This document shows positions 1 through 64,000 of a stretch of DNA of 64,000 bases, one piece after another. The stretch is from Brenneria salicis ATCC 15712 = DSM 30166 (GTDB lineage: Bacteria; Pseudomonadota; Gammaproteobacteria; Enterobacterales; Enterobacteriaceae). The stretch covers positions 1 through 64,000 of the forward strand of contig NZ_QNRY01000002.1 in assembly GCF_003315515.1 (NCBI RefSeq). Reading direction: 5' to 3'. A program made the translations under genes and the position numbers. Below the pieces are notes generated by a model. The model was not told the origin of the DNA and did not search any database. It saw only the letters and a program-made list of their open reading frames with translations. Each line of letters opens with the position of its first letter. Position 1 is the first letter of the stretch.

Positions 1-2
1 AG

Positions 3-203
3 AATCCGAAGTTTCGTGTTATTTATCAGCCGGTTTACTCGCCCTGGGTAAATCATGTTGAACGGCTGTGGCAGGCGCTGCACGAAACGATAACCCGAAA
101 CCTCCAGTGCCGCTCAATGTGGCAGTTACTGAAAAAAGTGCGTCACTTTATGAATACTGTCAGCCCATTCCCCGGTGGGAATCATGGGTTGGTAAAAATG
201 TAG
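3..203 (+). mobile_element. IS630-family transposase, C-terminal part (cut by window edge)
   Basis: An open frame from the left edge to a TAG stop encodes 66 residues including SPWVNHVERLWQALHE. This is the third-acidic-residue region of the DDE catalytic domain of IS630/Tc1-type transposases (family pattern SPxxNxxE). The Glu of the VERLW stretch would be the last catalytic acid. Only the C-terminus is visible, so it cannot be said whether the whole element is intact. The inverted repeat that should end the element downstream of the stop (about 204-250) was not recognised with confidence. The nearby ligA/hldE synteny break makes an IS here relevant. Confidence 0.8.
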
Positions 204-284
204 CGATATTAGGATCAGTTATTTAGTTGCAGACAAGCGGCAATTTTAAGAATGATGGGTGTGGATATATTTTCTGGAGGGAAC

Positions 285-638
285 ATGTCAAATACCATTA
301 GTAGCATCAGTGTATCGACAGCTACCAGCAGTAGTAAAAGCAGCAGTAATACTGAGCAACAGATTGCGCAGTTGAGTAAGCAAATTCAGACGCTGACGCA
401 AAAAGCCAGTAAGTTGGCGGCCTCTGCCACCAGCGCCGGAACAGAGGAAGAAAGTAAACAGATAGAGAAACAGCAGCAAATCATTCAGTCACAAATCCAG
501 ATGTTACAGGCTCAAATCGCTCGCTTACGCAACGAAGAAGCGGAAAAACAGACGGATGCGGTTTCTCAGACTCAGGCGACTAAACAAGAAAACGTTAATC
601 TTCCTGATGAAAAAAGCCAGATTAATATCTACGTATAG
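285..638 (+). CDS. FlxA-like small coiled-coil protein
   Basis: 117 residues with no signal peptide. A Ser/Thr-rich N-terminus (about 1-30) is followed by a long Gln/Lys/Glu-rich heptad region (about 30-100) predicted to form a coiled coil, as in the FlxA family (a small protein linked to the flagellar regulon in E. coli). The start at 285 is preferred over an in-frame ATG at 252 because CTGGAGG lies a few bases upstream. No sigma-28 promoter was found in front of it, so flagellar control is not supported here. The biochemical function is unknown. It lies immediately downstream of the IS630 end and is followed by a hairpin terminator. Confidence 0.65.
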   Translation: MSNTISSISVSTATSSSKSSSNTEQQIAQLSKQIQTLTQKASKLAASATSAGTEEESKQIEKQQQIIQSQIQMLQAQIARLRNEEAEKQTDAVSQTQATKQENVNLPDEKSQINIYV

Positions 639-663
639 TCTTATTTTTTTGGCTAATAAAACA

Positions 664-692
664 AAGGCATCGTTAAACGGTGCCTTCATTTT
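664..692 (+). terminator. Rho-independent terminator of the FlxA-like gene
   Basis: An 11-bp stem (AAGGCATCGTT pairing with AACGGTGCCTT, one G-T pair) followed by a T-rich run. It begins 25 bases after the stop codon. Confidence 0.75.
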
Positions 693-715
693 ATCTGTAC
701 GAATGTCTGGCGGCA

Positions 716-928
716 TCATCGTTTCAGCGGCTGAATCAACCTCTGCAAACCTTCTATTTTTATGGCCAACGCCAGTTGCATAAGCTCGCCTAATCGTCCT
801 TTGGGAAACTCGCCTTTGCGGGCAAACCACAACAGATATTCCTCCGGCAAATCGATCAGAGCACGTCCCTGATATTTACCAAAGGGCATCAGCGTATTGG
901 CAATTTCCAGCAGATCCTGTTTTTCCAT
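716..928 (-). CDS. ypeB: YpeB, DUF3820 family protein
   Basis: 70 residues matching the small DUF3820 family (YpeB in E. coli): conserved MPFGKYQG near residue 14 and LPEEYLLWFARKGEFPKGRLGELM in the middle. Members are sometimes labelled quorum-regulated virulence factor, but the molecular role is not established. It lies 4 bases downstream of ligA on the same strand, so it is likely co-transcribed with it. The same ligA-ypeB neighbourhood occurs in E. coli, so this pair has stayed together although the upstream neighbour of ligA has changed. Confidence 0.88.
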   Translation of the reverse strand: MEKQDLLEIANTLMPFGKYQGRALIDLPEEYLLWFARKGEFPKGRLGELMQLALAIKIEGLQRLIQPLKR

Positions 929-932
929 AAGA

Positions 933-3008
<2,076 letters not shown>

Positions 3009-3015
3009 TCATTCG

Positions 3016-4449
3016 TTAGTCGGATTTGCCCGCTTTAATGATATTAATGATGTTGGTGGTGGAGCAGCCATCCTCAAAATTCAGGACTTTAACTTCCCCG
3101 CCGTTAGCCCAGACTTCTTCACTGCCCGCGATCTGATGCGGCTGATAATCACCGCCTTTCACCAACACATCGGGCAGCACGTCGGCAATCAGGCGCTGCG
3201 GCGTGTCTTCCTCGAACGGTACGACCCAGTCCACGGCTTCCAGCGCGCCCAGCACGATCATGCGCTGCGCCAGCGGATTCACCGGACGGGTTGGTCCTTT
3301 CAGTCGCTGCGTCGACGCATCGCTGTTTACCGCAACGATCAGCCGATCTCCCAACTTGCGGGCATTGGCTAAATAGGAAACATGTCCCGCGTGCAGAATA
3401 TCGAAGCAGCCATTGGTCATGACAATCTTTTCGCCGCGCGCGCGCGCCTGCGCAACCGCCTCTTTCAACTGTTGTTCGCTCATCACGCCAAAGCCCGTTT
3501 CGGCGCGCCCACGAATGGCGTTTTCCAGTTCAATCGGCGTAACCGTTGACGTACCCAGTTTGCCCACCACCACGCCCGCGGCGGCATTTGCCAGAAAACA
3601 GGCTTCTTCCAGTGTGTTGCCGGCGGCCAGCGATGCGGCCAGGACGCCAATCACCGTATCTCCGGCCCCGGTCACGTCATACACTTCCTGAGCCTGCGTC
3701 GGCAAATGCAAAGGTTCCTTGCCCGGCTGCAACAACGTCATTCCCTGTTCGGAGCGGGTAATCAACAGCGCCGACAGTTCATAGTCGGCCACTAGTTTCA
3801 TCCCACGGGACACTAATTCATCCTCACTCTTACAACGCCCCGCGACCGCTTCAAACTCGGACAGATTGGGCGTCAGTAATGTCGCGCCGCGATAGCGGGA
3901 AAAATTAGTCCCTTTTGGATCGATCAACACCGGCACGCCGGCGGCTTTTGCGGTCTGGATCATGGTCTGAACGTGCACCAATGCCCCTTTCGCATAGTCA
4001 GACAATACCAACGTGCCGATATGGGGTAATGCCTGCTGAATGCGCTCAACCATCGGCTGCGGATCAACGCCATCAAATCCTTCTTCAAAATCCAGTCGGA
4101 TAAGCTGTTGATTACGTGACAGAACACGCAGTTTGGTGATGGTCGGATGCGTCGGCACGGACACGAAATCGCACTTCACGTTCACCTCGCCGAGCTTCGC
4201 GCTCAACGCCCGCGCCGCGTCGTCGATTCCCGTCAGGCCAACCAGACGCGAAGCAGCGCCCAGCGAGGCGATATTCATCGCCACGTTCGCCGCGCCGCCG
4301 GGACGTTCTTCAATGGTGTCAACCTTGACCACCGGCACCGGGGCTTCGGGGGAAATTCGGCTGGTCGGACCGTACCAGTAGCGATCCAACATCACATCAC
4401 CAACCACTAACACTCCCGCTTTGCGGAAGTCAGGCAGCGTAACTTTCAT
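3016..4449 (-). CDS. hldE: Bifunctional heptose kinase/adenylyltransferase HldE
   Basis: 477 residues, the E. coli length. The N-terminal ribokinase-type domain phosphorylates D-glycero-beta-D-manno-heptose 7-phosphate at C1 ([11 protein letters not shown] near the start, anion-hole DVTGAGDTV near 265). The C-terminal nucleotidyltransferase domain adenylylates heptose 1-phosphate ([13 protein letters not shown], HxGH motif, near 350). The product feeds LPS inner-core heptose synthesis. The ATG at 4449 is chosen over an upstream TTG because it has TTGGAG at good spacing and gives the MKVTLP start. It follows glnE on the same strand by 48 bp. Confidence 0.97.
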
Positions 4450-4497
4450 CCCATACTCCAAACTTATTCGCAGATTGCGCGTGATAATATCACAGCC

Positions 4498-7350
4498 TCA
4501 GCCCAACCACTTATTCCAGCTCTGTTGTACCTGCCGCCGTTCAGCCGCAAATCGGTCCTGACTGACCCGCCCCGATAGCTCTTGTAATGCCAAATGATGA
4601 AGCTCATTGCGCAAAGTGACATAGGCGAGCTTGAGCGCATTCGCTTCAGCCTCTTCCATCACGCCATACTGCGCCATCAATTCCAGAATACGAACGTTAT
4701 CCGACCAACGCGTGAGGCGCGGTTCCTGCGCGGCATAACGCAACACCAGATATTGCGCGATAAACTCAATGTCGGTGATGCCGCCGACGTCCGTTTTCAG
4801 ATCAAACAGCGAACGGTCTTTGTTCGCCAGGTGTTGCCGCATTTTTTCACGCATTTCACGTACTTCTTTACGCAACGTGTCCGCATCGCGCGCCCGGCAC
4901 AAGATAGCCCGCCGAATAGATTCGAACTGTTGCTGTACGCCCGCTTCACCATACACCATTCGCGCCCGCACCAAAGCCTGATGTTCCCAGGTCCAGGCCT
5001 CGTTGCGCTGATACTCGTCAAACGCCTCAACGGTACTGACCAGCATGCCCGCGGCGCCTAATGGCCGCAGACGGGCATCGACTTCATACAAAATGCCCGA
5101 CGAGGTACGGGTACTGAACAGATGCATGACACGTTGCGCCAAACGCAGATAAAACTGACGTCCATCAATACAACGTTCGCCATCCGTCATCACATCGGAT
5201 GGGCAATCAATCAGAAAGACCAAATCAAGATCCGAACCGTAACCGAGTTCCCAACCGCCCAGTTTTCCATAGGCGATAACCGCAAAACCGCGCCCTTCAC
5301 GTTGCTGCAAATGTGCAGGCTGGTCGTAGCGCGCCGCCATTTTTCCCCACGCCTGCTGCACCACCGCGGCGATAATCGCTTCCGCCAGATAAGTTAAGTG
5401 ATCGCTCACTTTCATTACCGGCAGCACGCCCGCAATATCGCCGGCGGCAATGCGCAACTGCTGCGCCTGCTTGAACTGACGCATCGCCTCCAACTGCTGT
5501 TCTTCATCCTCGTCGGGGACACGCATCAGATACTGGCGCAACTCGTCCGCATACTCGTCCGGCTTGGTCGGCTGGTACAGTGTTGCAGAATCGAGCAGTT
5601 CATCGAGCAGCAAAGGATAACGAGCCAACTGTCCGGCCACCATCGGAGAAGCGGCGCATAACCGGATCAATTGCGCCAGCGCCGCGCGCGATTCAAGCAA
5701 TAACTCCAGGTAGGTGGTACGCGTCACAATCCCCAGCAAGAGCGGCGTCAAACGTGACAGAATGGTATCCGCTTCCTGACGAGCGCACACTTCCGCCAAC
5801 AGGTTCGGCATCAGTTGATCCAGCACATCCCGGCCACGCGGCCCAATCGTCCGTTTCGCCACATCCTGACGAAACCCGATGATCTCACGCAGCAGTTTCT
5901 CCCGCACCGGTTCGGTTAAATGCGGCGTTAACGACGCCAGATCCGAGTCATCCAGCGTATCCTGCCACAGGCTGCAATAGCTGCCATGTTCAGGGATCGC
6001 ATTGCCATCCGGCGCATCGTCGCCGATCAAGGCATTGAATACGTCACGCACCGCCTGCATATGCCGCGACAACGCGGCCTGCAATGCCGTCCAGTCGTCA
6101 CACCCCATTCCCCACGCCAGCCGCTGCTGGTTTAATTCATCGTCGGGCAGAGTCTGGGTTTGTTCATCCGCAATCGCCTGCAACAAATTTTCCAGACGAC
6201 GCAAGAACAGATAAGACTCGCTAAGCGCCATCACTTGTTCAGGAGCTAACAGCCCCAGCACGCCAACATGCCGGAGCGTCGGCAGCAACGCGCGTTGTTG
6301 TAAGCCGGGTTCTCGTCCACCGCGAATCAGTTGAAAAACCTGGGCGATAAACTCAATTTCACGGATCCCGCCCGCCCCGAGCTTAATATTGTTGCGTAAA
6401 TCCCGGCGGCGAACCTCACGGGCAATCATGCCCTTCATATTGCGCAACGACTGGATCGCGCTGAAATCAATGTAACGGCGGAAAACAAACGGCTTCAGGG
6501 TGCTGCGCAACTCCTGACTGTAGTCATCCTCCATTCTCCCCAGCAGGCGAGCCTTGACCATCGCGTAACGTTCCCAGTCCCGCCCCTGCTCCTGATAATA
6601 ATCTTCCATGGCCGCAAAACTGAGCACCAGCGGGCCGCTGTCGCCAAAAGGACGCAACCGCATGTCCACGCGATAGACAAAGCCGTCCACCGTCGGTTGA
6701 TCCAGCACTTTAATCAGGCGCTGCCCTAAGCGGGTGAAGAACTGGGCGTTATCCAGTTCACGCCGCCCGCCTTGCGTCTGGCCATTTTCAGGATAGACAA
6801 AAATCAGATCGATATCGGAAGAGAAATTCAGTTCTTCCCCGCCCAGTTTTCCCATACCGAGGATCAACAAGGGTTGAGGAACGCCTTGTGCGTTAGCAGG
6901 GGTTCCCCATTCACGGCAACACGCCTGATACAGCCAGTCGCGGGCAAAAACAATCAACGTTTCTGCCAGTTCGCTCAGTTGTTTGAGGGTTTGTTCGGTC
7001 GTACTGGTGCGAAGTATCTGCGACCAGGCAATCCGCACCAGAATTCGGCGTCGGAACTGGCGCAGCGCGGTCATCAACGCGGCTTCATCATTGACTTCCG
7101 CCACCGCCGCTCGTAACCAATCCGGGTAGTGACGCCATTCCTCTGCCTGTGGCGGTTGCTGATGGAGCGCCGGCCACCAGTCGGGATGCATCGTCAAGGC
7201 ATCGCTGACAAAGTCGCTTAATGCCAATACCGCCCGATCATGATCGGTGACAGGATCGAGGCGGGGAAGCGTTTCCTGTAAGCGTAATAAAACCCGTTGA
7301 GACTGCTGCGCCAATAATGCGGGTAACGATGGCAAAGGAAGTATAGACAT
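4498..7350 (-). CDS. glnE: Glutamine synthetase adenylyltransferase/deadenylase GlnE
   Basis: 950 residues (E. coli 946). It adenylylates and deadenylylates glutamine synthetase in response to PII. Both nucleotidyltransferase halves are intact: the N-terminal one carries [21 protein letters not shown] (deadenylase, near 170), the C-terminal one [20 protein letters not shown] (adenylylase, near 690), each with the G-S/G-D-x-D metal motif. It lies between ygiF and hldE in the order usual for Enterobacterales. It links to nitrogen status, the same signal that governs the nitrogenase locus 38 kb away, but nothing here shows direct coupling. Confidence 0.97.
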
Positions 7351-7405
7351 GCTGTTTCCCTTGGTATGTCACCCACCCTCATTGGCGGGTGAACGCGATT
7401 AACGG

Positions 7406-8740
7406 TTAATCCCCGGCGCTGCTTAACCAGAATGGTGACTGGGCCAGCGCCTGTTTACGGCAGGTTTCCAGATACGGCGACGGCGTGTGATCGACGGCAA
7501 GCTGTTCGATTGCCTGAATCAATGCCCGCCAGTATTCGATATACGCTTCGACCTGTTCTGTCGGATAAGCGCCCGACAACAGATAAAAAGCATAAATACT
7601 GCGATGCAATCGCGGCAATTGCTGCACATATTGCACTTCGCTTAAGGGATTATTGAATGTACCGCGCAGGTCGGCGGCGCTTCGGCTCATCATGATATCG
7701 GCAAAGCGTTTATAGGAGCCCTGCAACCGCATACGGCCTTTGTTGTCCATATAATCGCGCCAGCCTGCTTTAACCAACCACGAAGTGAGCACCAGCTTAC
7801 TTTGCAGATAGTCGACGCTGTAGCACAGTGTTTCGGCCTCGCCCGGCCCTGCGATTTTCGTCTCCAGACTGGTCAGCGCAGCTCGGAAAAGCGTCGTCAC
7901 CTTGCGGGGAACCAGCCCGCCCACCAGCACCAGCATCTCGCGCATCAACTCGCTGGCCTGCTGCAAAGCATCACGCGCTACCGCATTGCCTCTGATCCAG
8001 AGTTCTTCATGATATTGCCAATGCGCCAAAGCATATTCCAGCGCGGCATTGATCGCCTGATCAATATTGGCTTTCGGCGCTACCGCGAGCACCCCGACAG
8101 AGCGACATTCACGCGCCGGATCCCCTTTGGCAAGAAGATAGCCGCGCGCCGCCTTGCTGAGACTCCCCTGCCGCAAGCCGCCAAAGTCAGCAATTTCCTT
8201 TGCCAGATCCAGCAGATGCGCCGTCTGCCCGACTTTAAGCTCCATCTCCAGTTCGCAGAGCGGTTCGCTTCGTTCGCCCGCCCGAATCTCGCCGCGGTCA
8301 AACGCCACCTCGATAATGCTCTGATGGTAAGTAAACAACCATTTTTCACGCGTAAAGTCCGTGCTGAACAGGGGATTGAGCAAGGATTGCAAGCGCGTTA
8401 AATCACAATTTTCCGGCCAGATCTCCGCCGGAAACAGACTGAGATCCAGTTCCGCTTTTTCCAGCGCCACATTGTATTCCGGGTGCTGATGTAATCCGCC
8501 GACGACTTTACCGGCTGTTTTCGCCGTCATTTCATAACGTTCGTTCTCTCCGCGGATGCGCAGGCCAATCCCGTTGCGGCGCAGATAGTTGTCCGCCGTT
8601 TCATAGTAGGTATTGGTTAGCCGCTGGGCTCGCAGGTGTTCGCTCTGGCTGTACTCGCTCTGCCAGCCGGCCAACTGCCTGAGCAGCGAATCAACGCTGT
8701 CGGGATGAACGATAAACTTCAATTCTATTTCTTCACTCAT
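7406..8740 (-). CDS. ygiF: Inorganic triphosphatase YgiF (CYTH-CHAD)
   Basis: 444 residues (E. coli 433). The N-terminal CYTH domain opens with the diagnostic EIELKF and hydrolyses inorganic triphosphate in the family. The C-terminal CHAD domain (about 210-440) is helical with conserved His/Arg (HEELWIRGN, GSYKRFADI), thought to bind polyphosphate. The ATG at 8740, giving MSEEIELKF, is preferred to the 16-residue longer frame start. Its upstream ribosome site is weak. It lies 55 bp upstream of glnE on the same strand, the usual arrangement. Confidence 0.93.
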   Translation of the reverse strand: MSEEIELKFIVHPDSVDSLLRQLAGWQSEYSQSEHLRAQRLTNTYYETADNYLRRNGIGLRIRGENERYEMTAKTAGKVVGGLHQHPEYNVALEKAELDLSLFPAEIWPENCDLTRLQSLLNPLFSTDFTREKWLFTYHQSIIEVAFDRGEIRAGERSEPLCELEMELKVGQTAHLLDLAKEIADFGGLRQGSLSKAARGYLLAKGDPARECRSVGVLAVAPKANIDQAINAALEYALAHWQYHEELWIRGNAVARDALQQASELMREMLVLVGGLVPRKVTTLFRAALTSLETKIAGPGEAETLCYSVDYLQSKLVLTSWLVKAGWRDYMDNKGRMRLQGSYKRFADIMMSRSAADLRGTFNNPLSEVQYVQQLPRLHRSIYAFYLLSGAYPTEQVEAYIEYWRALIQAIEQLAVDHTPSPYLETCRKQALAQSPFWLSSAGD

Positions 8741-9033
8741 AACATTTACTACACCGGATTCAGCGCCATTTGCGCCAGTAAATAACATTTTACTTCAGCT
8801 TGCCACTGTTGCAGCACACTCTCTTTTTCGCCTGCGAACAAGCGCGCATTTCTTGCCCGCCGCCAGGTTGGTGTTTCATCCTGAATACGGGAAAGCACGA
8901 GAAAACGCGGTATTCCGGCTCACCGCGCCGTCGGCGGCCCAAGAGTAAGATAGTTCTCATTCAGGTTTAATCATTGCCTCGTCAGACTTAAGCCTCTACT
9001 ATCAGTCTACAATTCACGCAACACGATGATCTT
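8741..9033. other. Divergent ygiF/ygiM intergenic region
   Basis: About 290 bp between divergent genes. It should contain promoters for both, but no confident -35/-10 pair, repeat or operator was recognised. Confidence 0.4.
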
Positions 9034-9654
9034 ATGCAGAAATTATGCCTAATTTGTTTTACCTTGATGACGTTCACCTTGGGTTCGGCGGCCCATGCCG
9101 AAGAAAAACGCTATGTTTCCGACGAGTTACTGACCTATATCCACAGTGGCCCCGGTAACCAATACCGCATCATCGGCACGCTGAACGCCGGCGATCAGGT
9201 CACCGTACTTAGCGTCAATGAAGGGGCAGGTTATGCACAAATTCGCGATGAAAAAAATCGCACCAGTTGGATCCCGCTCAATCAGTTAAGCGAAACCCCC
9301 AGCCTGCGTACTCGCGTACCTGAATTGGAAAATCAGGTCAAAGACCTGACCGACAAACTGAGTAATATCGACCAGACCTGGAATCAGCGAACGTCTGAGA
9401 TGCAGCAAAAAGTCGCTGCCAGCGACGAGATCATTAACGGATTGCGTAACGAAAATCAGGATTTGAAAAATCAGTTGATCGTTGCCCAGAAAAAAGTCAG
9501 CGCCGCCAATGTCCAGCTTGACGACAAACAGCGCACCATCATTCTGCAATGGTTTATGTACGGCGGCGTTGTGGCCGGCGCGGGACTCTTGCTGGGTCTG
9601 CTGTTGCCGCATATTATCCCGCGCAGGAAAAAGAATGATCGCTGGATGGGATAA
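9034..9654 (+). CDS. ygiM: YgiM, SH3-domain membrane-anchored protein
   Basis: 206 residues. A signal peptide (cleavage probably after SAAHA, about residue 22) leads to a bacterial SH3 domain (YVSDELLTYIHSGPGNQYRIIG, about 26-90), a coiled-coil stretch (about 95-170) and a C-terminal membrane helix (about 175-198) ending in basic residues (RRKKNDRW). This layout defines the TIGR04211/YgiM family, presumably a periplasmic cell-wall-associated protein held in the inner membrane. It is adjacent to cca in E. coli too. Precise function unknown. Confidence 0.9.
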   Translation: MQKLCLICFTLMTFTLGSAAHAEEKRYVSDELLTYIHSGPGNQYRIIGTLNAGDQVTVLSVNEGAGYAQIRDEKNRTSWIPLNQLSETPSLRTRVPELENQVKDLTDKLSNIDQTWNQRTSEMQQKVAASDEIINGLRNENQDLKNQLIVAQKKVSAANVQLDDKQRTIILQWFMYGGVVAGAGLLLGLLLPHIIPRRKKNDRWMG

Positions 9655-9697
9655 CACGACAGATTCGCTTATCCGTCAAAACGGTGCTTATCGATTT

Positions 9698-9721
9698 TGC
9701 CTGCTTATGCAGGCATTTTTA
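9698..9721 (+). terminator. Rho-independent terminator after ygiM
   Basis: Perfect 7-bp stem TGCCTGC/GCAGGCA with a TTAT loop and a following T-run, about 45 bases after the ygiM stop. Confidence 0.85.
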
Positions 9722-9783
9722 TAACGATGACGCAACAATGTTAATATACAGTAAATATCACCACCTCTCTCAGGAGCCCGGCA

Positions 9784-11022
9784 TTGAAGATTTACCTTGT
9801 CGGCGGCGCTGTTCGGGACAGCCTGCTTGATTTACCCATCACCGAAAAAGATTGGGTGGTTGTCGGCGCCACGCCGGAGCAATTACTGGCACAGGGCTAT
9901 CAACAAGTAGGAAAGGATTTTCCGGTCTTTTTACACCCTGTCAGCCACGACGAGTACGCACTAGCGCGAACCGAGAGAAAATCAGGCAATGGCTATACCG
10001 GCTTTGTCTGCCACACCGCGCCGGATGTCACGCTGGAGCAAGATTTATTGCGCCGGGATCTGACGATTAACGCCATCGCGCAAACGGAGCAAGGCGAACT
10101 GATTGATCCCTTCCAGGGCCGTCGCGACCTGGAAAACCGTGTGTTGCGCCATGTTTCCGACGCATTCAGCGAAGATCCGTTAAGAGTCCTGCGCGTCGCG
10201 CGCTTCGCCGCTCGTTTCGCCAGTCTTGGCTTTCAGATTGCGCAAGAAACGCTGACGCTGATGCAAAACATGACCCGTAACGGAGAACTGGCTTATCTGA
10301 CGCCGGAACGGGTCTGGAAAGAAACGGAAAAAGCGCTCGGCACCCGTTCACCACAGGTTTACTTTCAGGTGTTGCGCGACTGCGGCGCGCTTGCGGTGCT
10401 ATTCCCCGAAATCGATAAACTTTACGGCGTCCCGGCCCCGGCCAAATGGCACCCGGAAATTGATACCGGCATTCACACCTTGATGACGCTGGAAGTTGCC
10501 GCCCGCCTCAGCCCGGATATTGACGTCCGCTTCGCCACACTGTGCCACGATCTGGGCAAGGGCCTGACCCCGCCGGCGTTATGGCCCCGGCATCACGGTC
10601 ACGGCCCCGCCGGGGTCAAACTGGTTGAGTCACTGTGTCAACGCTTGCGTATTCCCAACCCTATACGGGATCTGGCCAAACTGGTGGCGGAATACCATGA
10701 CCTGATCCATACCGTCCAGATATTGCAGCCCAAGACGTTGATGAAACTGTTTGATGCCGTTGACGTCTGGCGTAAACCACAGCGGCTGGAACAATTGGCG
10801 ATAACCAGCGAGGCGGATGCCAGAGGACGCACCGGCTTTGAAGAACGCCCTTATCCACAGGGCGATTATCTGCGCGAAGCGTTTCGCGTCGCCAGCAGCG
10901 TGAACAGTGCGGAAGTGGTCGCCGACGGTTATGAAGGCATAGCGATCCGCAACGAACTGATTCGCCGCCGAACCAACGCGCTGCAACAATGGAAAGCGCA
11001 ACAGCCGGACAACACGGCGTAA
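9784..11022 (+). CDS. cca: CCA tRNA nucleotidyltransferase
   Basis: 412 residues, the E. coli length. It adds or repairs the 3' CCA of tRNAs and in gammaproteobacteria also has phosphatase/phosphodiesterase activity. Class II signature GGAVRDSLL at residue 7, then [10 protein letters not shown] and [15 protein letters not shown]; a C-terminal HD domain is visible as CHDLGKG (about 255). Translation starts at TTG, a rare start, supported by AGGAG eight bases upstream and by exact alignment to the family N-terminus [12 protein letters not shown]. Confidence 0.97.
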
Positions 11023-11025
11023 CCG

Positions 11026-11056
11026 GGCAAAGGCCGCCAAATGCGCGGCCTTTGCC
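11026..11056. terminator. Hairpin between convergent cca and uppP
   Basis: 12-bp GC-rich perfect stem (GGCAAAGGCCGC/GCGGCCTTTGCC). The T-tract is poor on both sides, so it is a likely but weak bidirectional terminator. Confidence 0.55.
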
Positions 11057-11093
11057 GGTCCATTTAGGTTTATATAAACAGCTAAACAAACCG

Positions 11094-11912
11094 TTACATA
11101 AACACGATGTACACCACGCCCGCCACAATAAAGCGGTAGATGGCGAACGGGACGAAAGAAATGCGTTTGATAATCTGGAGGAAGGTTTTAATCGCGATTA
11201 ATGCGACCACAAACGCCGTCACAAATCCCACCGCAAACATCGGCAGATCCGCCAGCGACAGGAAATGCCAGCTTTTGTAGAGATCCAATACGGTCGCCCC
11301 CATCATCATGGGAACCGCCAGGATAAAAGAGAATTCTGATGCGGCATAGCGGCTGACGCCCATCAGCATGCCGCCGGAAATAGTCGCGCCTGAACGGGAA
11401 AACCCCGGCCACAACGCCAGACACTGGAAGCAGCCGATCATGAACGCCTGACGGTGGGTGATGTCATCCAATCCGACGGCGCGCGGTTGTCTGGGCTTCA
11501 GCCATTCCGCGGCCAGCAACAGGAAACCGCCGACAATTAACGCATACATCACGTTTTCGGGGTTGAATAACGATTTGATGACGTCATGAAAAACCAGACC
11601 GAGCACCACTGCCGGGATCATCGCCAACAGAATATGGGTCAGTTTCAGGCAGCCTGAGGTTTGCCCTTCGTGCGGAACCTGACCGAAATGAATACCGATC
11701 AAGCCAAAAAGCCGCCGCCAGAACATGACGACCACCGCCAGAATAGAACCCAACTGGATAATCACCTCGAAGGTTTTGGCTTTCTCATCCACAAAGCCTA
11801 ACCAATGGCCCACGATAATCATATGTCCTGTCGAGGAAACAGGTAAGAATTCCGTCAGCCCTTCAACGACTCCAAGAATAAACGCGATCAACAACGTATG
11901 CAGGTCTGCCAT
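11094..11912 (-). CDS. uppP: Undecaprenyl-diphosphatase UppP/BacA
   Basis: 272 residues, inner-membrane protein with about eight membrane helices. It dephosphorylates undecaprenyl pyrophosphate to recycle the lipid carrier for peptidoglycan, and overexpression gives bacitracin resistance. Signature motifs: [14 protein letters not shown] near residue 16 and [10 protein letters not shown] near 170, with the catalytic Ser/Arg. The start has AAGGGAA upstream. Its upstream region carries four tandem 14-bp repeats that begin 18 bp before the start codon. Confidence 0.96.
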
Positions 11913-11930
11913 CTAAATTCCCTTGCCTCT

Positions 11931-11986
11931 TGTCGTAAACAATTTGTTGTAAACAATTTGTCGTAAAAACTTTATCGTAAACAATG
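11931..11986. repeat. Four tandem copies of a 14-bp repeat upstream of uppP
   Basis: Units near TGTCGTAAACAATT start at 11931, 11945, 11959 and 11973. Units 1 and 2 differ at one base; units 3 and 4 are more degenerate. They lie in the uppP leader/promoter region. Such tandem arrays are prone to copy-number change. Confidence 0.8.
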
Positions 11987-12170
11987 AAAACGAAACCCAT
12001 AAAACCGCAACAGCATGAATGACGGGCAGCAAGTCCGCCATAAAAAAGCGGCTGCGCTGCCGAGCGAGCCGCCAAATTCCCGCCAGAAGCATAGCGGGTA
12101 TCTCCGTTATAGACCTGTGAGGTTACCGTTTAGTTGCAGATAAATCAGTATCAATTGAGCCAAATCAGAT

Positions 12171-12524
12171 TTATCGCGTACCGCGCTCAATAATCACGCC
12201 TACCTGACGCGCCTGCGCCACCGCGCCCGGTTTGCTGACTTTGATACGCAACCAGGGGATTGAGAAACGCCGCATCAGAAGCTGCGCCACCTCTTCAGCC
12301 ACCCGCTCCACCAGCGCAAAACGTTGTCCGGCAACGTGTTCGATCACCGCATCGCTGACATCCGCATAGCTCAGGCAGTCGCTCACCTCATCACTGGCCG
12401 CCGCCCGACGATTATCCCAGCCCATTTCGATATCGAACACCAGCTTTTGCTGAATGGTCTGTTCCCAGTCGTAAACACCAATGGTGGTAATGACGGTAAG
12501 TTCTTCAATAAATACGATATCCAT
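12171..12524 (-). CDS. folB: Dihydroneopterin aldolase FolB
   Basis: 117 residues. It converts 7,8-dihydroneopterin to 6-hydroxymethyl-dihydropterin and glycolaldehyde in folate synthesis. Family residues: [16 protein letters not shown] at the N-terminus (catalytic Glu22), [20 protein letters not shown] and a C-terminal [17 protein letters not shown] with the catalytic Lys. An ATG at 12524 is preferred over an adjacent GTG. It is divergent from plsY, the standard enterobacterial order. Confidence 0.96.
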
Positions 12525-12631
12525 CACGCTGTTCTCTGTTTTTGTCGTTGTCGGATACCACTTCCGACGGAATGTGCGTATTATCCATAGATGCGAAGAG
12601 TAAAACGACCCCTATTAAACGGAAACGCATT

Positions 12632-13264
12632 ATGAGTGCAACCGCGCTTGGTATGATGTTAATCGCGTATCTATGTGGCTCTATTTCCAGTGCGATTCTG
12701 GTGTGTCGCATCGCCGGGCTGCCGGATCCGCGCCAACATGGTTCAGGCAACCCTGGCGCCACCAACGTGCTGCGTATTGGCGGGAAAGCCGCCGCTGCCG
12801 CCGTATTGGTTTTCGATGTGCTGAAAGGTATGTTGCCCGTCTGGGCGGCCTACGCGCTGGGCGTTCCGCCGTTCTATCTCGGCCTGACCGCCATTACCGC
12901 TTGTCTGGGGCATATCTATCCCGTTTTTTTTCGTTTTCGCGGCGGCAAAGGCGTTGCCACGGCTTTCGGCGCCATTGCGCCGATCGGTTGGGATCTGACC
13001 GGTCTGATGACCGGCACCTGGTTGCTGACCGTATTGCTGAGCGGTTATTCATCACTCGGCGCCATCATCAGCGCGCTGATTGCGCCGTTTTACGTCTGGT
13101 GGTTTAAACCGCAGTTCACCTTTCCCGTCGCCATGCTTTCCTGCCTGATCCTGTTGCGTCATCACGATAATATTCAACGCCTGTGGCGTGGCCAGGAAGG
13201 GAAAATCTGGCATAAACTCGGCAAGAAAAAGCCATCTGATACCCAGAAAGATGAGCAATGTTGA
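12632..13264 (+). CDS. plsY: Glycerol-3-phosphate acyltransferase PlsY
   Basis: 210 residues with five to six membrane helices. It transfers acyl from acyl-phosphate to glycerol 3-phosphate, the first step of phospholipid synthesis. Conserved loops: [12 protein letters not shown] (about 37-48), [12 protein letters not shown] (about 100-112) and the [10 protein letters not shown] segment near the end. The ATG at 12632 gives the family N-terminus; the frame is open 90 bases further upstream without homology. Divergent from folB. Confidence 0.95.
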
Positions 13265-13299
13265 TACGCGGATGCAATAAAAACAACGTGATGAAAAGC

Positions 13300-13334
13300 A
13301 AAAAGGCGCAGACGCCACATACAGCGCCTGCGCC
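13300..13334 (-). terminator. Rho-independent terminator of the chemoreceptor gene
   Basis: On the minus strand a GC-rich stem (GGCGCAGGCGC pairing with a near-perfect partner) is followed by TTTTT, about 24 bases after the chemoreceptor stop codon. Confidence 0.8.
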
Positions 13335-13357
13335 CCGGTCAGGTACTTAACAACGGA

Positions 13358-14944
13358 TTAATGCTGGCCGATAGCCATCATTTCCTGCCGATCCAGCTTG
13401 AACAACGCCATACTTTGCGCCAGTTGACGCGCCTGCTCCTCCAGCGAACGAGTGGCTGCGGCGGATTCCTCAACCAAAGAGGCATTATGCTGCGCGACTT
13501 CGTCCATCTGGGAAACCGCCAGATTGACCTGCTCAATACCGTTGCTCTGTTCACGCGTCGCCGTCGAAATCTCCCGCATCAATGTTGTTACATGCGCCAC
13601 CGACGCGGAAATTTCATCCATGGTTTTACTGGCGATCTGCGCGATATCCTCGCCTTCTTTCACCCGCGTTTGAGAATCACTCATTAACGTTTTAATCTCT
13701 TTGGCGGACTGAGCGCTGCGTTGCGCCAGATTGCGCACTTCCCCGGCGACCACGGCAAACCCGCGACCTTGTTCACCGGCTCTGGCCGCTTCCACCGCCG
13801 CATTCAACGCCAGAATGTTGGTTTGGAATGCAATACCGTCGATAACCGCCAGAATATCGCCAATACGAGCCGAACTGCTGGAGATCGTATGCATTTTCTC
13901 AATCATCTGGCCCATCGCGTCGCTGCCTTTATCGGCAATATCAGAAACCGTCTGCGCCAGTTCATGCGCCTGGGCAGCATTTTCCGCATTGAGTTTCACT
14001 GTCGCGGTCAACTGCTCCATGCTGGCAGCAGTTTGTTCGAGCGATGCCGCCGATTCTTCGGTGCGCGCCGCCAGGTTCGCATTTCCCATTGCCAGTTCGC
14101 CAGTACCGATATCGATTTGTCCGCCAGCGTCACGCACGCGTCCTACCGCCAGCGAGAGGGAATGCTGCATGGTTTTCATCGACTGAATCAGCCGGCCAAT
14201 CTCATTTCTGCCGCCTTCTTCAATCTCCTGCGTCAAATCACCGCTGGCAATAAACGCCAACTGAGCCACCGCACGCTCAAGCGGAGAGAGGATCAGACGC
14301 TTCAAGACGATCCAGGCGATCAACACCAATAACAGGGCCAGCCCGCCGGAAATACCGATGGTGATCAGGCGGCTGAAAGCGAAGCTCTCTGCCTGATCAA
14401 CCATGCCTTGACCCACATTCAGGGCAAAATCGCGAAAATCGTTATTGGCCTTGTCCATGTCTATGCTGAGCGGCGGAATCACATTTTCCAGCACCCGATA
14501 ATACTCATCCACCCGACCACGTTTCAGCGCATCAACCATTGGCTGAATACCTTTGTCGATATAGACGCTATAGTGGTTCTGCACCGCCGCGGCGAGGATC
14601 GTTCCCTCTTCCGTCACCGTGCCATAGCCCAAAAAGCGGATCATTTCCCGTCGGGACAGATCGATGTAGTTTTGCGCCCGCGCCACCGATGCCTCAGCCA
14701 ACTCGGTCATTCCGCTTTCCATCTGGCGGGCGGCCAGCGCCGCGCCTGTCCTGGCGCGTAACGAAGCGGTATAACTGCCTGCCAACGCAGTGACTTCTTT
14801 TCCCTGAATTTTATCGATCGTAGTAAGTGACTTTATTCCCTGATTGATAGCGCTGACGCCAATCCCGCATACCAACGTCAATAGCAACACCATCATTCCC
14901 AACAAGACAATCAAATTCACTTTGATAGTGATATTTTTTAACAT
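13358..14944 (-). CDS. Methyl-accepting chemotaxis protein
   Basis: 528 residues. N-terminal membrane helix (about 7-32), a periplasmic four-helix-bundle sensor (about 35-190), second membrane helix (about 195-215), HAMP (about 216-270) and a long cytoplasmic signalling domain with the conserved hairpin tip [30 protein letters not shown]. This is the Tsr/Tar-type transmembrane receptor layout. The C-terminus lacks a clear NWETF-type CheR tether. The ligand cannot be inferred. It is a paralogue of the receptor at 47079-48635, and a sigma-28-like promoter lies upstream. Confidence 0.92.
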
Positions 14945-15022
14945 TACTTATTTCACATCCTGTATTAATGAGGAACATTTTATTAAAGAGAAAACCTCTC
15001 CAGCGCAATTTTTGCTCCACTT

Positions 15023-15049
15023 CTATCGGATTAATCTTTTTATTCTTTA
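15023..15049 (-). promoter_or_regulatory. Sigma-28 (FliA)-type promoter for the chemoreceptor gene
   Basis: Minus strand reads TAAAGAAT, 11 bases, TCCGATAG. The FliA consensus is TAAAGTTT-N11-GCCGATAA, so each half matches at 6 of 8 positions with exact spacing. It lies about 80 bp upstream of the receptor start. Confidence 0.72.
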
Positions 15050-15163
15050 ATCCAGCTGCAATTTAGTAACTTAACTTCGCGTTGAAAAATTTATTTAATT
15101 GTTATGGTTTTATTAAAAACAAGTTTTTTCATTCTCGCTCCAACACAAGCCCTCTTCTAAAAA

Positions 15164-15194
15164 TCGACGACTTTCTCTGTGACTTGGCTATAAT
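15164..15194 (+). promoter_or_regulatory. Putative sigma-70 promoter of ppa
   Basis: A perfect TATAAT at 15189-15194 with a weak TCGACG -35 at 15164, 19-bp spacing, 40 bp upstream of the ppa start. Confidence 0.5.
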
Positions 15195-15234
15195 GACCGC
15201 CACGCAATTTTAGGTTGAAAAGAAGGAAACTGAC

Positions 15235-15765
15235 ATGAGTCTGAACAATGTCCCGGCGGGTAAAGATCTGCCAGAAGATATTTACGTGGTTATTGAAATC
15301 CCCGCGAATGCGGATCCGATCAAATACGAAATTGATAAGGACACCGGCGCACTGTTTGTAGACCGCTTTATGTCTACCGCCATGTTCTACCCATGTAACT
15401 ACGGTTACATCAACCATACCTTGTCTCTGGATGGTGATCCGGTGGATGTGCTGGTGCCGACGCCGTATCCGTTACAACCGGGTTCTGTGATTCGCTGCCG
15501 TCCGGTCGGCGTGCTGAAAATGACCGACGAAGCGGGTGAAGATGCCAAGCTGGTTGCCGTCCCGCACAGCAAACTGAGCAAAGAATACGATCACATTAAA
15601 GACGTTAACGACCTGCCAGAACTGCTGCGTGCGCAGATCGGCCATTTCTTTGAACATTACAAAGATCTGGAAAAAGGCAAGTGGGTGAAGGTGGAAGGTT
15701 GGGATAACGCGGAAGCGGCGAAAGCAGAAATCGTCGCCTCTTTCGAACGCGCTAAAAATAAGTAA
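15235..15765 (+). CDS. ppa: Inorganic pyrophosphatase
   Basis: 176 residues, identical in length to E. coli Ppa. It hydrolyses pyrophosphate to two phosphates and drives biosynthetic reactions. The family I signature DGDPVDVLV (about 66-74) supplies the metal-binding Asp residues, with further conserved residues in [16 protein letters not shown] and EDAKLVAVP. It has the strong ribosome site AGAAGGAA, as expected of an abundant cytosolic enzyme, and is followed by a strong terminator. Confidence 0.97.
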
Positions 15766-15798
15766 GTGTTACCGGGGATATGTCGGTAATCCGGCGTT

Positions 15799-15825
15799 AA
15801 AAACACCGCTTCGCGCGGTGTTTTT
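15799..15825 (+). terminator. Rho-independent terminator of ppa
   Basis: ACACCGC/GCGGTGT stem flanked by A5 and T5, 33 bases after the ppa stop. The symmetric flanks allow it to serve the convergent ytfP side too. Confidence 0.88.
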
Positions 15826-15864
15826 ATTGCGGACGGCAAACGCCGTCCGGCTAATGGGCCCGTT

Positions 15865-16212
15865 TTAAAGCGCCTCAGCGCGTTTCAGCCAGTCGCCGCT
15901 GACGATACGCGGCAACCCTGCTACCGAGTGCTTATAAAGATAGATCCAGGCGTTCCCTAAAGGAGTCGAAATCAACTCACGCTGATACTCGTGGCCGTCG
16001 CGCTTTAACGCATCAAGCTCTGTCAATATTGACGAACTGATGCGATACACTTCGCAATGAATCTCCCCATCACCCGTAACCACCGCCGGATAATGGCCGA
16101 GGTTGTACAACTCATACCCATTGAGTTGGCAATCCCCTAACCATTGCGCGTTGGTCATCCAGTGACTATTTCCCTGTTTGCGTCGTAAACTGCCGTAGAC
16201 AATAATTCGCAT
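15865..16212 (-). CDS. ytfP: YtfP, gamma-glutamylcyclotransferase-like protein
   Basis: 115 residues (E. coli 113). N-terminal VYGSLRRKQGNSHWM is the substrate-binding loop of the AIG2/GGCT fold, and an acidic residue in the central ELDALKRDGHEYQRE segment is the likely catalytic Glu. Physiological substrate unknown. It follows tamB by 2 bp, so it is the third gene of tamA-tamB-ytfP, as in E. coli. Confidence 0.93.
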   Translation of the reverse strand: MRIIVYGSLRRKQGNSHWMTNAQWLGDCQLNGYELYNLGHYPAVVTGDGEIHCEVYRISSSILTELDALKRDGHEYQRELISTPLGNAWIYLYKHSVAGLPRIVSGDWLKRAEAL

Positions 16213-16214
16213 CG

Positions 16215-19200
16215 CTAAAACTCAAACTGATAGAGCACATCTAATGCCTGGCTAATCCCAGACACCGCTTCCAAGTATAACTTTGGCATTAACCGGTAAC
16301 GCAGCGTTAACGTCGCCAAAGAATCAAATATCCCAACACCATATTTGACTTGCAGGCCGGGAAGAACGTAACCGCTGACCACAACCTGAGAATTGTCGCC
16401 AACACCCTGTGTATCCAGAGCTAAATTACTTACGCCAAAAGCCTCGCCGATTTTACCCACAACTTGACCGCTTTGTGCAACCCCTAAACCAACCAACATC
16501 GAGGTCATGGCGGCACTATCCGCGCCGCTGCTTTCCAGACCTTGCCCGCGCAGCAAGTAGGACAAGGCTTCCTGCTGCGACATGGTGGGATCAGAGAACA
16601 CCTCTAATTTCGGCGTGCTAGCCATGCCGGTGACCCGAACGCCTACCGTCACGTCATCTTCCGTGTTGTCTGGGTTACGGATCGCTTCAATGTTCAGCAC
16701 CGGTTGATCCGGCGGGCCGGAGAACAGGATCAGGCCTTTACGGACAATCAGATCCTGCCCGTAAGCCTTGAAGCGACCGGAAGGAATATCTATCTGGCCG
16801 TTCAAGCCCAACCCGCGCTCATCCTGAATCATGTTCAGATCGCCCTGCAAACGAGCGATCAGACCGAACGCGTCCAGCCGCACATCATTACCGACACGAA
16901 TAATCAGGTTACTGTTGATGGGGATGGCCGTGGAAGCTTTTTCCAGCGGCTGGCGCTGCGCATCCAGCAGCACTTCATCGGATGAAACGCCAACCGCGCT
17001 TTCCGGCATATCCTTAACCACAATACGCGCCCAGGGGATGCTGACCGAACCGTTTAGCGCGAACAGTTGCGGCGTGGCCTCAAAGACGATATCCGGCGAC
17101 ACATCCAGACGCGCCGTCGGCGGCAGCGTGACGCGCAACCGCTGGCCTTTCGCCGCAATGCGCGCACGCCAGGCATCCGGCTGCGACCAGTCCGCGTTGC
17201 CGCCCAGATTCAACTGGCCGTTATCGGTTTTCAGGAATCCCTGCAACGTGGAGGACATCCCATTGAAACTCACCGCCAGACGCCCGGTGGTGAGATCAAT
17301 CGGCATCCAACTGCCGTCAATATCCAGTCTTTCCAATGCCATCTGACCGAATACCTGGGGCTGCTGCGCATTGCCGGCCAGACGCAGATTCGCACTCAGC
17401 ATCCCCTCCGCTTTCTCCCCTGTGCGCAATATTGGGTTCAACAGCGTCAGAGAAAGCGCAGTGATGGTGACATTACCGCCAAGATTGCGTTGTCCCTGCG
17501 GATCGGTTATCTGGATATCGCCGCTGAAACGTCCGTTATCACGAATCGCCATCAGCCAGCCAAGTTGCGCTCGTCCGCGATCAAGACCGGCGTTCAGCGT
17601 GAAGGTGTCAAACGCCACCGGTAGCGTGTTCCCCTGTACCTGCTGACGCACATTCACATTGCTGCCCACCAGCGTGATTTTCGCCTGTGGCAAACCCTGT
17701 TCAGCCTGCCAACTGACGTCCGCCCCACCGCTGAATGTTCCCGCCAGCACCGTATCCTCACTCAGGAACGGCTTAAGCATCGCCAAATCAAAGCGATTAA
17801 GGCGAATAGCGGCTTGTCCGCTCGGCCCAATCTCAATGGTTTTCGGCACGCAGAGCTCCGCATTCGGGTTACGCCAGCAGTGCGTGCCAATACTGACTTT
17901 CTGCTGCGCATTCTGATAATCCAGCGCGATCGCCTGTGTCAGATTCCATTCCCCAACCGGGGTTTCAAACCGGGTATTGCTCAGCGAACCGCGCCAGCGC
18001 TGCGCCTGACGATCAAAACTTCCCGACAGCGCCAGCTGACCGGCTACCGGTTCGCCTTGAAGATTCAGACGCAGTTGATGCTGCTGCTCGTTACCCTCGG
18101 CATTCAGCGTCAGCAAACCGATGTTCAGGCTATCCTGACGCAATTGCTCAACGCGCACCGCGAGCTTGCCCGCAACCTGCCGGGTTGGAGACGATGGCGC
18201 GGCAGACGGTTGCCCGGAACGGACGTCGGCATCGACGTTTATCTGGCTGATGGTCATCGCCTGCCAGCGCAGGCCCGATGCGGTGAGATCCGCCAGGATC
18301 TGCGGCTCGCGCAGATTGCCGCGCAATCTCAGGGTTCCCCGCGCGCGACCGGCAAGGCCGGGCAGTATGCCGGTTAATGCGGGCGCATTGAGGTCGGCAT
18401 CCAGTTGCCACTTATCACTCAGTTCGCCTTTAATGTTCAACTGGTTACGTCCCAGCGCCAGATTAAGCCCCGGGATTTGCCACTGTCCCGCCGCGTTGCC
18501 GCGTAATTCGCCTCTGGCGGTCAGCTTGTTCTCTTTCACATTGCCATCCAGACGCAGTTCCGGCACCTGTAGTTGCCAGCTTCCGCCGTAAATGCTGCCG
18601 CGCGTAGTGATTTTGCCATCCACCTTTGCGGGCCATTCCGACCACTGCTGCGCGGTATTGATCCCCTTGAGCAGCAATTCACTGCGCCAACTGATGGCTT
18701 TACTCCAGTCCACCAGCGCGCTCAGGTCGGCATTGCCCTGCAAGGCGGCGACACGCAGCCGGGTTAAATTGAATTGCTGAACATTGCCTTTACCGTCCAG
18801 CAGCAGCGTTGCCGCAGGCAGATCCGTGGCGCGAATATCACTGCGTAACGACAGCGCATAGTCCGTTGCTTTTCCGTTGAATCGCAAACGCAGATCGTTC
18901 GCCTGATATTGCGCGTCGCCGGTCAGCGGCCAGCGGACCTGTGCGGATTCCAGCGTCAGCGCCAATGGCAAGCCCGCCTCCGCCAGTTTGGTTTGCGCCG
19001 TTAACTGCGCACGTTGCGGGCCAGACAGATTCAGCGCTACGTTGAGTTGTTCGCGCAATCCGCCGTCCACCGTCAGCTTGAGTGTTTCGCCTTTCAACGG
19101 ATCAACATTCAGTACGCCATTGGCCGAAAGGGATACCGGCCAATTTTCATTGAGCGTCGCCTCGCCCCGGACGTTCAGCCCGCCTTGCGGCGATTGCACC

Positions 19201-20228
19201 ACCAACCGATCCAGGCGCAGATGCTGATTTTGCGTGGATGCCTGCATCATCAAATCAGAAATCAGTATGTCCTGATCACCGGTCAACCGCAGTTGCTGCG
19301 CGTGGATTTCTATAATCGTCACATCCAGCGGTAACGTGAACTGCGGTAAATCCGGCAGGAGAGGCTTGGAAAAGAATTCGGTCAGACGCTCACCCAGCGG
19401 CGCTTCTTCCGGTTGCGTCGTTTCCTGACTCGCGGTTCTCGCCGGCTGTGATGCGGGGGTGACTGGGCGCTTCTTGGCTATCTCAATCTCTTGCGAGGCG
19501 CCGCTTTCAATCGACTCGCGTACCGTGTTGGTGGTTTCCTTCACCACAGCGGCGACGTCGGCGGCGGTAACTTTTCCATCTTCCAGCACATCAATCGGCG
19601 TTTTCGGTAAGGCGACCAACAGCGCGCTGATTTTGGTTGGCAGCAGCGTGAGCGCCCGTTCCCGCCACTGCATCCCGGTGCGCAACGATCCCAGCGAAAT
19701 GGCGGTGTCATCCACCGTGACCTTCACATTATCCAACGTCAATTGACTCAGCGAGATGGGAAATGGCGCGGACAACGCCGTCAGCGGCTCGCCGGACGCC
19801 GGAGGCGTTTCTGTCGCAGGAAGCGCCGTGGTATCCACCGTTACGTCAACATCTTTTGCCGACAGGTCATTTATGCAAAGCTGACTTTTACGCAAACAGC
19901 CGGTAGCCAGTGATAAATGGAACTCGCCCGCGCGCACCGTCACGCCGGGCATTTGATAACTGAGCTGCCGGAGCGTCAGATCGCGCCAGCCGCCGCTGAC
20001 CTGCGCAATATCCAGTCCCGGCACAAAACGCGCCGCACCATTCAACAGCAGGTGCAAACCTGACGTCGTCCCGACCAGCAATACCAGCGAGATCAGGATT
20101 AACAACAGGAAAGCGCTGATGCCAATGCCCAGTCTTTTAAGCCATTTACCACGTTTTTTCGTGCTTACTCCGCGTGCCGAGGCGTCAGCGTGGGTCGAGG
20201 TTTTGTTCTCTTTCATCTCTTCCGTCAT
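16215..20228 (-). CDS. tamB: Translocation and assembly module protein TamB
   Basis: 1337 residues (E. coli 1259). It is an inner-membrane-anchored periplasmic bridge working with TamA in outer-membrane protein assembly and phospholipid transport. A single N-terminal membrane helix (about 32-55) follows a basic cytoplasmic tail; a long beta-rich repeat region forms the hydrophobic groove; the conserved C-terminal DUF490/TamB domain ends in [14 protein letters not shown]. The excess over E. coli includes a Glu/Thr/Pro-rich insert near residues 240-280. The start ATG overlaps the tamA stop as ATGA, implying translational coupling. Confidence 0.96.
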
Positions 20229-22054
20229 AACTCAGGCCCCAACGCGATATAGAACTGCACGCCATTTTTTTCGGGATCGCCGACAGGCATGGCGATATCC
20301 AGCTTCACCGGGCCGATGGGAGAGGCCCAGCGAATACCCACACCGGCCCCGGTTTTGAAATTGTCTTCCTTAATGTCATTCACCGCTTCGCCGGAATCGA
20401 CAAACATCGCGCCCCACCATTTCCCGGTAAAGTTGTACTGATACTCCAATGAACCGGTCGCCAGTTTAGAAGCGCCGGTCAGTTTGCCTTCGCTGTCACG
20501 TGGTGAGATCGATTTGTATTTGTAGCCGCGAATACTGCGATCGCCGCCGGCGAAGAAACGCAGAGAGGGAGGGACACGCGAGAAGCTATTGGTTTCAATC
20601 CACCCCAGATTGCCGCGGGCGACAAACCGGTGTTTCTCCGCCAGCGTTCTAATCCAGACGTTTTGCGCCTGAAAAATCGTAAAATCAATGTCCGATCCCC
20701 ACAGAGTATCGGAAACATCGATCGAATAACGCTGGGAATCGCCCCAAACCGGCATTAATCCACCGCGCTGGCGGGTGCGGTTAATACTCACGCCGGGATA
20801 AATCAGCATGGTCGTGTCGGTCACGCTGCCTTGTGTAAAGTGGTCAAGGCTCCAGCGCAGATTAATCGCCCGTTGCCAGCCGCTGGAGAGATCCCAGTAG
20901 CGCGCCACATTCAGCGTGGTTGCATCGGATTGGGTGTCGTTGAGGTCTTCCCGCTTAAAACCGCCTTGCAACAGGTAATACTGTTCCAGCGGGTTTTTCA
21001 ATAGCGGGATCTTATAGCTCAGGTCGAGCGATTGCTCTGGCGCCGATACGCTCAGGCTGCTCTCAAGACTATGACCGCGAGAGTTAAGCCAGGGTTTGTT
21101 CCACGTGGTTTTAAAGCGCGGCCCCACATCTGTCGCGTAGCCTACTCCGGTTTCAATCTGATTACGGGTTCGCGGGCTGACCACGGCTTCCAGAGGCAGA
21201 ACCCTGGTGGTTTTCGATTGTTCAAAATCAGGCGAAACCACAACCGAATTGAACCAGCCCGTCGCGGACAGACGGCGGTTTAACTCGCCTAATTCTTCAC
21301 TGCTGTAAAAGTCGCCCGAATGGAAAGGCACCAGATTTTGCAGATAATCGTCGCGGATTTGCGCGCCATGAAATGTTACCTTGCCAAAGCGGTAGCGTTC
21401 GCCGCTATCGAAATCGATATCCCAGAATGCCAGTTTCTCTTCGCGCTGGATCCCTAACTGGCTGCGTTGGAAATGAGCATCGAAATATCCTTTACGCAGG
21501 GAGAGATTATTCAGCCCGCTTTTAAAGCTATCGTAATCACCGTGGTTCAACACCGAACCGATCGCAGGTTTATCGTCCCGCAGTCGCTGCTGAAAATCGC
21601 TGTCGTCGCGGGCGCCGCCCCGCAGCATGACATTCACTTCGGCGATCCTGACCGGTTCGCCTGGCGTCACGCTGGCAATCAGAACAGGCCGTCCGCCATT
21701 CACGGCAGGCCTGAATTCAAAGGCGATCTGCGGATCGTAATACCCCAATGCGCGCAATCCCTGACGAATAACCTCGTCAACCCTGGCGCGAAAGCGGCCA
21801 TCCGCGTTGACTTCATCAGCGGCGATGGTCGATAAGCGCGCACGCACATTCTTTTGCAACGCGCCTTCCAGCCCCGTCACCTGTAAACGAACGTTGGCGG
21901 CATAAGTCGGCGGGGCGAACAACAATACAGTTAACAATGCAGTTAATAAACTGATTGAGGTTAATAAACCGGGTGCGCTCAATGCCCTGAAGGGGCGATA
22001 CCGTGGCACGCCAAAGCCAGAAAAACCGAGTTTTGATCCTGTAAGAATGGTCAC
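20225..22054 (-). CDS. tamA: Outer-membrane assembly factor TamA
   Basis: 609 residues (E. coli 577). Omp85-family barrel that, with TamB, helps insert a subset of autotransporters and other barrels. Signal peptide near residues 30-52 (cleavage after TYA), three POTRA domains (about 53-300), then a 16-strand barrel with the VRGY-type motif [13 protein letters not shown] and terminal FYIALGPEL. Start is GTG at 22054 with AGGGAG five bases upstream. This leaves an unusually long positively charged leader before the hydrophobic core. Confidence 0.95.
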
Positions 22055-22406
22055 TGAACTCCCTGATTACATCAATCTGTTACACCAAATCTATAGCATG
22101 ACTTTTATAACATCGCCGCTTTGACATCGGTTTTACTACCGCGCTCACACGCGCTGACCGGAGAAAAAATCGGCCTCAATCGTGGTTGAGACGGCTCAGC
22201 CCACTAAGGTTAGCGATAAATGCTGATTTTTTCCCTTAAAAATGGATTAAAACCTGTAAAAATTAAAGTGCAGCGTTTTAGGTAAACATAACCTTAACAT
22301 TAAACAACCTTCAGTGATAAAGACAGAACAAAACTTCTCGGTTATTCTCTGATTACCTGCATTATCCAAACAACATGATAGCCACCGCCACGCGGGAGTT
22401 GACAAA
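22055..22406. other. Divergent tamA/msrA intergenic region
   Basis: About 350 bp, AT-rich toward msrA. It must hold promoters for tamA and msrA. Apart from a small CTCAA/TTGAG hairpin near 22185 nothing specific was recognised. Confidence 0.4.
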
Positions 22407-23048
22407 GTGATATTTCATACCGATAAAACATTGCGTATAAAACCTTCCGATGCCTTACCGGGACGCACCACGCCCATGCCGGTAGCCAGATTGCATGTGG
22501 TAAACGAGCGCTCGATGACGCACGTCCCGGATAATATGGACGTCGCCCTTTTCGCTATGGGATGTTTCTGGGGAGCCGAGCGTTTATTCTGGCAACAGCC
22601 CGGCGTCTACAGCACGGCGGCGGGATATATCGGCGGTTACACGCCGAATCCGACCTATCGTGAAGTTTGCAGTGGAAAAACCGATCACGCTGAAGCCGTG
22701 CGGGTGGTGTTTGATCCCGCCGTTATCAGCTATAGCCAGTTACTGAAACTGTTTTGGGAAAACCACGATCCTGCGCAGGGAATGCGTCAGGGCGGCGATA
22801 TCGGCACACAATATCGATCCGGCATTTATACGCTCACGCCGGCACAGGAACAGGCCGCGCAGGAAAGTTATCGGCAATTTCAGCAGGCGATGCAAGCGAG
22901 TGGCGATAACCGCACCATCAGTACCGAAATCGTCCCCGCCGGTCCTTTCTATTATGCCGAGGACGAGCATCAGCAATATCTGCACAAAAATCCCGGCGGC
23001 TATTGCGGATTGGGCGGCACCGGGGTTTGCCTGCCGCCTCAGCCTTGA
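22407..23048 (+). CDS. msrA: Peptide methionine-S-sulfoxide reductase MsrA
   Basis: 213 residues (E. coli 212). Repairs oxidised methionine (S-epimer) in proteins using thioredoxin. Catalytic motif GCFWGAE (nucleophilic Cys near 52) and recycling Cys residues in the C-terminal [15 protein letters not shown]. Start GTG at 22407 aligns with the family N-terminus ([13 protein letters not shown] soon after). Divergent from tamA as in E. coli. Confidence 0.96.
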
Positions 23049-23153
23049 TCGCTGGCGGGACTTTCATCACTCCTGTTATACTGCGCGCGTTATATCCAAT
23101 TGATTTTCAGATGCGGAAAGCCCAACTTCCCGCATCGGGAAAGATGACAGAAA

Positions 23154-23244
23154 TATACCCTGAATAATTCGCGTTGCGGCGACGTCCATTAATGGGACGA
23201 ATAATAAAGCCAACGCACCGCCAACTTGAAGAATCACGGGAATA
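23154..23244. repeat. Degenerate palindromic intergenic repeat between msrA and ytfL
   Basis: About 91 bp with imperfect terminal inverted repeats: left TATACCCTGAATAATTCGCG, right end the approximate reverse complement (CAACTTGAAGAATCACGGGA...). An inner GTCCATTAATGGGAC is nearly self-complementary. The termini resemble short palindromic repeats common between genes in Serratia, Yersinia and Pectobacteriaceae (recollection, not a database result). No coding capacity. The rest of the 314-bp msrA-ytfL gap holds a GATGCGG/CCGCATC hairpin near 23110-23137. Confidence 0.6.
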
Positions 23245-23362
23245 TTTATTTAACTAATTCGGGCTGACTTCCAGCCTTGTTAACGGCTAACCATGCGTTA
23301 TCTGAAATGATTTACCTTTCTGAGGATCGCCTGTTCCCCTTGCGGGCAATTGCGAAAAAAAC

Positions 23363-24664
23363 ATGTTAAACAGTCTATTACTGATAATTCTGCTGATTGC
23401 CGTCAGCGCCTTTTTCTCGATGTCTGAAATATCGCTGGCGGCGTCCCGTAAAATAAAACTTAAATTGATGGCGGATGAGGGAAACCTTAACGCCGACCTG
23501 GTGTTAAAATTTCAGGAAACGCCGGGTATTTTCTTTACCGTTATTCAAATTGGCGTTAATGCCGTCGCTATCCTAGCGGGTATTATTGGCGATGCCGCAT
23601 TCTCCCCTACTTTATCCGCGCTTTTCGAGCAGGTAATGTCGCCTGAAGCGGCCGCAAAAGTCAGCTTTATCTGTTCGTTCGTCCTGGTCACCAGCCTGTT
23701 TATTCTGTTTGGCGATCTGACGCCGAAACGCATCGGTATGATTGCGCCGGAAGCGGTCGCCGTGCGCATCATCAACCCGATGCGCTTCTGCCTGCTGATA
23801 TTCCGTCCGCTGGTCTGGTTTTTCAACGGTCTGGCAAATGTGATCTTTCGTTTACTGAAATTGCCTATGGTGCGTAAAGACGACATTACCTCCGACGATA
23901 TTTACGCCGTGGTCGAAGCGGGCGCGTTGGCCGGTGTACTGCGCAAACAGGAGCATGAACTGATCGAAAACGTGTTTGAGCTTGAATCACGCACTGTGCC
24001 TTCTTCCATGACGTCAAGGGAAAGCGTTGTCTACTTCGATCTGCACGAGTCGGAACAGCAAATCAAAGAGAAGATTGCCGAACAACCGCACTCGAAATAC
24101 CTGGTTTGCGACGGTCACATCGATCAGATTGTTGGCTATGTTGATTCAAAAGATCTGTTGAACCGGGTGCTGGGCAATCAGAGTCTGGCATTGAACAGCG
24201 GCGTGCAGATCCGCCCGGCGCTGATCGTACCCGATACGCTTACCCTCTCTGAAGCGTTGGAGAGCTTTAAAACCGCCGGTGAGGATTTCGCCGTCATTCT
24301 GAACGAATACGCGCTGGTAGTCGGTATTATTACGCTGAACGATGTGATGACCACGCTGATGGGAGATTTAGTCGGTCAGGGGCAGGAAGAACAGATCGTC
24401 GCCCGTGACGAAAATTCCTGGTTAATCGAAGGCGGCACGCCGATAGAAGATGTGATGCGCGCCCTGAATATTGATGATTTCCCACATTCAGGCAACTATG
24501 AAACCATCGGCGGCTTCATGATGTATACGCTGCGCAAGATCCCGAAACGCACGGATTTTGTACGCTTTTCCGGTTATAAATTCGAAGTGGTGGATATTGA
24601 CAGCTATAAGATCGACCAGTTGCTGGTGACGCGTCTGGAAGCGGTTACTGCGAAACCCGAATAA
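23363..24664 (+). CDS. ytfL: YtfL, CNNM/UPF0053 inner-membrane protein with CBS domains
   Basis: 433 residues. N-terminal DUF21/CNNM domain with membrane helices (about 5-165; SAFFSMSEISLAASRK), two CBS domains (about 205-330; GYVDSKDLLNRVL and GIITLNDVMTTLMGDLVG) and a C-terminal CorC/HlyC domain (about 345-425; WLIEGGTPIEDVMRAL). Relatives are linked to divalent-cation or polyamine export; older databases call them hemolysins. Followed by a terminator shared with convergent ytfK. Confidence 0.92.
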   Translation: MLNSLLLIILLIAVSAFFSMSEISLAASRKIKLKLMADEGNLNADLVLKFQETPGIFFTVIQIGVNAVAILAGIIGDAAFSPTLSALFEQVMSPEAAAKVSFICSFVLVTSLFILFGDLTPKRIGMIAPEAVAVRIINPMRFCLLIFRPLVWFFNGLANVIFRLLKLPMVRKDDITSDDIYAVVEAGALAGVLRKQEHELIENVFELESRTVPSSMTSRESVVYFDLHESEQQIKEKIAEQPHSKYLVCDGHIDQIVGYVDSKDLLNRVLGNQSLALNSGVQIRPALIVPDTLTLSEALESFKTAGEDFAVILNEYALVVGIITLNDVMTTLMGDLVGQGQEEQIVARDENSWLIEGGTPIEDVMRALNIDDFPHSGNYETIGGFMMYTLRKIPKRTDFVRFSGYKFEVVDIDSYKIDQLLVTRLEAVTAKPE

Positions 24665-24686
24665 ACCAGGTGATACACAAACAACA

Positions 24687-24707
24687 ACGGCCCGCTGCGG
24701 GCCGTTT
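24687..24707. terminator. Terminator between convergent ytfL and ytfK
   Basis: Perfect 9-bp stem ACGGCCCGC/GCGGGCCGT with a one-base loop, short T-run on the plus strand and AACAACA-type flank on the other. Confidence 0.7.
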
Positions 24708-24715
24708 ACATTTCG

Positions 24716-24922
24716 TCAACCCATTTCGGCCTGGAGCCTGATGACCTGGCGGTTAACTTCGGACATCACCAGCAAATGCTGTTTATCCTGCTTCTGTGGC
24801 AATAAAATTTTGCCGTAGTCGAACTCAAAAGCACCAACCCCCTTGATGTACAGCCGCCCGCGAAACAAGGTTTTCACATACTTGGCGACCCTCATGGGAT
24901 TGTAACGCTCGAAGATTTTCAT
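24716..24922 (-). CDS. ytfK: YtfK, DUF1107 stringent-response modulator
   Basis: 68 residues, same length and nearly the same sequence as E. coli YtfK ([53 protein letters not shown]). In E. coli YtfK promotes (p)ppGpp accumulation via SpoT under phosphate or fatty-acid starvation. A GGAGAG-type ribosome site precedes the ATG. No ytfJ is present between it and cysQ, unlike E. coli. Confidence 0.93.
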
Positions 24923-25208
24923 TTTTTTACTCTCCTTCCGTTTTACTTTTCTTTCGCCCTCCCCGCGCCAAAACAGAGCAGGACTCGAAGCGCTAAGAAA
25001 TGTTATCGGATGCCATACTTAGTCCCTCGGCAACGGAGTTAGTTCCCGCCTTAACAGCATCCTTAACTGTTTTTACACACATTGACAGAATAAATTTTAA
25101 TTAACCGGCTTACTATTGGTATAAAAATTCATAGAACTGACCCCAAAACCTGATGTCGCAGCAGGTTGTGTCCTGCTGCGTCAGTCGCCGAATTGAAAAT
25201 AGCGGATC
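24923..25208 (-). terminator. ytfK/cysQ intergenic region with cysQ terminator
   Basis: 286 bp. About 25-60 bases after the cysQ stop (25151-25184) a 9-bp stem, CGCAGCAGG/CCTGCTGCG, with a six-base loop and outer CTGA/TCAG pairing is followed on the minus strand by GTTTTGG; this probably terminates cysQ. The remainder must hold the ytfK promoter, which was not resolved. Confidence 0.5.
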
Positions 25209-25949
25209 TCAAAATAGCGATACTCGAAAGCCAGGGTTGAGAAACGATTCACGCGGCGCGTAAGACAAGTCTTTTCCCTGCCAGTCATGAACCTGTGCGC
25301 CGGCGGCGGCGGCAACCGCGTGTCCAGCCGCTGTATCCCAGATATTGGTCGGCCCGAAGCGCGGATAAAGCTGGGCCTTGCCTTCCGCGACCAGACAGAA
25401 TTTCAAAGACGAACCGATCGCCACCGTCTGGTGTTTCCCCAACTGACTGAGATAGTCCTTCAGTTCCTGATCCGCATGGGAACGGCTGACCACTACCAGC
25501 GGCGGGCGAGCATCCAGAACCTGGATCTGGCGCCGTTCACCGTTCTCTTCCTTCCAGGCTTTACCCTCCGCCGCACAATACATCACATCGGTTACCGGCA
25601 CATACACCACGCCCAGCACCGCTTGCCCTTGTTCGATCAGCGCAATGTTTACCGTAAACTCACCATTGCGGTTGAGAAACTCTTTGGTGCCGTCCAGCGG
25701 ATCAACCAACCAGTAGCGTTGCCAGTGCTGACGCTCCGACCACGACGGCGGGTCCTCTTCCGACAGTAACGGGATATCGGGAAATGCCGCCGCCAATCCT
25801 GCTCGAATAACCTGATGCGCCGCCAGATCCGCCGCCGTCACGGGCGAATCATCCTTTTTATGCATGACTTCAGTAGGCCGATGCCCTTCATAAACCTGCA
25901 TAATGGCAGCGCCTGCATCGCGGGCCAATTGGCAAACATGTTCTAGCAT
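25209..25949 (-). CDS. cysQ: 3'(2'),5'-bisphosphate nucleotidase CysQ
   Basis: 246 residues (E. coli 246). Removes PAP formed during sulfate assimilation and phosphopantetheine transfer. Inositol-monophosphatase superfamily motifs: SEEDPP (about 64), DPLDGTKEF (about 83, metal site) and WDTAAGHAV (about 205). Divergent from cpdB as in E. coli; both act on 3'-phosphate-bearing nucleotides. Confidence 0.96.
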
Positions 25950-26191
25950 TTTCCCACCTCATCGTTACGGGTTAATTATAGAGTGACGGATACTTCCGCA
26001 CGACTCGGACTTCCCCCTCGTCGTTCATTATACAGCGGTGAAGTTACCTACGATTATTGCCTTTATTCTGAGTCTCGTCACAATTTACCGTGATAATTCC
26101 CTCCAAATTCATAATTATATTGGAACATATCGAGGATAATCAGTCTTGACGGGCAAATTCACGTCCTGCCCCTTCGCACAGGAGTTAAGTA

Positions 26192-28147
26192 ATGAAGCAT
26201 TCGCTAGCGCTCAGCCTGCTTGCCATGCTGGTGACCTCCACCACCCAAGCCTCTATCGTTGATTTACGGGTAATGGCAACGACCGATCTGCACAGTAATA
26301 TGATGGATTTCGATTACTACAAGGATACGCCAACCGAAAAATTTGGTCTGGTGCGTACCGCCAGCTTGATCCACGCGGCGCGCGAGCAGGCGACCAACAG
26401 CGTGCTGGTGGATAATGGCGATCTGATTCAGGGCAGCCCGCTGGGAGATTATATGGCCGCCAGGGGGCTGAAAGCAGGTGAAATCCATCCGGTCTATCAG
26501 GCGATGAACACGCTCAATTACGCTGTGGGCAATATCGGCAACCACGAATTCAACTATGGTCTGGATTATCTGCATAACGCCTTGGCGGGCGCGAAATTCC
26601 CCTATGTGAATGCCAACATACTGGATGCCAAAACCGGTAAGCCACTGTTTACCCCTTACCGGATCGAAAATAAATCGGTCAAAGACCGCGAAGGTCAATG
26701 GCATATTCTGCGTATCGGGTACATTGGTTTCGTGCCGCCGCAAATTATGGTGTGGGATAAAGCCAACCTTGCGGGGAAAGTCCGTGTTGAAGACATCACC
26801 GCAAGCGCCCAAAAGTGGGTGCCGGAAATGCGCAAACAGGGCGCAGATATGGTTATCGCCATTCCCCATTCAGGGCTTTCCGCCCAGCCTTACAAGGCCA
26901 TGGCGGAAAACTCGGTCTATTATCTGAGCCAAATTATGGGCATTGACGCCATTATGTTCGGTCATGCGCATGCCGTATTTCCCAGCAACGATTTTGCCGG
27001 CATCAAAGGGGCTGATATCAAGCGAGGCACCCTCAACGGCGTGCCGGCGGTTATGCCTGGACAATGGGGCGACCACCTCGGCGTGGTTGATTTTATTCTG
27101 AATAATGACAGCGGGAAATGGGTTATCGAACAGGCAACCGCGGAAGTTCGCCCGATTTATGACAACACGCAGAAAAAATCGCTGGCCGCCGAAGATGCAA
27201 AACTCATCAATATCTTGTCGGACGCGCACAACAACACCCGCGATTTCGTCAGCAAACCGATTGGTCAATCCGCGGACAACATGTATAGCTACCTCTCGCT
27301 GATTCAGGACGATCCGACGGTTCAAATCGTCAATAACGCTCAGCGCGCTTATGTGGAACACTTTATTCAGGGCGATCCTGATCTGGCCGATCTGCCGGTG
27401 CTGTCTGCCGCCGCGCCGTTTAAAGCCGGCGGGCGCAAAAACGATTCAGCCAGCTACGTCGAGGTAGAGAAAGGCCCGTTAACCTTCCGTCATGCCGCCG
27501 ACCTGTATCTGTATCCCAACACGCTGGTGACGGTAAAAGTTAACGGACAGGAGGTTCGGGAGTGGCTGGAATGTTCCGCGGGCCAGTTCAACCAGATCGA
27601 TGTCAACAGCAGCAAGCCGCAGCCGCTGCTCAACTGGGATAATTTCCGTACCTATAATTTTGATGTTATTGATGGCGTTGATTATCAGATTGATGTCACG
27701 CAGCCCGCACGCTATGACGGTGAATGCGTCCTGATCGACGAGAACGCGCACCGCATCAAAAATCTGACTTTCCAGGGCAAACCTATCGACCCTCAGGCGA
27801 CGTTCCTCATCGCCACCAACAACTATCGCGCTTACGGTGAGAAATTTGCCGGAACCGGGGAAAAATACGTGGTGTTTGCCTCACCGGATGAAAACCGTGC
27901 TGTACTGGCGGGCTACATCAGTGCTGAAACCAAAAAATCCGGGGAAGTGAAACCGCAGGCGGACAATAACTGGCGGCTGGCGCCGATCGCCAGCGACAGG
28001 CCGCTGGATATCCGCGTTGAAACCTCGCCGTCCGCCAAGGCAGCCACGTTTATTAAAGAAAAAGCGCAATATCCACTGACAGCCGTCGGCACTGACGACA
28101 CCGGGTTTGCGGTTTATCGCATCGATCTGCAAACCAGCACACGCTAG
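26192..28147 (+). CDS. cpdB: 2',3'-cyclic-nucleotide 2'-phosphodiesterase/3'-nucleotidase CpdB
   Basis: 651 residues (E. coli 647). Periplasmic enzyme scavenging nucleotides. Signal peptide [20 protein letters not shown]; metallophosphoesterase domain with [29 protein letters not shown] and FGHAHAVFP in order (about 28-265); C-terminal 5'-nucleotidase domain (about 350-580) with the substrate-stacking Tyr region (NNYRAYG). CACAGGAG precedes the ATG. Followed by a strong terminator. Confidence 0.97.
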
Positions 28148-28209
28148 GGGCGTCATGGCGTGGACATCGCAGCGAAACCGGCTGCGTCACGCTTTCTGAA
28201 GGATATTTA

Positions 28210-28235
28210 AGCCACGGCGCAACGTGGCTTTTTTT
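28210..28235 (+). terminator. Rho-independent terminator of cpdB
   Basis: AGCCACG/CGTGGCT stem followed by seven Ts, about 60 bases after the cpdB stop. Confidence 0.87.
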
Positions 28236-28241
28236 CGTCCG

Positions 28242-28673
28242 TTAACGGCGGAAAGCTTCCCGGTCATCACGATCGTACCGATCATGGCCCCGTGTCTGAC
28301 GATAGTCCCTTTTATCCCGAAAATCCCGACGCGGGCCGCGATCGTCAATGCGATACGGGCGGTCAGCACGGCGATGATCAAAACCTTTGGGGCCGCGTTG
28401 CTGCGCGCGCCACCAACTCGCATCACGCAAGCGCCAACCATCCCAATAGTGTCCATAACGATTACGTTCACCCTGGCGATAACCGCGATACTCACGCCAC
28501 CACCGTTCGCTGCGCCAGTCATAACCGTCCCAGTAATTACCTCGCCGATCCCGATCACCGATGTTCAGCGTCACACCGGGGAGCAGTTCAATACTGACGC
28601 TGTCGGCCTCCGCCATTGGCGTCATGGCAAACATTCCTACTAACAGCGTACTAACGAACAGTGGCTTAAACAT
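28242..28673 (-). CDS. DUF2502 (YpeC-like) secreted protein
   Basis: 143 residues. Signal peptide MFKPLFVSTLLVGMFAMTPMAEA, then SVSIELLPGVTLNIGDRDRRGNYWDGYDWR, the hallmark of the DUF2502/YpeC family. The rest is extremely rich in Arg, Asp, Tyr and Trp (RDDREAFRR at the end), consistent with a small basic periplasmic protein. The start at 28673 follows TATGGAG; a longer in-frame extension lacks a ribosome site and hides the signal peptide. Role unknown. E. coli ypeC lies elsewhere. Confidence 0.78.
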   Translation of the reverse strand: MFKPLFVSTLLVGMFAMTPMAEADSVSIELLPGVTLNIGDRDRRGNYWDGYDWRSERWWREYRGYRQGERNRYGHYWDGWRLRDASWWRAQQRGPKGFDHRRADRPYRIDDRGPRRDFRDKRDYRQTRGHDRYDRDDREAFRR

Positions 28674-28924
28674 AACGTCACTCCATACATGCGCCAATGG
28701 CGAATGTGCAAAGATATACGGGGGAACCGTTATGCTCGCCATCAGACGACAGCGCATTTTACTGGTTTTACGTTTCTTAGCGATTTACTGACACGACCTG
28801 TTCCAGGCGCGTGAAGGAAAAAACCGGTCTGAGGCGGATTGCCTGCATAAATGGTTGCAAACGTGCAATTCTGGCCACAGAAAGACGCTCGATAAGCGCC
28901 TTTCCGCTCTTTACCAGATTGAGA

Positions 28925-29545
28925 TTACAGAATCTCCAACAGTTCAACTTCAAAAATCAGCGCGCTGAATGGTGGAATAGACGCGCCCGCGCCACGTTCG
29001 CCATAAGCCAGATGATGAGGGATATACAATTCCCACTTAGAACCAACCGGCATCAGGGTTAACGCTTCAATCCAGCCGGGGATCACGCCATTGACCGAAA
29101 ACTCCGCTGGCTGACCGCGCTGAACGGAACTGTCAAACACGCTGCCGTCAATCAAACGTCCGGTATAGTGCACACGAACGCGATCCTGACGCGCTGGGAT
29201 GTCACCTTCACCCTGGGTCAGAACGCGGAATTGCAAACCGGATTCTGTGCTGCTCACGCCCTCTTTGCGGGCACTCTCAGCCAGAAACTGCCGACCTTGC
29301 TCCGCCATCGCCTGCTGGCGCTCACGGCTTACCGCGTCAGCACGCTCGTGGACTTCGCGCAAGGCACGATGAACCACATCCACGGGCACCGCTGGCGCAT
29401 TACCTTCCAGCGCGTCACGCAAACCCGCGAGCAGGGCTTCCGGGATCAAACCTTCAAGACCAGATTCCTGTAATTGTTGACCAACCTGTAAGCCGATGCC
29501 GTAACTTGCCTGCGCTTCGACGCTATCAAAAGAAGGGGTTGTCAT
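28925..29545 (-). CDS. fklB: FKBP-type peptidyl-prolyl isomerase FklB (FKBP22)
   Basis: 206 residues, the E. coli length. N-terminal dimerisation helices (about 1-85), then an FKBP domain (about 115-205) with [27 protein letters not shown] and [13 protein letters not shown], which hold the rapamycin-pocket aromatics. No signal peptide in this sequence, so probably cytosolic. Divergent from ytfB as in E. coli, although cycA, its other E. coli neighbour, is absent. Confidence 0.96.
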
Positions 29546-29802
29546 GGATGTTCCTTTTTATCTGTAAAAAACCGAAAGCGAAGCATAACAGCGCTGGAGA
29601 TTAGGGTAAAATCCTGTATGCAGATGAACACAGGATCCATCGGCCAAACGCGTAATCCTGGCCTGCTAACCTATACTGGTAAATTGAACACGTTGGCATC
29701 ATCGTTATCTTAAGCATCAACGCGTTAACTGGTCATCATCAGCGGGTTATCGGTATACTGTGTTGTCTTTCTATTTTTTATACCGTTGCAAGAGAGGTTA
29801 CC

Positions 29803-30516
29803 ATGGGCAGAATCGCGCCCAGGAAGCGAAAAACAACCTGGGATTATCAAGCGCTATTACGCCTCTGCCAACGTTTTATCCAGCGCGGCCCAGAACGTTC
29901 CGGCGGGGATTTGCAGGAAAATCCGGGGTCGTCAGCGCGTTCATCAGGGCAACGGATTACATCATCCCTGAAAAAAATCTGGCATCTGCCCGACGATTAT
30001 CGTTGGATGGAACCGCTTCCGCTCTTCCATCGCCGTTGGATTTTAATCGCCATCGCTTTGCTGCTGGCGATCCTGCTGTGGCCCTACAGTCCGCCTAAGA
30101 CACTGTCGCCTCAGCCGATTAACGCCCCGATGGAACAAGCCGACAACAGCGCCTCCATCCAGGCCGAAATTATTGAAAATCGCCCGACGGCAGAGCAGAC
30201 GCCGGTTCTCCCGCCCGCAGAACCTGTCCAACCGGCGCCGCAGAATACGGAAATCCCCTGGCGCAACTATGAAATTGCTTCAGGTCAGACCCTGGCGCAG
30301 TTATTTCGTGACAACAACCTGCCGGTCGGCGACGTTTTCGCTATGGCTCAGGTGGAAGGCGACGACAAGCCGCTCAGCAACCTGCGCGCCGGTCAGAAAG
30401 TCAAAGTTCAGTTGAATGCGCAAGGCACAGTAACAGCGCTGGAAATAGAAACTACGGATAACCAACAAGTCCGCTTCACCCGTAACGCCGATGGCGCGTT
30501 TAGCCGCACCCGTTGA
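29803..30516 (+). CDS. ytfB: YtfB/OapA-family cell-division protein
   Basis: 237 residues. Cytoplasmic basic N-terminus, one membrane helix (about 78-95, RRWILIAIALLLAILLWPY), Pro-rich periplasmic linker, then an OapA/LysM-like C-terminal domain (YEIASGQTLAQLFRDNNLPVGDVFAMAQVEG). E. coli YtfB localises to the division septum and binds N-acetylglucosamine-containing glycans. AGAGAGG precedes the ATG. Convergent with the ribosomal operon, with a shared terminator. Confidence 0.88.
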   Translation: MGRIAPRKRKTTWDYQALLRLCQRFIQRGPERSGGDLQENPGSSARSSGQRITSSLKKIWHLPDDYRWMEPLPLFHRRWILIAIALLLAILLWPYSPPKTLSPQPINAPMEQADNSASIQAEIIENRPTAEQTPVLPPAEPVQPAPQNTEIPWRNYEIASGQTLAQLFRDNNLPVGDVFAMAQVEGDDKPLSNLRAGQKVKVQLNAQGTVTALEIETTDNQQVRFTRNADGAFSRTR

Positions 30517-30551
30517 CGGCACGCGCTGCTTTTCTCCCACCCCACAAACGC

Positions 30552-30578
30552 AAAACGCTGGCACAAGGCCAGCGTTTT
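30552..30578. terminator. Bidirectional terminator between ytfB and rplI
   Basis: Perfect 11-bp stem AAAACGCTGGC/GCCAGCGTTTT with a 5-base loop, A- and T-flanked on both strands. Confidence 0.87.
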
Positions 30579-30600
30579 ACTCGTTAGCAAAAAGCGTTAA

Positions 30601-31053
30601 TTACGCTTCAGCAACGACTACCACATTCAGCGTAGCGAACACATCGCTGTGTACCTGGAAGCTCACTTCGTGCTCGCCCAGAGTACGCAGAACGCCGTTC
30701 GGCAGGCGAACTTCGCTCTTCGCGACATCAACACCGGCTGCGGTTACCGCATCAGCGATATCGCGAGTACCGATGGAACCGAACAGTTTACCTTCGTCGC
30801 CTGCTTTAGACGCGATAGTCACGTTACCCAGTTCTTTGATCTTGGCGGCGCGAGCTTCGGCAGCAGCCAGAACGTCAGCCAGTTTAGCTTCCAGTTCAGC
30901 ACGGCGTGCTTCGAAGAACTCAACGTTTTTCTTGGTTGCTGGCACAGCTTTGCCCTGCGGAACCAGGAAGTTACGGGCATAACCCGCTTTAACGTTTACC
31001 TGGTCGCCCAGGCTGCCCAGATTTGCTACTTTATCAAGCAGAATAACTTGCAT
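30601..31053 (-). CDS. rplI: 50S ribosomal protein bL9
   Basis: 150 residues (E. coli 149). Primary 23S rRNA-binding protein of the L1 stalk base. Family signature at the N-terminus [24 protein letters not shown], a long connecting helix (about 45-75) and a C-terminal globular domain ([15 protein letters not shown]). Last gene of rpsF-priB-rpsR-rplI. Confidence 0.98.
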
Positions 31054-31094
31054 TACCTTATCCTCTCAAAGTCTCGTTAATGGACAGTGGCCGA

Positions 31095-31644
<550 letters not shown>

Positions 31645-31652
31645 CGCAACAA

Positions 31653-32063
<411 letters not shown>

Positions 32064-32146
32064 TTATTCAGCCTCCTGTCAGGGTCAACCGCGGCCCATG
32101 GAAGCAAGGAACGTGTATGTGTGTGCGGCTGAAAAAATGACGCGTA

Positions 32147-32175
32147 AGTATAGTGCCCTAATGCGGCAATAGCAA
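32147..32175 (-). promoter_or_regulatory. Sigma-70 promoter of the rpsF-priB-rpsR-rplI operon
   Basis: Minus strand TTGCTA, 17 bases, TATACT. The -10 differs from consensus at one base and the spacing is ideal. It lies about 100 bp upstream of rpsF, leaving a leader in which an S6:S18 autoregulatory structure could form (known in other bacteria; not resolved here). Confidence 0.75.
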
Positions 32176-32227
32176 GACAGCGTTTAGCCCATCCCTTTAC
32201 AAACCCTATTGCCCGAATAACATCCTT

Positions 32228-32557
32228 GAACACCATGACAACGTTGCGCTCCACCCTCTGGAAATAAGAAAACCGATCGATAAATCTTCCCCATTGCTGG
32301 CGATGGCGCTGAGTAACCATGAAGTATTGCAATGCGAATTCGCTTTCTATCGAATTTCTGAAACGGGCGGAATGGAGAAGTACTTCGTTATAAAACTCAG
32401 GGATGCCCGGATTGTCGAATTAAAGCTGTCAGCCCCGCATTCAATGACGCAAAATGAAATGCCGCCGCAGGAAAGCGTATCCTTTAAATACGCCTGGGCT
32501 GTGCTGACAAATGCCGCTGAAAAAAATCCGCCCCGGCCCGCAAAGCAGCGGGGGTAA
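32228..32557 (+). pseudogene. Remnant of a Hcp (type VI secretion tube protein) gene
   Basis: An in-frame stretch reads HPLEIRKPIDKSSPLL, then NHEVLQCEFAFYRI, EKYFVIKLRDARIVELKLSA, PHSM and ESVSFKYA. This matches the C-terminal half of Hcp-family type VI secretion proteins (typical pattern KPIDKSSPLL...FYRT...YF.I.L..A.I......PHS......E.VS.KY). The N-terminal half, including any start codon with a ribosome site, is missing. The 5' end runs into the rpsF promoter region and the 3' end overlaps the extended yjfP C-terminus. It is therefore a decayed fragment, not a functional gene. No other type VI genes occur in the window. Confidence 0.75.
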
Positions 32558-33257
32558 TACGGTGACCGACGCCCGCTTCAGTCAGATAGAGAAGATTTCC
32601 ATCCTGTCGGCTTTCGTGCAACGCACGATAAAGACGTGCGCTTTCTTGCGCCGGCACCACGTCATCCGCCTCGCCATGCCATACCAGTAAAGGCCGGTCG
32701 GACAAGGCTGTCAGTCGGGAGGAAACATCATAGTCGGCAAGCGTGGCCGACAGTTGCCGCAATACCGCCTCGGCCCCCTCTTCACCGGCCTCGACGGGGG
32801 GAAACAGAGTACGCGATAGCGTTGGGAAATAACCGGAACCCATAAACGCCGCGACAGCAGAAATCCAGGGATAACGCGCCATGCAACCCAACGCACTCAT
32901 TGCGCCAAGCGACGCGCCGCAAACGCCGATACGCTGGTCGGCAATCAACCCGCGCTGTTGATACGCCGCAACGTAGTCAGGCAGTTCCTGAATATTTGAT
33001 TGCAGAATATCCCAAAAGCGACGCAACCGGCGCGGCTCATCGCCGTCATAGCGCGCGCCGTGCATCGGGGCATCCGGCAGAATGACCCGGAATCCCGCGT
33101 TCGCCAACGCATAACCGAAATAGGAGTACACCTCTTTTGACGAGGTATAGCCGTGAAAGAAAAAAATCGTCGGTAACGGCGCATCGCGTTTACCCGCCGG
33201 AACCGCGTGTATGACTTCAATGTCACGGCAAATCACCTCGACCGATATTTCAACCAT
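32484..33257 (-). CDS. yjfP: YjfP, alpha/beta-hydrolase (esterase)
   Basis: 257 residues (E. coli 249). Serine hydrolase fold: HGYTSSKEVYSYF oxyanion region (about 34), nucleophile elbow GASLGA (about 113), catalytic Asp in WHGEADDVVP (about 205) and His in GVGHRITP (about 238). E. coli YjfP is an esterase of unsettled physiological role. The final seven residues (SAQPRRI) run past the usual family end into the Hcp remnant, which suggests the original 3' flank was replaced. Start at 33257 (ATG) with AGGGGAAGG upstream. Confidence 0.9.
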   Translation of the reverse strand: MVEISVEVICRDIEVIHAVPAGKRDAPLPTIFFFHGYTSSKEVYSYFGYALANAGFRVILPDAPMHGARYDGDEPRRLRRFWDILQSNIQELPDYVAAYQQRGLIADQRIGVCGASLGAMSALGCMARYPWISAVAAFMGSGYFPTLSRTLFPPVEAGEEGAEAVLRQLSATLADYDVSSRLTALSDRPLLVWHGEADDVVPAQESARLYRALHESRQDGNLLYLTEAGVGHRITPAALRAGADFFQRHLSAQPRRI

Positions 33258-33342
33258 CACCTTCCCCTCTTTTTTGCAGAAAATGACATCCGCATGACGA
33301 TAGCGCTACACTGCTGCTCTGCTTTCGTCTCAGGCTCAGTCG

Positions 33343-33648
33343 ATGAACATTTTACGGATCTTTTTATTACCGCTGGTCATGCTGCTTTCCGCCTGCCAGA
33401 TATTTCAGGGCAAGCCCGTCTCTGCTCCGCCGCCCGCGGATCACGCCATTGAAATCACCTATGCGCAAGCCACGGCGCTGGAAAAGCTTGGGACAGTTTC
33501 GGTGACGGTTCACGGCAGCCCGGATGATGCGGAACGCGCGATTCAACAAAAGGCGGATGCCAGCGGTGCGCGCTACTATGTGATTGTCACGAAAACAGAC
33601 ACGACGCTTCCCGGCAGGTGGCACGCCAGAGCAGTGCTGTATCGTTGA
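33343..33648 (+). CDS. bsmA: BsmA, YhcN/DUF1471-family lipoprotein
   Basis: 101 residues. Lipoprotein signal peptide with lipobox LSAC (lipidated Cys at about 18), then a DUF1471/BhsA fold (LEKLGTVSVTVHGSPDDAERAIQQKADASGARYYVI). E. coli BsmA (YjfO) is a biofilm and peroxide-stress lipoprotein. Divergent from yjfP as in E. coli. Confidence 0.88.
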   Translation: MNILRIFLLPLVMLLSACQIFQGKPVSAPPPADHAIEITYAQATALEKLGTVSVTVHGSPDDAERAIQQKADASGARYYVIVTKTDTTLPGRWHARAVLYR

Positions 33649-33717
33649 CGTGTCCGGCAAAAAACAGGGCAGTGATTGCCCTGCGTTGGTATGCTTCTAT
33701 GATTGAATACCGATGAT

Positions 33718-34116
33718 TCAATACGACATACAGGCGGCATTCAGAATGCCGCCGCTCAACGATGCTGCGCCGAGAAATATGCCGGACGCCACTTCATTAT
33801 CGCGGATATGCTGGCTAAGCCCCAGCATATAAAGCCGCACCGCACCGTAAATCAGCAGTTGAACCACCAGCGCCACGATGCCCCAGGTAATGTAATCGAT
33901 CAGACTCACCGAATTAATCGCCGCGCTGGATAGCGGGATCACATAGCCGATAAATGCCCCCGCGAACCCCACCGCCGCCGCGCGATTATTTTCTTTAATC
34001 AGCGCCCATTCATCATGCGGCGTGACGCGGGTATAGATAAACAGGAATGCCAGCACCATGACAAAACCAATGAAAAAGTAAGAAGCAAACGCCAATAACG
34101 CGGTAACAATAGTCAT
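33718..34116 (-). CDS. yjfL: YjfL, DUF350 inner-membrane protein
   Basis: 132 residues with four predicted membrane helices arranged as two tandem DUF350 repeats, each having an acidic residue near the helix start (NRAAAVGFAGAFIGY; NEVASGIFLGAASLSGGILNAACM). Function not established. Same strand as rlmB, 39 bp downstream of it. The companion genes seen in E. coli (yjfI, yjfJ, yjfK, yjfM, yjfC) are absent. Confidence 0.85.
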   Translation of the reverse strand: MTIVTALLAFASYFFIGFVMVLAFLFIYTRVTPHDEWALIKENNRAAAVGFAGAFIGYVIPLSSAAINSVSLIDYITWGIVALVVQLLIYGAVRLYMLGLSQHIRDNEVASGIFLGAASLSGGILNAACMSY

Positions 34117-34155
34117 ACCGTAAATGTCCTTTGGGTTGTTGTTGACAAACGCGCG

Positions 34156-34887
34156 TCAGCCGCGCTGACGAACCGCTTCAAACAGGCACACGCCCGTCGC
34201 CACCGATACGTTTAATGACGATACGCTGCCCGCCATCGGAATACTGATCAATTCATCGCAGTGCTCACGCGTCAGCCGACGCATACCTTCCCCTTCCGCG
34301 CCCATCACCAGCGCCATCGGCCCGGTCAGTTTGCTCTGATACAGCGTGTGATCGGCCTCGCCCGCGGTTCCGACGATCCAGACATGGTGCTCCTGCAACA
34401 ATCGCAGCGTGCGCGCCAGGTTGGTCACGCTGATCAGCGGAACGCTTTCCGCCGCGCCGCTGGCAACTTTCTTCACCGTGGCGTTCATTTGCGCCGAACG
34501 GTCGCGCGGCACGATCACCGCATGCACCCCCGCCGCATCAGCATTGCGCAAACAGGCGCCGAGATTATGCGGATCGGTAACGCCGTCCAGCACCAGTAAA
34601 AAAGGGGTATCCAGGCTTGCCAGTAGTGTCGGCAGATCGTTCTCCTGAAACTTTTTCCCTTCTTTGACTTTGGCGACAATCCCCTGATGCACCGCCCCCT
34701 CAGCCTGACTATCCAGCCACTGACGTTTCGCCACCTGTATCACGATGCCCTGCGCTTCCAGTTCGGCAATCACCGGCTGTAGACGGCGGTCATCGCGTCC
34801 TTTAAGAATAAAGACTTCCTGAAAGCGCTGGGGATCTCGCGCGAGTAATGCCTTAACCGCATGAATACCGTAAATAATTTCGCTCAT
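34156..34887 (-). CDS. rlmB: 23S rRNA (guanosine-2'-O-)-methyltransferase RlmB
   Basis: 243 residues, E. coli length. Methylates Gm2251 of 23S rRNA. N-terminal substrate-binding domain ([11 protein letters not shown]), then the SpoU knot domain with [21 protein letters not shown] (motif 1), [13 protein letters not shown] (motif 2) and [19 protein letters not shown] (motif 3). The ATG at 34887 gives the family start; an upstream in-frame GTG is less likely. It follows rnr by 70 bp. Confidence 0.97.
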
Positions 34888-34957
34888 TGCCACTCTTCAA
34901 ATTAATCGTAAACAGACAGTATCCGCCTGTTGGTTGTTAACGCCCGCACAGTGAATA

Positions 34958-37396
34958 TCACTCAGCAGGCTTCTTTCTGGCGCGCTTGGCTTTGGTTGCC
35001 GCCGCAATCTTACGTGTTTTTTCAGCGCTCTTTTTCGCTTTATCCGCGTTCTTTTTCAGCTTCGCTTTCGCTGATTTGGCATCCTGACGGAAAGCGGGAT
35101 CAGGCTCGAAATTAGCCGCAGATTTGGCCGTATTGCGATGACGGCGAGTCGGCTTCGCTTCACGGCTATCCGGCTTTTTAGCCCGATCGCGGGCCGTTTT
35201 ACCCTCGACCCGCGGTTTGCGCGTGCTGGATACCAGCGCAAAATCAATGTTGCGCTCATCCATATGGACCGCCTCAACGCGAATTTCCACTTCATCGCCC
35301 AAACGGTAGACCTGACCGCGAGACTCGCCGATCAAACGCTGACCGACATTATCGTAGCGATAATAGTCATTATCCAATGTGGATACATGCACCAACCCAT
35401 CGATAAACAAATCGTTCAGACGCACGAAGAAACCAAAGCCGGTGACGCTGGCGATAATCCCCGTAAACACCTCGCCCACATGATCCTGCATGAAATCGCA
35501 CTTCAGCCAGTCCGCCACATCCCGCGTCGCTTCATCCGCGCGGCGTTCGGTCATCGAACAGTGCATACCCAGTTGCAGCATTTCATTCATATCGCTGTGC
35601 CAACCGCCGGTCGGCGTCCAGCGCGCTTTACGATCGCTAAGCAGATATTTGATCGCACGGTGCAACGACAAATCGGGATAACGACGGATAGGCGAAGTGA
35701 AATGCGCATAAGAGGTTAACGCCAGACCAAAATGTCCCCGGTTTTCAGGATCGTAGACCGCCTGCTTCATGGAGCGCAGCAACATGGTTTGCAACATTTC
35801 ATGGTCGGGACGATTGGCCACTTCCACCATCAGTTCGGCATAATCTTTGGGTTGGGGCTTCATTCCGCCTTTCAGCGTCAGTCCCAGTTCCCCCAGCACG
35901 CTGCGCAACGCAAGTACATGGTCTTCGCTCGGCTGATCGTGAACGCGGAACAGTGCCGGCTCTTCATTTTTCTCCATAAATTTGGCTGCGGAAATATTCG
36001 CCAGGATCATGCACTCTTCAATCAGTTTGTGCGCATCGTTGCGCACCACCGATTCAACCCGTTCAATACGACGCTCAGCGTTGAAAATAAACTTCGCTTC
36101 TTCCGTTTCAAACGCGATGCCGCCCCGCACTTCACGGGCATGCTCCAGCATCCTGTACAACTTGTGCAATTCTTCCAGCCCGCCCACCAGCGGTTTATAC
36201 TGCTCGCGCAGTTCAGCGTCGCCCCGCAGGATATTCCACACTTTAGTGTAGGTCAGACGGGCATGCGAGCTCATCACCGCTTCATAAAACTTGTACGAGG
36301 TCAGTTTGCCCAGCGCCGATATGGTCATCTCGCACACCATACACAGACGATCCACCTGCGGGTTGAGCGAACACAAGCCGTTGGACAGCACTTCCGGTAG
36401 CATCGGCACCACTTGCGACGGGAAATAGACCGATGTTCCGCGCGCGCGCGCTTCGTGATCCAGCGACGTATTCGGACGCACATAATAGCTGACATCGGCA
36501 ATCGCCACCCACAGACGCCAGCCGCCGCCGCGTTTCTTCTCGCAATAAACCGCATCGTCAAAATCTCGGGCGTCTTCTCCGTCGATGGTCACCAGCGGCA
36601 GTTTGCGTAAATCCACCCGGCCTTTTTTCGCTTCCTCCGGCACCAACTCGGACAGATCTTTAACCTGCTCCTCCACCTGCGGCGGCCAGCTATGCGGAAT
36701 ATCGTGCGTGCGCAGCGCGATTTCGACAGCCAGGCCGGTACCCATGTTATCGCCGAGGATCTCGACAATTTTTCCGACCGCCTTGGTGCGGCGGGTGGCG
36801 CGTTGGGTAAGCTCCACCACGACCACAAATCCCATACGGGCGCCGTTGATCTCTTCTTTCGGGATCAGAATATCGAAACTCAGACGACTGTCGTCTGGGA
36901 CGACAAAGCCAACGCCGGCATCGACAAAATACCGCCCGACGATCTGGCCGGTGCGCGGTTCGAGCACGCGCACAATGCGGCCTTCACGACGGCCTTTACG
37001 ATCGGCGGCCAACGGCTGCGCCAGCACCACGTCGCCGTGAATAGCGCGCTTCATTTCGTCCGTGGAGAGATAAAGGTCATCTTTGCGTCCTTCGACGCGC
37101 AGAAAGCCGAAACCGTCGCGATGACCGATTACCGTACCGCGCAGCAGGTCCAGCTTTTCCGGCAGCGCATAGCATTGGCGGCGGGTAAACACCAGTTGCC
37201 CGTCGCGCTCCATCGCCCGCAAACGACGGCGCAACGCTTCAAGCTGCTCCTCGCCGGTTAATTGTAAATCAGCAGCCAGTTCTTCACGGCTAATCGGCGT
37301 ATCCCGTTTGGCGATATGCGCCAGAATGAATTCACGACTTGGAATTGGGGATTCGTATTTTTCTGCTTCGCGTTCCAGAAAAGGATCTTGTGACAT
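34958..37396 (-). CDS. rnr: Exoribonuclease R
   Basis: 812 residues (E. coli 813). Processive 3'-5' RNase that degrades structured RNA and takes part in trans-translation decay. Domains: HTH and cold-shock folds (about 1-235), RNB catalytic domain with [13 protein letters not shown] (about 280, four Asp metal ligands), S1 domain ([19 protein letters not shown], about 645), and a Lys/Ala-rich C-terminal tail. Start at 37396 has GGAGGAA at ideal spacing; a 15-residue longer frame start is ruled out. Downstream of nsrR, as in E. coli. Confidence 0.97.
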
Positions 37397-37437
37397 TGCG
37401 GTTCCTCCGTTGTCATCAGCAGGAGGCTGAACAAAAC

Positions 37438-37863
37438 TCATTCAACCAACAATAATTTGTAAAGCGGTGGGTTTTCTTTGACCAAATCAGCCAACGTGTA
37501 ATGATCGAGTTCCTGCAAGAAATGTTGTACTGCCTGTTGGAGTACCTGTTTGAGTCGGCAGGCCGACGTGATGTGACAGAAATCGCTACCGCAGTTAACC
37601 AAGGAAAGCGGCTCCAGTTCACGCACCACATCACCAATACGAATTGAATCAGCCGGTTTCCCCAGCCTGATGCCGCCATTTTTGCCCCGCATGGCCATAA
37701 CAAATCCGGCGCGGCTAAGTTGATTGATAATTTTGACCATATGATTACGCGATACACCATACACTTCCGTCACTTCCGAAATGCTGGTCATTTTCCCGCC
37801 GGGTAACGACGCCATATAGATAAGCGCCCGCAAGCCATAATCCGTGAAACTTGTTAACTGCAC
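37438..37863 (-). CDS. nsrR: Nitric-oxide-sensing repressor NsrR (Rrf2 family)
   Basis: 141 residues, E. coli length. Winged-helix Rrf2 repressor whose [2Fe-2S] or [4Fe-4S] cluster is destroyed by NO, derepressing hmp and other defence genes. DNA-binding helices [21 protein letters not shown]; cluster Cys residues in [15 protein letters not shown] (about 91-103). Start is GTG with GAGG upstream. E. coli has purA just upstream of nsrR; here anfA takes that place. Confidence 0.96.
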
Positions 37864-37873
37864 ATAAACCTCG

Positions 37874-37889
37874 GATACCTCTGGGTATC
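37874..37889. promoter_or_regulatory. Inverted repeat just upstream of nsrR
   Basis: Perfect GATACC-TCTG-GGTATC, 10 bp before the nsrR GTG. It could be an operator or a leader hairpin next to the ribosome site. It does not match the known NsrR consensus. The rest of 37864-38123, the gap to anfA, shows only a TGCCGGC/GCCGGCA hairpin at 38114-38135 that overlaps the anfA stop. Confidence 0.45.
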
Positions 37890-38123
37890 ATTGCCTGGCG
37901 ACCTGAAGCCGCCCCAAACAGTAGCGACTGTAACGTTAAAATCAGGTGGACATGAAAAATAATGTGTATATAAGCAGATAATAAACCAGGCGCAAACACT
38001 ACGGCTAATTATTTAGCCGCAATGCGCGGGATATCTTCACGGACAGGAGGCGAAGGACGAGCGGAATAGCATGAACCGGCTCGTTTTGACGGTTGGCGGG
38101 AATCGCAGCCTGTTGCCGGCGCG

Positions 38124-39734
38124 CTAATGCCGGCATCGATAGGTTTTGTAATCCAACTGGTATTTTTCCATCCTCAAACTCAGTGTGCGGCGGGTCATGC
38201 TTAGTTGCGCCGCCGCCTGGGAAATATTCCCCTGATGGCGCGAGAGCGCTTCGACAATCATGTCATATTCGACTTTGGTCAATTGCGCTTCCAGTCCGGT
38301 CACGGCCTCGCCCAGCACGACGGGCTGAAGATTGATCGGTAAATGGTAGCTGTGGATCACCCCTTCATCCGCCAGCAAGACGGCCCGCTCCATGGTGTTT
38401 TCCAGTTCGCGCACATTGCCCGGCCAGCCATAATTCAGCAGCAGATTCAGCGCAGGAGTAGCGATCGAGGGAACATCCACCCCTTGTTCCTTGGCAAAAT
38501 GGGCATTGAAGTGATCGGCCAGGATCAGAATATCATTTCCGCGCTCGCGCAGGGGGGGAATGGTGATGGGAAAAACATTCAGCCGATAGAACAGATCTTC
38601 GCGGAATGTCCCGCTGGCGACCATGTCCTGCAAATTGCGATGCGTTGCCGCCAGAATACGTACATTCACTTTAATGGTTTCGTTGCTTCCCACCCGTTCA
38701 AAACAGCGCTCCTGTAATACCCGCAATAATTTGGCTTGCGCCGAGGGGGTCAGTTCACCGATCTCGTCAAGAAAAATGGTTCCCCCGTCCGCTTCTTCGA
38801 AACGTCCCGCGCGCCGTGATAATGCGCCGGTAAACGCCCCCTTCTCATGACCGAACAGTTCACTTTCAATGACGCCTTCAGGCAGCGACGAGCAGTTGAA
38901 TTTCACGAACGGCCCATTGGCGCAATGACTGTTATAGTGGATCGCACTCGCCACACGCTCTTTGCCGACTCCGCTTTCACCCAGAATCAATACGGTGGTG
39001 CGGGCATGGCTGACTTTTTCGATCATCTGATATACGGACTGCATCACCCGCGAATTACCGATAATGTTCGCTGGCTTGAACTTTTCCTGTAACGCCTGCT
39101 TCAGTAGGGAATTTTGCTCCCTGAGCACTTTCTGGTGCGCCCGCTCCAGCAGATGTAACTCCACCGCCTGGGCGATGGTGGTGGCGATAATCCGTAAAAC
39201 CTCCAAATCCAGATACAGCAGTTGTTCGTTGTTGTACAACCGCTCAATACCGATCGTCCCCATCACTTTCATGCCGCGTATGATCGGCACGCAGATAAAG
39301 GAAAGCTGGCGATCTTCATGTCGATCCCAGCTACCGGTGCGGTTCAAAAAACGCGGATCGTCGGCGATATGCGGCACGATAATCGGTTGCTTGGTTTCCA
39401 CTACTTTGCCGGTAATCCCTTCACCGGGATAATAGACGCCCCGTTCGGCCTCTTCCCGCGATAGCCCGAAACTTTCATGAATAAAAATCTGATCGCAACT
39501 CGCATCATAGAGCGTAATCATCGCGCGGGTGGCCTGAAGATGCTGCTTCATCAGTTCTAAAACTAGTTTCAACGTTTTGGACAGCGAGCCTTCGGCGCTG
39601 ACGACCTTGCTGACTTGCGACAACAGCGGTAATAACTCTGAACGGCATTCGCCTAACAGACAGGTAAACGCCAGCGGTTTTAAAATATGCCGCCCTGAAT
39701 CCGCCGCTGTCATACTGTCTTTTCTGCGACTCAT
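38124..39734 (-). CDS. anfA: AnfA, sigma-54-dependent activator of the Fe-only nitrogenase
   Basis: 536 residues (start at 39734, chosen for TCTGGAG eight bases upstream). N-terminal GAF sensor (about 45-200), preceded by a CX4C pair (residues 25 and 30) like the two Cys required in Azotobacter vinelandii AnfA; then an AAA+ domain with Walker A GESGVGKE, sigma-54 contact loop ESELFGHEKGAFTGA, Walker B GGTIFLDEIGEL and RLNVFPITIPPLRER; C-terminal Fis-type HTH (NISQAAAQLSMTRRTLSLRMEKY). It presumably turns on the anfH promoter when Mo is scarce and NH3 limiting. It lies downstream of anfO on the same strand, separated by 280 bp holding a striking palindrome. VnfA is the main alternative; the CX4C pair and anf genes favour AnfA. 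Confidence 0.88.
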   Translation of the reverse strand: MSRRKDSMTAADSGRHILKPLAFTCLLGECRSELLPLLSQVSKVVSAEGSLSKTLKLVLELMKQHLQATRAMITLYDASCDQIFIHESFGLSREEAERGVYYPGEGITGKVVETKQPIIVPHIADDPRFLNRTGSWDRHEDRQLSFICVPIIRGMKVMGTIGIERLYNNEQLLYLDLEVLRIIATTIAQAVELHLLERAHQKVLREQNSLLKQALQEKFKPANIIGNSRVMQSVYQMIEKVSHARTTVLILGESGVGKERVASAIHYNSHCANGPFVKFNCSSLPEGVIESELFGHEKGAFTGALSRRAGRFEEADGGTIFLDEIGELTPSAQAKLLRVLQERCFERVGSNETIKVNVRILAATHRNLQDMVASGTFREDLFYRLNVFPITIPPLRERGNDILILADHFNAHFAKEQGVDVPSIATPALNLLLNYGWPGNVRELENTMERAVLLADEGVIHSYHLPINLQPVVLGEAVTGLEAQLTKVEYDMIVEALSRHQGNISQAAAQLSMTRRTLSLRMEKYQLDYKTYRCRH

Positions 39735-39913
39735 GCTTTTTTCTCCAGAAGACATACCGGTTAACGCGAACAATTGAAACGTGCAAACAGAGTCATTGCA
39801 AAATAGAAGCCAGCTTCAGCACAGTGTGCCGCTTTTTATTACCTTGATTTCACAATCAATTAAATTACCTCCACCGGGGAGATGGCGTAAAAATGTTCTC
39901 AAGCGAACGCTTA

Positions 39914-39949
39914 CGCTGGAAAATGTACGTTTTGGTACATTTTCCAGCG
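39914..39949. promoter_or_regulatory. 36-bp perfect palindrome with GTAC-N6-GTAC core
   Basis: 15-bp arms (CGCTGGAAAATGTAC and its exact complement) around GTTTTG. The centre is GTAC-N6-GTAC, the spacing known for the VnfA enhancer of Azotobacter. It lies 65 bp after the anfO stop and 180 bp before the anfA start. It could be an AnfA upstream activator site, a terminator of the anfH operon (no T-tract, so weak), or both. A smaller AAGCG-AAC-GCTT inverted repeat adjoins it. Confidence 0.65.
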
Positions 39950-40014
39950 CGGCGGACGGGTCAAGTCAAGGACGCTTTCCGCAAATCGAGTCGGCCCCGG
40001 CACCGGCAGAGCGT

Positions 40015-40629
40015 TCATTCCGGTGAAGCCGGGTGGATGGTGGCAAGCAGAAAGCCTTGAGGTTGAGGGTTAACGACAAGCGCCAGATTTAACGCCGGAA
40101 GTTGCTGCGCAAACCATTTTGGCAAATGGTCGCAGATGACGTTGAGCCGGGTGAATGCCCGCGCCTGCAAAAAAGGCAATAATAGTTGTTTTGACGTCAA
40201 TCCGGCATCGCTTGCCAGCGCCGTCATCAGATTGATGTGATACTCGCCGTCATCCGTACCCGCCTGAATATAGGTCTGTTGCGCGGCGACCTGCGGCAAG
40301 GCGCGTCGCCTGACCGAATGGTAAACGGCGCTCAGACACGCCTCCGACGCGCCACGACATTGCCACATGGTGATCCCCATGCCATCAAACCAGGCACGCA
40401 GCGCGCCATGAATATCCAGCGCGACAAAATGCCGGCACGCCGTAAGCTCAGTCAGCATCGCCAGCGTCCGGGTACGGATTTCCGTCAAGTCCATCTCCTG
40501 ACCAAGCGCATAAGGAATGTCTTTGACCGGACGCCAATGATCGCCGTAACAGGTAAATACCCGCACGATGCCGGGCGTAAACACCGAGGCGATCTCGCCT
40601 TGCGAATCTATAAAAACCGCAATTTTCAT
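40015..40629 (-). CDS. anfO: Fe-only nitrogenase accessory protein AnfO
   Basis: 204 residues. The N-terminus KIAVFIDSQGEIASVFTPGIVRVF and the segment following it fit the AnfO (Anf1) family, found only in species with Fe-only nitrogenase and encoded just downstream of the structural genes. The fold start resembles NifX/NifB-C-terminal cofactor-binding domains (KIAV...G), so cofactor handling is a reasonable guess, but its role is unproven. The start may be either of two adjacent ATGs (40632 or 40629); the second has better spacing to AGGGG. It lies 14-17 bp after the split-barrel gene and is the last gene of the anfH operon. Confidence 0.72.
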   Translation of the reverse strand: MKIAVFIDSQGEIASVFTPGIVRVFTCYGDHWRPVKDIPYALGQEMDLTEIRTRTLAMLTELTACRHFVALDIHGALRAWFDGMGITMWQCRGASEACLSAVYHSVRRRALPQVAAQQTYIQAGTDDGEYHINLMTALASDAGLTSKQLLLPFLQARAFTRLNVICDHLPKWFAQQLPALNLALVVNPQPQGFLLATIHPASPE

Positions 40630-40646
40630 CATTAGCCCCTGTGTGC

Positions 40647-41156
40647 TCAGAATCCGTGCTTTTTCCCTGTCAGGGAAAGGACATTGATGCGTATGACCTG
40701 AGTGGCTTTGAGGTTGGCCGCCGGGAAAGCGGATGGCCGCGCCGTAAACCGCTCAACTATGCGCTGCAACGCCGCTATTTTTTCCTGCTCGTCTTCCACA
40801 AACATCGCCTCGCCAAAGCCGATTACCGTGCGGTGCCGGGCCTCGAAATTACAGACCATCGCCTCTTCAATCACGCCCTGATCGACCGATATCACAAAAC
40901 ACACCTTGTTATTGCGTTTCATGATATCGATTTTGGCGCCGCTTCGGGCCGAATGAAAATAGAGCGCCTGTCCGTCCCAGGCATAAAATACCGGCACGGC
41001 AAAAGGAACATCGTCGCGGCACAACGCCAGATACATTATTCTGGCGCCCTGAATAATCTGTTCGATTTCCAGCCGGTCGGTAATTTCCCGATCGTCCCGA
41101 CGCATCGCGCCGTGAGGCCCCTGTGCGCCGGGCATTATCTCGTCTGTCGCTATCAT
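40647..41156 (-). CDS. Pyridoxamine 5'-phosphate oxidase-like flavin/heme split-barrel protein of the anf operon
   Basis: 169 residues. EITDRLEIEQIIQGARIMYLALCRDDVPFAVPVFYAWDGQALYFHSARSGAKIDIMKRN is the pattern of the NimA/PNPOx-like split-barrel family, with a flavin-binding SARSG(A)K element and a His (YFHS) that in relatives can ligate heme. No signal peptide. A flavin- and heme-binding oxidase, Anf3, is encoded beside anfOR in Azotobacter and thought to consume O2 near the enzyme; whether this protein is its counterpart is inference. It lies 12 bp after the HEPN-like gene and 14 bp before anfO, so clearly in the operon. Confidence 0.7.
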   Translation of the reverse strand: MIATDEIMPGAQGPHGAMRRDDREITDRLEIEQIIQGARIMYLALCRDDVPFAVPVFYAWDGQALYFHSARSGAKIDIMKRNNKVCFVISVDQGVIEEAMVCNFEARHRTVIGFGEAMFVEDEQEKIAALQRIVERFTARPSAFPAANLKATQVIRINVLSLTGKKHGF

Positions 41157-41168
41157 GATGACTCTCGC

Positions 41169-41567
41169 TTATTCTTCGGTCGCCAGCAGCGCTGAAAGCG
41201 CATTGCAGATGGTCAAAATCGCCTCTTTGTCGGCGATGCCGGGCGTGCCGTGGTGGTAATTGTCCACCGAACAAATGCCAAAGATGCCGTCCAAATGACG
41301 AATGCCGTCGCATAGCGCCGCAGGCAGCGGCATCTGCTCCGTCACGGCGGCCAGCAGACCAGCGTAATTATGGTTGAACGGCATGTTTCCCTGCCGTGCG
41401 CAAAGCGCGATCAAATAGTTTTCAACGGCGATCGCCGCCACGTTGAACACCAGACTGGGCGACTGCTGCTGTTCGGCAAACAACACCGCCCGCCGGTGAT
41501 AGCCCCGCGCATCCTGGTGACAACGCGCAAACCGTTCTTCATCGGTTTCAAAAATGTAGGTCGACAT
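41169..41567 (-). CDS. Small HEPN-like helical protein of the anf operon (AnfR candidate)
   Basis: 132 residues, all-helical by composition. SPSLVFNVAAIAVENYLIALCARQGNMPFNHNY resembles HEPN-fold proteins, which often act as nucleotide- or RNA-binding partners, but the catalytic RX4-6H motif is not seen. By position (directly after anfK) it may be the protein called AnfR in Azotobacter; this could not be verified. Good ribosome site GGGAGAG. It contains the His- and Cys-bearing stretch GICSVDNYHHG, a possible metal or cofactor site. Function unknown. Confidence 0.6.
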   Translation of the reverse strand: MSTYIFETDEERFARCHQDARGYHRRAVLFAEQQQSPSLVFNVAAIAVENYLIALCARQGNMPFNHNYAGLLAAVTEQMPLPAALCDGIRHLDGIFGICSVDNYHHGTPGIADKEAILTICNALSALLATEE

Positions 41568-41648
41568 AGCACTCTCCCGTTCAGGCCCATGCGCCGCCTT
41601 GCCTGGCTACAAACGCACGGGCAAGATCGCTGTTTACTGCAAACGCCG

Positions 41649-43037
41649 TTACCACACATTCAAGATCCACTCTTTGTTTTTCTTGTATTCCATATCGGTA
41701 AACAACGCATTCGCCATTTGCTCCGCCAGCCAGATGGCCCCGGCGTAACCGACCACAGGGTGACGATACAACCCGGCGCGGTCATAGGTTGGAAAACCGA
41801 CCCGTACCATCGGGATCTGGTTATCAATCGCCGTAAAGCGCCCCTTGGAATGACCCAGAATCAGATCCAGTTCCAGCGACTGTTGGGTTATACGATTTTC
41901 GAGTTCCCACAGGTCGGCATTGGTGACGATTTCCATACCGAAACTCACATTTTCTTGCAAAGCCGTCACTCTGGGATCGCCGCCGTAACTGGCGTTATCA
42001 TCGCCGAGCAGCAGCAGGACAGGTTTCATTTCCAAATCCAGACAAAATTCCGCCAGCCCAATCACCAAATCGGGATTGCCGTAAATAGCGACTTTTTTAT
42101 CCGCGAGGAACATATGAACCAGATCGGTGAGCGCATCAATAGCTATCCCGCGCTCTCGCACCAGTGAAGGCGGGATGGGGTTACCCGTCATTTTTTTCAG
42201 GTTGTGCAGAAAAGTATCCGTATTGCGAATGCCAATCGGCGAAGGCCCGATGATGGCCGGCACATTGAATGTCTCTTCCAGGTAGTTCGCCGCTTTAGCG
42301 CCTTCATAGCGATTGAGCGCGATAGTGCCCAGCGCATTGGCCGTATCAGTCAGATCCGCAATCGTGGTATTGCCGTGCGAAACCGTATTACCGGAAGGCA
42401 TCAACGGTGAATCGAACGCTTCGATTTCAAACAGCACCGTCGCCTCGATCGCCATTTCCGCCAGCAGATGCTTAATGGCCGTGACATCGCCAGGATTGGC
42501 CCAACCGGTGATCACATTCAGTTTGCCGTTCGGCGCGCCTTTTTTGGCAAAGTATTTGACGAAATCCCTAACCGCCACGTCATAACCGCTGACCATACTG
42601 CCCACAAAACTGGGAGAATGGATGGGAATGAGATGGATCTCGCGATCGGCAAACTTTTCCTGCAACAGCCCTTCGTTCAGTTTGATCACCACGCCGTCCA
42701 CATCATCGCCGATCACTTCGGTCGAACAGGTGGTGATAATGGGGATCACCTTCACATGGGGATAGCGCATCAGCAACACCTCCACCGCCTGTTCCACGCG
42801 ATCCAGCGCGCCGAAAACCGCTCCGTCCTCATGCACGGAAGAAGACGCGATTTCAAAGCTTTCCTTCAGATGCTGAGAGATCAGCAACCGGACAAACATA
42901 ACGCATCCTTGCCCACCATGTACGATCCCGATACAGTCTTTAATGCCGATACTGGCGTACTGCACCCCGGCTGGCTGGCAGGTGAAGATCGGATTGATCA
43001 CGCCGACGCGATCTTTGGCTTTCAATTCACAAGACAT
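41649..43037 (-). CDS. anfK: Fe-only nitrogenase FeFe protein beta chain AnfK
   Basis: 462 residues from the ATG at 43037, the length of Azotobacter AnfK; an in-frame GTG three codons upstream is less likely. With AnfD and AnfG it forms the FeFe dinitrogenase that reduces N2. The P-cluster Cys residues are all present: FTCQPAG (Cys20), GGQGCVMF (Cys45) and TTCSTE (Cys104). Other conserved blocks: HGNTTIADL, IGPSPIGIRNTD, LLGDDNASY, HSKGRF, and the terminal NKEWILNVW. It lies 12 bp after anfG. No sign of disruption. Confidence 0.96.
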   Translation of the reverse strand: MSCELKAKDRVGVINPIFTCQPAGVQYASIGIKDCIGIVHGGQGCVMFVRLLISQHLKESFEIASSSVHEDGAVFGALDRVEQAVEVLLMRYPHVKVIPIITTCSTEVIGDDVDGVVIKLNEGLLQEKFADREIHLIPIHSPSFVGSMVSGYDVAVRDFVKYFAKKGAPNGKLNVITGWANPGDVTAIKHLLAEMAIEATVLFEIEAFDSPLMPSGNTVSHGNTTIADLTDTANALGTIALNRYEGAKAANYLEETFNVPAIIGPSPIGIRNTDTFLHNLKKMTGNPIPPSLVRERGIAIDALTDLVHMFLADKKVAIYGNPDLVIGLAEFCLDLEMKPVLLLLGDDNASYGGDPRVTALQENVSFGMEIVTNADLWELENRITQQSLELDLILGHSKGRFTAIDNQIPMVRVGFPTYDRAGLYRHPVVGYAGAIWLAEQMANALFTDMEYKKNKEWILNVW

Positions 43038-43049
43038 TTCAGGCACCTC

Positions 43050-43400
43050 TTAATAACGTTGGTCAGTGAGCTCGGCGTTCAGCGACCCGGTAATCGTCAA
43101 ATAGTCCATCCGCTCATGCAGTGTCTTCATCAGCCCCCGAATCGCATCGTGATCCATCTCGTTAAGCCAGGGAAAACGCGATCGGTACGCGTCAGCCAGC
43201 ACCACCGCATCCACCCAATAACAACGATCGGCGGGCGTACTCAGATCCACCGGTTCATCGCACAACAACTGCTGGGTTTTCAATAAAATACCGGCATTTT
43301 GCTTTTCGCGGTCCCACGCTCTGGAGTGAAATTGCCAGAGGCAATGCTTCATGATGTAGTCCACCAGCGCGTCAATCTTCGTCTCATCTGGATTGCTCAT
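43050..43400 (-). CDS. anfG: Fe-only nitrogenase delta chain AnfG
   Basis: 116 residues (Azotobacter 132; the shortfall is at the N-terminus). The delta subunit is unique to V and Fe nitrogenases. Conserved core: [45 protein letters not shown] and [15 protein letters not shown]. Its presence rules out a Mo nitrogenase. Strong ribosome site AAGGGGG. It lies 9 bp after anfD. Confidence 0.96.
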
Positions 43401-43409
43401 AACGCCCCC

Positions 43410-45026
<1,617 letters not shown>

Positions 45027-45052
45027 CTATGTTTATACCAAGCAGTCAATAT

Positions 45053-45904
<852 letters not shown>

Positions 45905-45947
45905 TTAAAATGCAACGCATTTTGATTTCACTGCTCGGAATCAATAG

Positions 45948-45963
45948 AGCAACCTGCGTGCCA
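45948..45963 (-). promoter_or_regulatory. Sigma-54 (-24/-12) promoter of anfH
   Basis: Minus strand TGGCACGCAGGTTGCT, an exact match to TGGCACR-N4-TTGCW with GG and GC ten bases apart. Predicted transcript start is near 45938, giving a leader of about 55 bases before anfH. This fits activation by AnfA. Confidence 0.9.
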
Positions 45964-46009
45964 ATGCGAGTGTGATGATAAAAAGATAAAATACGAATTG
46001 ATGATACGT

Positions 46010-46146
46010 CTGATAAATAGCGATATTTTATCAGGCGCACCATTTTAAAAAGCTGAAAACCGCAAGCCTAACGCGAAGATTCGTTTATCCGGTTGATAAT
46101 ATTTCGTTCAGGAATGTACGATTTCACCGGCGATCGTTCGCGAACG
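46010..46146. promoter_or_regulatory. Candidate activator-binding sites upstream of anfH
   Basis: Three elements 75-210 bp upstream of the promoter: CTGATAAA/TTTATCAG with 9-base loop (46010-46034); GGAATGTACGATTT (46111-46124), which resembles one arm of the palindrome near anfA; and a perfect 12-bp palindrome CGTTCGCGAACG (46135-46146). The distance suits sigma-54 enhancers. Assignment to AnfA or to an IHF-assisted loop is inference. Confidence 0.45.
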
Positions 46147-46159
46147 TCATAAAGCCGTG

Positions 46160-46864
46160 TTATCGGGATAGCTCACATTGCGTCAGCCAATTATCCATCA
46201 TGCGACAGGCCGCCTCAGCCAATATCGAACAATAACGCTCCGCCTGCTCGCGTAATATACGCGGGTCGATACCCGCCTGCCCCAGTTCACAAGCATGCCC
46301 CACCAGCCAATAGGCCAGATCTTCTGGCGCTACTTCCAGATGAAATTGCAAACCCAGCGCATAATTGCCAACCGCAAACGCCTGATGCGGGCAAACGGAG
46401 GTGCCGGCCAGCAGTTGCGCAGCGTCCGGCACCTCGAACTGATCGCCATGCCAATGCAGCACCGCCACTCCGCCGAGGGCGGATAACACCGAGTGCTCGC
46501 CTGCGGGAGTGAGCGTCAAAGGACTAAAGCCGATTTCCTTGACGCCCATCGGCGCCACGCGTTTACCCAGCGCACGCGCCATCAACTGAGCGCCAAGACA
46601 AATCCCCAACAGCGGTTTTCTGCTGTCCAACCGTTGACGGATCAGGTTTAATTCCGCGGTTAAAAAAGGGTAAGCCGCCTCATCGAATGCGCCAATTGGT
46701 CCGCCTAACACCACCAGCAAATCGCAGTCGACCAGATTGATCGACGACAGATCGTCTACCGCCGCATCCAGATAGCGGCACAGATAGCCGCGTTGCTGTA
46801 AAAAGGAGGCCAGAATACCTAAATCTTCAAAATGCACATGTCGCAAAGCCACCGCAGTTTTCAT
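46160..46864 (-). CDS. Class I glutamine amidotransferase (GMP-synthase-like)
   Basis: 234 residues, a stand-alone GATase domain. Nucleophile elbow GICLGAQLMARALG (Cys near 90), catalytic LQFHLEV (His near 174), oxyanion LGGPIGAFDE. No ATP pyrophosphatase domain follows, so it is not GuaA. Relatives act on glutamyl or other amides, often in catabolic contexts; substrate unknown. Same strand as anfH and 196 bp upstream of its promoter, but with no sign of co-transcription. Divergent from the chemoreceptor gene. Confidence 0.82.
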   Translation of the reverse strand: MKTAVALRHVHFEDLGILASFLQQRGYLCRYLDAAVDDLSSINLVDCDLLVVLGGPIGAFDEAAYPFLTAELNLIRQRLDSRKPLLGICLGAQLMARALGKRVAPMGVKEIGFSPLTLTPAGEHSVLSALGGVAVLHWHGDQFEVPDAAQLLAGTSVCPHQAFAVGNYALGLQFHLEVAPEDLAYWLVGHACELGQAGIDPRILREQAERYCSILAEAACRMMDNWLTQCELSR

Positions 46865-47078
46865 CCGTAAATCTCCCAGTCAATGACGCCAGCATTGTTT
46901 TATCTCCGATAGTGCCAGAAAGCAGGCTGTTTTTTAAACAACGTTTTCCCTATTACTCATGCCCAACTCCCGTTCTGCCATATTTTTTTAATTTTATCTC
47001 CCGGCCATTCACATAACGTATGCTTTGGATGTCACCACGTTCCGCCATGTATTAATAAAGCGTAAGGAATTGAAAATC

Positions 47079-48635
47079 ATGGATCTGAAAAATCTCTCCA
47101 TCCGTACAGGATTACTGACGTTATTATTACTGACTATGCTCCTGCTGTTGCTCGTCAGCGGCATGGGCATACTGGCTATCAAAAAAGACCGGCAGGCACT
47201 GACGGCGCAAAACCAGATCCAGGGGATTGAACTGGGTAATCTGATGAGCGGTTATAACCTGACGCTGCGAGCCAGGGCCTCCGCGACGCTGGCGGTCAGA
47301 AAGATCGAAATGGGGCGTCTTGAGGAAGGGGAACAAGAGACAGGAATAGTAGAAGCGAATCTGCGTCAGTCACAGCAGGACATTAATCTTGTCGTTAACT
47401 CCGTCGAGGCGGATACGCAGCGATACCAGTTGGCGCAGGACGTACAAAAAACCTATCAGGCCTATCTCGAACAGGGCATGACGCCCATGTTGAGCGCGCT
47501 GCAAAAACAATATACCGACGAATACTATGACGTGCTGGAAAAACAGTTTGGCCCGCTGAGCGATGCCTTTGACAAATCCATTCAGGCTTTTCGCGCTCAC
47601 GCGCAAATGCTTTCCGAACAAGGCATGGCGCAATCCGTGCAAAACGAACGCCAGATGCTGATGCTCATCGTGATCGCTTGCTTGCTGTCGGTGGCGCTGG
47701 TCGCGCTTGCCTGGATTGCGCTGCGTCATCTATTGTTAAAACCGCTGGATCACGCGATTAAGCAATTGGAGTACGTGGCGGCCGGCGACCTGACACACCG
47801 CTTGCTGCATGGCGGCAGCAACGAACTGGGACGGCTCAACGATGCCATCGGACGGATGCAGACCGCCTTGCTGGAATCGGTGAGTCAGGTTCGTGACGCC
47901 AGCACGCGTATCGATCTCGGCAGCCGTGAGTTATTTGAAGAAAATATCCAACTTTCTCAACGCACCGAAGAGTCCGTCGCCGCGCTGGAACAGACCGCCG
48001 CCAGTATGGAACAACTCAGCGCCACGGTGAAACAGAATGCCGATCACGCTGAACTGGCGCATCAACTCGCCAACAATGTTTCTGACACCAGCGGTCGCAG
48101 CAATGAATCCGTCTGCTACGTGATTGAAAAAATGCAGGAGATCGCCAACAGCGCCAAACGAATCAACGATATTCTTAGCGTGATTGACGGCATCGCCTTC
48201 CAGACCAATATTCTGGCGCTGAACGCTTCGGTGGAGTCTGCGCGCGCGGGCGAACAGGGACGCGGTTTTGCCGTGGTCGCCGGCGAAGTGCGTAATCTGG
48301 CGCAGCACAGCGCTCAGGCGGCAAAAGAGATTCGCTCGCTGATTCTGGATTCGCAGACCCGGATATCGGAAGGCCTGGAACTGGCTTCCAGGGCCGGAGA
48401 AACCATGGATGAAGTGACGGACGAAATTACGCGGATCACCCGGTTGATGAAAGATATTTCCAACGCCACCCAGGAGCAGTACCGGGGTATCGAGCAGGTC
48501 AACATCGCGTTCTCGCAAATCGACAAAGTGGCGCAACAAAACGCCCAACTGGTCAAAGCCTCCTCCGATACCACGCAATCGCTGGAACAGCAGTCGCAGC
48601 AGTTGATGCGCTCCATGGCGGTCTTTCAGATGTAG
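47079..48635 (+). CDS. Methyl-accepting chemotaxis protein
   Basis: 518 residues. N-terminal membrane helix (about 10-32), helical-bundle periplasmic sensor (about 35-185), second membrane helix (about 190-210), HAMP (about 212-265), signalling domain with tip [30 protein letters not shown]. The tip carries SVES in place of the usual AVEA, a small deviation. A longer frame starting at 47025 is rejected; MDLKNLS at 47079 gives the normal cytoplasmic tail. No sigma-28 promoter recognised. Paralogue of the receptor at 13358-14944. Ligand unknown. Confidence 0.92.
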   Translation: MDLKNLSIRTGLLTLLLLTMLLLLLVSGMGILAIKKDRQALTAQNQIQGIELGNLMSGYNLTLRARASATLAVRKIEMGRLEEGEQETGIVEANLRQSQQDINLVVNSVEADTQRYQLAQDVQKTYQAYLEQGMTPMLSALQKQYTDEYYDVLEKQFGPLSDAFDKSIQAFRAHAQMLSEQGMAQSVQNERQMLMLIVIACLLSVALVALAWIALRHLLLKPLDHAIKQLEYVAAGDLTHRLLHGGSNELGRLNDAIGRMQTALLESVSQVRDASTRIDLGSRELFEENIQLSQRTEESVAALEQTAASMEQLSATVKQNADHAELAHQLANNVSDTSGRSNESVCYVIEKMQEIANSAKRINDILSVIDGIAFQTNILALNASVESARAGEQGRGFAVVAGEVRNLAQHSAQAAKEIRSLILDSQTRISEGLELASRAGETMDEVTDEITRITRLMKDISNATQEQYRGIEQVNIAFSQIDKVAQQNAQLVKASSDTTQSLEQQSQQLMRSMAVFQM

Positions 48636-48724
48636 GCGGGTTGCTTGTCGAAGAACGCGCTCCCTTACCCGCAGGGAGCTCACTGAGTCTGGCGCCTATC
48701 CAATGCGCAACAGCAGGAGTTTTT

Positions 48725-49969
48725 ATGAAAATCATCAACGCCGCGCTTCGCCGTCAAACCGGACTTTTCACTCTCACTCTCGATAACGGCCTGATCACCG
48801 CGATCGACGCCCAGTCTGCGTCATTAACTGCGGCGGAAAACCGTGATGTGATCGATGCCGACAGCCAGTTGGTCATTCCGCCGCTGGTTGAACCGCACAT
48901 TCATCTGGATGCGACGCTGACCGCCGGTGAACCGGAATGGAACATGAGCGGCACATTGTTTGAAGGCATTGAACGTTGGGCACAACGCAAAGCCACCATC
49001 ACTCACGACGACACCAAGCGCCGGGCGCACACCGCCATCGGCATGCTGCGGGATCACGGTATTCAGCATGTGCGCACGCACATTGATGTCACCGATCCCA
49101 GTCTGGCCGCGCTGAGCGCCATGCTGGAAGTCAAACAGGAAGCCCGCGGTCTGATCGACCTGCAAATCGTCGCTTTTCCGCAGGAAGGCATTGAATCCTT
49201 TGCCAACGGACGCCAACTGATGGCGCGCGCCATCGAGATGGGCGCCGATGTGGTCGGCGGCATTCCCCATTTCGAGAACACCCGCGATCAGGGCGTCAGT
49301 TCCATCAAATTCCTGATGGATCTGGCCGAACGTACCGGTTGTCTGGTCGATGTACACTGTGACGAAACCGATGACGCCCAATCACGCTTTCTGGAAGTGC
49401 TGGCGGAAGAAGCGCGGGTGCGCCAGATGGGGGAAAGGGTTACCGCCAGCCATACGGTGGCTATGGGTTCTTACGACAACGCTTATTGCTACAAACTGTT
49501 CCGCCTGCTCAAACTATCAGGCATAAACTTTGTTTCCTGCCCCACGGAGAGTATTCATCTGCAAGGACGTTTCGATACCTTCCCCAAACGGCGCGGCGTG
49601 ACGCGGGTGGCCGAACTCGACCGCGCAGGCCTGAATGTCTGCTTCGCGCAGGACTCCATCAAGGACCCGTGGTATCCGCTCGGCAACGGCAACATTCTGC
49701 GCGTTCTGGATGCCGGGCTGCATATCTGCCATATGATGGGTTATGAAGACCTGCAACGCTGCCTGGATTTCGTCACGGATAACAGCGCCAGAACCATGAA
49801 TCTGGGCGAGAGTTATGGTATCGCGGTCGGACGTCCGGCCAATCTGGTGATCCTGGATGCGGAGAACGACTATGAAACTGTGCGCCGTCAGGCGAAAGCC
49901 AGCGTGTCGATTCGTCATGGTAAGGTTATTATGCGCCGCACGCCTGAGCAGTTGAGCTATCAGGATTAA
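48725..49969 (+). CDS. CodA-type cytosine deaminase-like amidohydrolase
   Basis: 414 residues (E. coli CodA 427). TIM-barrel amidohydrolase with EPHIHLD metal site, VAFPQEGI, HCDETDDAQSR (metal His and catalytic Glu), SHTVAM and the HLQGRFDT loop, all as in CodA. It would deaminate cytosine to uracil and ammonia. The GHDD segment of E. coli (His-Asp313-Asp314) reads AQDS here: the metal Asp is kept but its flanks differ, so the substrate may differ. AGGAG precedes the ATG at 48725. No codB-type transporter adjoins. Calling it codA outright would overstate the evidence. Confidence 0.8.
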   Translation: MKIINAALRRQTGLFTLTLDNGLITAIDAQSASLTAAENRDVIDADSQLVIPPLVEPHIHLDATLTAGEPEWNMSGTLFEGIERWAQRKATITHDDTKRRAHTAIGMLRDHGIQHVRTHIDVTDPSLAALSAMLEVKQEARGLIDLQIVAFPQEGIESFANGRQLMARAIEMGADVVGGIPHFENTRDQGVSSIKFLMDLAERTGCLVDVHCDETDDAQSRFLEVLAEEARVRQMGERVTASHTVAMGSYDNAYCYKLFRLLKLSGINFVSCPTESIHLQGRFDTFPKRRGVTRVAELDRAGLNVCFAQDSIKDPWYPLGNGNILRVLDAGLHICHMMGYEDLQRCLDFVTDNSARTMNLGESYGIAVGRPANLVILDAENDYETVRRQAKASVSIRHGKVIMRRTPEQLSYQD

Positions 49970-50356
49970 TCAGCCGTGGATATCCGGGTATCGCCCGGAT
50001 GTCCGCCACCCTGGAGCCTCAGCGGGCGCGCGCAAATAGGGACGGAAAAGAATAAATTTAAAAAATAATCATCGATCTCACAAAAAAAAATCCTTGCGTT
50101 ATACTTCCTTGTAATTGAAAGGCGACACGTTTTCTTTCCAAACGCCTGCCGTGGATAAACACCACACAGTACATACCGTGGAACATACGCAACACACCCT
50201 TTTCGATCCGCATCGAAAATAGTATTTGAAGCGAAAATGAAGCAAGAGGCACTCAACAAACCGACGATCATCCTCTGACAGTCACAGTGGCATTATTTAA
50301 TGCCAAATGTATAACAGTATATTGCATAAATACGCTGACAAGAATAATAGGTAAAG
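49970..50356. other. Intergenic region between the deaminase and PAS-GGDEF genes
   Basis: 387 bp, AT-rich in its middle. Two hairpins: GGATATCCGGG/CCCGGATGTCC (49978-50004), which may end the deaminase transcript, and TGGCATT/AATGCCA (50288-50305). No gene seen. Confidence 0.45.
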
Positions 50357-52196
50357 ATGAAGATGAATAATCAAATATCCGATATTGATTTGATTAGCAA
50401 ATTTGACAATCAAGCCAAATTGATTGCGTTGGATAAAGCTTATGCTATTGCCGAGTTTGATCTGTTCGGCACATTGATTGAGGCTAACAGCAACTTTTGC
50501 AGCATGCTTGGTTACGATAGAGTCGAGATTATCAATCAACATCACAAAATGTTTTTATTTGAAGAACAGCAACGGGATCACGATCGGTTCTGGCCTTGTG
50601 TAATTAGCGGCGGTATCCGCTCCGGGGAATTCCGGCGCCGAAATAAGGATGGCGAATCTATCTGGATTCATGCCGCCTATACGCCGATTATCGATGACGA
50701 TGACCGACATATTGGCGTGATTAAACTTGCGCTGGATATTACTCAGCAAAAATACCTTACCAACGAACATCGTATAAAAATAGAAGCTATCGATAATTCA
50801 CAGGGCGTAATTGAATTTGACCGGGAAGGATATATCACTTATGTCAACGATAATTACCTCGAATTGACAGGCTGTAGAGAAAATAAATTACTTCGGCAAC
50901 ATCATAAATTATTATATGAAAAGAATTATTTTAAAACACCGGAATACGACAAGTTCTGGGCAAAATTACAGCGTGGTCAATCGATCAGCGGACGCTTTCA
51001 CCGGCTGGGAAAAAATAATAAACATTTTTGGATACAGGCCACCTACAATCCGATCATGGATGATGATGGCAATATAAAGAAAGTCATTAAATACGCTCAC
51101 AATATTACCCACAATGTTGAGACGGAAAAAAAAGCCGAACAGCAAGGGGCGATCCTGGATATTTTGCTCTCCGCCCATGACAGTTTTCTGCTCGATCATA
51201 ATTTGCCTTCCGCCTGTGATAAGGTCTTTTCCCGCCTGCTCAACGTGACGAACAGTGAATTTGGTTTTATTGCCAAGGTACAGGAAGATGAGGAAGGCAA
51301 ATCGCTTTATATTCCCTCCATCTCCAACCTGTCGTGGGATAAAGAAACGCGGGAGTGGTATAACCAGCAGCGTAAAATCAATGGCGGACTGGTGTTTCGC
51401 CAACTCGACAATCTGTTCGGTCACGCCGTCACTCACAACAAGGTGGTATGCACCAACAACCTGGCGGCGCATCCGGCCAGTCGCGGTTTCCCCCCCGGGC
51501 ATCCATCGCTATACGCATTTCTGGCTATTCCCATCACCCACAATGACAAACCCATCGGCATGATAGCCCTGGCCAACCGTCCTGATGGTTACGACCAGCA
51601 TCTGATTGATCTGTTGGCTCCTTTGGTTAAAACCCCGGGGATTATCATCCATGCCCGCGTTCTGGAAGATGAACGCAAACAGATAGAAGAAACGCTGAGC
51701 TTTAATGCCGGGCATGATTTTCTTACCGGACTGCCCAACCGCAGCAATTTTTTTGAACAGGCTAATGCGCTCTTTCATTGCGGAAAACCATGCACCAGCA
51801 TAAAAAAATGTTACCTGGCGCTGCTGGATATCGATTTTTTTCAAGAAAATAAATGATAAATACGGCCATTTGGCGGGCGATGCCGTGCTCAAAGAACTGG
51901 CTACGCTGCTGCGATTATCACTTCGCAGCGACGACCTGTTCGCCCGTATTGGCGGCGAAGAATTTATTATTTTGCTCAACAATGTCTCATACAAAACGGC
52001 GATGAACATTGTGGAGCGCATCCGCACGCAGATTGAGGAGCATACGTTATTGTATGAACAACAAACGCTGAAATTCACAGTCAGCGTGGGCGTCGCCCCC
52101 TAGCGCCCGGACTTTAACTCGGTAGATGACTGGATCCAACTGGCGGACGAAAACCTCTATGCCGCAAAACGTCAGGGGCGTAATTGCGTGAAGTAA
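50357..52196 (+). pseudogene. Broken PAS-PAS-GAF-GGDEF diguanylate cyclase gene
   Basis: Two PAS domains (about residues 20-130 and 145-255; FCSMLGYDRVEIINQHHKMF and YLELTGCRENKLLRQHHKLL), a GAF domain (about 265-425), then a GGDEF domain. In the latter the frame breaks in a run of seven Ts at 51835-51841: removing one T restores LDIDFFKKINDKYGHLAGDAV. The active-site GGEEF is intact in the shifted frame. A second lesion, an in-frame TAG at 52101, comes before the C-terminal DDWIQLADENLYAAKRQGRN, whose normal stop is at 52194. As read it makes only a truncated sensor (499 residues). It would have made cyclic di-GMP. Confidence 0.85.
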
Positions 52197-52260
52197 CCGG
52201 CAAAGATCTGCCAGTCAAGGCCCTTCCTCCCAGAGCGAGCCACGTAAGCCGCGATAGTCG

Positions 52261-53256
52261 TCACGCCAGCAACCCTTCTCCACAGCGCTGCCGCCAGCTT
52301 TGCTCGAAGGTTTGCATCCCGGCCTGCGCCCCTGTCTGCATCAGGCTGGGCAACTGATGGTTTTTCCCTTCGCGGATCAAATTGCTCACCGCCGCGGTCG
52401 CGGTCAGGACATCAAACAAGGCCACTCTTCCCCCCTGCGGCATCGGCAATAATTTCTGCGCCGCCACCGCCTGTAAACAGGCAGCCAGTTGGCTGCGAAC
52501 AAAAGCTTTTTCCTCTCCCGGAAAAACATCAATCAGCCGATCGACTGCCTGCGCCGCACTGCGGGTATGCAACGTGGCAAGCACCAGATGCCCGGTTTCC
52601 GCCGCCGTCAACGCCAGGCGGATAGTTTCGGTATCGCGCAGTTCCCCCAGCAAGATAACATCAGGATCTTCACGCAATGCGGCGCGCAGAGCCTGCGCGA
52701 ATGACGCGCAATGCTGGCCGATTTCACGCTGTTGGATCAGGCATTGCCGACTGGCGTGGAGAAACTCAATCGGATCTTCCAGCGTAATGACATGACGGGA
52801 ATACCGTTCGTTCAGGGCGGCAATCATGGCGGCCAATGTAGTGGATTTCCCGCTACCCGTCGCTCCGGTTACTAAAATCAATCCATCCCGCCGTTCCAAC
52901 AGATCCGACAACACCGGCGGCGCGCGCAGCGCGGTCAGTGAGAGGAGGGATGAGGGAATAAGCCGCATCGTGATGGAAAGCCCGGCGCGTTGACGAAACA
53001 CGTTAACGCGCAGGCGCTGTCCTTCCGCCAGCGTCAACGCGCCGTCAACCTGCCCGTATTGCTGCAACTGTTGTTGTTGCGTCGCTTCCAGCCAGGTTGC
53101 GCACCACTGTTCCAGTTGTTCACAACCTAAATGTGGTAAGGTATTTTCAAATCGTAACTGACCGTCAATACGCAATATCGGCGGATGTCCGCTACACAGG
53201 TGCAGATCTGACGCATTATGTTTTACACTAAGCGCCACCCATTCACTCACATCCAT
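52261..53256 (-). CDS. yggR: YggR, PilT-like type II/IV secretion ATPase
   Basis: 331 residues (E. coli YggR 326). Walker A GATGSGKSTTLA (about 133), Asp box (ITLEDPIEFLH), Walker B VILLGELRDTETIRLALTAAETGHLVLATLHT with the His box. PilT drives pilus retraction; YggR is a divergent relative with no demonstrated role. Divergent from yggS with 21 bp between starts, as in E. coli. Confidence 0.9.
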   Translation of the reverse strand: MDVSEWVALSVKHNASDLHLCSGHPPILRIDGQLRFENTLPHLGCEQLEQWCATWLEATQQQQLQQYGQVDGALTLAEGQRLRVNVFRQRAGLSITMRLIPSSLLSLTALRAPPVLSDLLERRDGLILVTGATGSGKSTTLAAMIAALNERYSRHVITLEDPIEFLHASRQCLIQQREIGQHCASFAQALRAALREDPDVILLGELRDTETIRLALTAAETGHLVLATLHTRSAAQAVDRLIDVFPGEEKAFVRSQLAACLQAVAAQKLLPMPQGGRVALFDVLTATAAVSNLIREGKNHQLPSLMQTGAQAGMQTFEQSWRQRCGEGLLA

Positions 53257-53277
53257 AGATTGATCTCCTGAACCACT

Positions 53278-53985
53278 ATGACGACTATCCAGCAGAATCT
53301 ACAGGACATCCGGCGACAGATCTCAATGGCCGCACAACAGTGCGCAAGAGCGCCAGAGGAAATCACGCTGCTTGCAGTCAGTAAAACCAAACCTGTGAAG
53401 GCGATCAAAGCAGCCATCAACGCCGGACAGCGGGCATTTGGCGAGAACTATGTTCAGGAAGGCGTGGACAAGATCCGTTACTTCCGGGAAAACCAGCCGG
53501 AAACCCATTTGGAATGGCACTTTATCGGCCCGTTGCAGTCGAATAAAAGCCGTCTGGTGGCGGAAAATTTTGACTGGTTTCATACCGTGGATCGTTTGCG
53601 CATCGCCCAGCGCCTAAGCGAACAGCGTCCGGCGACGATGCCGCCGCTAAATGTGCTGCTGCAAATCAACATCAGTAACGAACCGAGTAAATCCGGTATT
53701 ATGGCCGATGAACTGGCTGATTTGGCCGCCAGCGTGATGGGATTGCCGAATCTGCGTCTGCGTGGTCTGATGGCGATCCCGGCGCCCGAAACAGACTATC
53801 AGCGCCAGTTGGCCGTTTTCCGGCAGATGGCCGACCTGTTTCAGCAGTTAGCCGTGCGCTACCCTCATATTGATACCTTATCGATGGGGATGACCGATGA
53901 TATGAAGGCGGCCATCGCCGCCGGCAGTACGCTGGTGCGCATCGGCACCGCCATTTTCGGCGCGCGCGACTATTCCGCCGCCTAA
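53278..53985 (+). CDS. yggS: YggS, PLP homeostasis protein
   Basis: 235 residues. Fold-type III PLP-binding TIM barrel without enzymatic activity. PLP Lys in LLAVSKTKPVKAI (about residue 38), then FGENYVQEGVDKI, WHFIGPLQSNK and LSMGMTDDMKAAI with the phosphate-binding loop. It keeps vitamin B6 and amino-acid pools balanced and is usually beside proC, as here. Confidence 0.96.
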   Translation: MTTIQQNLQDIRRQISMAAQQCARAPEEITLLAVSKTKPVKAIKAAINAGQRAFGENYVQEGVDKIRYFRENQPETHLEWHFIGPLQSNKSRLVAENFDWFHTVDRLRIAQRLSEQRPATMPPLNVLLQINISNEPSKSGIMADELADLAASVMGLPNLRLRGLMAIPAPETDYQRQLAVFRQMADLFQQLAVRYPHIDTLSMGMTDDMKAAIAAGSTLVRIGTAIFGARDYSAA

Positions 53986-54039
53986 GGCGAAATCACGATA
54001 GGGCTTTTCATACAAAAACGATAATCAGCGAGAATACAG

Positions 54040-54861
54040 ATGCAACAACGTAAAATAGCGTTTATTGGCGCCGGGAATATGGCGCAGGCCATTATTGCCG
54101 GGTTGATGGAAAGCGGTTACCCTGCCAGCTTGATCAGCGTATGCGCGCCTTCCGGCAACCGCCGTGATGGATTGGCGGCCAAATATGGCGTCATCAGCAG
54201 TAGCGATAATGTGCGCGGCGCACAGCAAGCGGACGTCGTTATACTGGCGGTCAAACCGCAGATGATGGCAAGCGTGTGCGAACCCTTGCGGCAACAGGTG
54301 GATTTCAGCGGTAAACTGGTGTTATCGATAGCCGCCGGCGTCAGCATTGCCCGTTTTCAGGCGTTGCTGGGTGAAAAACCGGCTATCGTGCGCATAATGC
54401 CCAATACGCCGTCGCTGGTAGGCAAAGGCATGAGCGGGCTTTATGCGCCCGCGACCGTCAGCGACGCTGACCGGGTATTCTCCACTGCGCTGATGCAAAG
54501 CGTCGGCAAGGTATGCTGGGTGGAACAGGAGTCCGGCATCAACGGGGTTATCGCCGCCGCAGGCAGCGCGCCCGCCTATTTCTTCCTGTTTATGGAAGCC
54601 ATGCAACAGGAGGCGCTGCGTCAGGGATTCGATCTGGATACCGCGCGTCTGCTGGTGCAACAGGCCGCTTGCGGCGCCGCGGCGCTGGTCGAGGCCAATC
54701 CCGATACGCCGCTATCGACGCTGCGCGAAAACGTCACCTCCAAAGGCGGCACCACGGCGGAGGCGCTGCGGGTGTTTAATGAGCGCCAGTTGACGCAAAC
54801 GGTGGCCGAGGCGATGCAGGCCGCCGTTAACCGCGCTCAGGAAATGGAAAAGCTGTTTTAA
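54040..54861 (+). CDS. proC: Pyrroline-5-carboxylate reductase ProC
   Basis: 273 residues (E. coli 269). NAD(P)H-dependent last step of proline synthesis. Rossmann motif FIGAGNMAQAIIAGL (about 7-20), VKPQMM, IMPNTP, and the C-terminal signature SAPAYFFLFMEAM...RENVTSKGGTTAEAL. Sits between yggS and yggT, as in several non-coliform Enterobacterales; in E. coli it is elsewhere. Confidence 0.97.
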   Translation: MQQRKIAFIGAGNMAQAIIAGLMESGYPASLISVCAPSGNRRDGLAAKYGVISSSDNVRGAQQADVVILAVKPQMMASVCEPLRQQVDFSGKLVLSIAAGVSIARFQALLGEKPAIVRIMPNTPSLVGKGMSGLYAPATVSDADRVFSTALMQSVGKVCWVEQESGINGVIAAAGSAPAYFFLFMEAMQQEALRQGFDLDTARLLVQQAACGAAALVEANPDTPLSTLRENVTSKGGTTAEALRVFNERQLTQTVAEAMQAAVNRAQEMEKLF

Positions 54862-54915
54862 TACAACGTGCCATTCATCCGCCCGTTTACTCTTTAATAA
54901 GGAACCGATGTATCT

Positions 54916-55470
54916 ATGCTTACCCTGACTTTTCTGGTCAAGACGCTGGTCGACCTCTACGTGATGGTATTGCTGTTGCGCATCTGGATGCAGTGGTCGC
55001 GCAGCGACTTCTATAATCCCTTGTCGCAGTTCGTGGTAAAAATCACGCAGCCGATTGTCGGGCCGCTGCGTCGCATTCTGCCGTCGTTGGGCCCGATTGA
55101 CAGCGCATCGTTACTGCTGGCGTTTGTCCTGACCACCATCAAGTATCCTTTACTGCTGCTGATTCAGGTGGGGGCGCTGTCGCTGAGTCCGATGAATCTG
55201 CTGGTCGGTTTGATCTCGCTGATTAAATCAGCCGGTTTCCTGGTGTTCTGGGTGGTGATTATCCGTTCGCTGATGAGTTGGATCAGTCAGGGGCGCAGCC
55301 CGGTCGAGTATCTTTTACATCAGTTGACCGAACCATTTATGGCGCCGATCCGCCGCATTATCCCAGCGATGGGCGGCATCGATTTCTCCGCCATGGTGGT
55401 GATCCTGATCCTGTATCTGCTCAATTATCTGGGCATGGATCTGTTTCCGGGGCTGTGGTTCTTGCTGTGA
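54916..55470 (+). CDS. yggT: YggT, YggT-family inner-membrane protein
   Basis: 184 residues, two YggT repeats each of about 90 residues with paired membrane helices and a cytoplasmic loop [38 protein letters not shown], repeated as [10 protein letters not shown]...[17 protein letters not shown]. Linked to osmotic tolerance and membrane organisation. Stop TGA overlaps the yggU GTG start. Confidence 0.94.
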
Positions 55471-55757
55471 GCGCCATTACCCGCAGCAACGACGCGCTGA
55501 TCATTCGGCTGTATATTCAGCCGAAAGCCAGCCGTGATCAGATTATCGGGCTGCATGGCGACGAACTGAAAGTCGCCATCACCGCCCCGCCGGTCGATGG
55601 ACAGGCGAATGCCCATCTGACCCAATTCCTCGCCAAACAATTCCGGGTAGCCAAAAGTCTGGTCATTATCGAAAAAGGCGAACTCGGTCGGCATAAACAG
55701 ATTAAAATCATCAACCCGCAAGTTATCCCGGCGCAAGTCGCGGATCTCATTCCTTAA
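55467..55757 (+). CDS. yggU: YggU, UPF0235/DUF167 protein
   Basis: 96 residues (E. coli about 96-100). Signature [38 protein letters not shown] and [14 protein letters not shown]. Function unknown. Start is the GTG at 55467 in the GTGA overlap with yggT, implying translational coupling. Confidence 0.92.
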
Positions 55758-55774
55758 AGACGCAGGAAAACAGC

Positions 55775-56368
55775 ATGCAAAAAGTGGTTTTGGCGACCGG
55801 TAATCCCGGTAAAGTGCGTGAACTCGCCAGTCTGCTGGCGGATTTTGGTCTGGATATCGTGGCCCAAACCGAGCTTGGGGTGGATTCCGCCGAAGAAACC
55901 GGTCTGACATTTATTGAAAATGCGATCCTCAAGGCGCGTCACGCCGCACAAATCACCGGCCTGCCCGCCATTGCGGACGACTCCGGGCTGGCGGTGGACG
56001 CCTTAGGCGGCGCACCGGGCATTTATTCCGCACGCTATGCCGGCGTTGACGCCAGCGATCAGCAAAATCTGGAGAAACTGCTGCATACCCTGAAAGCACT
56101 GCCTGACGCGCAGCGCGGCGCCAGTTTCCATTGCGTGCTGGTTTATCTGCGTCATGCGCAAGATCCGACGCCGCTGGTGTGCCACGGTCGCTGGCAAGGC
56201 GTACTGACGCATCAACCCGTCGGCGCGGGCGGTTTTGGTTACGATCCGATCTTCTTCGTACCGGAACTGGGCAAAACCGCCGCCGAACTGACGCGTGAAG
56301 AAAAGAACGCGCAGTCTCATCGCGGTCAGGCGCTACGGTTATTATTGGATGCCCTGCGCCATGCTTAA
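55775..56368 (+). CDS. rdgB: RdgB, XTP/dITP pyrophosphatase
   Basis: 197 residues, E. coli length. Removes deaminated purine triphosphates. [11 protein letters not shown] (about 7), [37 protein letters not shown] and GGFGYDPIF are the Ham1 family motifs. Its last 8 bases overlap hemW. Confidence 0.97.
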
Positions 56369-57497
56369 ACTGCCGCCGCTCAGCCTGTATCTGCATATTC
56401 CCTGGTGCGTGCAAAAGTGTCCTTATTGCGATTTCAATTCACATGCCCTGAAAGGCGATGTGCCGCATCAGGAATACGTTGAACACCTGCTCGCCGATCT
56501 GGATGCCGATCTGCCGCTGGCGGGCGACCGTCCGCTGCACACCATTTTTATCGGCGGCGGCACCCCCAGCCTGCTGAGCGCGCAAGCCATGCAATCATTG
56601 CTGGACGGCGTGCGGGCGCGGCTGCCTCTCTCGCCTGATGCCGAAATCACCATGGAAGCCAATCCGGGAACGGTTGAAGCCGATCGCTTCAGCGGCTATC
56701 AGCGGGCGGGCATCAACCGGATTTCTATCGGCGTGCAGAGTTTCGATGCGCAAAAGCTGATTCGGCTGGGACGCATTCACGGCCCGCAAGAAGCCAAACG
56801 CGCAGCCAACCTTGCGGCAGGGCTGGGGTTGCGCAGTTTCAACCTCGATCTAATGCACGGGCTGCCGGATCAATCGCTGGCAGAGGCGCTGGACGATCTG
56901 CGTCAGGCCATTGCGCTGAATCCGCCCCACTTGTCGTGGTATCAACTGACCATTGAACCCAACACGCTGTTCAGTTCACGTCCGCCGACATTGCCGGATG
57001 ACGACGCGCTGTGGGATATCTATGAGCAAGGCCATCAGTTGCTGAGCGCAGCCGGCTACCAGCAATACGAAACCTCCGCCTATGCCAAACCAGGTTATCA
57101 ATGTCAGCACAACCTCAACTACTGGCGCTTTGGCGATTATCTGGGCATCGGCTGCGGCGCGCACGGCAAACTGACTTTCAGTGACGGACGCATTCTACGC
57201 ACGGTGAAAACCCGCCACCCACGCGGCTACATGCAGGGTAATTATCTGGACAAACAGCATGACGTGGCGCTTGCAGAGCGGCCTTTCGAGTTTTTCATGA
57301 ACCGTTTTCGTCTGCTGGAAGCCGCGCCGCGTATTGATTTCACCGCCTATACCGGGCTGGATGAAAGCGTTATCCGCGACCAACTGGATCAGGCGCTGGC
57401 ACAAGGCTATCTGAATGAAACCGATACACATTGGCAGGTAACCGAACACGGCAAACTGTTTCTGAATTCGTTGCTGGAACTGTTTTTGGCGGATTAA
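56361..57497 (+). CDS. hemW: HemW, radical SAM heme chaperone
   Basis: 378 residues, E. coli length, from the ATG at 56361 inside the end of rdgB. Radical-SAM Cys triad in [25 protein letters not shown], HemN-like C-terminal domain ([10 protein letters not shown]). It hands heme to respiratory enzymes and is often mislabelled coproporphyrinogen dehydrogenase; the extra Cys of true HemN is missing. Confidence 0.96.
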
Positions 57498-57587
57498 GGA
57501 TAAAAATCAACCTTTTCAGACACACGGGATTGAATTTTTTCCGGAGATTATGACAAAGTATAGCGATGTGCAACCCTGCTGGTGACG

Positions 57588-57719
57588 ATGATGAGATTGG
57601 TGAAATTAATAATGGTATCACTGCTGGTGGCGGCAACAGTAAGCGGGTGTAATACCGCTCGCGGCTTTGGCGAGGATGTGCAGAAATTAGGCAGCAAGAT
57701 TTCAAATTCCGCCAGTTGA
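57588..57719 (+). CDS. Entericidin-like small lipoprotein
   Basis: 43 residues, below the usual ORF size limit. Lipoprotein signal with VSGC lipobox (Cys21), then NTARGFGEDVQKLGSKISNSAS, the standard entericidin EcnA/EcnB mature segment. In E. coli ecnA/ecnB is an antidote/toxin pair; only one member is here. Start 57588 or 57591. Weak ribosome site. Followed by a terminator. Confidence 0.85.
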   Translation: MMRLVKLIMVSLLVAATVSGCNTARGFGEDVQKLGSKISNSAS

Positions 57720-57747
57720 CAAGCTCTACGCCCCCTTTGGCTAACAG

Positions 57748-57776
57748 ACCCGCCGCGATGACGCAGCGGGTTTTTT
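57748..57776 (+). terminator. Terminator after the entericidin-like gene
   Basis: ACCCGC/GCGGGT closing stem around CG-rich inner sequence, followed by six Ts. It abuts the elaA stop codon on the other strand. Confidence 0.72.
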
Positions 57777-58233
57777 ACGCCGGATAAAAACGCATATCGA
57801 TATGCGCAATGCCATCCTCGTCATAGATCTCGCCCGTCGCCACAAAACCAAAACCGGCATAAAAGCGTTGCAGATGAACTTGTGCGGACAGAAACACCGG
57901 TTTTTGCGGCCAGTGACGAGCGCAGGCAAACAACGCCTGTTCCATCAGTTGATGTCCCAAGTGCCGTCCCATGACATGGGGCGCGACGATCACCCGTCCG
58001 ATAGCCGCCGCCTCATTGCCCGGATGCGGCGCCAACAGCCGCGCATAAACCGCCAGTTTATTGTTATCATAAGCCGCGATATGGCGATTGCCGTCAACCA
58101 CATCACGTCCGTCGATATCCTGATACGGGCAGCTTTGTTCAACCACAAAAACCTGATTACGCAAGGCCAGAATGTCATGTAATGCATAGACATTCAGATC
58201 CTCAATTCCCCAGTCATGCCAAACCAGATTCAT
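57775..58233 (-). CDS. elaA: ElaA, GNAT-family acetyltransferase
   Basis: 152 residues (E. coli 153). GNAT fold: LRNQVFVVEQSCPYQDIDGRD, acetyl-CoA loop IGRVIVAPHVMGRHLGHQLM (about 77-97), and LQRFYAGFGFVATGEIYDEDGIAHIDM. Acceptor substrate unknown. Eight bases after lplT, same strand. Confidence 0.92.
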   Translation of the reverse strand: MNLVWHDWGIEDLNVYALHDILALRNQVFVVEQSCPYQDIDGRDVVDGNRHIAAYDNNKLAVYARLLAPHPGNEAAAIGRVIVAPHVMGRHLGHQLMEQALFACARHWPQKPVFLSAQVHLQRFYAGFGFVATGEIYDEDGIAHIDMRFYPA

Positions 58234-58240
58234 CGGTGTC

Positions 58241-59467
58241 TTAAGATCCTGTCTGATGATTATCCTGACGCCGCCGGGCGAAAATCAGCCATACCCACAA
58301 CAAGACTATCGCCAACGCAAACAATACGCCGAACCCGATACCGATGGTGATGACCGATACTCCCAGTTTCACTACCAGCGAGTAAAGCCCCAGCATCAGC
58401 AACATGGCGCCGTTTTCCCCCAGGTTCTGGACGGCGATGGCGTTGCCTGCGCCGACGCTGGCCTTGCCGCGCGCCTGTAACAACGCATTGAGCGGCACAA
58501 TGAAAAAGCCGCCCAGCGCGCCGAGCAAAATCAGTAAGCCATAGGCGCTGATCAGGTTGTGCTGAAGAGTAAAAATCACCACCGCCACGCCAATCAGCAC
58601 GCCAGCCGGCATACAACACTGTACGGTCTTGAGCGTAATCAGTCTGGCCGCCGCGCCTGCCCCCAGCACAATCCCCACCGCAACCATCGCGTTGAGCAAT
58701 GTCGGCGTCGCGTTATCCGTGATGCCCAGCGCCAACGGCACCCATAGCACCAGCAGGAAACGCAGCGTCACGCCCGCGCCCCAGAACAGGCTGGTGCCTA
58801 GCAGCGAAAAGCGGGTTTCCCCATCGCGCCACAACACCCGACAGGCGGAAAAAAAGCGGCGAGTCATCCGCACCGGATGCCAGGGCTGTCCCGGACGGGC
58901 GGCATTAAGTCGCGGGATCAACAGATTGGCGCCCAGCGCAATACCGTAGGCGACGGCGCAAATCGCCAGCGCCGCAGGCAGGTTCCAGTCAGCCAGCACC
59001 CCTCCGGCAACCGAACCGGTGAGGATCGCCGCGATAGTCGAGGCTTCCATCAGGCCATTGGCTTTAACCAGTTGATCGCCACCGGTGATCTCGCCCAGAA
59101 TGCCGTACTTGGCAGGCGAGTAAGCGGCAGCCCCCACGCCCACCAGCGTATAGCCCAGAAACGGATTGCCGCCGACGAAAATCAGCAGCGCCCCCACCAG
59201 CTTCAGGCCATTGGCGAACATCATCACCCGCCCTTTGGCAAAGCTGTCCGCCACCTGCCCGACGAAAGGCGCCAGAATGATATACGCCGCCACAAAGCCC
59301 ATCTGTAAAAACGGCTGGCTCCAGTCGGGGTAAACGAGTTGTTTGATCAACGCGATGGTGGCGAACAGCAGCGCATTGTCACCAAAGGCGGAAAAGAACT
59401 GCGCGATAATGACCGCGCTCATGCTACGCGACAACAACGGCGTCGCGGATCCCGGCGTCTGATTCAT
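58241..59467 (-). CDS. lplT: Lysophospholipid transporter LplT
   Basis: 408 residues (E. coli 397), major-facilitator protein with about 12 helices. Flips lysophospholipids inward for reacylation by Aas. Family segments: [54 protein letters not shown]. Its start overlaps the aas stop as ATGA, so both are translationally coupled. Confidence 0.95.
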
Positions 59468-61680
59468 GATGCCTGCTCCGGTTGTTCGGCACTCGGTTGT
59501 TCGCCCGTGGATTGGCCGACGATGGATTGCCCGTCGCCAGATTGCTCAGCCATCTGGCGCAAGGCGACAAAATCAGGTTTACCGCTGCCCAGCAACGGCA
59601 ATGCCTTCACGCAGCGAATATCACGCGGCACCGTCAGTTCAGGCACGCCGCCTGCGCGCGCCTGCGCCAGCAGTTTCTCACGGGTTAGCTCGCTGTCGGT
59701 GGTAAACAACACCAGCGCTTCACCTTTGTTGCTGTCGCTTTTGGCGCTGGCGGCATGTTGCGCGTCCGGCGAAACTTTTATCGCCAGTTGTTCCACGCTT
59801 TCCAGCGAAACCATCTCGCCCGCCAGCTTCGCGAAGCGTTTTACCCGCCCGATAATGGTACAGAATCCTTTGGCGTCGAGTTCGACGATATCGCCGGTGT
59901 CATACCAACCCGCCTGCCATTCGCCCTGCGCGTTTTCCGCCGTCGGCGCTTCCAGCACTCCTGGATGTTCAACCCGCAGATAGCCTTTCATGATATTTGG
60001 CCCGCGTAGTTGCAAGCGACCGCCGCGCGCAATCCCCGGCACGTCGATCAGCCGGGATTCCATTTCCGGCAGCAAACGGCCCACGGAATGAATTTTGATC
60101 GCCATCGGCACATTGATCGCCACCACCGGCGCGCACTCCGTCACGCCATAGCCTTCCAGAATGCGGATGCCGAATTTGTCCTGCCATAGCTGGCGGGTCG
60201 ACTCCGACAGTTTTTCCGCTCCGGCCACCACATAGCGCAAACGGGCAAAATCATACGGATGGGCAAAACGCGCATAGTTACCCAGAAAGGTGGACGTGCC
60301 AAACAGCACGGTGCAGTTCTGGTCATACACCAGTTCCGGCACAATCCGGTAGTGCAGCGGGCTGGGATAAAGAAACACTCTGGCGCCGGTGATCAACGGC
60401 GTGAGCAACCCGACCGTCAATCCAAAAGCATGGAAGAGCGGCAATGCCGACATAAAGCGATCACGCGGGGTGAAATCCGCCACGGTGCGGATCTGCTCGA
60501 CGTTCGCCAGCAAGCTGTCATGCGAGTGCACCACGCCTTTCGGCGCGCCTTCCGAACCAGAGGTAAACAGCACAATCGCGGCATCCTGCGCCTGCTGCGG
60601 CAACATGGCTTTGGCCGGAAACAGCAAATGAAACAGGATCCACAGCTTATCGGCCAGCGTCACGGTGTCTTTCAAATCCTCCAGATAAACCCAGTTGGCC
60701 TCACTCACCCGCACCGGCAAATCGGTCAACTTGCCTTTTTCCAAAAACTGGCGGGAAGTCACAATGGTTTTGATCGTGGCGGCTCGCATGGCGCTTTGCA
60801 GCCCTTTGGCCCCCGCCGTGTAATTCAGCATCGCCGGCACGCGGTTACGCAGCGTCGCACCCAAAATAGCGGCGGCGGTGACAGTGGCGTTAGGCAGCAA
60901 AAATCCCACATGCTCATCCGCCTGAGTAAAACGTTGCAGAATGCGCGCGACGCCGAGCGATTTTTTCAGTAAACCCTGATAGCTGTCTTCCTGGAACGAA
61001 ATGTCCGCAATAGATGGTGAACTGCGCCCATAACGCCCGCGGGCGGCCAAAAACGCCTGATATAGCGTGTGGCTTGGACGCGTGGTCATTCTCGCCGCCA
61101 TCATGATCTGATGCAGATGCTCCCCGGCCAGAATACGCCGTTCTCTGGCGCTGTTAGCCTCTGGCATCGGCAGCCGGGTGGGGGGCAGGTAACTGAGGTT
61201 TATCTGTGGAAACCAATGGCGTTTAACGACGCCTCGCAGACGACCAAACGGTGAAAGCTCCGCGCCGTCAATACGTACCGGAATCAGCGTCGCGCCTGAT
61301 TTCGCCGCCACAAACGCCGCGCCGCTGTATATTTTCATCAGCGAGCCCGTGACGGTGATACGGCCTTCGGGGAAGACCACCACCGGCTGTCCGCGCTCTA
61401 TCAGCTTAATCAACCGTTTGATGGCCAACGGTTTGGTGGGGTCCAGCGGCATAAAATCGATGTAGGGTCGCAACCAGCGGATATACCAGCGCTCAGAAAT
61501 AGAGGAATAGACGGCAAAAACCGGCTTTATGGGTAAGAACAGTACCAGTAGCACGCCATCAAGAAAAGAAACGTGGTTGGGTGTAATCAGCAATTTTTCT
61601 TGCTGAAAATGGCTGCTGTCGCCCTCAATCCTAATGCGGTACAAACGGCGGAAAACCCAACGTAACAAGGTATAAATCAT
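59464..61680 (-). CDS. aas: Aas, 2-acyl-lysoPE acyltransferase / acyl-ACP synthetase
   Basis: 738 residues (E. coli 719). N-terminal PlsC acyltransferase domain ([10 protein letters not shown]4D; FPEGRIT), C-terminal AMP-binding acyl-ACP synthetase domain ([41 protein letters not shown]). Reacylates lysophosphatidylethanolamine. The ATG at 61680 with GGGAG is preferred to one 12 bases upstream. The C-terminus has an extra Gln/Ser/Glu-rich tail of about 25 residues with a G-Q-S-type repeat. Confidence 0.95.
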
Positions 61681-61846
61681 GTCTTCTCCCATAGACAGAT
61701 AAACAATGTCGCCTGCGCCAGAGCAGGTCAGTCGGTCACCACGTCAAAATACGCCAGTGACCTGTCTTCCAACAGCATAACCGACACCAGGCTGACGGCA
61801 AGATAACGTATCAGGGTAATTTATCTTTATTTGTATAAACGCGGGG

Positions 61847-61936
61847 AAAAAAAACCTACGCGTCCGCGTAGGTTGGTGTAATCAAATGGTTCAATGTACA
61901 GAGCACATTGATATATCACCAATCAATACCTCTGGG
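61847..61936 (-). ncRNA. omrA: OmrA/OmrB-type regulatory sRNA
   Basis: Minus-strand 5' end CCCAGAGGTATTGATTGGTG is the invariant seed region of OmrA/OmrB, and the 3' end is the terminator AACCTACGC/GCGTAGGTT followed by eight Ts; total about 90 nt. In E. coli the OmpR-activated omrA/omrB pair lies next to aas, as here, and represses outer-membrane proteins with Hfq. Only one copy was seen; the variable middle does not decide OmrA versus OmrB. A TAAAGT -10 lies about 8 bases upstream. Confidence 0.93.
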
Positions 61937-62368
61937 ACTTGATACTTTAGAGAGGTAGCCGTGCATAAACCAGCGTAGAATCGCAAGCGTTAACCTCTAA
62001 GTGCAACCAACTGTAAAATTCTACCGTATCCTGTAAGTATCAGGAGATCCCGGTCCGACAGCGCTACGTCGGGACGAATAGTCGCTTGTCTGGCCGACCG
62101 GCGTCAGGTTGCTCGCTGTAATCAACCACCCGCTTTATTTTCGGCCAACAACATCTTTGTTTGGCGAATAAAATAGAAACTCGCCCCCTCATTCCTTATG
62201 CTCTCTGAAATGAGATAACCCCGGTATTTTCGCTATTAATACTTAATCATTTTCAATGCGGTAATGAGAAAAGCGGATCATTGAGTCCAAATCGTGGATG
62301 CTGGAAATCGTCAGCGCTCAGGTGAGGGAAAAAAGTCGGTTGCGCCAACAACGGATAATCCGCGTGGC
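61937..62368. other. Upstream region of the sRNA, to the end of cdaR
   Basis: 432 bp. The part nearest 61936 should carry the sRNA promoter and OmpR sites. The remainder holds no gene, second sRNA copy or clear terminator that could be recognised. Confidence 0.45.
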
Positions 62369-63523
62369 CTATTCATCATCCAACTGTACGGCAACATACA
62401 GCAGAAAACGGTCGTCGAAATTTGCCAGATTAAGGCCTGTCAGTTCAGAAATACGATGTAACCGATAGTCCAGCGTATTCTTGTGAATGAAAAGCGCATT
62501 GGCTGTGACAGCCGCTTGCAAATTATGGCTAAACCACGTATGCAGCGTTTTTCTGAAGACGCCATTGTTGTCCATCGCTTTTAAACGACGCAGTGGACGA
62601 ACAAGCTCATTGGCCTGCCATCCTCCGCGTAAACTATCGAGCAGAACCGGAAGCTCCATATCCTGATAATAATAACACTGTACATCCGGCATGCGCTGCT
62701 TACCCACTTTCATGGTTGTTTTGGCGGTATGATATGAACGTTCGACGCCGCCGTCACCGGGGAAGAAGTTGCCCAACGCCAAGCGTACACGAAGCGTGCT
62801 TTCCTCTTGTAGCCGACGATATAACTTTTCCATCCGCCGTTTGTGTTCCCCCGGTTCCCAGCGTTCCGCGTGAATAAACGCGGACTTTAGCACCACCATC
62901 TCCGTCAAAGAAACGATAGCCATCAGGTCATCTTTATCGCTTTCCATCAGCAGCGACTGCAATTGCTGTAATTCGGTCATGGCGGTGCTGACGCCCAACT
63001 GCCCGCTATCCAACTCGACAATCATCGCAATGCGGGGTTTTTGCAGATCGACCCCTAAGCGCTGCGCCCATTCGTATAATGTGGGCGAGTAGGCCGTCGT
63101 GCGCACCAGATTTAGCACCAGTTCTTCGCGCAAACGACTGTTTTGCGCCAGTAGCTGGAGCAATCGGGCCTGTTCCAGCATCATTTCCGCCGTCATGCAA
63201 ACCAGCTCACCATATTGACGCAGCCCGGCGGGATCGCCCGTCAGTCCAATCACCCCGACAATGTTGCTATTTAAACGCAACGGCAGATTAATACCCGGTT
63301 TTACTCCCTGTAACGTATGCATGGACGCATCGTCGATATTGACAATCCGCTCCTGCGTCAATGCCAGCAACGCACCCTCATGTATTTCTCCCACTCGTTC
63401 TTTATCGCCGCTACCGATAATCCGCCCTTTTGCATCCATGACATTGACGTTACAATCAATAATCTGCATGGTTCGCTCAACAATAGAACGCGCCAATTTT
63501 TCATCAAAATCATAGTCAGCCAT
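62369..63523 (-). CDS. cdaR: CdaR, sugar-diacid regulator
   Basis: 384 residues (E. coli 385). N-terminal diacid-recognition domain (DEKLARSIVERTMQIIDCNVNVMD; IGLTGDP), central GGDEF-like region, C-terminal PucR-type HTH (NALFIHKNTLDYRLHRISELTGL). Activates glucarate/galactarate/glycerate genes in E. coli. It lies next to a glycerate kinase gene on the same strand, matching that regulon. Confidence 0.94.
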   Translation of the reverse strand: MADYDFDEKLARSIVERTMQIIDCNVNVMDAKGRIIGSGDKERVGEIHEGALLALTQERIVNIDDASMHTLQGVKPGINLPLRLNSNIVGVIGLTGDPAGLRQYGELVCMTAEMMLEQARLLQLLAQNSRLREELVLNLVRTTAYSPTLYEWAQRLGVDLQKPRIAMIVELDSGQLGVSTAMTELQQLQSLLMESDKDDLMAIVSLTEMVVLKSAFIHAERWEPGEHKRRMEKLYRRLQEESTLRVRLALGNFFPGDGGVERSYHTAKTTMKVGKQRMPDVQCYYYQDMELPVLLDSLRGGWQANELVRPLRRLKAMDNNGVFRKTLHTWFSHNLQAAVTANALFIHKNTLDYRLHRISELTGLNLANFDDRFLLYVAVQLDDE

Positions 63524-63699
63524 CAGTTATCCTCAGCGTGACGACATAAAAAGTAATACGGCGATTAAATTCTCATTTAATGTCGATTCATCCCTGGAAC
63601 AACGCTATCTATGCCGATTTTAAATAACACCGCGCTCATCATTATTACAACGGTATAAATAGTATGAGCATAACATACTTATCGCTGTCTAATTTTGAC

Positions 63700-63731
63700 A
63701 TGCAGGCTGGCGGACATCCGCCAGCCTGCAT
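63700..63731. terminator. Perfect hairpin downstream of the glycerate kinase gene
   Basis: 15-bp stem ATGCAGGCTGGCGGA with its exact complement and a 2-base gap. No T-tract on either strand, so termination is probable but unproven. 20 bases after the kinase stop. Confidence 0.6.
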
Positions 63732-63751
63732 ACCCAAAGGTAATAAATATT

Positions 63752-64000
63752 TCAATGCGTAACGGACGCGAGTTTAATTAACCGACCGATATTTTCACAG
63801 GCATGCTCCATATTTAACGGCCCTTCCTGTAATAATTCATCAATACTTTTCGCATGCGGAATGATACTAAAAATCGCATCAATACCTTCCTGATAGAGAT
63901 CGTCCACGCCGCTGCCCACACAACCAGATACGGCAATAACCGGTACATTCTTCTCCTTCGCGGTTTTGGCTACACCGTGAGGGGTTTTACCGAATTTGGT
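63752..64000 (-). CDS. Glycerate kinase, C-terminal part (cut by window edge)
   Basis: 82 residues to the stop codon: TKFGKTPHGVAKTAKEKNVPVIAV, then SGCVG, DDLYQEGIDAIFSI and ENIGRLIKLA. This is the C-terminal end of GarK/GlxK-type glycerate 2-kinases. Same strand as cdaR and upstream of it by 228 bp. The 5' part lies outside the window. GarK and GlxK cannot be told apart here. Confidence 0.88.
   Translation of the reverse strand, partial: TKFGKTPHGVAKTAKEKNVPVIAVSGCVGSGVDDLYQEGIDAIFSIIPHAKSIDELLQEGPLNMEHACENIGRLIKLASVTH

Follow-up and report, generated by a model that had tools for sequence, protein, structure and literature searches.

AnfA is the activator of the iron-only nitrogenase, a backup enzyme that works without molybdenum. 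In Azotobacter vinelandii, deletion of anfA is reported to lower the activity of the anfA promoter strongly under Fe-only conditions, which implies that AnfA activates its own gene from a sigma-54 start site; ModE sites are also mentioned for this organism (PMC9542535). This promoter (TSS1) is a close described counterpart of the one analysed here: in both, a sigma-54 promoter lies directly before anfA, an activator of the NifA/AnfA family is involved and positive feedback is the proposed outcome. On the other hand, anfA is activated by NtrC in the alphaproteobacteria Rhodobacter capsulatus (PMC6925177) and Rhodopseudomonas palustris (PMC12093980), so autoactivation is not universal. The AnfA consensus of R. 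capsulatus is given as TAC-N6-GTA in PMC7294313, which quotes TGT-N10-ACA for NifA and C-N-GG-N3-GGTA for A. vinelandii AnfA. Among enterobacteria, anfA has been listed in Kosakonia radicincitans (PMC6125372), while our literature searches, which for the most part did not extend to subscription papers, returned no paper on enterobacterial anfA control by title.

The stretch of DNA analysed here (the window) comprises 64 000 nucleotides from Brenneria salicis and carries on its minus strand the order anfH-anfD-anfG-anfK-orf132-nim-like-anfO-palindrome-anfA (table 1). The anfA ATG is preceded by GGAG, and its position agrees with the original prediction, which placed the palindrome about 180 bp before anfA. 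Two conserved genes, also found in 12 relatives examined, occupy the interval between anfK and anfO (window 40647-41567); one encodes a pyridoxamine-oxidase/Nim-like flavoprotein and the other a 132-aa protein without a Pfam or NCBIfam match.

Table 1. Coordinates of genes and candidate regulatory features of the anf locus in the window.
Feature	Position	Strand	Basis or remark
anfA, 536 aa, sigma-54 activator of NifA type	38124..39734	-	TIGR01817, 488.5 bits (scored from the TTG at 39773), below cut-off of 528.85
anfO	40015..40632	-	TIGR02940, 146.1 bits, cut-off 129.15
anfH, first gene of the anf operon	45053..45883	-	TIGR01287, above cut-off
Interrupted palindrome, 15-bp perfect arms and 6-nt loop	39914..39949		between anfO and anfA
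Conserved 16-bp core, candidate distal enhancer dyad TGTACCAAAACGTACA	39924..39939	-	conservation
Candidate proximal enhancer dyad CGTTCGCTTGAGAACA	39894..39909	-	30 bp from distal dyad
Weak IHF-like site AATCAAGGTAATA between enhancer and promoter	39837..39849	-	
Sigma-54 (-24/-12) element of anfA TGGCTTCTATTTTGC	39798..39812	-	2 mismatches; kept in relatives
Proximal AnfA-type dyad of anfH CGTACATTCCTGAACG, without TGT-N10-ACA	46105..46120	-	
Sigma-54 element of anfH TGGCACGCAGGTTGC	45949..45963	-	0 mismatches

The intergenic repeat had been described as a perfect 36-bp palindrome. Its two arms (39914-39928 and 39935-39949) are indeed 100% complementary over 15 nt each, but the 6 nt between them, GTTTTG, are not complementary to themselves, and the palindrome is thus interrupted rather than perfect. 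That arms of 15 bp are improbable by chance was borne out: 20 Markov-1 resamples of the window together contained 10 inverted repeats whose arms reached at least 11 bp (loop ≤20), all with arms of exactly 11, whereas the real window holds five such repeats, of which two have arms of 15 bp. One of the two is the palindrome; the other, with perfect arms and a 2-nt loop, lies at 63700-63731. Hairpins of such size are not unique to 39914-39949, as 14 with arms of at least 13 bp and loops of at most 12 nt occur in 465 kb of related loci, approximately one per 33 kb. A 66-bp stretch around the palindrome matched only itself in the genome, which rules out a dispersed repeat.

A stem of this kind, 65 nt past the anfO stop codon, could conceivably act at the RNA level on the anfHDGK-anfO transcript, by terminating it or by stabilising its 3' end, and a transcript-end hairpin was part of the original prediction. 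The minus-strand RNA stem is very stable (-23.0 kcal/mol), and the 111 nt around the palindrome have a z-score of -5.1. However, no T-run follows the stem, it is absent from the output of a terminator scan of both strands, and the outer stem is missing elsewhere: by hand count, all ten outer pairs form in the window and 0-6 of 10 in the 17 other clusters compared. Given the missing T-run and the unconserved arms, we reject a terminator as unsupported, and an RNA element of either kind is very improbable. The same scan returned a weak 6-pair site at 39883-39867, one of 12 found where 9.9 are expected by chance.

The DNA motifs at the centre of the repeat are not distinctive by themselves. GTAC-N6-GTAC (39925-39938) has no other exact match in the window, but at least one copy appeared in 16 of 100 shuffles, so the motif alone is not significant. 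Across the 3.9-Mb genome GTAC-N6-GTAC occurs 14 times and its reversed control 52 times; TGTnC-N6-GnACA has 41 sites and its reversed control 24. Both patterns are too unspecific genome-wide for other targets to be named. The core is the only TGTAC-N6-GTACA among those 41 sites. A further TGTnC-N6-GnACA match falls within the anfA coding sequence (window 39223-39238) and is probably due to chance. The sigma-54 element of anfA is likewise not significant alone at its mismatch level (67 matches in the window, 85.7 expected). As neither core nor sigma-54 element stands out in the window, the case rests on conservation.

A family-wide search with AnfO gave matches in 11 of 295 genomes. After searches of individual genera were added, and with G028 (a weak 60-base AnfO match) and L022 (Brenneria roseae, the same contig as L026) left out, the set comprised 18 clusters: five from Brenneria, six from genus g141, four from g23, two from g76 and one from g15. 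These 18 genomes are not independent, and the honest count is five genera. The order anfH-D-G-K-orf132-nim-anfO-anfA was that of the window in all 12 relatives first examined; for the five clusters that joined the set later, the check covered anfH, anfO and anfA. Among nine Brenneria genomes searched, anfO was present in five, NifA scored above cut-off in 9/9 and nifD matches were found in 9/9 (8 above cut-off). In one of the nine, G296, nifD is split into two overlapping pieces (C1:2516039-2517438), perhaps reflecting a frameshift or sequencing error. A class-wide search of 369 genomes with AnfG matched only the window's own genome, and a plasmid search with AnfD yielded three Nostoc records, two of them annotated as vnfD.

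Two dyads 30-31 bp apart are present upstream of the anfA sigma-54 element in all 18 clusters, across the five enterobacterial genera, and the palindrome core is the distal member of the pair in the window. Of the 18 clusters, 17 have an intact sigma-54 element (GG-N10-GC at -24/-12). The exception is L077, which has TGCC and whose element was assigned manually through homology; for L032 and L033, where a second candidate exists further downstream, we took the upstream candidate. The proximal dyad begins upstream of -24 at a distance of 95-98 bp in 16 of the 18; the remaining two, both from g141, have 115 bp (L076) and 125 bp (L075). Pairs were chosen by best score at a distance of 90-130 bp and a spacing of 30 or 31, with weights favouring the NifA type proximally; swapping the weights returned the same pairs in 18/18 clusters. 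A free search (spacing 29-32, distance about 60-200 bp, L077 added separately) placed the best pair at spacing 30-31 in 17/17 clusters with a correctly placed promoter, and in these 17 its pairs were identical to those of the 90-130 bp search. Additional overlapping dyads at 115-118 bp in g23 and g15 make the choice of distal site less clear there.

Looked for in other anf loci, the repeat was recovered in part: the core TGTAC-N6-GTACA is conserved, the whole palindrome is not. All five Brenneria distal sites read TGTAC-N6-GTACA and contain TAC-N6-GTA. Over the full set of 18, distal sites carry all six letters of GTnC-N6-GnAC in 14 cases and TGT-N10-ACA in seven; for proximal sites the corresponding figures are 11 and 17, the window's own proximal site (CGT-N10-ACA) being the exception. 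That site reads GTTC-N6-GAAC and so fits GTnC-N6-GnAC but not TAC-N6-GTA. The g141 proximal sites retain TGT-N10-ACA but match the AnfA-type motif at only 4-5 of 6 letters. The IHF-like site between enhancer and promoter has one mismatch to what we take to be the IHF consensus; its AAATCAA and AATAAAA segments are identical in the five Brenneria, and the IHF search pattern itself had no match in the window.

Set against described sites, the core resembles those of R. capsulatus AnfA: it fits GTnC-N6-GnAC and, through TACCAAAACGTA, TAC-N6-GTA, and it is one of two dyads upstream of a sigma-54 promoter. It differs in that the window's pair lies before anfA rather than anfH, and in the added outer T and A, with which the core also satisfies TGT-N10-ACA. 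By eye, C-N-GG-N3-GGTA is found on neither strand of the core. Compared with A. vinelandii as described in PMC9542535, enterobacterial anfA is located downstream of anfO and is preceded by two dyads at fixed spacing.

The conserved layout suggests that the core is probably the distal site of a two-site anfA enhancer, with AnfA its most likely binder (autoactivation) and NifA possibly binding too. An activator of the NifA/AnfA family would bind both dyads, about three helical turns apart; the intervening DNA would loop, possibly helped by IHF, and sigma-54 RNA polymerase would open the promoter of anfA, which lies some 100 bp further downstream. With AnfA as the activator, this would amount to positive autoregulation, while the outer TGT-N10-ACA bases suggest that NifA may bind as well. 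An enhancer with autoregulation of anfA had been anticipated for the palindrome, and the comparison supports it through the conserved core and its partner dyad at a fixed distance from the sigma-54 element, as does the AnfA autoactivation from a sigma-54 promoter reported in A. vinelandii (PMC9542535). The partner dyad and the fit of the core to the NifA consensus are new relative to that prediction.

The core had also been likened to the VnfA enhancer of Azotobacter. The spacing agrees: PMC7294313 quotes GTAC-N6-GTAC for VnfA, and the GT(T/A)C-N6-GTAC of PMC9542535 is close to it. VnfA is nevertheless an implausible binder, and we consider a VnfA site the least credible of the readings: the nifD model matched five places in the window's genome, each of them at a nif or anf gene, so that this search showed no vnfD-like gene and hence no V-nitrogenase gene, a further difference from A. 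vinelandii, and the same type of dyad precedes anfH.

The anfH promoter bears on the identity of the activator. GTnC-N6-GnAC is found 123-179 bp upstream of the anfH -24 in 18/18 genomes (best of 135 offsets in each), with a weaker partner, at 4-5 of 6 letters, a further 30 or 31 bp upstream, the only two spacings tried. This paired layout, common to the anfH and anfA promoters, argues that one activator, AnfA, serves both. Between enhancer and promoter of anfH there is also an inverted repeat, CTGATAAA...TTTATCAG (window 46010-46034), a possible repressor site, which has 13-bp perfect arms in L023 and L026.

The two promoters differ in the NifA-type motif. TGT-N10-ACA occurs 50-250 bp upstream of -24 at 18/18 anfA promoters but 0/18 anfH promoters, against a background of 0.045 per 200 bp in those loci. 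The single such site at the window's anfA promoter is the palindrome core, which starts 127 bp upstream of -24 and so roughly 150 bp from the presumed transcription start; NifA upstream activator sequences typically lie within 150 bp of the start. For comparison with genuine nif promoters, a strict filter (score 9) found two in Brenneria and relaxation to 7 gave 14 sites, of which nine were used (nifH 5, a small nif-cluster ORF 4) and the other five were judged spurious. In 5/5 Brenneria genomes fetched, nifH is preceded by TGTCTCCTTTACAACA or a near variant of it, 110-111 bp upstream of -24. The small ORF, whose L068 copy was tested and had no Pfam match, has a TGT-N10-ACA site at 98 bp in four of five. 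Like these nif sites, the core has correctly spaced TGT and ACA and lies at a similar distance from -24; unlike them, it has a C at position 5 and a G at position 12, a pair seen in none of the nine (a list pre-filtered for TGT-N10-ACA). The recognition-helix regions of the two activators differ too: TRR-x-L-x-LR in the 17 AnfA proteins with a readable C-terminus (L077 is truncated), TPRQVAYRIQIMNI in 9/9 NifA.

One could read this as an anfA enhancer that is mainly NifA's, with NifA activating anfA via TGT-N10-ACA and AnfA acting on anfH only. The contrast between the two sets of promoters speaks for it, as do the g141 proximal sites, which keep TGT-N10-ACA while losing AnfA-type inner bases, the location of the nine nif sites at 98-111 bp from -24, near the 95-98 bp of anfA, and the NifA found in all nine Brenneria genomes searched. 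Yet the distal sites hold on to the AnfA-type inner letters and have TGT-N10-ACA in just seven of 18, the inner C5/G12 pair is absent from the nine nif sites, and the window's proximal site departs from the NifA consensus. Zero TGT-N10-ACA among 18 anfH sites is, moreover, not in itself unlikely if the outer bases are neutral (about 0.3, if independent). We therefore regard a predominantly NifA-driven enhancer as unlikely, and AnfA remains the preferred binder. The 18/18 versus 0/18 pattern does suggest that NifA may start anfA, with AnfA then sustaining it. On sequence grounds we tentatively propose that the enterobacterial anfA enhancer might be a dual-read composite, in which NifA would start anfA when the cell fixes nitrogen and AnfA would then lock itself on, while anfH enhancers would answer to AnfA alone. 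Equally tentatively, the outer TGT...ACA might be read by NifA and the inner C...G by AnfA, the anfH sites being without the NifA-type bases.

Full arms are private to the window's genome among the 18, and the palindrome appears to be a species-specific enlargement of the conserved 16-bp core. The extra 10 bp per arm may represent lineage-specific perfecting of the dyad, without conserved function, perhaps by template switching of the kind described in PMC8794818. In comparison with relatives, the right arm of the palindrome agrees at 5, 4, 5 and 7 of 10 places and the left arm at 4, 2, 1 and 3 of 10, and the relatives vary among themselves on both sides. Rewriting of the arms by template switching is compatible with this comparison, though weakly supported.

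A ModE-box-like sequence, CGTTATATA...TATATAACG or near variants, is located just upstream of the anfA -24 in 6/6 g141 genomes (L027, L028, L073, L074, L075 and L076) and in 0/12 other anfA promoters searched with the same pattern; the motif used is one that we take to represent the ModE box. In Brenneria, where the pattern search found none, anfA differs in this respect from A. vinelandii. In one g141 genome of the six, L076, the box is enlarged to a palindrome (2261-2306) whose perfect arms measure 21 bp, a parallel to the palindrome of the window.

A striking perfect palindrome can be no more than a short functional dyad that has been embellished in one lineage, and caution is warranted in reading such repeats. 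From the parts of the literature considered here, the first switch-on of anfA differs by group, with NtrC acting in two alphaproteobacteria, and AnfA feedback together with ModE in A. vinelandii. The layout of the enterobacterial anfA promoters is compact and conserved, and single-base changes in it could separate the input of NifA from that of AnfA. If the dual-read enhancer holds true, it would constitute a built-in relay from molybdenum to iron-only nitrogenase.
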